Below, piece by piece: positions 1 to 64,000 of a DNA stretch of 64,000 bases (position 1 is its first letter; each line of letters begins with the position of its first letter). The notes under the pieces are model-generated. The model saw only the letters and a list, made by a program, of their open reading frames with translations. It searched no databases and had not been told where the DNA came from. Origin of the DNA: Nitzschia sp. DOCU1 (lineage: Eukaryota; Bacillariophyta; Bacillariophyceae; Bacillariales; Bacillariaceae); the NCBI GenBank assembly GCA_951394045.1, contig OX595988.1:558001-622000 (forward strand), read 5' to 3'. The position numbers and the translations under genes are program-made.

Positions 1-32
1 AGGCTCACAAACCATTGGTACAAGCATCGCCG

Positions 33-2051
33 TTAGAATAGAGCTTGTAATTCGCTACAACATTCTTGCGCCTGCTTCGTTGCCATTTCTGAATCCTCTG
101 GAAACAACAGTTTAGCCAAGCTAGCAATATCGTTTCGCGTGGATTCGGCAATGCCACCCGACTCGTCCAAAACAATCACCATCGGGTCTTCCACAGTCAA
201 CCCAGCGTCCTGAATAGCATCGCTCGATGGCAGAATCGTAGGCAAGTCACTGTATTTCGCCCTCTTTTGGATTGCAGCAGATTCAACTTTGGCAGCTGCC
301 ACCACCGTGACCTCAATCACTACCAAACTCTTGCCAATGCGGCAAATGATATCAGGAGCTCGCGATTTTTTTGTCAGTCCCTTGGCACCGTTAATCCATG
401 GATTTTTGTACAGCGTCTGATCTCGCATGACTTCATGCGCACCATTATCCTCCAACCACTCTGCAATGCTTCGTAAGACAACATTGTGGCGTCGACGAGT
501 CGACAAACTCGCCAAGCCGGCTTCCCTGCGACGACGGACTGTTTGGGAGACGCCCCCGACGGCTCGACTGGACGTGTGGGTATCGCATGTAGCTCCACTA
601 GTTTCGACTGGAAGTGAGTCTTCGAAAGAGGCGTTGTCGTCTTGAAACGCAGGGTTTGGAACGAATAGTGCCCCAATCGGAATATGGTCCGAAGGGAATC
701 CTGCCTCGACATTCGGAAGACCTTGATGGATTGTTTCGAGTCGTTTTATATCGCCAGGACCAGATATGGTCGCCAATATAGCTTGAGTTTGCACATTGTG
801 TGGATCAATAGACGCACTCCCTGTGGATTGCCCTCTACTGGCTCGTCGCATGCGGACTGCCTTTTCTCTTCGCGATTGGCGCCGGCCCGTCGCACCCGTG
901 CCCTTCCTTTGGTTCATTAATTTGACAATTTTTGTTACTTCTTCGGAAGCTTGTCGACGTTTAGGGCCTTCGCGTTGTTGTGTATAGAATAAGTGATCCA
1001 TGCATCCCGGTCCTCGGCCGTGGAGTGAAACAGTGACTGGGGCGTAGTCTTGGCGCAACTCATCATAGACATCTCGAAAGCGGTAGCCATGTTTCATGCG
1101 AACAGCGACAGCTTTTGACACATTGGCCTTGTAGTTACGATCTCGAATATTACCATAGTTGACCCTGCCCTCTTGTAACAATCGAGCGGTCGGAGATCTT
1201 TCATCACAGTTCCAGTCCCCGCCTACGACCAACAAACCATCCAAGGCAGAGGCGCGTTCTGGAACATCATATGCGCACAAGTATTGAATCGTTCTTGACA
1301 TGGCAATCAGTCGACCAAGAATATTACTAGGTCTGGCAGGCAAGTGGACATTGGCAACAGCGAACGTTCCAGGTGGTGGCGACGGATCGTCGTCGTTCGG
1401 GACTTCGATGAATTGACAAACCATGCCTCGTTTGTAACAGTTGGACGCTAATAGCCGATGCTTGCTAGACCGCCAGGCAATACAAAGTCCCACCACGTGG
1501 TCCGACCGATTTGGTAGCAGGGGCGCCCATAGATAGGAATCGTAGCCTTCTCTGATAGTTCCATCCCGTAACGTGATGGGTTGCCCTAGAAGCTTTTGTA
1601 ATTGAGGCTCGTACAGGTGCCCTCCTTCCACTTCTTGAAGCAACAAAATGTCGGGATTGGATTGTTTTGCCATTTCTAGAGCCAGTGGAAATCGGCTCTG
1701 TCGATCTTCTTCGGCATAAGCTTGGCGCTCGTTTAAATCAGCAATTGCCAAACTGTTATATGTGGGCGCCAAAAGGTTGCAAGAAGCTACGCTGATTTGT
1801 CCCCATTGTGATGCCGGAAAGGCATCGCCAGGAAGTACAACGTCTGTTTGTGACTGTGTTGTGGATACGGAAGCGGATGAAGTAGCAGCCCAGAACCGAG
1901 ACTGGCTTGGATGTCGAGAGACAAGCGCATCTGCCGATCGTTGATGCACTGCAAAAGATTCCGTTTCCACAACGAAGCAAGCAAGCAGGGATAGAATCAA
2001 TAAGACCAGCTGGAAATCGAGTCGCCTGGACTCATGCCTAGGATCATACAT
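33..2051 (-). CDS. Probable plastid-targeted EEP-family nuclease fused to an R2-type PD-(D/E)XK endonuclease-like domain
   Basis: One open exon. The ATG at 2051 (672 aa) places a hydrophobic signal segment near the N-terminus ending VETES|FAV, an ASAFAP-like plastid motif; an in-frame ATG lies at 2105. The next ~400 residues are an endonuclease/exonuclease/phosphatase domain of the CCR4/nocturnin/Angel type: SCNLLAP start, LLQEVEGG with the metal-binding Glu, GDWNCD, MDHLF, and a final PSDHIPIGA. A basic low-complexity insert precedes the last motif. The last ~158 residues (bases 33-509) are absent from the paralogue at 2790-4403. They contain RRRHNVV, an amphipathic helix, then APDIICR and, 12 residues after that Asp, VIEVTVV, then KYSDL. 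This PD-x12-E-V-T layout matches the restriction-like endonuclease of R2-type non-LTR retrotransposons. EEP members cut RNA, DNA or phosphoesters; the substrate here is unknown. The EEP call is firm, the second domain is motif-level, and the targeting is inferred. Confidence 0.82.
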   Translation of the reverse strand: MYDPRHESRRLDFQLVLLILSLLACFVVETESFAVHQRSADALVSRHPSQSRFWAATSSASVSTTQSQTDVVLPGDAFPASQWGQISVASCNLLAPTYNSLAIADLNERQAYAEEDRQSRFPLALEMAKQSNPDILLLQEVEGGHLYEPQLQKLLGQPITLRDGTIREGYDSYLWAPLLPNRSDHVVGLCIAWRSSKHRLLASNCYKRGMVCQFIEVPNDDDPSPPPGTFAVANVHLPARPSNILGRLIAMSRTIQYLCAYDVPERASALDGLLVVGGDWNCDERSPTARLLQEGRVNYGNIRDRNYKANVSKAVAVRMKHGYRFRDVYDELRQDYAPVTVSLHGRGPGCMDHLFYTQQREGPKRRQASEEVTKIVKLMNQRKGTGATGRRQSRREKAVRMRRASRGQSTGSASIDPHNVQTQAILATISGPGDIKRLETIHQGLPNVEAGFPSDHIPIGALFVPNPAFQDDNASFEDSLPVETSGATCDTHTSSRAVGGVSQTVRRRREAGLASLSTRRRHNVVLRSIAEWLEDNGAHEVMRDQTLYKNPWINGAKGLTKKSRAPDIICRIGKSLVVIEVTVVAAAKVESAAIQKRAKYSDLPTILPSSDAIQDAGLTVEDPMVIVLDESGGIAESTRNDIASLAKLLFPEDSEMATKQAQECCSELQALF

Positions 2052-2105
2052 TTCAAGGATTACGGCACAGCCATGGTCGATGATCTCTGTCGGGGATGAT
2101 GACAA

Positions 2106-2789
2106 CTAAAGATAGAGAAGCCGGTGTTCGATGATGGTGATGGATCGATGGCTGCTCGCCGTTTGATGCCATCGGTACGAAGTTTTGATGCCGATGACTT
2201 TACCGCGAATTCGACTCTTTCGAACGTTTCTTGATAGGGCTGACCCCCACGACTACTACTAATCAATGGTCGGCACCTTCCGGATCTTGCCGTCGTCCGT
2301 TTCGCCCAGACCGCCGTAGCCGACTACCGAGAACTTCTCACTACATCCTAGCATCGTAGCTGCCGCTGCCTAGACTTTGTTGCTCTCTAAATCCTGTCCC
2401 CATGAAATCATTTGGCTAACTACTACTTCTTATGCTACTGGACTCGATGTTGGGCAGCCTCTCTTTAATGAATTTAAAATAGGTCCGCCTGGGTAGCCCC
2501 TTAGCTACTGCCGGTACCGGTAGAGTATGATAGTTTGCAAACTGCACACGGACGTTGCGATGATGTGTCCTCGCTGGACCATTTGTACATTAGATTGGTA
2601 GGGGGGAAGCATCAGTTCTCTCTCGTCCCGACCTCTCATCGACCTCTATAAGAATCGTACAGCAGTGAATCAATCTACACCCATTTCTCTGAGTCGCAGG
2701 TTCGCGAATATACATATTCAGTACTCGGCTCATGACATGCGTCATAGAAGGCATCAACCACTCAATATTTTGATACGACTCCAATGTTC
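2106..2789. other. Spacer between the tandem EEP paralogues
   Basis: Holds the upstream region of the first EEP gene and the 3' flank of the second. No reading frame here looks coding. A GGTACCGGTAG sequence at about 2513-2523 resembles the CTACCGGTAG palindrome that recurs near 29-34 kb. Confidence 0.5.
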
Positions 2790-4403
2790 TCAGTCGAGGG
2801 AAGCACGATGGTCAGTGTCATCAGTTGTGTCGTCGTTTTCGCGGTCATCGTCGTCATCGTCGTCTTCCTCGTGGGAACCAGAAGTGACGTTGGAGGGTCG
2901 GAATTCGGGGTGGGGTACAAACAAAGCACCGATTGGAATATGATCTGACGGGAACCCAGCCTCGACATTTGGGAGTCCTTTGTAAATCTTGTCCAGTCGT
3001 TCGGTGTCATCTGGGCCAGCAATGGTCGCCATGACAGCTTCCACTTGCATGTGGCTCCGTCGTATTCTTGTATTATTACGTCGAGAAGGTCTGGTGCTAC
3101 TCATTCGTTCCCTATTCTCGACCGAGCTTTTGACGGGCGTAGTAATTGGGTTGACCTTTTCGGTAGTTGAATTCTCGTCGGTGGCGGTGGCACCATTTGC
3201 AGGCGCATGAGATGAGCCAACAGTCGCGCCATTGACTAGAGCGACTTTTGGGTTGCTAGGATCATGACTGCCGTTGATAGACTCGCTTGGAATAGAGGTC
3301 TCGGAATTCTCTGTCGATGATTGAGAAGGCGGCCGGCGTCTCGGAGGTTCATCGCGTTGCGCACAAAAGAGGTGATCCATACACGCGGGTTCCCTACCAT
3401 GAAGTGATACCGTGACAGGAGCATAGTCGTCTCGAATGCTTCGATAGACATCTTGAAAGCGATATCCATGTTTCATGCGGTTTGCGACGGACTTGTAGAT
3501 GATAGCCTCGTGCTCTCCTTCTCGAATGTGACCGAACTTGGTTCTTCCGTCCCTCAAAAGATTCGCCGGCATAGAAGTGTGGTCACAGTTCCAGTCTCCA
3601 GCGACCATGAGCAATCCATCCAATGGGGATAATCGTCTGCGAACATCGTAGGCTCCTAACTTCTGAATTGTTCTGGACATGGCAAAAAGTCGACCCATGA
3701 TGTTGTCGGGTCTGGCTGGCAGATGGATGTTGGCAATAGCAAACGTTCCGGCTGCCACCGACGACTCGTCGTCTACGACTTCGGTAAATTGACATACCAT
3801 CCCTCGATGATACGACGATGATTTGACCAAGCGATGTCTATCAGACCTCCAGGCAACGCAAAGACCGACACAATCGATATCCCTTTCTGGATGCAACGGC
3901 GACCACAAGTACGAGTCATAGCCGCGAGCAATATGCGTTCTTGTGAAACTGGGAATCGCCAATAGCTCTTTGAGTCGAGGTTCGTATTTCTCGCCGCCTT
4001 CGACTTCTTGAAGTATTAAAATATCAGCATTGGATTGCTTTGCCAGTTCGATTGCCAATGGAAACCGATCCTCGCGGTCAGCGTCGGCGTACGATTCCCG
4101 AAATTCTTCTTCCTCCAACGCGAGGCTATGGTAGAAAGGGGCCAGCACATTACAAGAGGTCACGCTTATTTCGCCGGGTCGTGTGTCACGAAATGTATCA
4201 CCGGGAACTAGTATCTCTGATGCAGAATTACCTTCGAAATTTGTTGGTGGCGACCTGGTATAATGAGCCTTCTTTCGGCCGACCTTGTCGACATTGGCGG
4301 CAAAGGCATCGGTGGTATCAACTATCCAAATCAGGAGGAGACTTGCGGCAACACACAATCGCTCAGTCCACCGCGAGCATCTTGCTGTCTTGCTATAGAA
4401 CAT
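2790..4403 (-). CDS. Probable plastid-targeted EEP-family (CCR4/nocturnin-like) nuclease, tandem paralogue
   Basis: 537 aa in one exon. The N-terminus has a basic stretch, a hydrophobic core (VAASLLLIWIV) and TTDA|FAAN, an ASAFAP-like motif, so signal plus transit peptide and plastid import are likely. The EEP domain fills about residues 70-490 with SCNVLAPFYHSL, LILQEVEGGEKYEP, GDWNCDH, CMDHLF and PSDHIPIGALFVP, closely parallel to the neighbour at 33-2051. An insert of ~100 Ser/Thr/Asn/Pro-rich residues sits between MDHLF and the last catalytic motif. The protein ends in an acidic Asp run (bases ~2790-2880) where the neighbour carries its PD-(D/E)XK domain. Same strand, ~0.7 kb spacing and high similarity indicate a local duplication. 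The substrate is unknown. Confidence 0.85.
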   Translation of the reverse strand: MFYSKTARCSRWTERLCVAASLLLIWIVDTTDAFAANVDKVGRKKAHYTRSPPTNFEGNSASEILVPGDTFRDTRPGEISVTSCNVLAPFYHSLALEEEEFRESYADADREDRFPLAIELAKQSNADILILQEVEGGEKYEPRLKELLAIPSFTRTHIARGYDSYLWSPLHPERDIDCVGLCVAWRSDRHRLVKSSSYHRGMVCQFTEVVDDESSVAAGTFAIANIHLPARPDNIMGRLFAMSRTIQKLGAYDVRRRLSPLDGLLMVAGDWNCDHTSMPANLLRDGRTKFGHIREGEHEAIIYKSVANRMKHGYRFQDVYRSIRDDYAPVTVSLHGREPACMDHLFCAQRDEPPRRRPPSQSSTENSETSIPSESINGSHDPSNPKVALVNGATVGSSHAPANGATATDENSTTEKVNPITTPVKSSVENRERMSSTRPSRRNNTRIRRSHMQVEAVMATIAGPDDTERLDKIYKGLPNVEAGFPSDHIPIGALFVPHPEFRPSNVTSGSHEEDDDDDDDRENDDTTDDTDHRASLD

Positions 4404-4749
4404 GGATCGATCTATTGGGTTGAAACTTTGAAATGGAAGGTGTCTGTCATCGAAGTCATTTGATTGAAAAGGGGTGGCTCTGCCGATCCGGCCACATCAA
4501 AATAATTACACGTGGAGAGTGGTGCTTCGTCGTCCGCCTGCTGCCCGCCATTTTTTTGGATCTTCGTATGATCCATTCGACTGCATTTTGGATCTTGGAT
4601 CTTCCCATTCATTTTTAACGTGTCTTCGACCTTCGACTTTCGCTTTGGCTCCGTTGGAATTCATCTTCTCAGAAGTACTTTACCGTCGAGTGCGACGTTT
4701 ACAAATCCCCTCAGACTATTCATCACTTTTGTGCTGTTGATATTGTGCA
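4404..4749. promoter_or_regulatory. Divergent intergenic region, EEP paralogue / FAH gene
   Basis: About 350 bp between two divergently transcribed genes, so it should contain both promoters. I see no coding sequence and no individual site I can name. Confidence 0.4.
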
Positions 4750-5589
4750 ATGCTCTGGTCTGGGAGGACCAAATTCGGCTCCTCGTCCAACCATCTCTTC
4801 GCCCGTATCCCAAACGTGTATAAACGAATCATAGCATCGCCGACCATCACACGTACATTGACCATGACAGCACCCACGTACGCTTTCGATCCACCCGAAA
4901 CTCCTTGTGTTGCTATTGATGGTTCGACGGAGAGATTTCCAGTTCATCGCATTTATTGTGTCGGCCGCAATTACTCAGAACATGTTCGAGAAATGGGAGG
5001 CGATCCTCAGAAATCGGCGCCTTCGTTCTTCACCAAACCCGCCGATGCCATAGTGCCTTCTGGATCAAAAATTCCATATCCCATGGCAACTTCCGATCTT
5101 CATTACGAAGTGGAACTCGTGGTCTGCATTGGCACGGCTGGAGTCCAAATTCCTATGGATCAAGCTCTACAACACGTGTTTGGATATGCCGTGGGATTGG
5201 ATTTGACCCGTCGTGATTTACAAGCAGCCGCCAAGGACAAGCGTTTGCCATGGGATTCATCCAAAGCCTTTGATCAGTCGGCACCGATCGGATCTATTCG
5301 AAAAGTGGGGTCGTCCTTGCAATTACATGATGACATGGCCAAGAACAAGATACAATTGAGTGTGAATGGAGAATTGAAGCAGAATGCTACTTTGAATCAA
5401 ATGATTTGGTCGGTACCAGAAATTATTCACCAGCTTTCGCTTCAATTTCATCTAAAGGCAGGAGATTTGATTTTTACGGGAACTCCATCTGGGGTCGGTC
5501 CGATTGTGCCGGGCGACAAAGTCCGAGGCACCGTAGAGCTAGAAAATCCTCTCATAGTCACAATGGAACTAGTAGAGAGAGAATCATAG
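4750..5589 (+). CDS. Fumarylacetoacetate hydrolase (FAH) family protein, FAHD1/fumarylpyruvate hydrolase-like
   Basis: 279 aa from the ATG at 4750; a second in-frame ATG at 4864 starts a 241-residue core. The first ~38 residues are basic and hydroxylated (RIPNVYKRIIASPTITRTLT), like a mitochondrial presequence, which fits mitochondrial FAHD1. The core shows the family signature: VHRIYCVGRNYSEHVREMG, PSFFTKPADAIV, DLHYEVELVV with the metal-binding Glu residues, GYAVGLDLTRRDLQ, KAFDQSAPIG, and IFTGTPSGVGPI. Relatives hydrolyse or decarboxylate acylpyruvates, fumarylpyruvate or oxaloacetate using Mg2+ or Mn2+. The bacterial-style start and short length favour fumarylpyruvate hydrolase/FAHD1 over tyrosine-pathway FAH. 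No intron is needed. Confidence 0.88.
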   Translation: MLWSGRTKFGSSSNHLFARIPNVYKRIIASPTITRTLTMTAPTYAFDPPETPCVAIDGSTERFPVHRIYCVGRNYSEHVREMGGDPQKSAPSFFTKPADAIVPSGSKIPYPMATSDLHYEVELVVCIGTAGVQIPMDQALQHVFGYAVGLDLTRRDLQAAAKDKRLPWDSSKAFDQSAPIGSIRKVGSSLQLHDDMAKNKIQLSVNGELKQNATLNQMIWSVPEIIHQLSLQFHLKAGDLIFTGTPSGVGPIVPGDKVRGTVELENPLIVTMELVERES

Positions 5590-6445
5590 TGCTGTAAAGT
5601 CGCAATGATTTGACTGGCATGCGACTGCCTGTTAAAAGCCAATGTCTTTTCTAAGACCCGGCACTCCCGGTTCATACTGACTGAAGCCTAGTGGGAGAGG
5701 AGGGCATGAAAATCCCAGATAGATCTAAGCTTACTTTCAGATTAGCTAGACCACAACAACTGTTAGACTATCAGCAGTGAGAGCATTCTAGAATGATTCG
5801 TCGTGGCAGCTCGGAAGCTACCAAATATGATACAGAATTGATATCATACTGAGTACTTCCAGTTCGATGGGGAATGAGGGAACGCATGAGATGACGACTC
5901 GACTCACTCACTCAAAGGTCACGAATGACGTCAGCGCCACGCGCGACGATACGCGCAGCGGGTCATAGTCCGACACCCACGAGTGTGGCATCCATCACAC
6001 GATCGATCGAGAGGATCAAGTTTTGGAGGTCTTTTTTCGGCTTTCTTTCTAATCGAAAACGCAGGCCCACTAAAGTTAATGGTGTTGATTCAAAGTGTTT
6101 CCGTCCCTCGGAATCTTTCGTTGCTTCCCCTCGGCAATTAAGTAATACAGCTGGCTGTCGAAGCGTTCATTGCAGAAGTTACTCGCCGTTTCAATCCCAG
6201 CGGTGCTTGTTGCTTTTGATCAACACAATTTTTTTGCGAACGTCGGTCTTTTCGCACCAACAAAGTCACACGTCGAATCTACCCCACATTCCAGGCTTCA
6301 CTAGAGTCTTTTTCTTTTCAAAGCCCGGTGATATATAAGTCAATTCACTGTGAATTTTGTGATCCTTATCCTGATACTCCCTCAAGGCTGAGAAGGAATA
6401 TTTCCACATTACACTTGATTCCTTCCATTCGTATTTTTCTGTAGC
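5590..6445. promoter_or_regulatory. Intergenic region upstream of the acidic repeat protein
   Basis: About 850 bp. It includes the 3' flank of the FAH gene and presumably the promoter and 5' UTR of the gene at 6446. A 137-codon frame at 5925-6338 has no recognisable protein character and is not called. Confidence 0.4.
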
Positions 6446-7837
6446 ATGATGGATGACCCATCGACCCCCCTATCTGAGGCGTCGAGTCCTCACATCACAC
6501 GACGACGACGGCTCTTCTTTGGATCTGGAGGAGGCACAACTACTGTCGAGGATACTTCACCAAACGATGACGATGGGGGCCTAGATGAAGAAGACATTGA
6601 AGAAATGGTCGAAGACTGGGAAGAGGCCGAGGAAGAGCACGACGACGGGGGTCTAGATGAAGAGGACGTTGAAGAAATGTTGGAAGAATGGAAAGAGGCT
6701 GAGGAAGAGCAAGAAGGCAACGACGATAGCAAGTCGAATTCTTTGGAAGATGTCTTGGCATCGGAAGAAGAAATCGAGGAAACAATGGAAGCCTGGGAAA
6801 ACGCAACGGCCGCGCACGACGCCGAATGGTTTGCCGAGTACGAAGCAACGCACGATGTCGCTGAATCTTCTTCTGGTGCCTCGTCAGTGACGGGAATGGA
6901 GGACGAATCAGGTACGTTCCGCAATATTGTGGACAATACACTTGATTCCGCAGAAACATCTCGTCTAAACCAGGGCCCACCCTCTTGCTTCTAACTGATG
7001 TGCTTTTGTCTGACAGCCGAAACGTTGGAACAAATTGAAGAAGAACTACAGTTAGATGAACAAGAGGCGGAAGCCATAGATGCAGCAGAGGACCAAGAGT
7101 TGGACGAAGAAGGCTTTGAAGACGGCACTGACCCCATCGTCAATGATGATGAATCCGAACCAAAGATTGATATGTCGGATACGTTGGACGAAGACGACAT
7201 CAAGGAAGATTTGGAAGACTGGGAAGATATAGAAGCATGGAAAGAAGCCACAGAGGAACACGACAAGGAATATTTTGCAGAGTGGGAAAAGGAGCATAGT
7301 GGGGAGCCAAAGGAAGAAACCGGCATCTCAGATCAAACCGCGACGAAGGTTTATGACAATCCCGGCTGGACAGGAGAAGGAGGAGAAAAAAATGACGACG
7401 ACGACAACGTTGTGCCCGCACCAGTGTCGACACCAACGGCGACAGAAGGAGGATGGAGCAGCCCTGTCTCGGCCCCAACATTTCATCCTTTAGGACCCGG
7501 AGAGACCATCTTAGACTGCAGTGGCATTGTTGGCCAAATGCATTGTGGATACGCGGAGTATCCGTTGGCTGTTTTTGCAATATTGGCATTTGTGCCGATG
7601 ATATTGCTTTGCTGTCTTCGAAAGTATTGTCGCGACAAATCAAACGACACACGGGGAGAGTACCGGGCTGTTGCAGCCCAATACGGCAATATGGGTTACG
7701 ACAATACCTTCTCGGACGCCTATAGTGACGACGAGGATGACGACTTTGTGAATGGAGATGGCGATGTCGAGGATGATTCATGGGGAAAGTCAGGCAAACG
7801 ATCCCTTGAAATGGCTGGTATGGGCAAGCAGAAATGA
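6446..7837 (+). CDS. Acidic repeat protein with one C-terminal transmembrane segment, unknown function
   Basis: Two exons, 6446-6911 and 7017-7837; the 105-nt intron (GTACGT...GACAG) joins in phase to give GAA TCA GCC GAA and a 428-residue protein. Residues ~40-270 are extremely acidic and contain four degenerate repeats: GLDEEDIEEMVEDWEEAEEE, GLDEEDVEEMLEEWKEAEEE, a copy around EEEIEETMEAWE, and one around DEDDIKEDLEDWED. The last two continue into matching tails (HDAEWFAEYEATHD and HDKEYFAEWEKEHSG). A Pro/Thr linker follows, then a Cys pair (LDCSGIVGQMHCGYAEYP), one hydrophobic segment (YPLAVFAILAFVPMILLCCL) and a tail rich in Tyr, Gly and Asp. No clear signal peptide is visible. The repeats suggest calcium or partner binding, but that is only a guess. 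Confidence 0.8.
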
Positions 7838-7941
7838 ACGGCTAACTAGTGCATTTTTCTACACTTGCATCCTTCTCCTCGACCGGCTAACTGTAGTGCA
7901 GTATGATTCTACTCTTGCATCCTTCTCGTTTAAAGAAGAAC

Positions 7942-8532
7942 TTAGAGAGCATCTAGAATAAAGTCAAATTCGCCAGCGAATACACGCGCCGTGCAGTCAA
8001 TTTCAGAGCCCGCCCCCACTTTGTTTCTAACGGAAGCATCCCGGCAAGCAGACATGGCTCGTCGCTTCTTGCTAGCATCCGATTCTGGGCCCGTTCGGAG
8101 ATCCAAATTGCCTGCGCCTCGTGCCGCTTGAAAAATTTCATCAGTGGACATGGAGGAAGCCTTGTCCAGGCGTTGTTTCCATGCAGTCTGCCAGTCGGCC
8201 TCTTCGATTTCCACATAGTCTCCTGTTTCTTCGTCCAATACATATCGTGAAGCCGACGCCATGCTGGGAGCTGTCGGCCACATGGCTCCCACCAAGCCTG
8301 CCATGGACAGCACATCTCGACGGTTCAACTGTACAGACGGTGTTCCAGCTTCATCGTCCAAGTGTCTATTGGTCACGTGCTCATTTTTATTCAAGAAGGC
8401 CGACCGTCTGGTTGTAGTTGACCTAGACGGTCCGACGAGAGTTTGCGAGAACGCGAAGGACTCACAGCCGACCCAGCAGAAGACGAAGCAAGCAGCCACC
8501 GTCGTGAAAACCGAAAATTTCATGCTTGACAT
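7942..8532 (-). CDS. Putative thylakoid-lumen protein with twin-arginine signal, unknown function
   Basis: 196 aa from the ATG at 8532; a further ATG lies at 8523, and longer in-frame starts only add non-signal sequence. Three targeting elements follow in order: a signal peptide (MKFSVFTTVAACFVFCWVG), the plastid motif CES|FAFSQ with a Ser/Thr/Arg transit region, then NRRDVLSMAGLVGAMWP...MASA, a twin-arginine thylakoid signal with an A-x-A cleavage site. The mature part (~110 residues) begins SRYVLDEETGDYVEIEEADW and includes KASSMSTDEIFQAARGAGN, KKRRAMSACRD and GSEIDCTARVF, with two Cys that could pair. It should be a soluble lumen protein, perhaps linked to a photosynthetic complex. I cannot name the family. 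It converges on the acidic protein gene ending at 7837. Confidence 0.78.
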   Translation of the reverse strand: MSSMKFSVFTTVAACFVFCWVGCESFAFSQTLVGPSRSTTTRRSAFLNKNEHVTNRHLDDEAGTPSVQLNRRDVLSMAGLVGAMWPTAPSMASASRYVLDEETGDYVEIEEADWQTAWKQRLDKASSMSTDEIFQAARGAGNLDLRTGPESDASKKRRAMSACRDASVRNKVGAGSEIDCTARVFAGEFDFILDAL

Positions 8533-10715
8533 GATGTCGGATGGGCGCCGCAAAAATGGAGAGTTGTCTGACGTACGTAGTCCAGCAAACAGGTATATGG
8601 ATCTAAGTGTTGGTAGCACAACTTTCAGCTTTCACCGTTCCTGTGGTTTTGAATATCCATAAGTCATCCCACACCTGCGGCGAGGAGAGGGATGGAGATA
8701 TGCGATCGCTCTCGTCATCGTCGGAGATGGTGCCGCAGCGCCTGCATGCATCCATGCATCAGATCATTGTGGGAGTGCAATTTTCGGATCAGTTTGGTTT
8801 CGGATGCAGGAGAAAGTCCGCGGTGGGTGTCGGTGACGTATGCATTCTTGGCTAATGGCGCGCTGATAATTAAAATCGACATTATTTTTTATCATTGACA
8901 TTTAATACCTTGCACATTATGCCAGTTCTTACAATTGATCTTACGTATTATTTTTTTCGACACTCATTACGATGCGGTTTGTAAAGCAATAGTCATATCA
9001 TTTGTTGGTCGGAATTCTACTCTGGCTACATAAGGAAGTTGCGAAAGTCGTTGATGACCTTCCGTGTATGTATGAATACATTATTGGTAAAATGAGACCG
9101 GGATCGTATTTTTTGGTAGCCCGGCCACGCAGTCTACGTCATCATACCCCATCCAAAATTGGAGTATCGGACCCATAGGATAAGGCAAGCGGGAGTATGA
9201 AAATGCAACGAGGGTCTCATTTGCAGTCGTATAAATATTGATGGAAATGAGACCCTACCACGAGAAAAAAGCGCTACACCCTTAAAAATGAGACCCAGTA
9301 GCTAAAAGAAGAGTCGTTCCTGTTATCCATCGGCGATTAGATTCTTCTTTGGAATCAATGATAAAGTAGGGTCTACTTTAGATTTTAGACGTTGCAACCA
9401 AGATAGTACTACTTCTCTAGCTACTATTAAAGCAGCAAAAAAGTGTGTGCTATCTAGCTAGTTAGCAGCTACCTGGACGATTGAAAAGGAACAATCTCGG
9501 CAAGTAGTAGCTCTAGCTGTCACACACAAGTCCAACCAACGCATTGTCCAGCCATCTATCCATCGCCGACAACACACTTGTCAATTCACAATCCCACGCC
9601 TTGCCGTTGGTTTTATCCCTGATGGCTGGAATCCTCCACTTTACATAAGCCTTCTTGGATACATCTTGCAGTTATTAGTTGAGGAACCAATAGGTTGCAA
9701 ACATGATTTATCAAACGTATGGCTCTCATCGTCTTTCAATCATAAGCCGCACATGACGAACGTTGCTTGCCCACCTGGTCAACAAAAGGACAAAGGAAAG
9801 GTTGCTGGAGTAAAATTGTCATCGCCGATACATTCCAAAAGTGAACTTTTCATAGAGCCTCGAGTAGCAACGAGGCCTCCTTGTGATCGACTGTCGAAAT
9901 GATGCTTGGCCTGACATGTTGGGTCAGTTCTAGTAGGCGTTGATGTCTCGATTACCGCCTGTGAAGAAACAAACAATTAGTTTTTTGTAGTATCATCGTT
10001 CATGGTACGGCATCGTTGTCCGATTCCTGTCTGCGATTGGTGTCGCATCATACAAGAAGGCCTGCTCCATTTAATACAAGCATGTGGGATTTGCCCCCGC
10101 AGCCACCATTGCCCCAGGTGCAGTTGATAGAGAATGTTGCTGTTATTGTTGTTGTTGTTGTTGATGTGGTGGTGGTGGTGGGTCGCCACGATGGATTGCC
10201 TCCGATGCGCGGACTGACGCGTTGTTGCGCGACATGTGGTCGACGCGTAGTGTGTTGGGCAGGTTACGTAGACTTTGTACTAAGGTCTACAGGGTCTCAT
10301 GTACGGTCTTATTTTTTTGAGGTACGGTCACAGTACCAGGTACCGCTAAAACGAGAGGCGGAGCGGAAGCATACTTGCCATGCTTGTCGATGAGATTGTT
10401 TAGGCACGCAGCTGACTTCTATGTATCACACATAACGCTGTTTCGCTTGAAAGCGAGGCCACGTTTTCCGAAAATGCGCGGTCGCATTATTCTTCCAAAA
10501 GCGCTGGGTTTTCATATTCGCTTGTGGCGACGCGCTTTGCACTTTTTGATCCATTGCAGCTGTTGTTTCCATCCTGAGCAATTAGCATTGGACTCTTGCT
10601 TCAGCATTCTTGTAGATACGTTAAGGTTTCTGGATACTTTACCAGAAAATTCTGCTGCGGACCTCCTATTTTTCTAGCTCCCACTACCCTTTTGGATCGA
10701 TTACTCTTTTTTTAA
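8533..10715. other. Gene-free 2.2-kb region with recurring GGGTCTCAT motif
   Basis: No frame looks coding; small frames at 9666-9902, 10016-10393 and 10375-10677 lack family features. The stretch holds several copies of AATGAGACC(C) or its complement (9091, 9212, 9246, 9287, 10292), a (TTG)n/(GTGGTG)n tract near 10143-10180, and repeated CTAGCTA/TACTA words near 9400-9480. The 3' end must contain the promoter of the receptor gene at 10716. Confidence 0.5.
9212..9255. repeat. Inverted repeat GGGTCTCATT...AATGAGACCC
   Basis: Perfect 10-bp arms at 9212-9221 and 9246-9255 separated by 24 bp containing TATAAATATT. A third AATGAGACCC copy lies at 9287-9296, a shorter AATGAGACC at 9091-9099, and GGGTCTCAT at 10292-10300. 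Confidence 0.75.
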
Positions 10716-13700
10716 ATGGCGGAAGATATTTTAGCAAAAACCTGCGGATTGACCGAGTGCACGAATGTGTGTCCTACCAATGTGACTGCCTTTCAATCGG
10801 AATTCAACTGCGCTGAATCCGCCAGAACGGAAGGAATTGTGACTCTGAAGTTCTTGACCGGAGAATTCGGCGCCTGGATCGAAGGGTCCATCAAACGGTT
10901 CAACGAATTAAACCCTTCTGTCAATGTGGAAATGGTGGTAGTGAGTTTGTCCGAACTATCACCCAACATTATCAATGAGGCGACTTCCAAGACGGGTTTA
11001 TTTGATGGATTTATTACGCCTCCGGGGGTGATGGGATCGATTGTGGAGGCCGATGGCTGGGCGGATTTGAAACCCTACATTGAAGCATCTACCAGCCGTA
11101 TTCAAGATTGGAGTGATATCTTGTTGAGTTATCGGAAATGGATCGCTCAATATCAAGATCGCATTCTCATGTTTCCGCTTGACGGGGATGTTCTCAGTCT
11201 ATTTTATCGCAAAGATGTCCTTGAGGAATTCGGCTTGGAAGTGCCGAGAACATGGGACGAGTACAACGCCGTAGCTGCGGCAGTTCATGGACGAGTGTCT
11301 AAAAATAAAACGCTGGTGGGGAGCTGCGTTGGCAGAGTTGTTGGGTGTGCCGGTTCTTACTGGGCCAATCTCGTCCTGAGTTCCATGACTCAATCCTCAG
11401 GAACTTCATCGGGGCATCTGTTTGATTCTGGCAACATGACGCCGCTGCTGGGTGAAGCGCTATTGAAAGCACTGGAATGGATGGAAGGTCAAGTGAAATA
11501 TGGCCCGGGTGACGAATTCAGCGATTGCGTCGCGTTGAATGATCGACTTATAGATGGAAGCTGCGTCATGACCTATAATTGGGGCAATACTTTCTCTGTC
11601 CATCTGAATGCCGGATCGGTTTTCAACGAAGACGGTTACGAGTTGGGCGTCGCCCCAACTCCAGGGTCACCAGTTGTATTGGATCGAAGTACCATGAAAC
11701 TGGTACCTTGTGATGAGGAACGGTGTAGATTCGGAACGTACTATGAAGATATTGGCTGGGTCAACCATGCTCCTTATTTGGCGTTTGGAGGCTGGTATGT
11801 ACAAACTGTGTTGAAAAGACGCTTTGAAAATGAGATCTTACCTTTCCTACGTTTCTGGTATCGTCTATTGCACCCAGGTCGTGTTCTGTAAACAACTATT
11901 CAACCCCTGGGAAAAAGGCTTTGGCTACAGAATTTTGCGCCTATGCCGCCAGTCGGGAGGCATCATCCTTTCAGGTAGTAGACAATGCAACAACTCGTAT
12001 TGCGGGAGCGGATCCATTTCGAACGTCGCATTTGGATGTGGACGCGTGGGTAGAGCAAGGATACGGGAGAGCATCAGTGGAGTCATACTTTTCGACGATT
12101 AAACAAGCATTAAGCTCGGACAACTGCGTCACCGATATCCGCTTCCCCTCGTCCAGCGAGATCTATGCTTTGGTGGATTCGGAATTCCACGATTACCTGA
12201 ATGGTACTATGACAGACGAAATTCCAGAGGCAATGCGTCCAAAGGCGCGAAAGGACGTTTGCGATCGTCTACTAGTTGGCTTCAAGGAAATTATTGCCGA
12301 TTACGACAGTCAAAAAAGTTCGCGGTCTACGGTGCTGCTTCAATACCAAAAGCTTCGAAATGTCTACTCCCCAGATGTCGAGTACAATCAGCTGGGAAAA
12401 GGTATCATTTCGTACGGTTACGCCATCGCCACCCTCACGCTTCTGTCTGCCGTGGCATGTGGAATCTGGACCTATCGCAATCGAACCTCCCCTGTTGTAA
12501 GAGCTTCGCAGCCTTTCTTCCTCATTTTGATCTCGGTGGGTGTCTTTGTGTTCGGTGCAAGTATTATTCCTATGACGATTGATGACGGCCACTACACAAT
12601 AGAAGCTTGCAACAAGGCATGCATGGCAGTTCCATGGCTTGGGGCTTTGGGTTGGTCCATCCTCTTTGCGGCCTTGTATGGCAAAATCCGAAGAGTAAAC
12701 CTTGTGATTCGCAATGTCATGAACTTTCGATCCGTTCAAGTTTCGGAAAGAGACGTAATGATGCCCTTTGCTATTTTATTCACTGCCAACTTAATCCTCC
12801 TCCTCGTTTGGACATTTGTCGACCCGCTCTACTGGGAGCGCGTATGGGTCAGTCCGACTGAATCTTACGGTACATGTTCGGCAGACACGGATACGGTAGC
12901 ATGGAAAATCATCTTGGCGTTCCTGGGGGCTTTGAATGGAGCGGCGCTTCTTGGCGCCAACATAGAAGCATGGAAGGCCCGCAAAATCGACACAGAATAC
13001 GGCGAGAGCAGTTATATTGGGCTTATCATGGCATCCATGCTTCAAGTTGTCCTCGTCGGTCTGCCTCTCAGCTTTCTGGTGCAAGACAACCCCACCGCGC
13101 GGTTTTTTGTCAATTCGAGTATGGCCTTTGTGGTCTCCATGTCTGTCCTACTACTACTCTTTCTTCCGAAAGTCATCAATTGGCTCACGAACCCAACTGC
13201 TTCTAGGAAAAAGGACACCAAGCCCAGCGGCGCTGACAGCAATTCGAATACAGACAGTGCTGCCGTTCTGTCGGATATCAAAGCAAAAGTTCGCAACCTC
13301 GAGCAAATTCTTCACGAGGCAGGGATCGATGCTTCGAGATACATTCGGGAAGCAGGCCTTGACCGTTTGGAAATGATGCCCGCCGTCGACAGCTCCTTCT
13401 TCCCTTCCACCTACAGCCGAGAGAATTCAATGGAAAGAGATTCGTCTCGTGTTCGCGAGCCCTCACTACCTCCAGTTGCCGAGGACGAAGAAATTGACGA
13501 ATCAAACGAATCGAGATTCCTCGACAGCAACTTTGGCCAAGAACAAGCCGTGGCACCCACTACAAGAAGTTCCATTTCCAGATGGCTCGAAAAGAAGAAA
13601 ACAGAGCGCAGCACAGTAGAGAGCTCACCGGGTGATACTCCATCAAGTGAATTGCTTGCTCGTGTGGATATGGCAGGGTCGATTGCTTCTTCCTTGAAAT

Positions 13701-13777
13701 CAAACGACGCCTCCGTAAAGTCGACAGAACCCTTTTCGTCACTCGCGATTTCGTTAGCTGCGAGTACCACGTCGTAA
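10716..13777 (+). CDS. Class C (GABA-B-like) seven-transmembrane receptor with bacterial-type extracellular solute-binding domain
   Basis: Two exons, 10716-11794 and 11878-13777; the 83-nt intron (GTATGT...CCCAG) rejoins Trp360 in phase, 992 aa in total. Residues ~40-480 resemble an ABC-transporter sugar-binding protein (SBP_bac_1): VTLKFLTGEFGAWIEGSIKRF, DGDVLSLFYRKDVLEEFGLEVPRTWDEY, and HAPYLAFGGW. Seven hydrophobic segments follow from residue ~535 (ISYGYAIATLTLLSAVACGIW onward), with class C features such as IRASQPF-like VVRASQPFFLILISVG and CMAVPWLGALG. The C-tail has a short coiled coil (IKAKVRNLEQILHEAG) and Ser/Glu-rich sequence. It probably senses a small ligand outside the cell. The N-terminus lacks a signal peptide and has a stop just upstream, so an unseen first exon, possibly spliced near 10734, is likely. 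Confidence 0.85.
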
Positions 13778-13837
13778 CTTTACTAGAGTTGGACGTTATT
13801 GCATCGAAGCTGATGGAAGTACTTAAAACTTTGCGTA

Positions 13838-16159
13838 CTAGCAACCCTGCAGTATTAAGGATATTGTGATTTCAAAGCTGCCTCTTCCAGGCCCGGTTCG
13901 GATAGACCCTGCCAGCTGCATCTCTGATTTACCATCGATCAGCCGTACAACACGCCCAAGCCCAGCACCTTTCGACGAGACTAGCGCTTCCAAGATTCGA
14001 CTGGCGCCCACCACCGCCAAGCCATGACACACTCCCCTAGCCGGTGAAAAGCTCCCGGCGGTAGCGAATCCGACGCAATTATCTCCAACCAAAATTTCAT
14101 CTCCGGGATGAATTGTACCACTACCTACACATCGGATATGGGTTTGAAGCACTGCCGGGAGGGACAAATTATCTCGTAGATTCTTGACCATCTGTTGCCA
14201 CATGGCCAACTCCTCTTGACTGAGTGGTTGAGCCCGTTTGACTGAGAATGGGTGCGTTGAGCGCCGGCGTTTTCGTCGATTGGAGGCACTTTCTTTGGTT
14301 TTGTTTTCTTGCTCTACCATTCTTCCACAGCCTACCAACGCGGCCACGAACGGCTGGCCAAACGCACCCCTGACGACCACCATGTCCCATGTAAAATTCG
14401 CTCCTCGGACTTGAGCAGACTCCTCATCCTTGCTCTCTTCGACGGAGCTTTCCACTAAAGAATTCCAAGAAACAGTACGCAAATATACGTTTTGCTTTCG
14501 AATAGGCAAACGTCCCCAACCACCCTCGTAAAGTCTCCGAATCAAATTCCATGATCCATGATCGTTGTCATCATCCTCTTTGTTGTTTGCCGCCCAATAC
14601 TTTCTAGACTGCAATGTATCCATGTAATCCCGAGGAAAAATGGGTATCGGCGGTTCACATTCTAGTTGTAAATGTGCTTGTTCCACCATTCCAATCACGA
14701 CACTGTTCCATGCTAGCGCCATCCAAATAGCGACCGCATGTTTGGCAGGACAATACAAATCCCAACCCGACATGGCCCGATTGGCATCGCATGTCAAAGG
14801 GCGGGGAAGTTGTCGGACCAACAGGGCAGGTACTAAAGACGACGACGACTCCGAGCCGTTGACCATTTCGTCTTTTCCTTGAGTGTGCAACAACACGCGC
14901 ACGACGGATCCATGCAACAAGGAATCTGTGCTGAAAGGGCTTGACGGCGGCACTTTATTACTACTTGTAGCAGTAGACGAGATGGTTGTCAGTGCTACGA
15001 TATCTTCCCAATTCCACTCCTTGTCCATACGGTCGGCTTCAGAACGAGGTTTGAGAACCGTTTGTAGAATCGTAGTAGCATTCTGTCCACAAATTCGAAA
15101 GCAACATTGCAGGTTGGCAGCATCCGCAGTCTCTTGCTCGATTCCATTGTTTGTAGCACGCTGAATGGTGGTTGTACATTCCAGCAATTCCTCTAGGCAT
15201 TTCATTGCCGCAGAACGAATCGATGGATGAGCTCTCAAGTCGACCCGCCATTGTGTGGATGAATTCTCCTCCTTGGTGACTTGCCACCAAACGGGACCAA
15301 TGGCACCCCGTGGGAACTGATCGACGGCATGAAGCATCCCTTCGCCCATGAAACAACAACATTTGGACTGTGGCAGTTTTCTACTACTAGCAGTAGCAAG
15401 CATTGCCATAATAGTAGGATGATTCGTTGCGTTATTCCAGTCGGGCAATATACGGGTCGTGGATTGAATCAAGGCTTGGAGATTGCCGTTCAGACATTCT
15501 ATACGGAGTGGCAAAGGTTGCCGACAGTAGGTCAGATCTTGGAGTGTCACATGATGGGCATCCGGAGTAAGAAGACCTTGACCATCGCGACGTTGCTGTG
15601 ACGACAATCGTAAAATAGCACGGCCGCCACGATTGGTATGCACCAAGGGAACCCGCCAGCCCCACAACGATTCCATGTGAAATCGTTTGGCATGCCATAC
15701 ATGAGTCTCCATCCAATGTGGTTCTTGTTGTTGTTGTTGTTGTGCCGTGTCGCTGGGTTGATCTTGCCATGCATAGTGACCTTGCCGTAAGGTACTCAAT
15801 GAAGATCGTTTCGATTTGCGAGTAGCAGTGCCAGAAGATTTCTCAACGGCGTCATGGGGAAATCGATGTCGATGACGTCGCGATTGATGGGAGGTGGTTC
15901 GTCGTCGTAAATGTCGTGACGAGGTTTGACCTCCACCACTTAACAAGGCAACGTGTTCGTCCTGTAATCTTTTAGTAGAGGCAACAGCTTCACGCAGATG
16001 CTCCAATTCAATCAAACGACGAGCACCAAAGGACGATGCCGAAATGGAAGCTGAGGCATCCGCAAAGGCCGGTTGATCGTTCCAGGTGGGACGAAAATGA
16101 CGGGGGCGTTTTCCACTACTTTTTGCACGTTCTTGACCATGAGAAGCAGGAGGAGTCAT
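13838..16159 (-). CDS. POP1: Ribonuclease P/MRP protein subunit POP1
   Basis: 773 aa in one exon. POP1 is the large protein subunit of nuclear RNase P and RNase MRP, which mature tRNA 5' ends and pre-rRNA. Diagnostic features are an Arg/His-rich N-terminal region (RHLRRRTTSHQSRRHRHRFP), the POP1 motif HVWHAKRFHMESLWGWRVP, a central POPLD-like region (SGWDLYCPAKHAVAIWMALAWNS), and a C-terminal beta-rich domain with IRCVGSGTIHPGDEILVGD and GFATAGSFSPARGVCHGLA. The start at 16159 is followed by a basic region typical of the family. The gene converges on the receptor gene, with only 60 bp between stop codons. Confidence 0.9.
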   Translation of the reverse strand: MTPPASHGQERAKSSGKRPRHFRPTWNDQPAFADASASISASSFGARRLIELEHLREAVASTKRLQDEHVALLSGGGQTSSRHLRRRTTSHQSRRHRHRFPHDAVEKSSGTATRKSKRSSLSTLRQGHYAWQDQPSDTAQQQQQQEPHWMETHVWHAKRFHMESLWGWRVPLVHTNRGGRAILRLSSQQRRDGQGLLTPDAHHVTLQDLTYCRQPLPLRIECLNGNLQALIQSTTRILPDWNNATNHPTIMAMLATASSRKLPQSKCCCFMGEGMLHAVDQFPRGAIGPVWWQVTKEENSSTQWRVDLRAHPSIRSAAMKCLEELLECTTTIQRATNNGIEQETADAANLQCCFRICGQNATTILQTVLKPRSEADRMDKEWNWEDIVALTTISSTATSSNKVPPSSPFSTDSLLHGSVVRVLLHTQGKDEMVNGSESSSSLVPALLVRQLPRPLTCDANRAMSGWDLYCPAKHAVAIWMALAWNSVVIGMVEQAHLQLECEPPIPIFPRDYMDTLQSRKYWAANNKEDDDNDHGSWNLIRRLYEGGWGRLPIRKQNVYLRTVSWNSLVESSVEESKDEESAQVRGANFTWDMVVVRGAFGQPFVAALVGCGRMVEQENKTKESASNRRKRRRSTHPFSVKRAQPLSQEELAMWQQMVKNLRDNLSLPAVLQTHIRCVGSGTIHPGDEILVGDNCVGFATAGSFSPARGVCHGLAVVGASRILEALVSSKGAGLGRVVRLIDGKSEMQLAGSIRTGPGRGSFEITISLILQGC

Positions 16160-16420
16160 GATATGCTGATTAGGATCTGTCTTGGCAAGTCATCTTGATG
16201 ATGACGATGGATTCGAAAAGCAGTTGTGTTTGTGTGTGTGTGATGGGCGAAAAGGTGAGATTCGAAGGAGATGACGATCGACGACAGACGGGGAAAACTG
16301 ACTCGTTCGATCGCGGAATCCATCTATCTCTTGGCAATAATAATAGGATAGGCTACGGGGTAGAGTTCCATTCTATCAGCAAGCATTCAGCAGCAGCGCA
16401 CACTGCACCTGCTACTAGTA
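16160..16420. other. Short spacer upstream of POP1
   Basis: About 260 bp between the POP1 start and the V-ATPase H stop, both on the minus strand. It includes a (GT)n run near 16226-16242 and an ACTAGTATTAGCTACTAGTA stretch near 16415-16434. Presumably it contains the POP1 promoter. Confidence 0.4.
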
Positions 16421-18138
16421 TTAGCTACTAGTATTTGTACTTCCAACGACGGCCTGCCAGTTGTTGACTAGCAACTTGGAAATGCACTGGAGCGCTTGCC
16501 TTTGAACTTCCTCACTTTCATGCTCGTGGAGGAGCGGCATTACCACTTCCTTGGTTCCCAAACGTTTCGCAATGGCTTTGCCATTGGGGTACTGTCGAAT
16601 AAACTCACCCAAATCGTAACAGGCAATCGCTACGGTCTCCTCGTCCTCACGTTTGGCTATTAATTGAAGCAAACGGTTCACGTGACAAAAATCACCATTG
16701 GTGCCTTCCATTTTGCGAGCATTGGATTTGAAAAACTGTTCCGTATGCAGAATACCCCATTTCAAATTGCCAGATTCTAGTTCGGCTTGGTAGACTTCCC
16801 ATTTCGTCAATTCTTGGTACTTATCATTCAAGATTCGATGGAGAATTTGCAAATCTGTAGAGAACGAGACATGTTGAGACGCATGACCCCAGTACCATTC
16901 TCTCAGAAAATTCAACACGTACCTTCCAAAATATCAGGATCCGACCATTGTTTTTGCTCTCGTAGCAGGTTGACGGATTTCAACAAACGACATGCAATCA
17001 TTTCAGGAACAAACAGTTTCGAGTCGACTTGTGCCAAGGAACGCAAGCTTGCCAGAGCCAATCGGACAACCTTTTCCCTTGGAGCTGCTGCCACCAGATC
17101 TGCCAATGCGGGTATCGCTCCGTCTCGAGCAAAATGATGCCTAACATCCTCGCTGTCCCCGCATTCATATGTCATGGTCCAGAGACAAAAACACAATTCG
17201 TACAATTGTTGTACGGAAACTTGGCCATAGAGACTGGAACCGGAATATTTTCGAGGGGGTGTTATGGACCCGTTGGAAAATCCATTCGTAGAGTGGTTGC
17301 TACCGCCATTCGAGATATTACTGCTCGGCCGACGAAGTTTTGCCTGGGGCGACGGTTGACCGAACAACCGCTTGGCTGTCAACGTCCCTGTCTTGGGTCG
17401 TAGATGTCGTGCTAGATATCCGATACCACCAGCATTATCAAAGACTATACGTGCTGTCCGACACGTCCCCAGCACCAATAGCGTCGGAGTCACCACCCCC
17501 AGGGATGTTGCGTGGGACGACTGCAGCCGAGAAGTTAACCAAGACACCAAGCTCTGTAGAGTTTCTTCTACCATTGGAATCTTTTCGTATCTGTCATCAC
17601 GACAACCCGCTTGTAAAATGTACATCAGACACAGTGCTGCTCCTCTTTGACTGTATGGATCTCCGGGTCGGTAAAGTAGCCGAAGCAACGGCCGCCAATC
17701 CTCTAGTAGCTTGTTATGTTGATAGAAAATCGTAGAAATCTGAACAGGAGAGTGTGACGGTCGTTCAGTCAAGAGCCCCATCATTTCATATAGTTTGCTG
17801 ATCAAGTAGTGCGTAACAACTCCCGTCTTGTCGTCTGCTAGATACTGCAATGCTTCTTCGTCATCCAATCCTTGGCCTGCAGCCACGTCCAGTGGAAGCT
17901 CTGATACCCGGCCAGGATTCGACGGCCCTGTCACTTGATCAAGAACTTTTAACAATAGTCGCGCATATGCAAAGGTGTCCCCGAATTCGGCCAAAGTGTA
18001 CTCCAAGGGGTTTTCTTCCGCCGATTGCAACAACGCTTGTTCTGGCCTGGATAAGGCGATGGGTGCGTTCCACTCAATGAATGGAAATGCGTTCTGCACG
18101 GGCGACTGGGAAATGCAGGGATGAGAGAAATGTGGCAT
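16421..18138 (-). CDS. V-type H+-ATPase subunit H (Vma13)
   Basis: Subunit H is the regulatory V1 subunit that couples V1 to V0 in vacuolar proton pumps. Two exons, 18138-16923 and 16854-16421; the 68-nt intron (GTACGT...CTACAG) joins ...DPDILE with DLQILHRILNDKYQ to give 549 aa. The N-terminal part has armadillo-like helices (YARLLLKVLDQV, THYLISKLYEMMGLL, RGAALCLMYILQAG). A Ser/Asn-rich loop of ~40 residues follows, then LYELCFCLWTMTYE. The conserved C-terminal domain contains KWEVYQAELESGNLKWGILHTEQFFKSNA and the ARM repeat ending LQCISKLLVNNW. The frame is open up to 18393, but sequence before the ATG at 18138 does not look conserved. The exact start is uncertain. Confidence 0.88.
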
Positions 18139-18630
18139 GTTCCAAATCTCTTCCAGAGCAAGGGTGGGGTTATGCTCTCTAGGCGCTAATACCAGCGTGG
18201 AGGAGGGGGACGTTCCGATGTGCAATGTAGCTGCTGTAGCTCCGCCATGGTCGAGTTGTGATTTTCTTCGAACTCTGCCGCCAACAAAAACGCGGAAAGA
18301 GCAACGCACGACTTGGCAATGCGCGTGGTATGTATGATATGTTGCGGGGCAATATGATATGACGGTCTTATTCGAAGAAGTCAAAACCAACACTCTCCTC
18401 GTAGTTATCTAACATAAGTAGGTACAACATTGGGAATGAAATCTGAATACGTCAGTCGTCGCTCCATGTGGAACCACACTCCAGCGTCATTCTCGACACA
18501 TCACTTTTTCGTGCGATCGATCGGTCGTTGGAATGATCATCGTCAAAAGAATTTCGTGGTGTGAAACTCATCGCCTCTATTCTTTGTCACTGCACAATTC
18601 GCCTCATATCCGACCCAAACCTTAGCAACA
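18139..18630. promoter_or_regulatory. Divergent region between V-ATPase H and plastid EF-Ts
   Basis: About 490 bp separating two divergent starts, or ~240 bp if V-ATPase H begins at 18393. Both promoters should be here. No specific site can be supported. Confidence 0.4.
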
Positions 18631-20345
18631 ATGAAGATCGTTAGCTCGTTGGCTCTTGCATGCTTTTTGGCCTCGGCAGAGGCTTTCGGACCGGCTTCGC
18701 AGGTTAATGGAAATGCCTTTGGCGTATCGTCCCAAGCCTCCCGACAGGGTGGTATGACTATGCGTATTGGCAAGGCTGACACGGGCCGACGACAGAAGCT
18801 AAACGACGTCCTCAAAAATGTTGGTAGCTTGAGCTCCAAGGAGGCCGTCCAAACTCAGCTTCTTTCCCCTGAGACTGCTTCCGTGATTGAAAAATCCAAC
18901 TGGAAGCTTCGAAAGGCCATGCTTCGAAAAGTCCGTAACCAAGCCACCAAGTTGGGTGTGGAGGTCCCTGCGACATTTGGAGTACCGTAAGTCCTGATTT
19001 GTTTGGACTGCGGGTCAGAAAGACAAAATACTTGCTTGCCACGGAAGTAATCCTAACCATTTTCTCTCTTGTAATGAAAAATTAAAGGCCGACTCAGGAC
19101 GAGCGAGCGGCTGCCGAAATTGTTGCGGGAGCAGCACGCAAAGCCGAAAGGAATGCCCAAAACGCGGCTTATGCGGCGAAGGTTGCTTCTGAAAAGGCTG
19201 CCAGAGATAAGAAGAAGGAGGAAAACAAGGGTAAGTTTGTAGTTTTCGACAGAGATTTGCTGAAGACAGATTTTCCCTCACAGTAAAAAATACTCATTGT
19301 TCTTTCTTGAACAATAACAGCCCGTGCTGCCGCCGCCGTTGCCGCAAAGAAGGCCAAGAAACCCACAGCAGCGGCTCCTGCTGCCGCAGCTCCTGCCGCT
19401 GCCAAACCTGCTGCGGAAGCTCCTGCGCCCGCTGCAGCGGCTCCTGCACCTGCGGGCGGTGCTGGCGAAGTTACCCCCAAAACGATCAAGCAACTTCGTG
19501 ACGACACTGGCGCTGGTATGATGGATTGCAAGAAGGCTCTTCTTGAGTGCAATGGAGACCAAGAGGCCGCCGCCGAGTACCTTCGAACAAAGGGTCTTGC
19601 CAAGGCTGACAAGAAGGCCAGCCGTGTGGCCGCCGAAGGAAAGATTGCTGTCTCCACGGTAGGAGGCAAGGCTGTCATGGTCGAGGTCAACTGCGAGACG
19701 GACTTTGTTGGTAAGGACAGCAGCTTTTTGGCGTACTGCGAAAAGGTTGCCTCAGCCGCCATCAATGTTGACGGTGAAAATATTGAGGCGTTGATGGCTC
19801 AACAGGTGGATGGAGAAACGTTGGAAGAAGCACGACAGGCCATGGTTGCCAAGATTGGAGAAAATATCCAAGTCCGACGAATGGCGTCCGGTGGTGGTGA
19901 TGGCAAGACCGTTGGATGCTACGTGCACATGAACCGCATTGGTGTATTGGTGGAGTTGGAAGGTGGAGATGAAAGCGTCGCCATGGACGTTGCCATGCAC
20001 GTTGCCGCTATGAATCCTCCCTACGCTACTGCCGATCAAGTCCCACAAGACGTTTTGGAGAAGGAAAAGGAGATCTTGAGCGCGCAAGCCTTGGAATCCG
20101 GTAAGCCGCCGGCGATTGTGGAGAAGATGGTGGAAGGCCGTATCCGCAAGTACTTGGAAGAGATTTGTCTTGTTAGCCAAAACTTTGTCAAGGACGGAGA
20201 CAAGACCGTTGGTCAATACTTGGCTGCCAATGGTGCCAAGATGATTGGGTTCAAACGAATTGCTGTGGGAGAGGGTATTGAGAAGAAGGTGGACGACTTT
20301 GCCGCCGAAGTTGCAAAGATGGCAGGAACCCCTGTTGCTGCCTAG
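18631..20345 (+). CDS. tsf: Plastid elongation factor Ts with an extra N-terminal conserved-looking region
   Basis: Three exons, 18631-18986, 19088-19230 and 19321-20345, with in-phase GTAAGT/GTAAGT donors; 507 aa. EF-Ts exchanges GDP for GTP on EF-Tu. The N-terminus MKIVSSLALACFLASAEAFGP is a signal peptide plus ASAFAP-like motif, so import into the plastid stroma is expected. EF-Ts proper starts near residue 217: TPKTIKQLRDDTGAGMMDCK, the EAAAEYLRTKGLAKADKK UBA region, VEVNCETDFVGK and HVAAMNP. Between the transit peptide and EF-Ts are ~95 residues of unknown origin (GRRQKLNDVLKNVGS, KSNWKLRKAMLRKVRNQATK) followed by an Ala/Lys-rich helix and an Ala/Pro linker. These could be a ribosome-binding extension. 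Confidence 0.93.
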
Positions 20346-20739
20346 GCTGTTACAGTAATGAATGATATAGATACATACTGCTTACGTTCCTTGTGTATAT
20401 TGCAGTCGCTTGGATTGAGATGGCAGATCGACGCTCTGTCGCCAATGGTCCTCCGTTGCGATCACTTCTGTTCCACTTATGGGCGCTACTACTAGAATAC
20501 TACCAAACAGTAGGGCAAGGCTGGCTAGAACGCCGGTCGTACACCAGCAACCTAATAGCTAAGGAGGCTACAATAGTTTCTGGGAGAGCTGATGCTCATC
20601 GGTAGAGTCGTCTACTAAGTACTCGTAGAAATGGGTTTTGCAGATTCAAGATGCAAACTTTGCTACAAGGCGTTGCTCGACTGTCTGTGATGGTTTTATC
20701 TCCATTTGAACTTACAAATTATATTTGTTTTGTAAACTG
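20346..20739. other. Convergent intergenic region
   Basis: About 390 bp between the stop codons of EF-Ts and mitochondrial uS17. It holds both 3' UTRs and repeated CTACTA/CTAGAATAC words. No gene is seen. Confidence 0.4.
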
Positions 20740-21411
20740 TTATAGTTGTCCCTTGGGCCGAATGATTTCTCGCAACATGAAATGCTTATGTTTGCTAATT
20801 CGTTGACAGGGAGCAATCATGACCAAATCGCCCATATGAGCCACTTCCATTTCATCATGCGCCATGAACTTTTTAGTATATCTCATTCGCTTGCGATATT
20901 TGCCATGAATCTTGTACCGATCTACTTCCACGTTGACAGTCTTGTTCATTTTGGTGCTGACCACTCGGCCTACCAAGGCTCCTCGTGGAATACTTTCCTT
21001 GTCTTTGGGGGGACAGTGAATGAGTTCCCAACCAGGAATTGTGGAAGTGTCTTTGAGTTCTTCATTGGTCATGTGAGAATAATCGGGTCGTTCGATAGGA
21101 TCGAAATACGAAGTATCGGCAAAGGTGCTCATGATATCTTCCACATTGTAATCCGGGACGGGAGACTGGGAGGATGCTGTGGAAAGGTCGCTTGTGGTTT
21201 GTGGGGAGTTTGGATCCTTGACATTAGATGAAAAATATCGACGAAAGAGCGATGATCTGTCCACTGTGAAAGGACTGGTGGTAGCCATAGCAGGATGCAC
21301 CGTGTGGGGGGATAGAAATAGCGGGCTATCGGCAACCGAAGATGAGACGGCCAGTGGCAAACGTCGTTGTAGTTGCCGCGACAGGACACCTCTCGCCAGA
21401 GACGATGCCAT
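20740..21411 (-). CDS. Mitochondrial small-subunit ribosomal protein uS17
   Basis: 223 aa in one exon. uS17 is a primary 16S-type rRNA-binding protein of the small subunit. The core lies in the last ~80 residues: GALVGRVVSTKMNKTVNVEV, the GKYRKRMRYTKKFMAHDE segment, GDLVMIAPCQRISKHKHF and LREIIRP, all classic S17. The N-terminus is rich in Arg, Ser and Leu without acidic residues (MASSLARGVLSRQLQRRLPLAVS), with RRYFSS further on, typical of a mitochondrial presequence. There is no signal peptide or ASAFAP motif, so plastid targeting is unlikely. The ~60 residues between presequence and core are specific to this protein. Confidence 0.9.
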   Translation of the reverse strand: MASSLARGVLSRQLQRRLPLAVSSSVADSPLFLSPHTVHPAMATTSPFTVDRSSLFRRYFSSNVKDPNSPQTTSDLSTASSQSPVPDYNVEDIMSTFADTSYFDPIERPDYSHMTNEELKDTSTIPGWELIHCPPKDKESIPRGALVGRVVSTKMNKTVNVEVDRYKIHGKYRKRMRYTKKFMAHDEMEVAHMGDLVMIAPCQRISKHKHFMLREIIRPKGQL

Positions 21412-21914
21412 GATACAATTTGCTTGTTTGAGTGATGATGGACGCCGTTTCTATACAGTGGGCGAAGGTAGCTGCTGTGTTGCCATACGGCGAAGAATAA
21501 AAAGTATCGTAGTAGAGAGCAATTTATGTGATGCAGAGACAGCACCATCGTCATCGAGAGAGACGATGGGCGGCGAGAGCGAAAAAGATCGCAGAACGAC
21601 TCTGACGGGAGAGACCAGACGGTTCATTCGATCCATTAGACCACACTCAAATGAGCTTCTTTAGTCTCGAAAAATGGACGGTCCAAATACCTGTTGCCGC
21701 TTACTTGAAAGGTGCCGTGGAAAATGTACTGCAGCTCACGCAGCTCCCACTTACCGCCGCTACTTGCTTTTTGCCCCCGCCATGCATGCAATTGTGTGCG
21801 GCAGCTTCCATCGCTCTCGAGCTTTGCGGGCTATCACCATCGTCGATACCACTTGTGTGAAGCAACCCGTGTCGGTTCTGTCCCTTGTAGCATCACCAAA
21901 AAGAAACTTTCAAG
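21412..21914. promoter_or_regulatory. Divergent region between mitochondrial uS17 and cytosolic eS1
   Basis: About 500 bp between divergent ribosomal-protein genes, expected to hold both promoters. Open frames here overlap one another and look random. Confidence 0.4.
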
Positions 21915-22960
21915 ATGGCGATCGTGAGTTAAAAACAGCAATATATTTGTAGTAGTAGAAGGAGGGATGGTGCAGATACGAAATGGGCAGTCTGGATGGG
22001 CGATATTAGGTTTTGTGGTGACAAACTGGAACGGCATGAACTATCGATCGTTGCTGTCCGTGGAAGTTGCCTATTACCTAGCCGGTCCATGCCCATTTTG
22101 TGAATGCACGATGCCCGACCTTCTACTTTAATTCATGTGACTCCTCTTCTCACGCATGTTGTTGCTTTGTTTTCGTTTTTAAGGGCAAGAACAAGAGACT
22201 TACGAAATCCAAAAAGGGTAGCCGTAAAAAGGCTGTCGACCCCTTCACGAAGAAGGAATGGTACAAGCTCATCGCTCCTTCGATCTTTGCTGTTAAGGAC
22301 TGTGGTAAGACCTTGATCACTAAGACGCAAGGAACCAAAATTGCCTCGGAATACTTGAAGGGGCGTGTGTTTGAAGTATCGCTAGCCGATCTCAACAAGA
22401 ATGAGGCCCTGGCGTACCGCAAGATTAAGCTTTGTATCGAGGACGTTCAAGGATACAACTGCCTTTTGAACTTTCACGGAATGGACATGACCCGGGACAA
22501 GCTTTGCTCGCTTATCCGAAAGAAGCAATCTATCATTGAAGCCAATGTGGACTGCCGCACTACGGACGGATACATTGTCCGATTGTTCTGCATTGCTTTC
22601 ACTCGCCCGCAAGACAACCAAATCAAGGCTACTTGCTACGCCAAATCTGCACAAATTCGAGCGATCCGAGCCAAGATGACGACATTTATGACGGAACTTG
22701 GTACCAAAGGAGACTTGAAGGCCTTGGTCAAGGAATTGATCAAGTCCCCCATTGGTGACACCATTGCCAAGCAAGCCTCCAGCATCTTCCCCATCAAGGA
22801 CTGTTTCATCCGCAAGGTCAAGGTTTTGAAGAAGCCCAAATTCGATGTTACGGAGCTTATGGAGTGGCACAATGCTGACGAAACTCCCGTGGGTGATGTT
22901 GGCAAGCCGGTGGAGGCCCCGAAGGAGGAGGGACTTGCTGGATCAGGCGGCCGATTGTAA
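21915..22960 (+). CDS. RPS3A: 40S ribosomal protein eS1 (S3a)
   Basis: Two exons, a 9-nt first exon 21915-21923 (ATG GCG ATC) and 22184-22960, separated by a 260-nt intron (GTGAGT...TTTAAG). The join gives [19 protein letters not shown], the canonical eS1 start, and a 261-residue protein. Other family signatures are [64 protein letters not shown] and [20 protein letters not shown]. The reading frame continues upstream of the acceptor to 22100, but that sequence does not match eS1. An intron after the first few codons is common in ribosomal protein genes. Confidence 0.95.
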
Positions 22961-23294
22961 GAGCAGCAAACACTAGTAAAGAAATTCGATCGAATACTAT
23001 GGTTGTCTAGATGTGCGTGCCTTCATGTGCGTGCCTTCTTGTGTAGTCTATGGTGTCGGGACCGTTTCAAACCATTAGTCCAAGTCATGGCATATACTCG
23101 GGCTGTGATCTTCTTCGGTTATCACTAGTCTAGCTACAGCATGCGTTTTGCGGACGCTGCAACCAAGGCGGACATGGATGGTTGTACACAGTCGAAAAGG
23201 TCTCGACTCTCGTCTGCAATGCTCGACATACAAACGTTGAACTAGAGTAGAAGTACTTGGCATTCTAACTTCAATGCAGTGAGGTACAACACGC
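22961..23294. other. Convergent intergenic region
   Basis: About 330 bp between the stop codons of eS1 and the TrhO-RluA fusion. It includes an imperfect direct repeat of ATGTGCGTGCCTTC near 23010-23040. Nothing else is seen. Confidence 0.4.
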
Positions 23295-26234
23295 CTATGG
23301 TAATTCCAAAAGTCTGTCAGTTCCAAAGGCCCAGGCGGGCAAGCCGACCTTTAGATCAACCTCGCCCAGGAGTTCTTCGCTTTCGCTCGAACCTTTCTTT
23401 TTCGGGTGAAACGGGATTCGATACCGAAAGGCGTGGAGACAAATCAGGTGCCCACCTTGCAGCAGCTGAGCAGAAGAAAAGGCTGCTTCGGGTCCAACAC
23501 TGCAGAAAGCGCAGATTTCCATGGCGGCCTTGACGTCTTCCTCTGCCATGGTGCTTGGACGGAGCAAGCTTTCACCTCCTCCGTCTAATGCAGCTTGTCG
23601 TCGACGCTTGGCCTCTGACAGGCCGGCAGAAAGGTCCAAGGTGGGATCTATAGAGCCACCGTACAATACATCGTTTACAACCGAGTGTCCAAGCCATTCG
23701 AGATGGAGTCGAAGTTGGTGACTGCGCCCGGTCAGCGGGGAGCAGAGTACCATCGAGGTGTCGGAGGCGTCGTCATATGAGATGAACCGAAAGAGGCTCG
23801 AAGCTGGTTTTCCGTCGGGAGTAATTCTTCGAATCCCGTTTCCTGGATCGACAGTCTCAATTGGCGCCTTCACTTCGATAGAATCTCCGTACTCATCTGG
23901 TGTCCAGTTCCATTTGCTGATATCGGACGATTCAACTGTAACATGCTCCTTGGCGCTGGGAAAACGTCCACGCACCTTGGCCAAATACTGCTTCTTGACG
24001 CATCCGCTCTCGATTCTTGATTGCACAAGTCTAGCCACTTTGGTATTCGTGCAACATATAGTCAGACCACTGGTCACTCGATCAATCCGATGGCATGGAA
24101 TCAACGATTTGGGCGTCAAGCTCTCTTGCGCTTCGACCATCATGGTCAAAGAGTTTGACAAATACGGTCCAGCCGGATGCACCGGCACGGTTGAGGGCTT
24201 GTTGCACACGTACAGAGTCGCGTCGTCCTCAAAGCCGAATTCCCGTTGTACATCATCAGGCAGTCGAATCTTTTGGATATCGATTGTCACGTCAGGAATA
24301 TGTATTGGTGGTTCGTGCCAGTGAGTGATTCGGCCAATCACATCCATATTCTTCAAAATGATCGTCTCGGCCTCTTCCAACGAAGCAACAACTTGGTTGT
24401 TGACTCGCAACAGTCCGCGCTTCAGAATACTCGTCAGTGTTTCGGTATTGACCAAATCCGCAAATTCATTTTGAAGAACTGCAAGGAGCGACTTGCCGCA
24501 CCACTTGCCTTTGACATTGGACTGAAGGATTCGCGTACATGCGGTAGGTATCCGGATGCCAGTTTCCTCGTTGCGGCATGTGCTCGGCGTCGAAGCGAGC
24601 TGGAGCTGGATGAACTCGTCGATAGTACTCTGCCGTTCTGTTGCCTTCTTTTCTTGTAGATGAGGATTGTTGTAAGAGTTGGGTCCATCCGCCTTGCGAT
24701 TCTTGCCAAACCGTTGCTGCTGGTCAGATCCGCGTGAATGTCGCTGCATCTCATCCAGAACTCGCTTGCGATTAAGACCATAAAATCCCCAGCAATTCCC
24801 TGAACAACCAGTTTCTCCACAATTTCGACACTTGCGTTTTGCTTCCTCTGTCATAGTGGCATTCCCTGTTCCGTCGCTATCGTGCAGCAACGCCAAGCGT
24901 TCCACCACCTTTTCACATTGTTTCATCAAAGTCTTTCGCTTTTGTCGGAACTTCTTCCCAACAGCTATATCCGCAAGCGATTCGTTCAAACGCTTCAGTT
25001 GCCCTTGTAGCTCGGACACCGAGTACGGTGAAAGGTCCGTGAAATAGCAGTTGCGTAAATGAGAATGATTGTGACAGTGGAACTCGCGTAAACCCTCCCG
25101 GCACTCCGGACAGACGAGTGTGGGCTCACGACAAACCGTACATACGCATCCAGGTTCGAATACATCATAGGGTTTGGTGCAGTACAAACAATGTCCCACA
25201 ATATCACTGGTGTCGGTGGAGTCTCCTTTGCCGTGCCCAGCTGCTTGCGCGCCCCGTCCATCAAAGACAAAGTTCTTTCCTTTCCAAAGACAATCCTCCG
25301 ACGAACCATATTGATCAAGATACTTGTGGATTCCTCCTTTCAAGTGGCACACTTCTATAACCGACGGAATTTTGTTTCGAATAAAAGCAGATGCCTTTTC
25401 ACATCGAATGCCACCTGGGATATGGATTGATTTAGGGAACTAGGAGAAGGATAGCCGAGCATAGACCAACACCCACTTGTACGTACCAGTACAATACATC
25501 AAAACCTTCTTGTTTGCTAATGCCTGCGAGTGTTGCTCGACCCAGTGCGGAAACTGATTGAATGTTGTGGTTGATGGGTCCGGGGCACCGGGAAAATGAC
25601 CAATCTGCCACTCTTTAGTATTTCGGCAATCAATGAGCACGGTATCTTCCTTGGATTGTCCGTCCCTTTGAAGTTGTGCTATCCGTTCATGCCATTCCGA
25701 AGGTGTCAGATACCCCTTATGGACCTCGTCCAAAGAAATTGGCGCCAGAACACCGCCAGTCCCAATGAGTTCCTTTACAATTTTGATGTTTAGGTCTGGG
25801 AACAATTGCGATTCCGAGCAGGTACTCCATTTGAAATCTGATGGATCCATGACCAATGGTTGGCAAGCCGCTTTTGCATAAAACTTGTCACAGTCCTTCC
25901 AAAATTTGAAAATAACTTCTTGATGCTTTGCTTCTTCTGCCTGATCCTTCGTCTGTCGAGTCAACGCCCGAACAAAGCTTTCGGTGGCAGACGGGCCTCC
26001 CGACAAAGTACCATTAATTCCCTCAGATTGATGTTCATTACAGCCCACCAATATCCGCCCTTGCAATCCTAGGCTTTGGCACAACTTGTTCAGGGCCGCT
26101 CGGTAAAGCTCCACAACCTCCCGTTCCTTTGACAACGGGTGGAACTTGTAGAACAGAAGAACGCTCTGCGTCGACACTGAAGAATCGCCACCAACTGCCG
26201 CCGAAACTTGAGAGTCGATTTCGTCCATGGTCAC
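23295..26234 (-). CDS. Fusion of TrhO-type rhodanese tRNA uridine hydroxylase and RluA-type pseudouridine synthase
   Basis: Two exons, 26234-25487 and 25414-23295; the 72-nt intron (GTACGT...TCCCAG) joins MYCTG with GIRCEKASAF, restoring the rhodanese loop, 955 aa in total. Residues 1-~375 match TrhO/UPF0176: LFYKFHPL, SEGINGTLSGG, DCRNTKEWQIGHFPGA, the catalytic-loop Cys248 in YCTGGIRC, NFVFDGR, and a Cys/His cluster (CLYCTKPYDVFEPGCVCTVC...CPEC). TrhO makes 5-hydroxyuridine at tRNA position 34. A linker with another CxxC cluster (CRNCGETGCSGNC) follows. Residues ~570-955 are an RluA-family synthase: S4-like ILKRGLLRVNNQVV, YVCNKPSTVPVHPAGPY, catalytic Asp694 in HRIDRVTSGL, and GRSHQLRLHLEWLGHSVVND. 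No targeting peptide is visible, so probably cytosolic or nuclear. Confidence 0.92.
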
Positions 26235-26706
26235 TCCCCTCTATTAGCTCGCTGCTAGAGAGTAGCGTGGGGTTGATGGTCGATGGTGGTTATCGTTGTG
26301 TTAGGTTACAATTTGTGGAAGACCGGAGATCGCATTTTGTGTGGTGAGTTTCGCGCCCACAGAAAATCTTTGGTTTTGAAATCGATGCGGATTTTGTGGG
26401 ATCTTGGGTGATTTCGGGGCTTCCCCTTTTATTCATCGCGGTCTGCCATCGTTCGTCCATTCGGGTTTGACGGTCATCCGATCCCCCAGTCACGGATCGG
26501 GTGGGAGCTCGCCAGCAAAGTAAGAAGAGCTCGCGTTATGGCAACTGTGACGTTGGCCAACCGGAAAGATCGCGGTCAACAACTTTCAACTTGCGATCGA
26601 TCGATGGCCATGTGAAAAAGAGAGGAGGCGAGCGAGACGGACCAACAGCTGTTGAAGCCCGCTCTTCTTTCCCATCATCCTTTTTCATACGAAAGACTCG
26701 TTGACC
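26235..26706. promoter_or_regulatory. Divergent region between TrhO-RluA and FCP genes
   Basis: About 470 bp between divergent starts; presumably both promoters, including the FCP promoter. No coding sequence and no recognised element. Confidence 0.4.
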
Positions 26707-27522
26707 ATGAAGCTCGCAACCGTGTTCGCTCTCTTCGGCTCTGCGTAAGTTAGTCTAAATCTGTAGTCTCATGTTATGGAGAATTGCAGCGAGAAATTTG
26801 ATGAAAGCCGAAAGGGTCCCTGATTGGTGTTTTCGTGATTGAACTTGCATGTGGACTGGATTTCATAGGCAAAGTCATTGTAAAATTCATTCTTTTCTGC
26901 AGAACACAACCCTTTCACTCGGCTGTTTCATGGACTTTGTATCTCACAACTTTCCTGTCCTGTTGGCACTTCGTACTTTAGCGCTGCCTTTGCCCCTGCT
27001 CAACAACAGGCCCGCACCACTTCTCTGTCGGCATGGAAGGACGAGACCGTTGTCGGACTCACGGCCCCCGTGGGCTTCTTCGACCCCCTCGGTTTCTCCA
27101 AGGGTAAGGACGATAAAACCATGGCTCACTACCGTGAATCTGAATTGAAGCACGGACGTGTTGCCATGGCGGCCTGTTTGGGATGGTACTTGGACGCTGC
27201 CGGTGTGCACCCCGCGTTCAACAGCGAGCTTTCCAATAATCCCCTGGAAGCCGCTCAACAACTTCCAGCGGTCGGATGGCTTCAGTTCGTTCTTGGATGT
27301 GGTGCCATCGAATGGTTGGCGGAAAAGATCAAGGAGCGCCCCGGATACAAGGCCGGAGATCTCCTTGGAGCTGCCTACTGGGTCGATGATAGCGATGAAG
27401 GTTGGGTTGACTACCAAAACAAGGAGATCAACAACGGACGATTGGCCATGGTTGCTTTCATGGGAATCTTCGTCCAAGATCTTTTCTATGGCAACTACGG
27501 TGACATGATCTTCAAGAAATAA
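26707..27522 (+). CDS. Fucoxanthin-chlorophyll a/c light-harvesting protein (FCP)
   Basis: Two exons, 26707-26744 and 26982-27522; the 237-nt intron (GTAAGT...CTTTAG) splits the targeting sequence. The join gives MKLATVFALFGSAAAFAPAQ, a textbook diatom signal peptide with ASAFAP motif; 192 aa. FCPs bind chlorophyll a/c and fucoxanthin in the thylakoid membrane. Helix 1 carries the motif RESELKHGRVAMAACLGWYL (chlorophyll-binding Glu, His and Arg), and helix 3 repeats it as KEINNGRLAMVAFMGIFVQD. The N-terminal PVGFFDPLGFS is typical of the family. I do not assign it to an Lhcf, Lhcr or Lhcx subgroup with confidence. Confidence 0.96.
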
Positions 27523-27808
27523 GCTTTTGCTGTTGCTTATAACTGTCGCAATGCACCACGTACTGCCGCAAGCCTGCTTCTTTTCCTCGGCACTCGACCG
27601 AGCATATTTGATCGAGAGCCTATGACCCTATCCTCCCCCACTTAACCTTATTATCATAGACGAGGTTGTGCCACCAAAGTTGCCTTTTTTTCGTATGAAT
27701 TGACAGTTCGGACTGCTTGCATCAACGCAGCGTAGCTGGTGATTTCACATTGCTCACGAGCCCCCATGGACGACTATATATTGATCCAATGAGAAGCTTA
27801 GCGATTTG

Positions 27809-28819
27809 CTACTCGTCCTCTTCGTCGTCCGGGAAACGGGCAGCCCCCCTTGTAGAATCTGTCAGGCCGTCCTTTAGCTGCTGGGCTACCTCCAAGTCAC
27901 AGGTAATGGTCACAGTCAAACTACCATCAACACCATATTCTTCTCCACTGGTTGAGCCACCTGCCTTTGCCACCGAATCGTAAACGGAACCCACATTCCC
28001 CGACATGACCGAAACTCGAAAGGTTGCTTTGGGGATAAGAACATCGACTGGTGCCTCGCGCAGGACCTGTCTCGCAGCAGCCCCGTACGCTCGTATCAGA
28101 CCACCAGCTCCTAGTTTGATACCACCTATAGTAGATGAAGTTTAGCGTCCCAGTGAGTTCCAAGATTTCACGGAGGTATTCTAAGAACCTCCACAAACAA
28201 GATCCAAATCACGGCCGTACCAAAGTATCGGACTACTACACAAACAACATCAGACAACCCTTCACCTTTGATTGCACCTGGAACGAAGATAAGAAGAGCA
28301 ATAGCATGAGGAATGCTGGTAAACGGAGAAAAATGGTCCCAGACTGATAATCATTTGTCTCTCACCCAAGATCGGCAAACCAGCAGTCCCAGCCGGTTCA
28401 CCATCGTCTGAGCAGCGTTCTGAAACGGGGTTGACTCCACACTGGAAACCATAACACCAATGCCGTGCCTTAGGATGTTCTGCTTTGACCCGTTCGATGT
28501 ACGCCGACGCCTCATCCCAGTTTTCGGCATGCTTGGCGTAACCCAAAAACCGACTCTTCTTGACCTCCATCTCCGACACGTGCGATCCTGGAGCCAATGT
28601 ACGCGTAGTTTCCGTGCTCATGAAAAGAGCCATATTCGGTCTCTTTGCTTTACGATTCCTCAACATGAAGATATTGCTACTTGACCAGATCAAATCGTGA
28701 CGGCCTAAGCTCCTCGCTGGCGTCGAAAGACACCTCCGGTTAGCGACTTGAAACCCGAGAACTCTCATGGCGAAAACTGTGCTTCCGACAAAAATCAACA
28801 GTCGCCACTGACTTTTCAT
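27809..28819 (-). CDS. IMPACT/YigZ family protein
   Basis: Three exons, 28819-28366, 28277-28221 and 28125-27809, with introns of 88 and 95 nt. All junctions are in phase and rebuild the family core PILGAIKGEGLSDVV...RYFGGIKLGAGGLIRAYG; 275 aa. The preceding exon has EVKKSRFLGYAKHAEN, HPKARHWCYGFQCG and SERCSDDGEPAGTAGLPIL, the IMPACT/UPF0029 signature. The N-terminus is hydrophobic (WRLLIFVGSTVFAMRVLGF), followed by an Arg/Ser-rich stretch, so plastid or mitochondrial targeting is possible; translation from the later Met in MALFMSTE would be cytosolic. Eukaryotic IMPACT regulates GCN2, but this protein lacks the RWD domain and resembles bacterial YigZ, whose role is not settled. Confidence 0.88.
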
Positions 28820-29233
28820 CCTTTTCCTCTGGTTCAGATAAACTCCATAAATCTTAAAGGTTCATCTTTGATCGAAGACCAGCTTTTTCTTGGTAGACAA
28901 CGGAGGCAGCATTGCAACTATGAGTAGTCGTTGTCGGAGATCGGAGGTGCTTTCTCATTGTCGCTTCGAGGCATGATAGTAGAGTGAGAGACAAGATTCG
29001 GGTCGGATAAGTCCGCTTTGGTTGCGCTTGCTTCGCATCTATTCCTATTCACTATAGTACTATAAAAGCACACTGCCTCATTGCTTTTGCTGCTTCTACT
29101 TACGGGGTTAGAGGGGCTTGCCCAAGAGGGATCTTCAGCTACAACTATGCTCACAGTTTACTTTGTAGTTGTTGTCTCTAGTTGCATCTATGACTACCGG
29201 TAGAAATCCGTCGACGCCATCATCAATCTTTTC
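28820..29233. other. Intergenic region
   Basis: About 410 bp between two minus-strand genes, with a CTACCGGTAG palindrome at 29194-29203. It should contain the IMPACT-family promoter. No coding sequence seen. Confidence 0.4.
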
Positions 29234-30406
29234 TTAGATGTCCTCGTCAACGGCGCTCTGAACGGCTGCCTCCACCGTTGGGTGGTTGAACTTGAAACCG
29301 CTACCCAATAGCTTCTTTGGTTCTGCTCGGGTTCCTCCCAAGAGAACTTCTTCTCCCATCTCGCCGAAGAGCAAGGAGACGGCAAAACCCGGAAACGGGA
29401 GGACGGTCGGTCGTTTGAGAACTTTGCCCATGGCCGCAGTGAACTCCGCATTGGTGCAACCAGAAGGAGCACACATATTCACTGGGCCACTCAGAGAGGG
29501 AGTCTCCATAATATGAACAATAGCTCGAGCCATATCACGTGCAGAAATAAACGGGAAATACTGCTGTCCGGAACCAACAATTCCGCCGCCACCCAAGAAG
29601 AAGATCGGGTACAATTTGGCCAGGGCACCACCCTTTGTAGACAAAACTACACCATTTCTCATATTCACTACGCGGTTGCCTCCAGCCTTTGCGGCTTCCG
29701 AGGCCCCTTCCCACTGTCGCGAGACTTCCGCTAAGAATCCCTCGGAATTAGTAATGTCGGTGGATTCATCGGCGGCAGCTACTCCCGACCCAATGAACTT
29801 TGGACCATAGGCTCCAACTCCACTGGCGACCAGAAAGTCCATCTTTTTCTTGCTGTTAACGATTGCACTTGCCAATGCACTTGTAGTTCTCGTTCGAGAC
29901 TCAATGATTTCTTTCTTCTTTTCGTCCGTCCACGGACGAATGCCGAGTGGTGCCAATGGACCCGAAAGGCCGGTACTAATGTTCTCGCCTGACAGGTGCA
30001 CCAATGCGTCGATCTCTTTTAATGCTGCGGGATCAATGACTTTTTCAGGTGACGAAGCCATGGGGTTCCAAACTAGAGATGTGACTGGTTTGTCGTCAAG
30101 AGCTCTTGTCTCGGCTTGGTCTCCCCGAGAGAGCTTGACCACTCGGATCGGCTTTCCCTTAAGGGTTGCTCTCTTGCTAAGCTCATCTTGAAGGGCCGTA
30201 CCGATGAGGCCACTGGCGCCAGTTATTCCCACTGTGAAATATTTCGATGATTCGCCTCCACCGGACATAGATGAAAAGAATTTGGGAAGATCGTCCAGGA
30301 AGGAACCTTTCAGCGGTCTCGATGCTGCCGCCCTACCACCAACTCTTTGTTCGGTCTGAAATGCTGTGGTGCGAAGAACCACAAGAAACGTCATTGTAAA
30401 TCGCAT
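29234..30406 (-). CDS. SDR39U1/YfcH-like NAD-dependent epimerase family protein, probably plastid-targeted
   Basis: 390 aa from the ATG at 30406, chosen because it begins a signal-like stretch MRFTMTFLVVLRTTAF with a TAF motif; the frame opens at 30529. The Rossmann start is FTVGITGASGLIGTALQDEL (TGASGLIG dinucleotide loop). DALVHLSGENI, the ESRTRTTSAL helix, VASGVGAYGP, RNGVVLSTKGGALAKLYPIFFLGGGG and the C-terminal domain PFPGFAVSLLFGEMGEEVLLGG...KKLLGSGFKF follow. These are hallmarks of TIGR01777 proteins (YfcH, SDR39U1). The reaction is not established for this family. Plant relatives are chloroplast proteins with cell-division phenotypes, consistent with the presequence here. Confidence 0.9.
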   Translation of the reverse strand: MRFTMTFLVVLRTTAFQTEQRVGGRAAASRPLKGSFLDDLPKFFSSMSGGGESSKYFTVGITGASGLIGTALQDELSKRATLKGKPIRVVKLSRGDQAETRALDDKPVTSLVWNPMASSPEKVIDPAALKEIDALVHLSGENISTGLSGPLAPLGIRPWTDEKKKEIIESRTRTTSALASAIVNSKKKMDFLVASGVGAYGPKFIGSGVAAADESTDITNSEGFLAEVSRQWEGASEAAKAGGNRVVNMRNGVVLSTKGGALAKLYPIFFLGGGGIVGSGQQYFPFISARDMARAIVHIMETPSLSGPVNMCAPSGCTNAEFTAAMGKVLKRPTVLPFPGFAVSLLFGEMGEEVLLGGTRAEPKKLLGSGFKFNHPTVEAAVQSAVDEDI

Positions 30407-30649
30407 GGTCGAAACCACAAGTTTGAGGGACAAGGAAGATCTGCGGGTTGGAAATGCATGAGGTTTTGACTGTCTGTGCAGCGAAGCAACGGTGTCAGCA
30501 ACGCAAGATGGATGAGAACGTCGTGGCAATGAGAAAAATGATGATGAATCGAATCATCATCAATCAACAACGATGACGTATGTAAGGCTTGGTCGAAGGA
30601 GTCGTCCAAAAGATCAGCGCGGCGGCATCCGCGACAGAGGTGATGAACT

Positions 30650-30668
30650 GGGGGGGGGGGGGGGGGGG
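30650..30668 (+). repeat. Homopolymer of 19 G
   Basis: Uninterrupted run of G on the plus strand, immediately followed by the palindrome pair. Its exact length may be affected by sequencing or assembly. Confidence 0.85.
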
Positions 30669-30865
30669 CGACAGAAATCAGATCCGTCTACTACCGGTAG
30701 TCCCGTCTACTACCGGTAGACGGGATCTATTTTGGACTTATCAACAGCCTACTAGTTATTGCGAGGCCTTGCAATCGATTACTTAATGCGAAAGACGTGC
30801 AGATAATACAATTTTTAGTTGCGATTCTGAGCTTTTCTCATCTCTTTTGTGCTTGATGGCGGATT

Positions 30866-30919
30866 ACTAGTAAAGTAGTCGTAGTACTACTACTATTAAA
30901 GCAGTAGTAGTAGTAGTAG

Positions 30920-30952
<33 letters not shown>

Positions 30953-30960
30953 GACTAGTT
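30866..30960. repeat. GTA/TAC triplet array forming an inverted repeat
   Basis: Short (GTA)n and (TAC)n blocks lead into GTAGTAGTAGTAGTAGTAC followed by about twelve TAC units. The two halves are complementary around 30920 and could fold into a long hairpin. Confidence 0.8.
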
Positions 30961-31007
30961 AGGGCGGTGGTACTAGTACTACCAACACCAGCACCAATCC
31001 ATAAATA

Positions 31008-31316
31008 ATGACGAGGAACACGAAAAGAACAATGCTCCATAAGATTATTACTTTGGTTGCGATCCTGAGCTTCATTTTCAGTTGTGCTTCTTCTTGTTGC
31101 TGCTGTTCTTGGACGGTAGTATCACCACGCTCCTACCGGCCGCCGCCAAGAAACCCCTCGCAGCAAGAAATAGTAACGAGGAGTCAGAAAGCAAGAAGAC
31201 CTTCTTGTTTCTTGTTTGCAGCACCACTGGTCCCTACCTCGTCCCAGCAGGACGCTGCCTCGTCTGTCGGCACCACGTGGTCTTCGCAACAAGAGGATCG
31301 GATCGTCGAAGTGTAA
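31008..31316 (+). CDS. Possible small secreted Cys/Ser-rich protein
   Basis: 102 codons. The N-terminus has a basic start and a hydrophobic stretch (MLHKIITLVAILSFIFSC) that would act as a signal peptide, followed by CASSCCCCSW and then a Ser/Pro/Gln-rich remainder with no recognisable domain. It sits next to the triplet-repeat region and ends ~100 bp before the stop of the convergent membrane-protein gene. No homologue is recognised, and the frame could be a chance ORF. Confidence 0.25.
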   Translation: MTRNTKRTMLHKIITLVAILSFIFSCASSCCCCSWTVVSPRSYRPPPRNPSQQEIVTRSQKARRPSCFLFAAPLVPTSSQQDAASSVGTTWSSQQEDRIVEV

Positions 31317-31418
31317 TTTAATAAATACATACAAACACACCATCAAACCAATGTAAAAGAATAAATGAATGTTTAGTATTCTGTGCTGCTGATGGTACTT
31401 GTATTGGTAGTATTCTAA

Positions 31419-33465
31419 TTAATCAAAGAGGCGCTCGTCCATGGGGTTGTCAAAGAGATCCCCATGTCGCGCAGCCGCCAATAGCACTGGTCTTCGATTG
31501 TCAAACAAAGTCAGTTTCAACATGTAAATAAACAGCAAGAGACACGTCACCACAGCAAAGACCAGCGTTTCATTCACAAACTTGAGTTTGGCCATGACGA
31601 CGATTGCCGTAATGATTACGACATAGATCGACAACATGGCCACTGGCGGCAAGCCTGGCATGGGTACGTCATCCTGGTGGTACATGCGTGATTTTTGGGC
31701 TGCCTTGAGGCGTTTGGCGACAATCAAAAGCATCATGGCTGTAAGAAATGTGCACATGATACTCAATAGAATCATATCGGCGCTGGACCATCGATCCGTT
31801 CGGAATGCATCCAAACTTCGGCATTCTTCGTCACACCACATTCCATACTTGTAGACTCGTTGGCACATATTCCAATCATCAATGTCATAGTCGTTTTCGT
31901 ATAAACCTCGCTGTCTCTTCTTCTGCAGTTGGATCGACGCCCAGAATTCCTTTTCAAAAGCCTGATGGAATGGAATAAGCACGGAATGTTAGAGATATCG
32001 GTTGCATCCCGCCAATCTGTCTCTCTGACAATCCCCAGTTCACTGGCAACCAACCTACCTCGTATTGCTCTTGGACGGGAATCAACTTTTGAACTGGCGG
32101 TTCCACTCGTACCATGGCCTCTGCATCCAGCCTTCGATTGCCATAGTTGTTGACGTCATCATTTGCCGCCAAGTAGCCATCGTCTTGATAGTAGTCGTCA
32201 TAGTACTTGTTTTTGTTTCCGCCATCGTCACCAGCACCATCATCGTTATCACCCCTATCGTCCTCCCGATCCTCTTCGCCATCGTCCCGTGCTTCCCCAT
32301 GTTCTGCAATATAATCATCATCGTACCACGTTCCTGCTCGCTTATTAAAAGTTTCCGAAATTTCTTCGGGTTTGCAGGTTTCACAAGCATAAAAGGGAGG
32401 TCGAAAGCTAACATGGGATGAAATGAGATTTCCCTTGAGATCATACCCCTTGGCAGAATGTCGGCGACTGGAATATCCATCATTGTACGGAGTCGAACAG
32501 GTTTGATCCGTATACAAATGCAATGCAAGTTTTGTGGACGTGAACGTTTCCCGTTCCATGCATCCAATCTTGGCATACAAGGGTTCGTTGGAATCGGCGG
32601 TCTGCTGAACTTGGACACACTGTTATACGTGTCACCAAAGAGTGGGGGTTAGATGGATGGGTCACGACGAGTAGTAGATAAGCACCTCTTGCACAATACT
32701 TACATTCAAATATCCCACATCGCCTGGCAATTCAAAGTCTTGCCCATACACCAAAGCTTGATGATTGAAATACGCTCGCATGTAATGAGCAATCGACACA
32801 ACAAAGGTTCCCACATGAGCAAAGTGGCATTGATAACTCGCTTCGCTTTCAAAGAATTCAAATTTGATCATGTGACCATTGTTGCTGAAACACACAGAAA
32901 ACAAAACGGTGAGTGTGGCCCCAGACTCATGGACTATTGTCTTCGACCAGTTAACTTACTAGTTGACACAAGAGACGGGCATGATACTAATGCCATCAAA
33001 GCCCACATTTGAGTTCCAATGAAAGAGATCATCATCGATCACATCCGCATTATTGGCAGCCCAGTCATCTTGATACGTTGCGTAGTAGTTACTCGCGGAA
33101 TTCTTGTTGGAGTTCTTATTGTACGAGCTGCTGCTGCTGCTGCTGCTGGAGCTGTTGGTATTGTTGTAGCTGCTGGAGCTGCTGTACTGGTCGTCGCCGT
33201 TGTTGTAGTTGGCATTTCCTCCATCGTCCCCATTCGCATTGTTGTAGTAGTTGTTGTAATTGTTGTTGCTTTGGTAATTCTTATTGTTGTAATTCTTATT
33301 GTAGTTGTAGTTCTTTGCGTCGTCATCGGCCGCGTAGTAATCGTCACTGGCAAGGACTCCTCCTGAAAATGACAGTAACAACACCAGAATCACCAACCGC
33401 CATGCTGATTTTGTTGACCTTCGACTACTACAACTACAAGTCGCCTTTATGGTAAGCATCGCCAT
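31419..33465 (-). CDS. Membrane protein with Asn/Tyr/Ser-rich N-terminal region and C-terminal transmembrane segments, unknown function
   Basis: Four exons, 33465-32960, 32884-32704, 32619-32059 and 31961-31419, with introns of 75, 84 and 97 nt, all GT-AG and in phase; 596 aa. The start at 33465 gives a basic N-region and hydrophobic core ending GGVLAS|DD, a good secretory signal; upstream ATGs (e.g. MATTKTPCSLLLL...) are alternatives. Next come ~100 residues of low complexity rich in Asn, Tyr and Ser, then a globular part with several Cys (MPVSCVNYNNGHMIKF, HVGTFVVSIAHYMRAYFNH, KIGCMERETF, TDQTCSTPYNDGY, FYACETCKPEEI). An acidic DDDYIAEHGEARDDGEED stretch follows. The last exon has ECRSLD, then three hydrophobic segments. 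I do not recognise the family. It may act in the secretory pathway or at the cell surface. Confidence 0.78.
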
Positions 33466-34730
33466 TGTTATTCTGCTGTTTTGACAAGCTAAGAGGCCAG
33501 CTTGCAAACAAGGAGATAAGGATGATAGAAGAAGGAATAGAAGTAGTAACGAACACGGTGTTTTCGTCGTAGCCATGGAGAGGGCGCTTGCGTCGTTCGT
33601 GAGAGCGTTTACAGGGAGATGCCAACCAATCTTAACTGCAAAAAGGCGGGTGTCAGTTGGAGATCCGTTGTTTGCTGGACGTGCTCGGCATCTGCGTTCT
33701 ACACGATTGTATGTAGATTGACGCGCGACATCGTCTTCCACATGAATACCTTTTTGGCTATGCACGCGCTCCAACCGAAACCTTTGAATATGCCCGTTGG
33801 ATGCGAAGGGATATATCATTGCTCGTGACTCTTGAAAAGCCAAGCAATTCGGTACACAAATCTGCTCAAAGCGCCGGCGTCGTCCTGAATGAGGAGGGAC
33901 AGGCGTGCTCATGAGAGTTGGGCGAACTAGGAGTTGTCATTTTTGTGGCCCCACGCAAGAACGAAGAAGACCATCATCACTCCTACCGGTAGGTGAAGCC
34001 GAAAAGAATTCTGGCATTGCCAGGTACTATACGCTTTTAGAATGACAACTGTATTCGTTTATGGCATGCTGCAATTTATGCGGTAACAAAAGTTGAAGAG
34101 AGCTTGGTTGTCTTCCTGAAAGTGACAATCCCCTGATGCTGCTTTCAGAAATGGCATGAACGAGGGGTGACACACATGGCGGGTGAAGAAGACTCAAGAT
34201 CAAGTTACCGACATCAGGTTTCACATCACTTGAAAATTCAACCATCATTTCCCCCCTGAAGTGACATTATTATTCAAATCTCAACGCAACGCGTCGCTAC
34301 AAGGTGTTCTTAAAAATGGAAGGGCCCATGAAGAAGATTCATGAATGTTTCCTGACAATCAAACACAGTGTTTCTGAAACAACTTAATGCTTCCAGCTAA
34401 CACCATCATGACTGCATTGCATGTACCGTAAAGCTCGAGGCGAGGGGGTTCCATCGATCCCTCCTGGCCTGAAAAATGCGGCCGTGGAAGAAAAGCGCTT
34501 GAGGGGGATTAGCATGTCAAGCAGGCGCCGTCCACTCCTTCTAGATTGAGATAGTGGGGGGGGGGGGGGGGGGCTAGCGTTTCATATGCTGTGATGCTGG
34601 TGAATGGCTCGCTCCAGCATGGTTTATGCAAGAAATGCTGATTCAGAATGGTTCGCGATCAATGAACATGGGAAATAGTGTCTATTCTTAACAGTAGCAC
34701 TCAATTGCGGACAGAGAATACAGTGTAGAA
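33466..34730. other. Intergenic region
   Basis: About 1.27 kb. Contains the upstream region of the membrane-protein gene, a CTACCGGTAG palindrome (33983-33992) and an 18-G run (34556-34573). The frame of the upstream gene stays open to 33912, so a longer first exon is possible. Nothing else looks coding. Confidence 0.45.
34556..34573 (+). repeat. Homopolymer of 18 G
   Basis: Uninterrupted G run on the plus strand, the second such tract within 4 kb. Confidence 0.85.
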
Positions 34731-35989
34731 TTAGTATACTTCACTTGGCCGATTACTAGAAGAGGATTGACCATCATCCATGACAACCGCTGCCGCTCCT
34801 TCTCCCATGTTAGCAAGCAACATGGTTCCCCATCCGGGCCACCAAAGCGTTCCCATGGCTCCACCCACCGCCGAGCACACCAGACCAAACGAACGAGACA
34901 CAAAGAGCTGCGTCGACTTGCGCAATAGCGATGTCCAAAACGCCCCATCCAATACCACGGCATTCTCATCACCACTCTTGTTCGCCGCCGCTTGTTGTCG
35001 CTTTCGACGAACATAGACGTAATAACCGTAGCAAATGATAATTTGATGCACAGAGTAGTCGGCCATGTACCCAATCACGTTAGCCCAAAATGTCGAATAG
35101 AACATTTCTTTGGCAATAACGGCACTGTCTTTTTGTTCGGTCGCCGCGATCTTCTTGGCGGCATGAAAGGGATCCATGGTTAACTTGTCCATGACTACCT
35201 TGTCATATTTAAGCGAAGCCAAGTGTTCGTACGTCCTCATGAAGATAGTAATGACATGATACTTTGAAAAAGCCGTCAAGAACCGGCTCGGGAAGACCTT
35301 CCATCGCTTTTCCCATTCAACCTGAAATTGTCAATGAAAGAAACGAGTGAGTTAACGGTCGTTCCATCATAAAGGGGCAATTCATTTCCTACAAGCGGAT
35401 AAGGCGCTCTGGTTGTACAAGTTGACCTCACACACTTCCATTCAAGAATGGAAGTTCAGGTTTCAGCGATGGTAGAAACTACCGGCATCATAGCGCTACC
35501 ACCTAAAGACGAACGGAATTCGCACCTTTTCCCATTCTTGGGCTTGCTCATCCGCTTCAGCTTGAGACATTTTTCCTTCTTGGACCGACTGATTGCGCTT
35601 CATCTCGCCCTCCAGCTGGTCCGACATGAAGGTTGCCATAATCAGAGTTCCTTGTTGAATCACCACACGAAGAGTCTGCAAAGGACAGAACAAGCAAAGT
35701 GAGTCAATAATGGTCACGGCAAGATACTCTTTCTTCCTCCCACCGAGGCTGCCGAAAATAGACGTACGTTCATTACAAAATTGCGCGGCTTTAAATGCTC
35801 CAAGAATCCTTTGCGGTATTTACAAAGCGGCCCATCGACCTCCTTGCTCGCCAACAGCGTTTCACGGGTCAACACCGTGGCTCTCGCAGATGTCGCCAGG
35901 ATCCACGGAGATCCCGGCGCCGCCGCTTGCTGCTTCTTTACCGACTCCGCCACCAAACCATAGTCGTTCAATCGATGAATGCAACTCAT
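34731..35989 (-). CDS. Putative multi-span membrane protein, unknown function
   Basis: Three exons, 35989-35768, 35675-35526 and 35321-34731, each joining at a codon boundary (donors GTACGT and GTGCGA; acceptors TTTGCAG and TTTCAG); 320 aa. Exon 1 encodes an amphipathic N-terminus without a signal peptide (ASKEVDGPLCKYRKGFLEHLKPRNFVMN). Exon 2 has TLRVVIQQGTLIMATFMSDQ and a charged helix. Exon 3 holds hydrophobic stretches (FYSTFWANVIGYMADYSVHQIIICYGYYVYV, VSRSFGLVCSAVGGAMGTLWW, GWGTMLLANMGEGAAAVV). The Gly-rich last part resembles small organelle-membrane proteins, but I cannot name the family. The exon structure and intact frame argue that it is real. Confidence 0.72.
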
Positions 35990-36492
35990 TATGATTGAAA
36001 ATACTCTTCTCTAGCCTATCACGGCCTTTTGCGGGTGTAAGCTACCAAGAGGTCGGAGAGGTGTGACACAAGTGGCATCCCGCATCACCATGGTGGGCGC
36101 CGAGGCGTCATGGCATCACATCTCTTGCTTTTGCTCCCGCATGATGCATGTCGATATGGCGGGAAAATGGACTCGTTCGACTTTCCAAATATGGAGAAGG
36201 CCGACGGAGAGGGACTGCCGCCAGCCATTCACTAGTAGGGTCACGAATGTCCACGTGGAATTCTAAAGAAACATCGAAAGTTTTCTTCCCAACTGACTCA
36301 AAGGCAGATTCCGCATTCCATTCAAGTACGTGGTTTTTGGGGTAACGAGATGCGGCGTCAATCGCAGCCTCCCGTCTCCGTCGCGGTGCCTTCGTTTGCT
36401 GTTGGGTGCGTAGGAAGACGACGCCCATCACCATCTCGGTTGTGATTGTTGTTGTTGTTTCTTTTCGGATACACCATCGCATCGATTTGACC
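35990..36492. promoter_or_regulatory. Divergent region upstream of plastid bS21
   Basis: About 500 bp between divergent starts; both promoters should lie here. A (TTG)n tract occurs near 36446-36460. No coding sequence is supported. Confidence 0.4.
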
Positions 36493-36999
36493 ATGGCCAA
36501 GTTCAGCTATCTGCTGTCTCTTCTAGTAGCGGCCCTTGTGGCTTTGACCTCAAATGCCTTTGCGCCCAGCCCTGCGTTCGGTAAGTCGTTTATCACGAGA
36601 ACATGGGATTTTCGAAATAGGTTCTGAGGTCTGTGTAACCCAGTGGGGGTTCGATCGGAATGGAACGAAATGAATTGCTGTTGATCTTGATTTCGCTCCT
36701 GTCTCTCACCGCTGCATTGTGTCTCCTTGACTCTTCTATTTTCTTTACTATTTTCAGGCATCCGCCCTTCTACCGAATTGGCGGTTAAGATCAAGGTGAA
36801 TGTCGGCGATGGCGAGCCCATTGAGAGTGCCTTGCGCCGATTCAAGCGCCAGATCAACCAGTCGGGCCACTTGATGGAACTTCGTCACAAGCGTTACTTT
36901 GAGAACTCACAGGAACGCAAGAAGAGAAAGATCAAGGAAGCTCGTCTCCGCATCAAGTTTGAACGTATGCAGAGACGCCGATCCGCCAACCGAACCTAA
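36493..36999 (+). CDS. rpsU: Plastid ribosomal protein bS21
   Basis: Two exons, 36493-36580 and 36758-36999, with a 177-nt intron (GTAAGT...TTTCAG); 109 aa. The N-terminus MAKFSYLLSLLVAALVALTSNAFAPSP is a signal peptide with the NAFAP motif, so the protein enters the complex plastid. The mature part is bacterial-type S21: KIKVNVGDGEPIESALRRFKR, HKRYFENSQERKKRKIKEARL, and a basic C-terminus. bS21 sits on the 30S platform near the anti-Shine-Dalgarno region. An in-frame extension up to 36406 is ignored because the signal sequence starts cleanly at 36493. Confidence 0.94.
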
Positions 37000-37196
37000 A
37001 ACAGCAAGAAACTACTAGCTACCTAGTAGCGTGTCGGAAAATTGTTCACTAATAAAAAAAAATTGAATGTAAAAGAAACTGCTGCGGTTGTGGTGGGTTT
37101 GTTTGTTTTCCGTGCTGCGGTCAAGTGGACCATGATTCGACTTCTGCCGTGTGACGTGAACTACGTAGTTCTGACAAAACGCTTTCAGAGCAGCTA

Positions 37197-39107
37197 CTAC
37201 AGATTATTATTCGTTTGACTTTGAGGTGTTTTCATTAATCTTCGCAAAAGCTGTTCATCTTGACCACTCGGTCGATAACCGTATTGTTTCATAATCGGCA
37301 ATAACGAGTGCAGCAGTTCGTCCTTTCGAGTAGCAGCACTACCGGCGATGGCATGAAGGACAGTCCGAAATGTGACATCAGTGGGTCGTAAAGAAGTAGT
37401 GCCGTTTTGTTCGACGAGTTCGGTAAAGAGTCGGAGAACTCCCTCCAGGGCCTTGTGATTCTTTGGCACTCGAGCCTGGTTGCCCCAAGCACTTAGTACA
37501 ATATTGTAGCAAATGACATTCGGCTGACTTTCGGGGTATTGTTTCATTTCTCTCAATAACGATTCTGCCCGCTCTGCTGCATTTGGATCGTTGGACTTGG
37601 CCCAGCACTGCAATAGAGAGCTATATGAAACTGTAGTCGGTATGATTCCTTTCTGCCGCATGCGGTTCAATATTTCACCAGCCCGGGCTGGGGCGTCGTC
37701 AGCTTTTGATTTGGAGTAGGCAGACAGAACCGTGTTGTACGATGTTTCGTCTGGTATCACGTTGGTAGCAGATTCTAGTTTTTCCAATAGCTCCAACGCG
37801 GTATCCACTCGCCCCGCCTGGGCGTAGCCGTGGAGCATGGTATTGTATGCCACCAACGTTAGTTCTCGACCTTCCGCTTCCCAATCCTTCCACAGACGCT
37901 CAGCTCGACTGGGTTTGTGCCTGGCATAGCACGCCAATAGATTCATCCATGTATGATCGTCGGGAGCGCAGTTCCAGTCAAATGTCGACGAGAACTCTTG
38001 CATCTGTTCTAGGAGCCGGTCGGCGATGCCAAGAGATTGGTGATCCTTTGATTTAGCAAGTGCTTCCAAAGCGCAATTGAAAGTTACGGTATCGGGTTTT
38101 GCATCTTCGTTCCCTTGTTGAAAGTCTTCCAGCTGCCGATTCAAAATGACCAGAGCGCGTTGAGCGTTCCCTTCCTTTGCCCACCCCGAAAGGACAGTTG
38201 TGTACATGACTTGATTGGGTCTCAATGTCCCCAAATACTGATGTGGATATTCGTCTTGCCATGATTCTAGCCGAACTAGCCACCCCTCGGCTTTATCGGG
38301 TCTTGCATGTCGTACCCAGGCTTGCATGACAGTCGCCACGGAAATGGCGTCCATAAGTGGGGTCGTCTCGTTGTCTTGAGATACTTGAATCAGACGTTCC
38401 AGAAGGGCATCCGCAAAGACCACTCCTTCTCGGTATGAAACAAAGGTTGCTGCATGCAGTAGCATATTGAAGCATTGAACATCAGGTTGCAGGAGGGAAA
38501 CCCAACGATACTTGTCCATTTTTTGGGCTAGCAAGGATGGAGTCAGGACCCGCCGCAGGCGCCGTATCGATTCCTTCTCATTAGCAGTATTATCATCCTC
38601 CAGCCGCAAGCCATTTCTCCATGTTTTCAAGAGTTGATGTAAAATTTGCGTTTGTAGCACCGACGCAAACAACATTTCATTCTTGGGTAAACTCGCTGCC
38701 AAACGATCCAATATTCTTATACTGCAGTCGATTCGGTAGAGTGGATGGACTTGTTCGGTAGTGTAATCTTTACTGGGATTCAACCACCCGTTCAAAACGT
38801 GTTCGGCATGATCCCACAGTTCTGGATCTGTTGCGTCCAGTTTATTGGCTGGATCCAAAAGAAACTTTGTATGCTGCAGCAATGATTGATGTGTCGATGA
38901 GATGTCGGGGGAGGACAAAGGGACCTGCCGATGGATGGTTCCTTGTGGATTCTTTGTGGTTGTCAGAGCCCTCTTGTAGTTGGCCGAATGGGGAAGAAAA
39001 AGCACTTGCCTGTCGATCTCTCGTCGATCATGGAAGAGACACTGATTCCTGAACCAGACAAGTCGAAAGGTGGACCGACCCATAAGGGACGATAAGGATC
39101 GCTTCAT
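37197..39107 (-). CDS. Pentatricopeptide repeat (PPR) protein, organelle RNA-binding
   Basis: 636 aa from the ATG at 39107, which begins a basic, mitochondrial-type presequence (MKRSLSSLMGRSTFRLVWFRNQ); the frame opens at 39155. At least eight ~35-residue PPR units are visible, for example VMYTTVLSGWAKEGNAQRAL, VTFNCALEALAKSKD, VAYNTMLHGYAQAGRVDTAL, TSYNTVLSAYSKSKADDAPA, VSYSSLLQCWAKSNDPNAAE and VICYNIVLSAWGNQA. P-class PPR proteins bind single-stranded RNA in mitochondria or plastids and guide processing, stability or translation. No C-terminal E, DYW or SMR domain is seen. Confidence 0.9.
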   Translation of the reverse strand: MKRSLSSLMGRSTFRLVWFRNQCLFHDRREIDRQVLFLPHSANYKRALTTTKNPQGTIHRQVPLSSPDISSTHQSLLQHTKFLLDPANKLDATDPELWDHAEHVLNGWLNPSKDYTTEQVHPLYRIDCSIRILDRLAASLPKNEMLFASVLQTQILHQLLKTWRNGLRLEDDNTANEKESIRRLRRVLTPSLLAQKMDKYRWVSLLQPDVQCFNMLLHAATFVSYREGVVFADALLERLIQVSQDNETTPLMDAISVATVMQAWVRHARPDKAEGWLVRLESWQDEYPHQYLGTLRPNQVMYTTVLSGWAKEGNAQRALVILNRQLEDFQQGNEDAKPDTVTFNCALEALAKSKDHQSLGIADRLLEQMQEFSSTFDWNCAPDDHTWMNLLACYARHKPSRAERLWKDWEAEGRELTLVAYNTMLHGYAQAGRVDTALELLEKLESATNVIPDETSYNTVLSAYSKSKADDAPARAGEILNRMRQKGIIPTTVSYSSLLQCWAKSNDPNAAERAESLLREMKQYPESQPNVICYNIVLSAWGNQARVPKNHKALEGVLRLFTELVEQNGTTSLRPTDVTFRTVLHAIAGSAATRKDELLHSLLPIMKQYGYRPSGQDEQLLRRLMKTPQSQTNNNL

Positions 39108-42044
39108 TGTGCAAACGCGATCAAGATACCGACAATAACAAATCCACTCCTTCAATACGCCTAAATCTCTCTATCATTTCATAAACATCATGTCGTAACA
39201 AAGGCCATTGGCTTGTCGATATCTGAAGGGTGGGGGCAGGTCCAAAATGGATGCATCTATTCCGTCTGCTGTCCTTGCCTCGCCCTCCATCTCGTCGTGG
39301 TGCGTGCGACGAGATGCGAGATCGGTTCATTTTTGTCGGAGGGAGGCGTTATCGACTGAAATCGTGATCCGAACTCTTCATTGCCGTGGCGGCGGTGTGC
39401 AGATTGGAGGTCCAAAGGAGACCTTTCGCACCCATGGCATCTCCTCAGCCAACTTTGATAACCCATTACTAGGTAAGGGTAGCTACTAGAGCAATCTGGC
39501 AAGCTGTATGACTCTAGGTAGAGAGACCGCATTTTTACAACTAGTAGCTGGTGGGTATACGCTACTAGAGGGGGAAAACGCCATGACAACGCGCTTGAAT
39601 TATCATCTATCTATTCATCAAACCGATTGGCTGAATTTGTTCACACAACAAATTACAGAGCCCCACCACTTTGTCAAAGCTGTTCAATATGGATGGGGTA
39701 GGCCACAGCTGCTCCGCCCAGAGGAGAGCTCCCTCGACCCGCATAGTAGTACAGGAGGGAGATCCGCCTAGTAGAGACAGCAATCCACTTCACTCCTCGA
39801 TGGTGTGCAGCGGATTCCAATCCTCCACGCACCAGCACAGGTTACGCTTAACTCTCCGCAACAAGACACGTATGTGAGTAGAGGATATTTTAAAACTGGA
39901 ACCACAAACCAGTTGCATTGATCAGGCTGTTTGTGGTGTGCGGGGAGAATTGGAATAGGGGTCAAGATCAGGGATCAGGATCATTGCTCTGGAAAAAGTT
40001 GGTTTTGTTGTAGAACAACACCAGACGCCTGCAAAAGGAGGAAAGAACAGGGGTAAAAGTAGCACTGTGGGAGAGCAATATAAAAATATGATCAAACAGC
40101 AACATACGATGTGCACTTACCATGAAGACACCAAAGTCATGCACACAAACTTCCACCCACACCACAACCCACCTGCAAAACAAAGAGAGGACTCAACTTT
40201 CCAACAACAGATCTGGCCATCAAAGTAGCTTTGATTGCAAGGTGAAGCCTCTACCGCCGCGCCAACGTCTTCGTTCTTGCCAATCTTCTCCCCATTCCAT
40301 TGTAGCCCTCACAAGCAAAACCTCATCCGACAACATTCCTCAGCAATCCTCTTCCATTCCCTTGGAGGCCAATTTTTTCTGATGTAGTCCAATCATTGGG
40401 GTCATGGATGTCTGTGTTACCATGTTTGGGACTGGAACATGCCACAGCATCCACTCATCCACCAACTTGCTGCATCCAACGTGGGACAGGGGGTTCCAGG
40501 GTCAATGGTGTATCACTGCTGGCTTTGCCCCCAGTGCCCCAAGCCATGCAGGTTGCCCCCCTTCCCACTCCTCTTCTTTTGGCTGTCACTTCACAAGTTA
40601 ACATATATTTTTCATAGCCAGGCGGCAATGTACCTTTCACACAAGGGAGATGAATGAAAATGCTTTTGGAGTCATGGTCAGTGAAACTTGCAACAGCTAA
40701 AATAGAAAGAGGACAATCTTGTGAGAACAAAAGAACATCAACGTGGCAACAAAGAACTCACCTTGAATCAAAGCCCCTTTGTCAACAATTGAACGATCCT
40801 TCCCAGCGTGCTACCGCCCCTTGCCACAAAACGAAACCATGGAAGGATGATACGATAGCTTTTAGGATACCACCCACTGAGACCCCAGGAAGGATCGACA
40901 CAACCTGGACTGCCACCACCAGAGCAATCCACAGATCTATTGAAAGAAAGAGAGAAGAACAAAGACAGAACATGAGTGAGGAGATCCTGGCATGCTGCTG
41001 ACGGAAGCTTTTAGGATCCCACCCATGGGGAGATCCCAGGACATTGTTTCACAACATCCCAGCATGCTATCCATCAGAGCTTTTGGGGTTCTACCCATGA
41101 GGACCCAAGGGCGTCATCTCCACAACTCATGATAGCCAACTTTCTGCGAGACAAACAGCAGCCAGTGGCACTGCTGTAGGACTGTCGTCTCTACGGCCAT
41201 TGTCATGAAGTTCACGACGATGATGAAGAAAGGAGCAACACAGAGTGTTCCTCTAGCAAAAAAGTGAGGTCGATTGATGAAAAAAGTGACAAAATTGTGG
41301 ACTCTTTCCTCCCTCCAAGAGAGCAGTTTCTGCGGTTTCTTGAAGGTTTGCGGTCGGAGTAACTATCATCTTGGACCACCACTCGGTGGTTTCGATTATG
41401 GCCGATACCATCTTTTTCATCGCCATCCCTGTCTCAACAACATGCTGATTGCTGTTTTTTTAATTCCCGCCATTGTAATTGTGCGAGCATTTTGAAGAGG
41501 CATTTTTGCATTGCCGGTCATTGGTCTTCGACGTTGCCCCCTGCCCTTTTTCTTTCATTTTTCATGACGTAGAAACGCTCCTTCGCCAATCGCCTTTCCT
41601 CACTCGCGGTACATAATTCTACGTTGCATGCCAGCGGCAGGCGAGCAGCAGCTTCTTCTGTCTTTGACTTGTTTGACCAAACTAAAAGGCTCTTCGACAA
41701 TAAATGAGGAGGCCCAAACCTATCTTGGTCCGACCGGCGGAAAGGCCTGCGTTCGCAATGACGATTGCCCACGCGAGCAAACATAGTAAAGATGACTCAT
41801 TCGATCCAACATTTGACACCCCTCCGAACGTGCGCGAACACTGACTGTGGTGAGAAAATCTTTCTCGATCTTTCGGCGTAGGAAACGCGGCATTTTGTGG
41901 TAAGGCCTCGATTCCTTCATCTTGAAGTTATTGACAAACAAGCTCATTTGGTTTGGGATTTAACTCTACTCATACTCTTCTTGCACGGCATTTCAGGTCC
42001 TTCCTTAAAGTCCTTGGGTTACGGAAAGAGTGTTGTCTGCCATA
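39108..42044. other. 2.9-kb gene-poor stretch
   Basis: No protein family is recognisable in any frame. Between about 40150 and 40770 the minus strand shows several good donor/acceptor-like signals (GTAAGT near 40117, TTTTGCAG near 40174, GTGAGT near 40755, ATTTTAG near 40705). From 40857 to 41110 three diverged copies of a GCTTTTAGGAT-CCACCCA-GACCCCAGGA block occur. It could be a noncoding transcript, a decayed mobile element or an unrecognised spliced gene. Confidence 0.4.
40857..41115 (+). repeat. Three diverged direct repeats
   Basis: Blocks starting at about 40857, 41008 and 41070 share the order GCTTTTAGGAT/GCTTTTGGGGT, C(C/T)ACCCA, GA(G)(A)CCCAGGA/GACCCAAGG and a following CACAAC. Similarity is obvious by eye but the copies are unevenly spaced. 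Confidence 0.55.
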
Positions 42045-44084
42045 ATGATCCTCCAACGCATGTCTCTGGTCGCCAGCCGTCATGGTCGTCGCGTCATTCG
42101 GTCAGTTCCGATTCCCATGGCTGCCTCTCTGAGCACCTTAACACCGTCAACAGAAAACAAGGAGTTTTATACAAGCTCCATTCTTGCCGCCATGGCTATG
42201 GGTGGATTCGCCTTGGCCGTCACTTCTGCAGCTGCTGATACGGTGACGGCCTGCGATGCCCATCCACATTTTACGCCGTCGCAGGTCGCCAAGGAAGCCT
42301 TTCCGACGGGAGAGGATCACGAGGATGAAATGGACAAGCAGCCCGTATATACTTCCGATCAAGTGGCAGAAAATGACGGTAGCGATGGCAAGCCGATTTG
42401 GATGAGCTATGGTGGGGTTGTCTATGATGTGACAGATTTTATCTCCAATCACCCTGGAGGATCAGAAAAGGTGAGTGATGAAATGAAGTCTTTGTCGATG
42501 CGCCAAGCAATTTCATTACGCCATTGAACACTTGTCAACTCATATTATTACTTGCCTTTGCTCGTCTCATACTGGTTCGATTCTAGATCTTGCAAGCTGC
42601 TGGATCGGTACGTTTCTTAGTGGCTTTGACCAGCGGACCACCGATACATCGGAACTGTTTTCTCAGCTTTTTCATAAATTGCATCCCACCTTTAGAGTAT
42701 TGAACCATACTGGCATACATACAGGCAACACTTTGCTTCCGACTTGCCGACTCGTCTGATGGAGCACATGGTTATTGGACGCTTGGCAGAGGAGGACCAG
42801 CAACGTATTGACGAGCAAATGGAAGAGTTGTACGAAACATCGGAAGATCCATTTGCAAATGAACCCGTCCGTCACAAAGCACTTCGTATTCACTCGGAAC
42901 AGTCTATGAATGCCGAAACGCCGGCCCATCTCTTGACCGAAAACTACTTGACACCCAACTCACTTTTCTACATTCGTCATCATCACCCCGTACCTTTCCT
43001 GACGGCCGAACAAATCAAGACGTACAAGCTGATTATCGACTTGACGGGATTGGGAAAGAAGGAACTTGCTCTATCTCTGGAGGATTTGAAAAAGATGCCC
43101 CAAACTACAATCACTACGACGATGCAATGTAGCGGCAACCGACGATCTGGATTCAACAAGTACCAACGGACTTCTGGTACTGGGTGGGGCCAAGGCGCCA
43201 TTTCAACGGCCAAATGGACTGGTGTACGGTTGTCGTATCTGTTGGAAGAAGCTGGATTAGAAAATGCTATTGACGCGCAAGAAAAGGACGGCATGGACCA
43301 CGTTCGTTTCTACTCCTTGGACGGCCTCATGGCATCGATTCCCATTGAGAAGGCCGTAAGCCCCTACGGTGACGTCATTATCGCCTATGAAATGAACGGT
43401 GAAATCCTTCCTCGCGACCATGGTTATCCACTTCGGGTGAGTGAGGATTTTTTCCTTGGGATACTATGTGTGACGTGACAGTCTCTCGTTCTTACTTGGA
43501 CTCTTTTTCTTTAGGTCATTGTTCCAGGTTATGGTGGAATTCGAAACGTCAAATGGGTCAACAAGATTGAATTGCACCGAGAAGAAGCTGAAGGTCCCTG
43601 GCAAAGAGGTTTAAACTACAAAATCTTGCCTCCCGGGGTAACCGATGCGAGCCAAGTTCATATTGAGGATATGCCTTCGATGAGCGAAGCTAGCTTGTAT
43701 TCTGGCATCACGACCATGGAGGCTGGAAGCTTTGCCAAGAATGCCCAACCTGGTGACCGCGTCATGATGAAGGTACGGGGATGGGCGTGGGCCGGTGGTG
43801 GTCGTAAGATTGTCCGTGTGGATTTGACTGGGGATGACGCCAAGTCTTGGACCAGCGCACAGCTCAAAGAAGGAAGTGAGCAGCGACCGGGTCGCTCGTG
43901 GGCGTGGACCTTTTGGGAAGCCGAAGTACCAGCACTCGTCAAAGAGGACATGTCGGTCGAGATTGCCTGCAAGGCGATTGATTCTGCCTTCAATGTGCAA
44001 CCTGAAAGTTGCGATCATGTCTGGAATGTTCGGGGTCTGGGAAACAATTCGTGGTTCCGTATGGGCTTTCGCCTTTCTCAATAA
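42045..44084 (+). CDS. SUOX: Sulfite oxidase, mitochondrial, with N-terminal cytochrome b5 domain
   Basis: Four exons, 42045-42470, 42587-42607 (a 21-nt microexon encoding ILQAAGS), 42696-43436 and 43515-44084, all joining at codon boundaries; 585 aa. Sulfite oxidase converts sulfite to sulfate with a molybdenum cofactor and passes electrons to cytochrome c. The N-terminus is basic (RMSLVASRHGRRVIRSV) followed by a hydrophobic segment (ILAAMAMGGFALAVTSAAA), suiting a bipartite intermembrane-space presequence. The b5 domain has KPIWMSYGGVVYDVTDFISNHPGG. The molybdopterin domain has NSLFYIRHHHPVP, TTMQCSGNRRSGF with the Mo-ligand Cys, GVRLSYLLEEAG, DHGYPLRVIVPGYGG and VKWVNKIEL. The dimerisation domain follows, with RGWAWAGGGRKIVRVDL and WNVRGLGNNSWFR. 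Confidence 0.95.
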
Positions 44085-44411
44085 GCCCAAGAAGTAAAGT
44101 AAGCCTAATTGTGAACTATGTAAGAGTAAGTGGCTCCGCTGAAACGCTGGTGCGCTCTACTAGACATACCGTACTTCTTCTTGGAGGAACTCTCGCTTAG
44201 TAGTTTATTGGCTAAACTTTACACAGTCAATAGTACCTGAAGGCTAACTTATCTTGCAAAATGTCCATAAGCCATGATGTTGCGTCCCATGGCGATTCGA
44301 CTCTGATATTTGGGTAGTAGGATCAAGGTTGATATACGTCCTGATCCAATCTTACACGGCACATTGGACACGCAGAAGCGGTCCAAAGCCAGGATTGATT
44401 AATTGAATGTC
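44085..44411. other. Convergent intergenic region
   Basis: About 330 bp holding the 3' ends of sulfite oxidase and the RING protein. Nothing else is seen. Confidence 0.4.
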
Positions 44412-45662
44412 CTAATGCATTCTTGCACGACACATAGGGCAGGTAGTACCCGTCTGAAGCCATTGACTGAGACACGACCGATGAAATCTGTTCTTGCAGC
44501 AGCTGACTTTCTTGTAGCGTTCGTGATCATGGATGTCTTCCATACAAATGGCGCAATCCGTCTTGTGTTCCCGGTCATTCGTAGCGGTAGCCGGAGAATG
44601 AGACGTGCAACCTTCTAAAGTGGCAATGGACGACGACGATTTTCTAGTAGCAGATGACCTCGATGGCTGTGGTGTCGACAGGCTATGTACAGTCTCTGGA
44701 GCATACGCCAAGGCCGTGTTCGATACAAGCCGGTTGCTGCGTCGTTCGAGAGACCCTGATGATACTCTTCGTTGATCCGTGGACGCGTTCGAAACTCTAG
44801 TAGCAGATGATCTCGAGGGCGTTGATGTTGAAGTGCTGAGCACAGTCTCTGGAACGTACACTGTGTTCGATACACGTCGGTTGCCGCTTCGTTCGAGAGA
44901 GCCGGATGAAACTCTTCGTTGGTCCCTTGACGTGTTCGATGTTCTAGGAGCAGATGGCCTCGAGGTTGACGAACTGGGCACAGTCTCTGGAGCGTACGTT
45001 ATGGGCGCGTTCGATACACGCCGGTTGCTGCTTCGTTCGTGAGATCCGGATACTGTTTGTCTTGGTCCCGAACCACCACTCGAGGGATCTTGCGAAACAT
45101 GCTGGTAGCAGAATTTGCTTTGCATAATACAACGCTTGCAGTCGGATCCGTCTTTGGTAACTCCAAACTTAAGTCGTGGCGTCCTCTCCTTTAGTCCCGA
45201 ATGAAAGGGTTCTCTCAAGTGTTCATACGATTCCTGAGACCGCGCTGGGTCCTGGTGCTCGTGCTGGTAACAAAACTTTTCCTGTGCGATACAACGCTTG
45301 CACTCGAGTCCCGCTTGAGTAATGCCGAGAATGGTGTTGGTGGCAGTAGTAGTTATGCTGCGGTTCAAAGACGAATTCGAGTGTCTCTGGTCGACATGTA
45401 AATGACAAAAATCTCCTTTCTTGATACAGATTTTGCAGTACTTGCCCTGCTTGGTGATGCCCAGCCTTTGGGGCAGTTCGGGGGTGCTATGGGCGTAGCG
45501 TGAAGATGATGATGGCGTTCGTTGAGAAGACCTTCTCGGCGCATTTTTCGAGGACGACGTTCTGGAAGAGTAGATGTCATCCAATGCTTCAAAACAGATC
45601 CCATAGGCAATGTCGTCTAGGGTGGTCGAATGATGGTACCTTGCGCTCATGGTGGTAAACAC
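44412..45662 (-). CDS. RING-H2 protein with three N-terminal Cys/His motifs and tandem Ser-rich repeats
   Basis: 416 aa in one exon. The C-terminus is a RING-H2 finger (DCAICMEDIHDHERYKKVSC, NRFHRSCLSQWLQTG, CPMCRARM), so a role as E3 ubiquitin ligase is likely. The N-terminal half has three copies of a compact motif, LGITKQGKYCKICIKKGDFC-HLH, LGITQAGLECKRCIAQEKFC-YQH and FGVTKDGSDCKRCIMQSKFC-YQH, spacing C-x2-C-x6-C-x2-H. This resembles the small DUF5763-type zinc-binding motif. Between them and the RING are three ~45-residue repeats (VSSGSLERSGNRRVSN...APETV...SRSSATR...QRRVS), also visible as DNA repeats at about 44690-45060. No signal peptide or TM segment, so probably cytosolic or nuclear. 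The substrate is unknown. Confidence 0.85.
   Translation of the reverse strand: MFTTMSARYHHSTTLDDIAYGICFEALDDIYSSRTSSSKNAPRRSSQRTPSSSSRYAHSTPELPQRLGITKQGKYCKICIKKGDFCHLHVDQRHSNSSLNRSITTTATNTILGITQAGLECKRCIAQEKFCYQHEHQDPARSQESYEHLREPFHSGLKERTPRLKFGVTKDGSDCKRCIMQSKFCYQHVSQDPSSGGSGPRQTVSGSHERSSNRRVSNAPITYAPETVPSSSTSRPSAPRTSNTSRDQRRVSSGSLERSGNRRVSNTVYVPETVLSTSTSTPSRSSATRVSNASTDQRRVSSGSLERRSNRLVSNTALAYAPETVHSLSTPQPSRSSATRKSSSSIATLEGCTSHSPATATNDREHKTDCAICMEDIHDHERYKKVSCCKNRFHRSCLSQWLQTGTTCPMCRARMH
44690..45060 (-). repeat. In-frame minisatellite within the RING gene
   Basis: Three diverged copies of about 130-140 bp, each encoding an ERxxNRRVSN...YAPETV...RxSN...DQRRVS unit. They probably arose by tandem duplication. 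Confidence 0.7.
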
Positions 45663-45962
45663 AACATCTATTCAAATGCCATTGTCGGTTGCACGTTGTG
45701 GGAGTTGATGTGGATGCAAGAATTCTGGTACACAAAAACTTGAGCGTTTCAAACGTTTATTCGGGTATGTATATGTATATTTATCGCCTGAGCCATTTAG
45801 TCGCCGTAGTCAAAGATCCAAACATGCATGCGTCATCACCCCAGCACGAGAAAAAGATCTCGTGTCTCTTTTTCGACCATGGAGTGAAGTCAACATCACA
45901 ATCCGCAGCTGAGGACCACACTCCGCCAACAACTCATCTCCATTCTCACTACACATTCGACA
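45663..45962. promoter_or_regulatory. Divergent region, RING gene / adrenodoxin reductase
   Basis: 300 bp between divergent starts. A frame running through it to 46189 lies out of register with the reductase and is not called. Confidence 0.4.
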
Positions 45963-47597
45963 ATGAGATATACGATGATCCGAAATGCACGGGTACCTTT
46001 CCGGTTGCGATCTGCATTCAGTGCGGCAATACAAGGGACCACTACCACCACCGATCTTTGCAACAACTACTTTTCCACATCGTCGTCGTCGCCTACACGT
46101 CGCCCATGGAAATTGGCAATTGTGGGAAGTGGGCCGTCAGGATGTTATACGGCAAAGTATCTAAATGCTTCCAAGACGCAGCAATTTGAAATCGACATTT
46201 TGGATCGTCTTTGTACGGCCTATGGCTTGGTGCGGAATGGAGTTGCTCCCGACCACCCCGAAGTCAAAAATGTCCAACACGAATTTGATACCATGATTGA
46301 CAATGACTCGAACAATATTCGATTCTTTGGCAATGTTCAAGTTGGAAAAGACATTTCCCTGGAAGAACTTCGACAAATGTACGATATGGTCGTCTTGGCC
46401 TATGGATGTGAATCGGACCGAGCGTTAAAGTTGCCAGGATCCAATCTCCAGGGAATTTTGAGTGCACGAGAGTTTGTGGCATGGTATAATGGGCATGTTG
46501 ATTTTGAATGGGTCGGTTCCATCGTCAAGGAAGCTTTGGCAAAAGGTGGTGGTAATATCGTAGTAGTGGGGCATGGAAATGTAGCCTTGGATTGTGCTCG
46601 GATTCTGGCCAAGTCGAGGGAGGAATTGGATCCTACCGATATTGCCAGTCGTGCCTTGGAGATTCTGGATCCACCAGACCAAGCATCGGAACGGCGCATT
46701 TCCATAGTTGGCAGACGAGGTCATGTGCAAGGTGCCTTTACCATCAAAGAGCTGAGGGAACTTACCAAGTTGCCCGATGCCGACTTTTTCGTGAGAAGCG
46801 ACGAGTTGGAAATGGGCAAGGCAACCGAAGCGTCTCTACAAGAATTGAAAGAATCACGGCCTCGAACAAGAATGGACAGTTTATTGGTGGATGCAGCAGC
46901 TCAAGAGGGGAGTGGAAAACGTCGGCAAGTGCACTTGAGGTTCCTTCTCAATCCAGTGCGGTTTGAAGCCTCCGACGAGGATCCAACAAGGCTCGGTCGA
47001 GTCATTTGCGAACGCACAAAGTTGGCGGGAGATGTAGGAGCTCAACGAGCCGAGGGGACAGGCGAGGAAGAAGCCCTGGATGCACAACTGGTACGTCAAC
47101 TTCGTCATACTATTCACTTTTGCTGTTAATCACCTCACAGCTGACATTTTTTCTCCAAGGCTCTGATAAGTATCGGCTACAAAGGAGTTGCTATTGAAGG
47201 AAGCGAAAAATGGTTTGATGAAGCAAGGGGTACCTTGAAAAACACGCATGGACAAGTTGACGGGGCCTCTTTGGAGGCTGGATTGGGAGGATTGTACACT
47301 GTGGGCTGGCTCAAACGTGGTCCGTCGGGAATTATCGGCACCAACATTCCAGATGCCAAGGATACTGCGGCAACGATATTGCACGATGCGGAATCTTCGT
47401 CGCCCAAAGCCGAAAGGACAACTTCTTTGGAGAGTGCGCTGAAAGATCGAGGAGTTGCTTATGTTGATTGGGACGCCTATAAACAAATTGATGATGCCGA
47501 GATGAGCCCTAGCCGAAAACGACATCCAGATCAGCCACGAGAAAAGTTTACGACAACCGACGAGTTACTACAAGTTGCCCTCCAGGGCAAGTCGTAG
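45963..47597 (+). CDS. NADPH:adrenodoxin (ferredoxin) oxidoreductase, mitochondrial
   Basis: Two exons, 45963-47090 and 47160-47597, joined at a codon boundary (GTACGT...TCCAAG); 521 aa. This FAD enzyme moves electrons from NADPH to mitochondrial ferredoxin for Fe-S cluster and heme A synthesis (FDXR/Arh1 family). The N-terminus is Arg/Ser-rich (MIRNARVPFRLRSAFSAA, FSTSSSSPTRRPW), a mitochondrial presequence; a second ATG lies at 45975. Motifs: FAD loop KLAIVGSGPSGCYTAKYL, CTAYGLVRNGVAPDHPEVKNV, VVLAYGCESDRAL, SAREFVAWYNGH, NADPH loop VVVGHGNVALDCARIL, GRRGHVQGAFTIKELREL. In exon 2: SIGYKGVAIEG and LYTVGWLKRGPSGIIGTN. No [2Fe-2S] domain is attached. Confidence 0.95.
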
Positions 47598-47764
47598 CTA
47601 TAAGCTACGGCAAGTTGTAAGAGTCAATAGTTGTGGTGTTGACACAGACCTACTACTGCAGCTATAGATTACCTAGCCCACTACTATACTCCCAGCGTAC
47701 GCCAATATTTCCCCAGATAGCAGATCTCTCTTTTTCTCTCGTTGTTATTTCTCCATCAATCCAT

Positions 47765-49913
47765 TTATTGCAAGGAATCTTCCAAAAAGGAGTACTCAAA
47801 GCGAAAATCTTGTTTGATACGAGTGCACCATCCCGTCTCATAATCAAAGTATACATAGGTACCTTGTTCATACTCGTCGGTAGTCACCTTGGGTTCCTCA
47901 TGCCGCTGGAACCACGTCATGTACTTTTTGTGGAATCGCCACGATTGCTTCTTCAATTCACGAGCGGCCAAGTACTGTTGATAGGTTCCTTGTGCGTAAT
48001 AGAAAATGAAAAAGAGCGCATCCGTACCGAGCTTTTCAAAGATTTGGGGATTGTCAAAGATGGGCGACGGCGCGGACGGGTAACTTGAGGGAGTGGGGTA
48101 GGGATTCTGTGGCGTGTATTGACGAGAACGTTCATTGTCCGCGGCACTAGGCATGGTAGCAAACGACTCGTTCAAAGCTGACAAGTAGTTGAATCCATCG
48201 GCCGGTGCAACAGCGCCACCAGACACACCCGATCCGTCCAGGGATAATCCGCCCAAACCCGACAGAATCTCGAGACCAGCCACACCATTGGATACTGACG
48301 AACCACTGCTGACTTGAGACTGTAGTTGCGCCTTGGCACCCTCTGCTTGAGCCTGCTGTTGCTGAGCTTGCGCTTGTTGGCGCTGAAGAGCCTCTTGTTG
48401 CGCTTGCTGTTGCAGCCTTAAGGCCTCCTGTTGCTGTTGTTGCTGCAACGCCTTTTGCTTGGCCGCCGCCTCTTGCAATTGTTGCTGTTGCTGCTGCTGT
48501 TGACGAAGGGTCTCCTGTTGTTGCTGGCGCAATTGAGCTTCTTGCTGCTGACGAAGCTGTTGCTGTTGTTGCTGCTGCTGCAGTAATTGCTGAGCCGCTT
48601 GCGCCTGTTGCTGTTGTCGTAGTTGTTCCGCTGCTTGACGTGCCTGCAGAGAATGACACACAACAAGGATGATTAAGATACTGCCACCGTGTCCAACCAA
48701 CACTGAGCCTATTTCCACCAGTTCTTACCTTTTGTCGCTCCTTCTCTTGTTGTTCCGTTTCGCGCTTGAGAATGGCAGCCATACTGGCTCCACCTGCCGG
48801 AGGAGCCGGCGGCGCAGGACGGGCCGCTGGAATCGTCGTTGGCGTCGGCTCCCGTTTCTTGGGTGTCTTTTCCGATTCGTCATCGCCTTCCTTTTTGGAC
48901 TTGCCTTTGGAGGATCCCGAGGTTACCCTCGCTCGTCCAATCGTCAAAGGAATGACACTGCTGACTGACTTTTTGGACTTTTTATCGCCCGTACTGCCCT
49001 TGGTACTATTGGATTGATTGTCCGAATCTTCCTTTTTCTTGACCGATGGTGGCGCTGCCGCTTGCGTGACCCGATCGACATTGACCACATCTAGTTCGTC
49101 CAAGCCCAGAGCTTCATAGAAAAACTCTTCATCATACGCCTGCTGGTAGTCTTCATCTTTAAAGCTGTCCATGTAGTACTCCAAATCTTCCTTGATCGGA
49201 TCCACAATATCCACATCCAAAACGTCATTGTTGACTAGACGCATGATTCCCTCCAGCTTGGATATATGGTGCTTGTGCTGGGCAATGTAATGAATCAAGT
49301 CATCAATGAGGTGCTTGTTTGTCTTTTTGCCTTTGCCCGCCGACAGCCGCTCAATCTCCACTTCTGCTTCATCCGCCAGCGTTTGAAGGCGTTCCACAAC
49401 GACTCCAATCCACTCGGTCGTGTTTTGCTTGGCTTGTTCCGCCGGATCCAGCCGTTCTTGTCTCGCCAATCCTTCTTTGGAGTACGTCTTGGTTTTCGTT
49501 TCCTTCTCGCAAATCTTGAATTGCTCCATTTTCGTCTCAATCAAACGTCTCGCCTCTAGCAGAGGTTCCTTGTCCTTGACATCACTTGACGAAATCCACG
49601 TCTTGATTTGATCCCTTAGTCTCTGGAGTTTCTTGATTTCTTTCTTTAAATCCATTTCGTACTTTTCCTTTTGATTTTGCTGCTCCGCCGAGTAGACTTT
49701 TTCCCAGATATCATCAAAGAGTTCCACGCCTTCATCGACCTTTTTCATTACCCGATCGATTTCGGCTACAAAATTTCAGTAGATAGCAATGGCGTGAGAC
49801 AAACAATGCATGCGTCGTGGCAATACCGAAAGAACCTGCCAGTACAGTACTAGGGAGGCAACCCAAACTGCCGAACGGCAGGACTTACTTTGAAGCTTTC
49901 TGGCGTTCGACAT
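47765..49913 (-). CDS. CCR4-NOT complex subunit NOT3/NOT5
   Basis: Three exons, 49913-49889, 49765-48729 and 48643-47765, in-phase GT-AG introns of 123 and 85 nt; 646 aa. The 25-nt first exon restores the canonical start MSNARKLQTEIDRVMKKVDE. NOT3/5 is a scaffold of the CCR4-NOT deadenylase complex controlling mRNA decay; NOT5 also reads the ribosomal E site. The N-terminal coiled coil has QNQKEKYEMDLKKEIKKLQR and LRDQIKTWISS. The middle is Lys/Glu/Ser/Pro-rich, followed by a ~100-residue Gln-rich tract (bases ~48340-48640). The NOT box follows: IFDNPQIFEKLGTDALFFIF, QQYLAARELKKQSWRFHKKY, TWFQRHEEPKVTTDEYEQGT and YFDYETGWCTRIKQDF. The last exon boundary sits just before the Gln tract. Confidence 0.95.
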
Positions 49914-50616
49914 GATAGCAAACTCCTTGTTTCTCTCCTTCCCCGTTCCGTCACGATTTCTATTAGCAAACTAACAAGAATGCTGTTAGTACATTCAGCA
50001 CCAATCTCTCAAATGCTACTGTTGCAAACTGCTTGGCTTTGTTGAACAAACGCTTAAGTTCGCCCGCCATTGCCGATCACAACGTCCTTTGCATGTGGGC
50101 CTGAGGTCGGCGGGAGTGTAGTACTCGTTGCTACGGAGGTGCACGTAGAGCGGTCGATGACAGACAGCCACAAATGTCCTCGACGAACGACTGCAAGGCG
50201 AATTGATACCTTGGACTATATTCCGAAAGTGACCACAGTAACGCTACATTGCTATCGAGCCGTTCGGTGCTAAGTCGTACGATACTATAACTCGAGTATC
50301 CCTACTAGTTGCCTGACATGCGTGAGAGAGAAGACATGAGAGCTAGTAGGCGTGCTACTGCTAGCAAAATAATTCAACCACCACGAAAGCCCAATCTTCT
50401 ACTCCAACAGAAACGTTACGGCATTTTAAAAGTAGTATATGTGGTTGTGCTACCCGCTCATTATTAAAATATGCATGGCATTCGTCGTCACCATGAACAA
50501 AGCTGGAAGATTCACCAAAAATCCAACTATTATAATATATTTATCTTGCAGCCGTTTGTTGCTGCACGAGACGCTACATTTTGATGCGCGTCGATTTTTT
50601 CTTGCCTTTCAAGTAC
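49914..50616. other. Intergenic region
   Basis: About 700 bp between two minus-strand genes. It should contain the NOT3/5 promoter and the 3' UTR of the CxxC protein. A/T-rich near 50400-50560. No coding sequence seen. Confidence 0.4.
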
Positions 50617-51669
50617 TTACACTTCAAAGGTTTCAACGTCTCCCCCTTTGCCCCCGACTTTGCTTTGATCCGCAGCCAACAACAGGGATACCATATTCGG
50701 CGAGCTAGCATCTTGGCCGTCGGCAGCAGCAGCAACGGCCGCGGCTGATGCCACAGCTTCGGCCAAGGCGGGATCTCCCACTGTCTCTTGGGCGACCGCC
50801 GCTGCAATGGCCGAATCCCAGCTCTGTTTCCATTGCGTCAACAAGAAAACGGATTTTGTCAATGACGCAAAAGCCTTGTCATACAAGGCATTGATATCTT
50901 CGCTGGACGAGCCATGGTGGTGAGTGGGATCACCGCCATTTAACATGTTCGTCGAGGCCTCGACAGCGGCATTCGCAGCTTCTTCCACGGACACGGCCAT
51001 ATCCGTACCTGCCGTGGTCGTGTTGCTTGAAATGGCTTGAATGAGCCGATTCGTGTCTTCGCTAGCTTCTTGAACAGCGGCACTAAGATCAGGGCCAATC
51101 TCATCAAAGTTGTAGCCATCACGAACTGACTTGGTTCCTTCCATTGGAGGTCCATTCAAAATAATGGCTTCGGAATTCAACTCCATTGTACTACCGTTCA
51201 TCTTGACCTTCTTTTGGCCAGGACCTACCGCGTACAAAACCGAAGAAGCCCCGCCATCGCTTGAGCGCTTGCGCTGAGTACGCCGTTTCTCATTGAGATT
51301 GCGCTGACAAGTAAAGCACAAGCCGGATCGCATATACAACGATGTAGGCTCATTAGGCTCACTATCGTACAAAAGAACGGGCACACCCACTTTGGGGCAC
51401 TCGGGAGTGACGCATTTCTGTTTTCCTGCTCCTTTGGGAACGTTAATGTGGGGGTCTTCTTCCGCAGCCTGAAAGTCAGCTTCGTTGGGGACAATCGAGT
51501 AATCAACAATAATGAAGCGTTTTTTCTTGAGACGAACCATCACCTGTCCATCGTGAACACCTTCTACTCCTTCTCGGCGATGATAGACATTGCCATTGGC
51601 ACGGCCGAGCCGAAGCTCCAAATCTTCGGCGAATTCCTCCAAAGGCACAACGACTTGAACTTCACTCAT
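50617..51669 (-). CDS. CxxC-containing protein of unknown function
   Basis: 350 aa in one coding exon. The bases just upstream of the ATG read TTTATAATTTCAG, and a matching donor (AAAG|GTGAGT) lies at 51971. A 5'-UTR intron of ~300 nt (51670-51971) is therefore likely, and its upstream frame would stop at once if translated through. The N-terminal ~65 residues look like a beta-rich domain (VMVRLKKKRFIIVDYSIVPN). A probable zinc site follows: QKCVTPECPK and SGLCFTCQRNLNEKRR, two CxxxC/CxxC pairs ~35 residues apart. The remainder is Ala/Ser/Asn-rich with a helical region (DINALYDKAFASLTKSVFLL, WKQSWDSAIAAAV). No targeting peptide. A nucleic-acid or protein-binding role is possible, but I do not recognise the family. 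Confidence 0.75.
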   Translation of the reverse strand: MSEVQVVVPLEEFAEDLELRLGRANGNVYHRREGVEGVHDGQVMVRLKKKRFIIVDYSIVPNEADFQAAEEDPHINVPKGAGKQKCVTPECPKVGVPVLLYDSEPNEPTSLYMRSGLCFTCQRNLNEKRRTQRKRSSDGGASSVLYAVGPGQKKVKMNGSTMELNSEAIILNGPPMEGTKSVRDGYNFDEIGPDLSAAVQEASEDTNRLIQAISSNTTTAGTDMAVSVEEAANAAVEASTNMLNGGDPTHHHGSSSEDINALYDKAFASLTKSVFLLTQWKQSWDSAIAAAVAQETVGDPALAEAVASAAAVAAAADGQDASSPNMVSLLLAADQSKVGGKGGDVETFEV

Positions 51670-52620
51670 CTGAAATTATAAAAGGCAAACCAAAAGTGAG
51701 AATAAAATAACACTGTTAGTGAAAGAAAGATGGAAAAGAAGGCCCATCGACATACGAGAAGGCGATTCGGGTGTCACAAAGTGCCTTTCTTCTTCAAACT
51801 ACCCATAACGGATTACGTAGATTTCTACGACCCGATCCCCTTCTCCCATGTCATGGTGACGTCCCATCGATTGAACAGTACCCGAATCATGTGCGTCAAT
51901 GCCTCCCATCGCATTGTCCCTTAGTTCCTACTCACTATTCCTCGTCATTGTCGCATCCGAAAGATACTCACCTTTTTCTTGGATTGTTGGGAGCAGACCC
52001 AAAATCAAAATGCAAATGGAGCACACACCAACAGCGCGCGGTGTGAAATGAAAATGAGTCGATAGCGCGTTGGAATGCGCAATGGTCCTGCTGCACCCAC
52101 ATCTGCGCATCCATCGTGCGGCGGAGAGCGAAAGCTCGTCGCTCTGATCGTTGTCAGCAAGCCATGGCTCGAACAACGACGCCATGGCGGCCTTTCGCCT
52201 CTGCGTTTTGCGGATCGCCGACGATGACGGCAGCATTGCGCCGGCCAGCGTCCGCATTGCCATGCGCGCTCCGAATGATCTGATTGGCTAGTGACTCATT
52301 TGACTAAACAATCTGCACGCTGGCATGGAAAATCTAAAATTGCCCCTCTTTTTCTCGCGCTCCCCTTCTTGAATGACCCACCAAGATCCAAAACTTCTTG
52401 GATCATCATCCGTCGTCGCGCTGCAATGATGACCCTCTTCAATGCACTGCTTTGCTTTTGGATAGTCAACGTCCATCTCTGGTCGCTCTGTATCATTACA
52501 TCAACGGAAAGCATCTGACATACTACTGACACGACTTGCTTTGCGTCAAGATATCTCGTCTGTCTAACAAACCCTTGGATACTTTAGTGACCAACAAAAG
52601 AGCGACTACGTGCTTCGACC
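51670..52620. promoter_or_regulatory. Divergent region with probable 5'-UTR intron
   Basis: Holds the likely 5'-UTR intron of the CxxC gene (51670-51971, minus strand), then presumably the promoters of that gene and CapZ beta. The 111-codon minus frame at 51928-52263 does not splice in frame into the downstream gene and is not called. Confidence 0.45.
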
Positions 52621-53906
52621 ATGGATCCCTCAACATTAGTACTCAAAAAGACAGTCCCGGCCGATATGGACCAGGTACGTCAACGATCCTTGCACTATCA
52701 TCATGTCATTCTGTTCCTGAATCTGACCCTCATGACCGCATGTACTTGCACTAGACGAAACGAGCCATTGAGACTCTGGCAGGTAAAAATGCCCTAAAGT
52801 CAACACCCATGCAATATCTCCCATTTCAGGCTCTCGAAGATGTGGGAACAGATGACGACGAAGAGAAACCCTTTCTTTTGTGCAGCTACAATCAAGTAGG
52901 AAATGGCGCCTTTCGTTCTCCGTACACGAGTCGAGTGTTTTCCGTCACGCCCAACAAAAAGGGAGGCATGGACAAGGGGCAAGTAGCGAGTGCCAAGCCT
53001 GTTCCCGAGGACGAAAAGGATATCCGAAACATGGAAAAGGCGGCGAATGAAGTATGGTGGGCATACGTGCAAATGTATTACGGATTTGAGGGCGTGGGAA
53101 GCGCCTTCCTCACAAAGCCTCGAGGCAAAGGAGTGTTGGAGGGCGTGTTTGGATTGAAAAAAGTGGCGGACGATTGCGGCACCTGGGATTGCGTCCACCT
53201 AGTACAAGCGGACGAACCCAAAGATGGGACATGCAACTATCGAGTCGAATCAGTGGTACTCATGTCGATACAGCCTTACAAAGGTTCCAAGATTAGTTCG
53301 TGTCTCAACAAGGAAACCGTCAAAACCCTCAAAGTCCGAACATCCAATGCGTCAGGTAGTCATTTAGAGAATCTGGGAAAAATCATGGAAGATGTAGAGA
53401 TTGAATTTCGATCAAAACTGGAGCGAGTGGATATCCCAAAGTCACTGGAGATTATGGAGTCCGTTTACAAGACGAGCCGAGACTCGGTTACAGCGGCCAT
53501 TATTACTGGCATGGACGAAAGTGAAGAGCCGATGAATCTGACGGGCATGGGGGTCGGAACGGCCATGATTGGTGAAATTGCTAACCAAGCATTGAAGAAA
53601 CAAGCGCAAGGAAACGCCTTTTTGGATGCCATGAAGGCGCAACAAAAGGCGAGAGAAGCTTCGGTGAGAAACGACGATCCCACCAACGAACATTACAACA
53701 ACATGAAGGCTGGACTCAAAAAGGCCACCATTTCCGACAAGCCAGCGCCGCCCAAGGCTCCCATGTCTCCAGTGTCGCCAGGCTTTTTGGGCAAGGCGTC
53801 TTTGAAAAAGGCCAAGGTACCACCACCCAAGGAAGCAGCGCCTCCGGCGTCACCGACGCCAGAATTCATGAACTTTCGCAACAAACTCAAAAAGACAGGG
53901 GCTTAG
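52621..53906 (+). CDS. F-actin-capping protein subunit beta (CapZ beta) with C-terminal extension
   Basis: CapZ beta pairs with alpha to cap actin barbed ends. Proposed exons are 52621-52674 and 52830-53906 (intron 155 nt, GTACGT...TTTCAG, codon boundary), 376 aa, reading MDPSTLVLKKTVPADMDQ then ALEDVGTDD. An alternative 28-nt exon at 52755-52782 looks plausible but breaks the frame. Family features: KPFLLCSYNQVGNGAFRSPY, NMEKAANEVWWAYVQMYYGF, the VFGLKKVADDCGTWDCVHLV segment, YRVESVVLMSIQP, and HLENLGKIMEDVEIEFRSKL. The usual protein ends near VDIPKSLEIMESVYK. Here ~140 more residues follow, rich in Lys, Pro and Ala, with LKKA/PPKAP repeats, possibly for partner or membrane binding. Confidence 0.88.
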
Positions 53907-54291
53907 TAGCAGCACTGTAGTGGCATGGGTAGACGAACGAGTCATTTGCGCGTTTGATTTCAAACGCGACACGATTGTGGCAGGCTACTAGTCGACTGTA
54001 ATTGTAAAGTTAGATATTCGCATACACCTCCCTTCGATTACTGACTGTGATTGCCGTTGGGAGTCATGGGCGGCGCAATACTGCATGGGTCCAAGCATCT
54101 CTAACCTCAGGTATTGAAACAAGTAAAGCATACACTCAGGTCCCTTTATGTAACAGCGTTGTGGAATATTACTAGAATATAGAAGTGTGTTGGTAGTACA
54201 ATCCAGAAGAGCCCCATGGATCATTCTTTGAAGTGGCAACAAGGCATCAATTCCAGCACAGTACTTTTGCAGTATTGATTGATTGATTGCC
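53907..54291. other. Convergent intergenic region
   Basis: About 385 bp with the 3' ends of CapZ beta and the EF-hand membrane protein. A 15-bp near-inverted repeat (ATTTGCGCGTTTGAT / ATCAAACGCGACACG region) occurs near 53944-53972. No gene. Confidence 0.35.
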
Positions 54292-55434
54292 TTAATCATG
54301 ACTGTTGCGGAGGCTTCGTCCACGATTCTGCGTGACAATCCACCAATCTCGGAACTGCTCAAAGGTGATGGAAGCATGGGCATCCACATTGATTTGTGAA
54401 AATGCCTTGTAAGTGTAGGCGTCATCGAATTCCAATCCCAGAGACCACAACAGCTCAGCGAATCCGTTCAAGTCGATGCAGTTGTCATGATCGTGATCCA
54501 AAGCATCAAACTTGGACCACAAATATGCTTCATCGGTTAAACTCGCCTTCATCTTGTCAAGGTTATAAGATGCATGAGCTCCTGATGCAATGGCAATTAT
54601 ACCAAAGCCCATGAGCGCACACCCCGTGTAGAGCGCATACGGGTGATCAATGGTCAAGTTCATGCTTCCTACAAAAATGTACAGCAAGCCACGTCCCCAG
54701 AGCAGACGGAACACGTTAAAGTACCGAGTAATCACCGCACGAATTCGCGCTCGGAAGCTGGTGGGCGCCCGAATGCCCGAGACGACACGTCCTTCCAAAA
54801 TGAAAATGAACGAAGCCATGATGCAAGTGTGTGCTGCACAGATCACACTAGAGACAGTCCAGTAAAAGTGGTTGGTAACAATGGGGTACAGCGTGGTACC
54901 CACCACAAAAAGCGCCAAGAGAATCACAGGATATCGAAGAAAGGCAGGTCCTTCTTCTGCAGCAAACTTCCATCGCATGAGATGGCCATTAGCAAATCCA
55001 TTCATTGTCAAGTATTCTCCATTTCGCGTAATAGTGAACGCAGAATCCTTAGAATCCTCGCTCCGCGCCGTTTTCAACGTTGGTGTCGTGTATTCTGTCC
55101 TGAACGTTCGCGTATCATCAAAGGTTTCTGCAGTTGTGGGATCATCCCCAAAAATTCCCGTAAGATCATCGGGATCGTGTCCACGAGTCGGCACTGAGGG
55201 AGCAACCGAAGCCTTTGAGGGAGCAACCGACGCCTTTGTTATTTTAGGGGTCTTGTTGCTCTGGGCGACGCTTGCTTGCATGGACTGTTCGAGATCATCT
55301 AGAAGGGCTTCCGGAGTGGCAGTAGTCGGAGCAAACGAAACAGGACCCGGAGCAGGTGTTTCCGCGGGAGCTACATAGTTCCCTGTGGATCTGGGGCCGT
55401 GACTGGACCCTGCTTTTTTACCAAAGAAACCCAT
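54292..55434 (-). CDS. COPI-associated-like membrane protein with C-terminal EF-hands
   Basis: 380 aa in one exon. The N-terminal ~150 residues are soluble, rich in Pro, Thr and Ser with SVAPSK repeats. Four hydrophobic segments follow from about residue 165 (YPVILLALFVVGTTLYPIV, WTVSSVICAAHTCIMASFIF, LWGRGLLYIFVGSMNL, YALYTGCALMGFGIIAIASG). The RYFNVFRLLWGRGLLYIFVG segment resembles COPI-associated proteins (PF08507). The C-terminal ~75 residues contain one good EF-hand loop (DHDHDNCIDLNG) and a degenerate second (NVDAHASITFEQ), suggesting Ca2+ control. No signal peptide; it is likely inserted in Golgi or ER membranes by its TM segments. The family call is moderate. Confidence 0.72.
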   Translation of the reverse strand: MGFFGKKAGSSHGPRSTGNYVAPAETPAPGPVSFAPTTATPEALLDDLEQSMQASVAQSNKTPKITKASVAPSKASVAPSVPTRGHDPDDLTGIFGDDPTTAETFDDTRTFRTEYTTPTLKTARSEDSKDSAFTITRNGEYLTMNGFANGHLMRWKFAAEEGPAFLRYPVILLALFVVGTTLYPIVTNHFYWTVSSVICAAHTCIMASFIFILEGRVVSGIRAPTSFRARIRAVITRYFNVFRLLWGRGLLYIFVGSMNLTIDHPYALYTGCALMGFGIIAIASGAHASYNLDKMKASLTDEAYLWSKFDALDHDHDNCIDLNGFAELLWSLGLEFDDAYTYKAFSQINVDAHASITFEQFRDWWIVTQNRGRSLRNSHD

Positions 55435-56178
55435 GGTGTTGCGAATGCACCTCTATTTTGCCTTTGAACGACGTGCCGAAGGTGATCTGCTTATGCTAAA
55501 ACGACTGATCAAATCCAGCGGGACCTCGTGTTGAAACAAGGAGCGAAAGACTTAACAAGGTAGTGGCGTTGATGGCAAGAGAGGCTGCTAATGCTGCAGG
55601 TGATCGCTTTCGATGGGAGCATCATCGCAACGAGGTGCCTTGCCGAAAACAGCAAAACAAAGGAGGACCGATTTACAACGTCGCCGAACCTCTCGCTATT
55701 TAGCCAGAGAGCATGTGTCGACGGCATGAGAAGGTCGACTGGCGCGTATGAACAATTTCAGAGTCGAATATTGTATTGGCTGTTTCCCATTTATGGATCG
55801 GCAGTCCTTTGGATGGCAAAAAAATTTATTCAACGAATAAAATTGGTCGGAAAATTGGCGTTGGCTGTTGCCGTCCTTGGCCCACTATCGCGAAGAGAGA
55901 TCCGGTCGGCATGGCGAGACGTTAACGCAAAATTCCTCATTCCCGCGCAAGCTACGTCATCTTTGATTCCATCGATCATATTAAATCCAGTGAAATGAAA
56001 TTGACGCACTTAGATAAGCCCCCGCCGGCCGCGGTCAGACTGCAAGAGGATCTTCCATTGATTGTTTTCTTGCTCGACTTGCCTCCGACACACCCGACCA
56101 TGACATCAATCCGAATCCATACTCGTGCGGGTTATTACATCTTCTTCTTTTGGAGTATCTAAAGGAAGTCAATCGACA
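55435..56178. promoter_or_regulatory. Divergent intergenic region
   Basis: About 740 bp between the EF-hand gene and the dioxygenase gene. A 135-codon plus frame at 55591-55998 lacks recognisable features and is not called. Two promoters are expected. Confidence 0.4.
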
Positions 56179-57588
56179 ATGAATCGATCACGAGCTCTTG
56201 CATCGTTGTATCACCTCTTGTTCTTGTTGCTGTCAAGATCTTCCTCGGATGCCTTTCGATTGTTTCTTCCGTCGCCAACATCATCGGCGACCATTCGTCG
56301 TGGTCGATCAACATCACCTGCCAATAATGGATCGTCGGCGGCATCCAGACTTTTATTTCTGGACCATACTTGTCGAAGACGATCCTCGCGGACGACTCTG
56401 CTCTTCGCTGGTGTAGTGGCAGAAATCGACGAAGAAAGTGGTCAGGCCCGACGATTCATGTACATGACGGAAGAACAAGATCGGTTGCTAAAAGAAAATG
56501 GAGACTATGAAGCGAGTCTCATGAAGAAACCTGTGCCACTGAAACCCAACAAAGTGCGGGGTGGTGCTGGTGGATTTGGGGCTGGTGGGGCTAGTAGTGG
56601 TGATGCAAAGAAGACTGGCAAAAAGAAAAAAACAGACAAAACGGCCGACACTACCAGCGATAATAATCGCGAGGAAATGTTACTAGCAGTACAATCCCAT
56701 GCCAAAACACTCGAGAGGGATGGTTTGGTACGAATCGATAATGTTTTGTCGCCAGAATTGGCAGATGCGCTACAAGACTATCTTTGTGATTTGCGGGTTC
56801 GTGCCAGGGCCGATATCGAAAGTGGGAAAATCAAGGATAGTCAGGAACGCTTTGCAGATGTTCTCTTGAATCAAAACCGATGCGACTTGAAAATTCCTCT
56901 GGGTCCAGCCCCCGTCAACAATGCCTTGCACCATTTATTGGCAACCGAAGCCTCCATCGTACGACATGTTATGGAATACGTATTTGAATCTTACGATGGA
57001 ATTGGCAAAGATGCGGAATTGTGGGAGCTCAATTGCTTTATGAGCAATTCGGGTGCTCGTCGCCAATTAGTCCATGCCGACAACGTTTGTTTAGAACCGA
57101 TTGTGGGTCTCAAAAATGAAATGGAACCGATCGTCTTGACGTGCTTTGTTGCTTTGGAAGATATTGATGCTACCATGGGTCCAACCGTCTGGATGCCAGG
57201 CACTCATACTTTGGAAGCACACAATCAATTCTTTGAAACAGGAAAAGATGAGGCCTCTACTCGCACCGACTCGTACTCTCCCAAGGATGCTATTTTAAAA
57301 TCCAGCACGGCGGTTCTTGGGACGATTCCCAAGGGAGCTTGTGTCATATTTGATCCTCGCGTCTTGCATTGTGCCGGTGGCAATACTTGTCCGGATCCGA
57401 ACAAGACACGGTCATTGTTTTATGTCAGTTTCAAGAATCCCAAGATTGACAATCCCGGATGCCCCTCAACGAGTGGATATGGAATAGCGACGGCGGAGAT
57501 CACCATGGAGGACTTGACGAATGATCTGAGAGCGGAACAGGCCGGGGAGCCGACGCGACGATTACAACTAGTTTCTTGCTTTCCGTGA
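56179..57588 (+). CDS. Phytanoyl-CoA dioxygenase (PhyH)-like Fe(II)/2-oxoglutarate oxygenase, probably plastid-targeted
   Basis: 469 aa from the ATG at 56179, which begins LASLYHLLFLLLSRSSSDAFRLF, a signal peptide with a DAF motif; the frame opens at 56125. An Arg/Ser transit region and a Gly/Lys-rich linker (GGAGGFGAGGASSGDAKKTG) follow. The catalytic domain covers ~190-460: an N-terminal helix starting HAKTLERDGLVRIDNVLSPE, the metal facial triad HxD in RQLVHADN with the distal His in DPRVLHCAGGN, the 2-oxoglutarate Arg in KTRSLFYVSF, and MGPTVWMPGTHTLE typical of PhyH proteins. Such enzymes hydroxylate lipids or small metabolites; the substrate here cannot be predicted. It could act on a plastid pigment or lipid, but that is inference. 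Confidence 0.85.
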   Translation: MNRSRALASLYHLLFLLLSRSSSDAFRLFLPSPTSSATIRRGRSTSPANNGSSAASRLLFLDHTCRRRSSRTTLLFAGVVAEIDEESGQARRFMYMTEEQDRLLKENGDYEASLMKKPVPLKPNKVRGGAGGFGAGGASSGDAKKTGKKKKTDKTADTTSDNNREEMLLAVQSHAKTLERDGLVRIDNVLSPELADALQDYLCDLRVRARADIESGKIKDSQERFADVLLNQNRCDLKIPLGPAPVNNALHHLLATEASIVRHVMEYVFESYDGIGKDAELWELNCFMSNSGARRQLVHADNVCLEPIVGLKNEMEPIVLTCFVALEDIDATMGPTVWMPGTHTLEAHNQFFETGKDEASTRTDSYSPKDAILKSSTAVLGTIPKGACVIFDPRVLHCAGGNTCPDPNKTRSLFYVSFKNPKIDNPGCPSTSGYGIATAEITMEDLTNDLRAEQAGEPTRRLQLVSCFP

Positions 57589-58038
57589 TGTAATATAAAT
57601 TGTAAATTCCAATACTCAACAAATGGTGCGTATTGGTTAGCGATTATTAAATTACAATCGACAGTTCCACGTCTTCAGAACGGCACCAGTGCATTTTGCA
57701 AATGAGATTGACCCGATGCCATTTGAAGGTTGGATGCCTATCAGATGTTTTCCATGCGCTACTTGGTGTTGTTGAATACGATTTATCAGTGATGTAGAAC
57801 ACTGACTCAATCAGACCACAACGTGGATGATTGTATGATACGGCGTCCCAACCAACAGGGAAAGCTGGTGCAGCGTCAGCGTGAGGGTCAAGCCAATAGG
57901 TTTGGTATACATTTGACCGACTCGTTCTGCAACGGCATATTCTGATGCGATGGCTACAATATTTGTAAGCATCAACAAGGAAGTCGATATACCCATGCGA
58001 AACTTTTCTCGACCGAGGTTATCGGCACAAGAACCAAA
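57589..58038. other. Convergent intergenic region with possible 3' exon
   Basis: About 450 bp. On the minus strand, sequence ending ATATTGTAG near 57955 or CGTTGCAG near 57933 could be an acceptor that adds a short tail (ending VKCIPNLLA) to the glucosidase-II-beta-like gene. A 61-codon frame at 57811-57996 is not otherwise supported. Confidence 0.35.
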
Positions 58039-58629
58039 TCATACTTCATCACTCCCATCTTCACAGTCTTTAACTCCGTCATGGACACGCGACGCAAAGA
58101 TGACTTTGCCTATATCACTCTTGCAGGTAAACATGGGCTTTTGAACATGCAAATGCGAACACGCCGATGTGGAAGGCTCGTCACTTCCATCCGGATAACA
58201 ATCGCAATAATCGTCATTTTCAAATCCGACCGTTCCGTCGCTACATTGGATTTGTCGCCGTTTCGCATGTTTCCCGCGAATAGCTGTGACATAATTATGT
58301 CGATTTTCTTCGACTCGTTGCCATAAATGAGTAGCAGCTCGTTGGACTTGATGATGATAGTCGACTTGTGTCCACGAAAACGGCAGTAACGAGACCGAGA
58401 GTGTCGCCGACACCATTGCGGCAGCCAAGCCGGAAAAGCAAGTTTTGGCCCATTTCTGCAAAATTTCGCGACGTCTTCGGCGTTTTCGACGGCCCTTGAC
58501 TTGACCGTAGGACATGGGGGGCTGGGGTGGTCGATTGGTGGATGCTATCGTCGTCGGAAGAATCGGGCCATGGCCAGGATCGCCAGGAAGATTGCGACGG
58601 AGACGAAGTTTCGAGTCGTCACCAAACAT
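58039..58629 (-). CDS. Short type II membrane protein with a glucosidase II beta (PRKCSH) N-terminal-like domain
   Basis: 196 aa as an unspliced frame. The N-terminus is cytosolic and strongly basic (KGRRKRRRRREILQKWAK), followed by one hydrophobic segment (FSGLAAAMVSATLSVSLLPF), giving a type II anchor. The lumenal part has a helix and then a Cys-rich domain: IQCSDGTVGFENDDYCDCYP, DGSDEPSTSAC, MFTCKSDIGKVIFASRVHDG and VKDCEDGSDE. The paired LDLa-like DxSDE calcium boxes are the signature of the glucosidase II beta N-terminal domain, which trims N-glycans with the alpha subunit in the ER. The acidic coiled coil, MRH domain and HDEL of true beta subunits are missing. The last codons GAA|GTATGA could be a splice donor, so the C-terminus is uncertain. 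Confidence 0.78.
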   Translation of the reverse strand: MFGDDSKLRLRRNLPGDPGHGPILPTTIASTNRPPQPPMSYGQVKGRRKRRRRREILQKWAKTCFSGLAAAMVSATLSVSLLPFSWTQVDYHHQVQRAATHLWQRVEENRHNYVTAIRGKHAKRRQIQCSDGTVGFENDDYCDCYPDGSDEPSTSACSHLHVQKPMFTCKSDIGKVIFASRVHDGVKDCEDGSDEV

Positions 58630-59057
58630 TTTAAGTCTCCTTTCCCCACCAGCAGAAACGCGTTACACTTTAACGAAGGGGTACGCAAGGAGATGTTGCA
58701 CAACACGATAGATAATGGATGGTGATGTGTGGTGTGACATGAATGGTTCAGGACGCCGGCGTCATGGTCATCATCGTTCAATTTCAAAACGAAAAAAAAA
58801 GGCCATCGAGGCGCAGAAATTCGAAAATCCAGATCGAAGGAGTCAAATTTCATTGATTGACTTCTTCGACTAATCCCATTGGTCCACCACTACGACGATA
58901 TGAGCCTGCACGCCGCATTCGCGATCTTTCAAGTAAGAATTTCAACGTCGATCAGAACTTTCCCGCCGCCGCTTTCGTTGTTAAAACAAGGGACACTGAA
59001 CAATGGCCACAAAACCTAACATTCATCCTGATAGCGTCAACTAGTGATGATTTGAAA

Positions 59058-59678
59058 ATGAGGCTACAACACTTGTACATCATCAGTGGACTTGTTCTTT
59101 TGCTCGCTTGCCTGGCCGTGGAAGCCTTGGTGTGTCGTCTGCCGCCAAAGACGAGTCTGTTAAAAAGTGATGCCGGTCACCGCCAGCGACCGCTTCTCAT
59201 CCGAGCTATTCCTGGTAATAGCCTTGGCGACGACGAAGAGGAAGAAGTCTTTAGTTATGATCAACGAAGTCGCTTTTTTGTCGCCTCAACGTCCCAGAAT
59301 AATAGTACCAGCCAAGCCAACTATTTGGACGACTTGACTCCACCTCCCATTAATATCGCCAGGGATTCCATTTTGTTTAGTGAAAATCCCGCCACCAAAC
59401 GCAACAATGCCTTCTTGCAAGTTTGGAAATTATGTCGACAATATCTACCACCCATTTGTACAGGAGAGTATCCATGGCGAGATACCAGCATTACCGAACG
59501 AAATCCGCTAGGCGCGCTCTACAATATGGTGCTAGTGAGAATTCCCACCATGGTCATTGGGGTAGTGTACTTCAAGAATTTGTGGGAAGGGCATCCGTTG
59601 ATTATGGACTTTGGGCAAGGGGCATTTGAAATGAGTCCGATTGTTGTCATTTCCGTATTGGCACTGATATTGGCATAA
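59058..59678 (+). CDS. Putative targeted membrane protein, unknown function
   Basis: 206 aa from the ATG at 59058, chosen because it starts a signal peptide (MRLQHLYIISGLVLLLACLAVEA); the frame opens at 58857. The sequence after the signal is basic and Ser-rich (RLPPKTSLLKSDAGHRQRPLLIRA), like a transit peptide but without the expected Phe, so plastid targeting is possible rather than clear. The rest includes ERNPLGALYNMVLVRIPTMV, a hydrophobic stretch IGVVYFKNLWEGHPLIMDFG and a final hydrophobic segment SPIVVISVLALILA, which could anchor the C-terminus. Family unknown. The gene converges on the GGQ-protein gene. Confidence 0.65.
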   Translation: MRLQHLYIISGLVLLLACLAVEALVCRLPPKTSLLKSDAGHRQRPLLIRAIPGNSLGDDEEEEVFSYDQRSRFFVASTSQNNSTSQANYLDDLTPPPINIARDSILFSENPATKRNNAFLQVWKLCRQYLPPICTGEYPWRDTSITERNPLGALYNMVLVRIPTMVIGVVYFKNLWEGHPLIMDFGQGAFEMSPIVVISVLALILA

Positions 59679-60036
59679 GCAACAAGCAAAAGAAGCCGTA
59701 CTATTGCATCGAACTAGAAAAGGGAAGTCACTTCCTTTACCGTCCACGACACCTCCCACTTCACGCAAGCATACGAACTGTAGCCAACGGTGGCCAAGAG
59801 AGGAAACGTGTGTCAACGAGAGAGCCGTAGCAACAATCCAGAATCTGGAAAAATGTCGGCTACCATATGGACGTCGGGAAAACTCGTACTCCGATGCATG
59901 GCGGTGCCATGGCCCCTCAACACTCTCGAGAAGACTATATACCACACTTCACTAAACCCCCAACTATAAGCTAGAATAAATGCATAATTGATGCCTTTTC
60001 TACTAAGACTAGAGATGACATCCGCCACACGGTGAC
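59679..60036. other. Convergent intergenic region
   Basis: About 360 bp between two stop codons. The 137-codon minus frame at 59532-59945 is antisense to the upstream gene and is not called. Confidence 0.4.
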
Positions 60037-61500
60037 TCAATAATAGAAATCATCTGGGTCAACCAAGCTGTCGCCGTCGTCCTGTTGCTGTGAATCCTTT
60101 TCCAGTTGCTTTTTCCGTAACCTCGCGCGATTCTTGGATTTGGACTTTTGTCGTTTTGCAGAAGCTATTTGCTGTTTCATGCTCAACTTGGATTGGCTTC
60201 CATTCAAGTATTCATCCAACTTTTCTTTCAAGCGCTTACGAGCAATCTTTCGGTTTTGCTGCAACGATCGAGTGTCTTGACACTCCACTCGTAGCTGAGT
60301 AGGTTCATGTACCAGCAAGACTCGATTGCTGGTTTTGTTGACCTTTTGTCCGCCTGGACCCGATCCTCGTACAAATGTCTCGGTCAACTCCTCTTCGTTG
60401 AGTTCTATTTCCACCTTCATGGGAGCATCATTCTTGCCTTTGCCCTCTGCTTTGCGCATGAACGTGGAAATCTCGTTGAGTAACATTTCTCTCAACTCCA
60501 CATTTGGCAAGACAGCGACCAGCTCGGACAATTCATCCAGTGCATAAAAGTCTCCGGTAGGAACCAGCAAGGGATCGCTACTCAAGGAAGGATCCTTTCG
60601 AACCAGTCGAAACAATTCCAAGGCTTGCTGAACGTATTTCTCCACTTCAGCCTTTGTTGATTGTGTATGGTCATCTATGGCTTGAAGTAACTCAGACGAT
60701 AACTGTTGAAGCTGGCCGTACAGTTGTAGTCCAAGAATAGTCTTGATTCGTTCGGCGACAGCTTTTTGACGCTCGCGGTTCCAAGTCTGAACTATATCAC
60801 GCTCCCGTTTCCATTCGTCGTAGGTTTCCATAACCTCGTATATACCCGGAGAGCTGAAAACCAAATCCAATTTGGCATTTCGATCCCAGACGATCCTTTC
60901 TTTGTATTTGACGCCAACGATTCGATGTTCGGGCAGAGCTTTGGCCAACATTGTCTCTTTTCCAGCCACACTTGTGTTGGGTGCGTCCATGGGAGATTCC
61001 ACAACTTTATCCTCTACTCGATCGTAATGCAAAATAGAAAAATCGCTTGCTTGAAGCATATAGTCCCACTCAATTCTTCGCAGAACCTCGCCGACAGGGA
61101 CAAGTCGTTCTTTTGTCTCCCCTGGCATAACATTGTCCTTTCCGGCGAAAAGTCGTTCGTAAGCAGGGCTGGAAACGTCTTGCAACTTGAACAATCGTGC
61201 TTCCACACCACGGAGTCCTCGTCCTAATAAAGACGCAAGCTCAGGGATGCTTCGTTCCTTGTTGTTCCATAAGAGGCGATCTTGGTCGAGACTCCATTCG
61301 CGATACAGATTGGCCATCGGGGGCAGAGGTTCAACGTCGTTTCCTTCCGCGTTGCCTGTGGAAAGCTGCCGTACTACCTTAGGAAAGGTGATAGTTCTAG
61401 TTAACCTCACATTTAGAGAGCGGATGGTGAAGCCTTTGGACAATACAGAGAACATTGCGACGACTACAATACGCCAAACGAACAGGCGAGTTGATTTCAT
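60037..61500 (-). CDS. Probable plastid-targeted GGQ release-factor-like protein with SANT-like and MJ1316/DUF504 domains
   Basis: 487 aa from the ATG at 61500 (frame opens at 61563). The start gives a signal peptide (RLFVWRIVVVAMFSVLSKGF) with an SKGF motif, suggesting plastid import. Residues ~66-120 form a SANT/Myb-like helical module (YREWSLDQDRLLWNNKERSI, LGRGLRGVEARLFKL). Residues ~133-216 match the MJ1316/DUF504 domain proposed to recognise cyclic-phosphate RNA ends: VPVGEVLRRIEWDYML, SDFSILHYDRVEDKVVESPM, PEHRIVGVKYKERIVWDRNA, KLDLVF. A helical linker follows. The C-terminus is a class I release-factor catalytic domain: FVRGSGPGGQKVNKTSNRVL with GGQ at ~383-385, VECQDTRSLQQNRKIARKRL, then a Lys/Arg-rich tail (KRQKSKSKNRARLRKKQLEK) as in ICT1/MTRFR rescue factors. 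It lacks the stop-codon-reading domain, so ribosome rescue is more likely than normal termination. Confidence 0.85.
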   Translation of the reverse strand: MKSTRLFVWRIVVVAMFSVLSKGFTIRSLNVRLTRTITFPKVVRQLSTGNAEGNDVEPLPPMANLYREWSLDQDRLLWNNKERSIPELASLLGRGLRGVEARLFKLQDVSSPAYERLFAGKDNVMPGETKERLVPVGEVLRRIEWDYMLQASDFSILHYDRVEDKVVESPMDAPNTSVAGKETMLAKALPEHRIVGVKYKERIVWDRNAKLDLVFSSPGIYEVMETYDEWKRERDIVQTWNRERQKAVAERIKTILGLQLYGQLQQLSSELLQAIDDHTQSTKAEVEKYVQQALELFRLVRKDPSLSSDPLLVPTGDFYALDELSELVAVLPNVELREMLLNEISTFMRKAEGKGKNDAPMKVEIELNEEELTETFVRGSGPGGQKVNKTSNRVLLVHEPTQLRVECQDTRSLQQNRKIARKRLKEKLDEYLNGSQSKLSMKQQIASAKRQKSKSKNRARLRKKQLEKDSQQQDDGDSLVDPDDFYY

Positions 61501-62171
61501 TTGGGCGTCGTTGCGACTGATCCTACTCAAGCCTTGAGACCATAGAGAGCTCCCATAAGGCACTCAAGCAGTGCTGGAGAGCCTCTCGTGTCTTGTCTTC
61601 TGCTACTTTGCAAGCTGTTTACATGCCATCGTCGATAACAACGCTGGCGAGAACAAAACAACGGCATCATCAAATTTTCGTCACTCCGACAGAAATCCCA
61701 ATCCATCGGCACGATGACGTCCTCGAGTGAATATCGCGCGCTTTTCTGGTCGGTCCTTCCGTCGCTCTGGCTAAAACGTTCACCATCCATAGCGGTGCGG
61801 CGGCCAGGCCCTCCGTCCGTTGAGAGCCAAGAGGGTCAATCTACGTACACTCCAGTACATTTGGCTACATGAAACGAGGAATCATATCCTCAGCACCTCG
61901 GATGGGCTGCCGGCTCGAGTGATGTAGATTTCCTACGAATATCTACGGAAAAGTTTGCCGGCAAGCCTTACGAAAAGACTGCACGCACATCATGTACGAG
62001 CGGGGCGGGGGTCGCAGGCACACGGGCTTTGCATCCGCAAAGGTCAGCAGCAAGGTTATTTTTTGGAAATTTGTTACGAAGCGTATTTCATTAGGCGCGC
62101 ATTACATACCGACAAAGGCACTACACTTGTGGTGGTATTGTGAAGCTTGTGTAGCTTGCAAAAGTCTCGTA
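61501..62171. promoter_or_regulatory. Divergent intergenic region
   Basis: About 670 bp between divergent starts. The plus-strand frame stays open from 61992 into the next gene, so a longer N-terminus there is possible. No other feature. Confidence 0.4.
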
Positions 62172-64000
62172 ATGTCTCGCAGAGGGAGACATAGTAAACG
62201 TCCGGGGGACAGGGGAGGAGGAGCAATGGATTCATCGTTTGGGACTGGAGGGGGAGGTGCGGGTCATTATTACACCTATGGTGCTGGGAGTGGCCAACAC
62301 CCACAAGCACCACAAATGGGCCACCAACACTATCATCGGGGGCAAACAGAGTCTCCTATGATGGTTTCTTCACCGACTCCACCTTATTTGCCTCCTGGTT
62401 ATGCTGGGGGTGCTGCTGCAAACGTTCGGGATCCATCGGCTTCCTCAGGGGGTATGGGCTTTAATCCATATCAAGAACAACAGGCGGGGGGAGGACAACA
62501 GCATGGCTGGATCCCGATCCAACAGGCCGAACATCACGGCTTCCAGCAACAGCAGGCTGCATTGTATTTTAATCCGCAGGCATTTCCTCCTCCTCCACCG
62601 CCGCATGCTCTTTCAGGCTCTCCTCCAGCCGGGGGACCAGTCGAAGCATCACAGATGGGGTTTGCTGGTGCTGCGGGGATGGCAACAGCAGGGGGAGGGG
62701 AACATTCACGGGGTACTTCAACTGGAGATAGTGGGGAAATCGATCAGGTGGTTCAACAAGATATCGAACGGGGCTTACGTATCGACTTTTACTCTGAATC
62801 GAATAATGTGCTTTTGGCGTCCTGGGCATCTTTCTTTCGAGATCAGTTTGTGGAGGCCCGCAACCAGCTGGCCAAAGCCAACTATGATCGCACTGCCGAG
62901 TCCTATAGAAGAGCGACTCATTTTGTGGAGCGGGTTGAGTATAAAATTCTTAATACGGGTGCAATGAAACAACTGTTTCGGCGGCATCCTCTTACAAGCA
63001 TCAACGATCCGGTAAGTGCTGCTGGTTGGTTGCTGCTTATTCCATAACTGTAGAAAGAAGACTACCGTTGGTCATAACCCGCATCTTGATGTACTGAAGG
63101 AACTCCTCCTCTCACGGCGGTTGTTATTCTCCTCCTTGTTCTTGTTTACCTTCGTTCCTGCTGCTCGTACTACCAGATCTTTGTTGATGCTTGCTACCGT
63201 AGCATCATCGACTATTCCAGCCGAAACCCACCATTTGATGGCTTTGCTTTCGGCAACCCAACCTGGCGTGATTACATGTGGTATAAAGCTGGCTTGATGA
63301 AGGTCATTGACGACGGTAGGATGAAATTTCTGGAGTGGTACTCCCAGACGATCCGGGAACAAGTAGGTAAGAAGTTATCTGTGCAGATTCGAGTTGCTCA
63401 AATTCTTATTACCTTTCGCTCAAGACTTTGCGTCGTTGACAATCATAAAGATTCATTTATTCATAATGAGGCATCAAAAGGTGCCACTGATAGCGGCGAA
63501 GTAGAAAAGCTGAAAAAGCGAATCCGCGGGGATATTTTGGAGGCTGCAAAAGCAGGGATGAGCTACGAAGCCCCATATTCTCGCGTGAAGCAATTCTACA
63601 TGAGTCTCTACAACAATGTGCTTCTCAACATGTCGCAACAACAACAGCCAACAATGGCGGCAGACGCGCTTATCGGTGGAAAGCGCGTCCGCGAAGTCTT
63701 TCATTTGGAAGAAGAAGCATTTTTGCTTGCGGTACTTCGTGGTCACTTTAGTACCAAGGACAAGGTTGAACCGTCAGCCCCTCAGGATGCAGCACCTCCA
63801 AAGAAGACCTCGTCGTCTCTGGCTCAGATTGTGTCAGAGGCGAACGAAATCAGTCAGCTTCTTGCTTCCCAAGAAGCGGATGTGAAGGTCGATGCTCCGT
63901 TGATCATGTTCCCTACACAAGTTGATACTGCACTACCACCACCAGCTGCAGCAACAACAGAAACCACTAGTGCGGTGGAGGGCGCACCACCACCAACGGA
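62172..64000 (+). CDS. Gly/Gln/Pro-rich protein of unknown function, truncated by the window end
   Basis: Exon 1 runs 62172-63011 and is followed by GTAAGT. The next exon starts at 63177 after CTACCAG and rejoins in phase (SINDP then IFVDACYRSIID). It either continues open to the window end or is interrupted by a 114-nt intron, 63367-63480 (GTAAGA...CAAAAG), which gives REQVGATDSGEVEKLKKRIR. The first ~190 residues are low complexity (Gly, Gln, Pro, His, with MSRRGRHSKRPGDRGGG at the start). A conserved-looking helical domain follows: DIERGLRIDFYSESNNVLLA, SWASFFRDQFVEARNQLAKA, ESYRRATHFVERVEYKILN, NPTWRDYMWYKAGLMKVIDD, RMKFLEWYSQTIREQ. After that come KQFYMSLYNNVLLN and an Ala/Pro/Thr-rich tail. 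No targeting peptide. The layout suggests a nuclear or RNA-granule protein, but I cannot name the family. The true end lies outside the window. Confidence 0.72.

Follow-up and report, generated by a model that had tools for sequence, protein, structure and literature searches.

Does a single diatom gene couple the rescue of stalled organellar ribosomes to the recognition of damaged RNA, and in which organelle would its product work? The question arises from 60037..61500 on the minus strand of the window (the whole 64,000-nucleotide stretch of Nitzschia sp. DOCU1 contig OX595988.1 analyzed here), where a diatom gene probably joins an organelle ribosome-rescue enzyme with a domain thought to bind broken RNA ends. 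The open reading frame is complete: it begins with the first in-frame ATG (61500), encodes 487 amino acids and ends with the stop codon at 60037-60039, and it appears to need no intron, as the frame runs without interruption over 60037-61500. Its features are as follows.

60037..61500, minus strand: MTRFR-MJ1316 fusion protein, whole ORF (from the ORF and Pfam matches)
61432..61500, minus strand: signal-peptide-like segment MKSTRLFVWRIVVVAMFSVLSKG, residues 1-23 (predicted helix 4-21; N-terminal rule)
61453..61455, minus strand: Met16, a possible second start opening a mitochondrial-type presequence (inferred from sequence)
61363..61431, minus strand: transit-peptide-like segment, residues 24-46, opening with F24 (basic, no acidic residues; putative targeting)
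61144..61317, minus strand: conserved segment, residues 62-119, with four predicted helices (alignment and predicted structure; SANT-like by eye only)
60880..61098, minus strand: MJ1316 (PF04457) domain, residues 135-207 (profile match)
60445..60843, minus strand: conserved helical region, residues 220-352, some 130 in all (alignment and predicted structure)
60193..60417, minus strand: GGQ domain (PF00472), residues 362-436 (Pfam; nearest family MTRFR)
60346..60354, minus strand: catalytic GGQ motif, residues 383-385 (sequence; conservation in alignment)
60064..60189, minus strand: basic C-terminal helix, residues 438-479 (predicted structure; alignment with the human mtRF-R tail)

Domain composition and conservation of the fusion

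Two Pfam families matched the 487-residue protein above their cut-offs, with three further rows each falling under its own. The MJ1316 family (PF04457), to which an earlier sequence-only reading of this DNA had pointed, matched residues 135-207 significantly (E 1.5e-12, 48.4 bits versus a cut-off of 26.3), and the RF-1 family (PF00472) matched residues 362-471 (E 3.8e-23, 82.1 bits versus a cut-off of 35). These results confirm that the fusion of a GGQ domain with MJ1316 proposed in that reading, with both domains in a single chain, is real; the GGQ triplet lies where it had been placed, and the motifs VPVGEVLRRIEWD, YDRV, PEHRI and IVWDR are present as named.

A homologue search among 5.8 billion proteins returned 502 relatives, of which the best 120 were examined for domains. 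Both domains were carried by all 120, and PF04457 and PF00472 both matched in each of the 82 aligned sequences (the 487-residue protein together with 81 homologues from these 120), which indicates that the fusion is a stable protein and not a product of chance. The two-domain chain is also kept in transcriptome-derived homologues, P0052 (MMETSP) and P0120 (MMETSP0786, Thalassionema frauenfeldii, a diatom by database look-up), which argues against two adjoining genes run together, as the sequence-only reading had considered. Named members among those listed belong to Cylindrotheca, Fistulifera, Seminavis, Amphora, Thalassionema and one Bacillariaceae bin; apart from Thalassionema, these are diatoms as well.

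The predicted structure of the protein (mean pLDDT 86, pTM 0.77) contains an N-terminal helix at 4-21, a low-confidence stretch at 22-66, four helices at 71-119 and an alpha/beta unit at 136-206, followed in the C-terminal half by the helical region 220-352, the GGQ domain and the long C-terminal helix 438-479. The four helices at 71-119, described earlier as SANT-like, look so by eye only: no Myb/SANT family matched, either at E 10 in the 487-residue protein or at 0.01 in the 82 members.

The fusion and the coupling of damage to rescue, the central idea of the sequence-only reading, have both been in print since 2019. A C12orf65-like/MJ1316 fusion, with peptide release possibly tied to organellar RNA damage, is described in section 2.5 of Burroughs and Aravind 2019 (PMC6514570), the only one among 5.39 million open-access papers found to mention MJ1316 and C12orf65 together. 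That description has the same two domains and makes the same proposal; its passages on the fusion name no organisms, and may concern this very family. The targeting signals and the extra helical regions of the diatom protein do not appear in these passages. MJ1316 is mentioned in two papers of this literature, one of them on Lactobacillaceae. No mention of DUF504 was found in it, nor, in the part of it covered, any experiment on the fusion. The fusion is thus already known, and the present analysis adds to it how broadly it is conserved, the MTRFR assignment, the single genome locus and the nested targeting signals. According to the open literature, the published proposal tying organellar peptide release to RNA damage is apparently untested, and a gene with readable targeting signals, apparently a single copy and an intact GGQ provides a system for testing it.

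The GGQ module and its relatives

The GGQ motif is intact, G383, G384 and Q385 being invariant in 82 of 82 aligned sequences, and no release-factor domain besides PF00472, and no codon-recognition domain, was found among the Pfam matches of the protein. The domain had been likened to ICT1 as well as to MTRFR. Its nearest family is MTRFR; ICT1 matched less well, at best with E 0.055 by sequence and 0.013 with a profile. Like the diatom protein, ICT1/ArfB (YaeJ) has a basic tail and belongs to the codon-independent GGQ rescue factors, but it carries a helical insertion in its GGQ domain, as described in PMC3985003, that is missing here: 110 profile positions span 110 residues in the diatom domain, versus 109 positions spanning 131 residues at the ArfB/ICT1-like loci of the same genome. 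With this insertion missing and the NCBIfam ArfB model under its cut-off (48.1 bits of 100), the protein does not fit ICT1/ArfB. The NCBIfam RF2 model was likewise under its cut-off (60.3 bits of 370). The basic tail that had been read earlier is present as the predicted helix 438-479, which can be aligned as far as residue 476 with that of human mtRF-R (7a5h).

By these comparisons the GGQ module is closest to MTRFR/C12orf65 and not to ICT1, and the protein is probably a member of the MTRFR (C12orf65) codon-independent peptidyl-tRNA hydrolases, with MJ1316 and helical segments added N-terminally. Its likeliest activity would be the release of peptides from peptidyl-tRNA in organelles. Entry of the GGQ loop into the peptidyl-transferase centre would detach the nascent chain from its tRNA, and the basic tail would grip ribosomal RNA in the manner of human mtRF-R bound to the split large subunit. 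In our reading of the frames, this was the only MTRFR-like gene seen in the genome.

When the C-terminal 142 residues were used as the query, 290 matches were returned, of which the best 120 were listed and 57 sequences inspected. Many of the latter resemble cut pieces of the fused protein; the same set also includes factors from fungi and animals and a Tetraparma gracilis protein of 120 residues. Among the matches listed (best 120 of 290), the named stand-alone relatives from fungi and animals are annotated as mitochondrial. In a tree of the GGQ domain (152 rows, 105 columns; bootstrap not settled), the gene grouped with two Cylindrotheca sequences in a clade of 21 rows (100/100), and the tree gives no date for the fusion. 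In viral contigs, 50 loci (90 stretches) matched query residues 321-485 and not MJ1316.

Nested targeting signals at the N-terminus

The protein begins with MKSTRLFVWRIVVVAMFSVLSKG followed by FTIRSLNVRLTRTITFPKVVRQLSTGNAE, the split falling at the predicted end of the signal peptide. A signal peptide with F at +1 is a mark of diatom plastid proteins (PMC4329603), and this layout was scored by a fixed rule. Among 121 sequences, 6 lacked the recognized core motif, 24 had an extension shorter than 35 residues and 4 lacked a starting Met, and the remaining 87 were used. The plastid-type layout was found in 43 of these 87 N-termini, whereas 200 shuffles had an average of 6.6 and a maximum of 13. 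In a small control, the rule passed plastid-like RF1 and the ArfB-like protein and failed SmpB, RF2 and mitochondrial-like RF1, the paralogue names being our reading of the frames. By eye SmpB has VLC followed by F, with a Glu ahead of it, and thus the rule misses likely true cases. The earlier claim of a plastid protein stands in so far as this signal, seen in the sequence, supports it, and is incomplete in that a mitochondrial-type presequence may start at Met16 too.

Among the rule-passing N-termini, a second Met precedes the F in 36 of 43 (32 of 38 after removal of near-duplicates), versus 14.6 expected from a hydrophobic-matched control (at most 26 in 5000), and Met accounts for 41 of the 567 residues of the signal-peptide segments versus 15 of the 1253 that come after the F. 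In 52 of the 87 N-termini there is an internal Met with F, L, I or V as the next residue. The 32 residues past this Met contain on average 5.1 basic and 0.6 acidic residues (n=52), and the 8 residues ahead of it have a mean hydrophobicity of 1.09 (52 sequences), with basic residues before them by eye; in 9 of the 52 sequences these 8 residues include an acidic one. As a point against dual targeting, a mitochondrial-type cleavage motif was only weakly enriched in the N-termini; this motif is partly like the plastid one, according to PMC3774753. The first ATG stands in the context CAA-ATG-A, with C at -3, and Met16 in GCA-ATG-T, with G at -3, a difference that would favor leaky scanning.

On this evidence we lean, by a modest measure, towards one gene serving both plastid and mitochondrion. 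A start at Met1 would give a signal peptide and a transit peptide opening with F, leading to the plastid, and a start at Met16, by leaky scanning or from an alternative transcript, would give a shorter product with a mitochondrial presequence; alternatively, one ambiguous peptide could direct the protein to both organelles. Diatom aminoacyl-tRNA synthetases share the two-start layout, with a signal peptide and an aromatic residue from the first Met and a mitochondrial presequence from the next (PMC4494062). They are unrelated enzymes, and two were GFP-tested. In the same source, these two were dual-localized, the plastid signal was faint and variable, and one of them lacked the second Met.

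The main rival to dual targeting, which we consider unlikely, is import into the plastid only, where the protein would back tmRNA-SmpB on stalled ribosomes, the second Met being neutral, one hydrophobic residue among others in the signal peptide. Besides the 43 N-termini of plastid type, it draws on internal Mets in 2 of 4 plastid-like paralogue starts of this genome and on the rescue capacity of the plastid. A tmRNA was found at C63:123386-123717 (81 bits versus a gathering score of 47) on a contig that we take to be the plastid genome, and a SmpB gene on the large contig C2, so the organism probably retains plastid trans-translation. The excess of the second Met, its concentration ahead of the F and the mitochondrial annotation of the stand-alone relatives among the matches listed run against it. 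Those relatives would agree with import into mitochondria only, with Met16 or its counterpart as the true start and no translation of what lies upstream, as would the several homologue gene calls that begin near the Met16 equivalent (e.g., P0012, P0014 and P0018). This reading is improbable, as an untranslated leader would not preserve a small residue followed by F in 43 of 87 sequences, or the hydrophobic residues, with basic ones ahead of them, before the internal Met. If dual targeting is true, a factor with mitochondrial relatives has also been put into a plastid already equipped with tmRNA and SmpB, which raises the question of which stalls these two cannot resolve.

The MJ1316 domain and its genomic setting

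The MJ1316 assignment is supported by the profile match and by confident models. The NCBIfam MJ1316-type model NF003272 stayed under its cut-off (12.8 bits of 92, E 0.14), NCBIfam models being whole-protein and stricter than those of Pfam. A PDB sequence search with the MJ1316 piece returned no chain at E 10, a fold search with the predicted structure of residues 60-356 found nothing at E <= 0.001, and the helical region 220-352 had neither a Pfam match nor a convincing fold match. In the alignment, D160, R161, P190, H192, R193, W205 and D206 are invariant in 82 of 82 sequences, Y159, E191, I194 and V204 are conserved at the 90% level, and R207 is in neither class; the same positions are, we assume, conserved in archaeal MJ1316. 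The gene is the sole MJ1316 match in the 52 Mb genome. A homologue search with the MJ1316 piece returned no relatives, since none of the candidates had three words in common with it, which reflects the method. For prokaryotic MJ1316 relatives, 40 pattern-matching stretches were found in genome contigs and none was confirmed.

Recognition of 2',3'-cyclic phosphate RNA ends by MJ1316 is a published prediction (PMC6514570). The domain may pick out complexes with such a broken end, or may grip tRNA or rRNA otherwise. The fullest form of the idea is that in diatoms one gene supplies plastid and mitochondrion alike with a damage-sensing rescue factor, in which MJ1316 would detect the 2',3'-cyclic phosphate left by endonucleases in tRNA, rRNA or mRNA and the GGQ domain would free the peptide, as a one-protein eukaryotic counterpart of PrfH-RtcB without RtcB; taken whole, we regard it as doubtful. 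The bacterial PrfH + RtcB2 operon likewise pairs peptide release with the repair of broken RNA (PMC9223846), but it consists of two genes, and PrfH keeps a domain of the codon-recognition type (PMC6514570). RtcB was not detected in the diatom genome by a six-frame search that ignored introns, so a split gene could escape it, and for which the control genomes were prokaryotic; there is thus no support here for a scheme copied from bacterial PrfH-RtcB.

An explanation independent of location dispenses with damage sensing, and MJ1316 and the helical region would instead form a clamp replacing the S4 protein MTRES1, which we take to be the same protein as C6orf203, and would hold peptidyl-tRNA in place for the GGQ domain on the split large subunit. 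The human factor mtRF-R/MTRFR/C12orf65 (7a5h, 2rsm) is partnered by MTRES1 as a separate protein, whereas the diatom protein carries MJ1316 within its chain; the 7a5h chain, of 166 residues, is too short for an added MJ1316. The title of 7a5h has human mtRF-R with MTRES1 on the split large subunit (its partner is named C6orf203 in PMC9810596), an arrangement that agrees with a clamp, as does the position of the conserved helical region between MJ1316 and GGQ. We hold this explanation only tentatively, since the invariant MJ1316 residues are as expected for a ligand site and a separate MTRES1 is possible given eight S4 matches in the genome, unsorted by family. Four NFACT matches, also unsorted, were found.

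An Rfam search of 56000-64000 gave no match. The neighboring genes give no hint of function: only one of four neighboring ORFs, 58039-58629 on the minus strand, had a Pfam match, to a domain of the glucosidase II beta type (PF12999, E 6.3e-13). Elsewhere in the genome, two near-identical ArfB/ICT1-like genes lie on separate contigs (C11:5881-6273 and C9:1652941-1653333), one of them adjoined by a weak RF-1 match, and their N-termini look plastid-type (ISA followed by FRLSAF), each with an internal Met.
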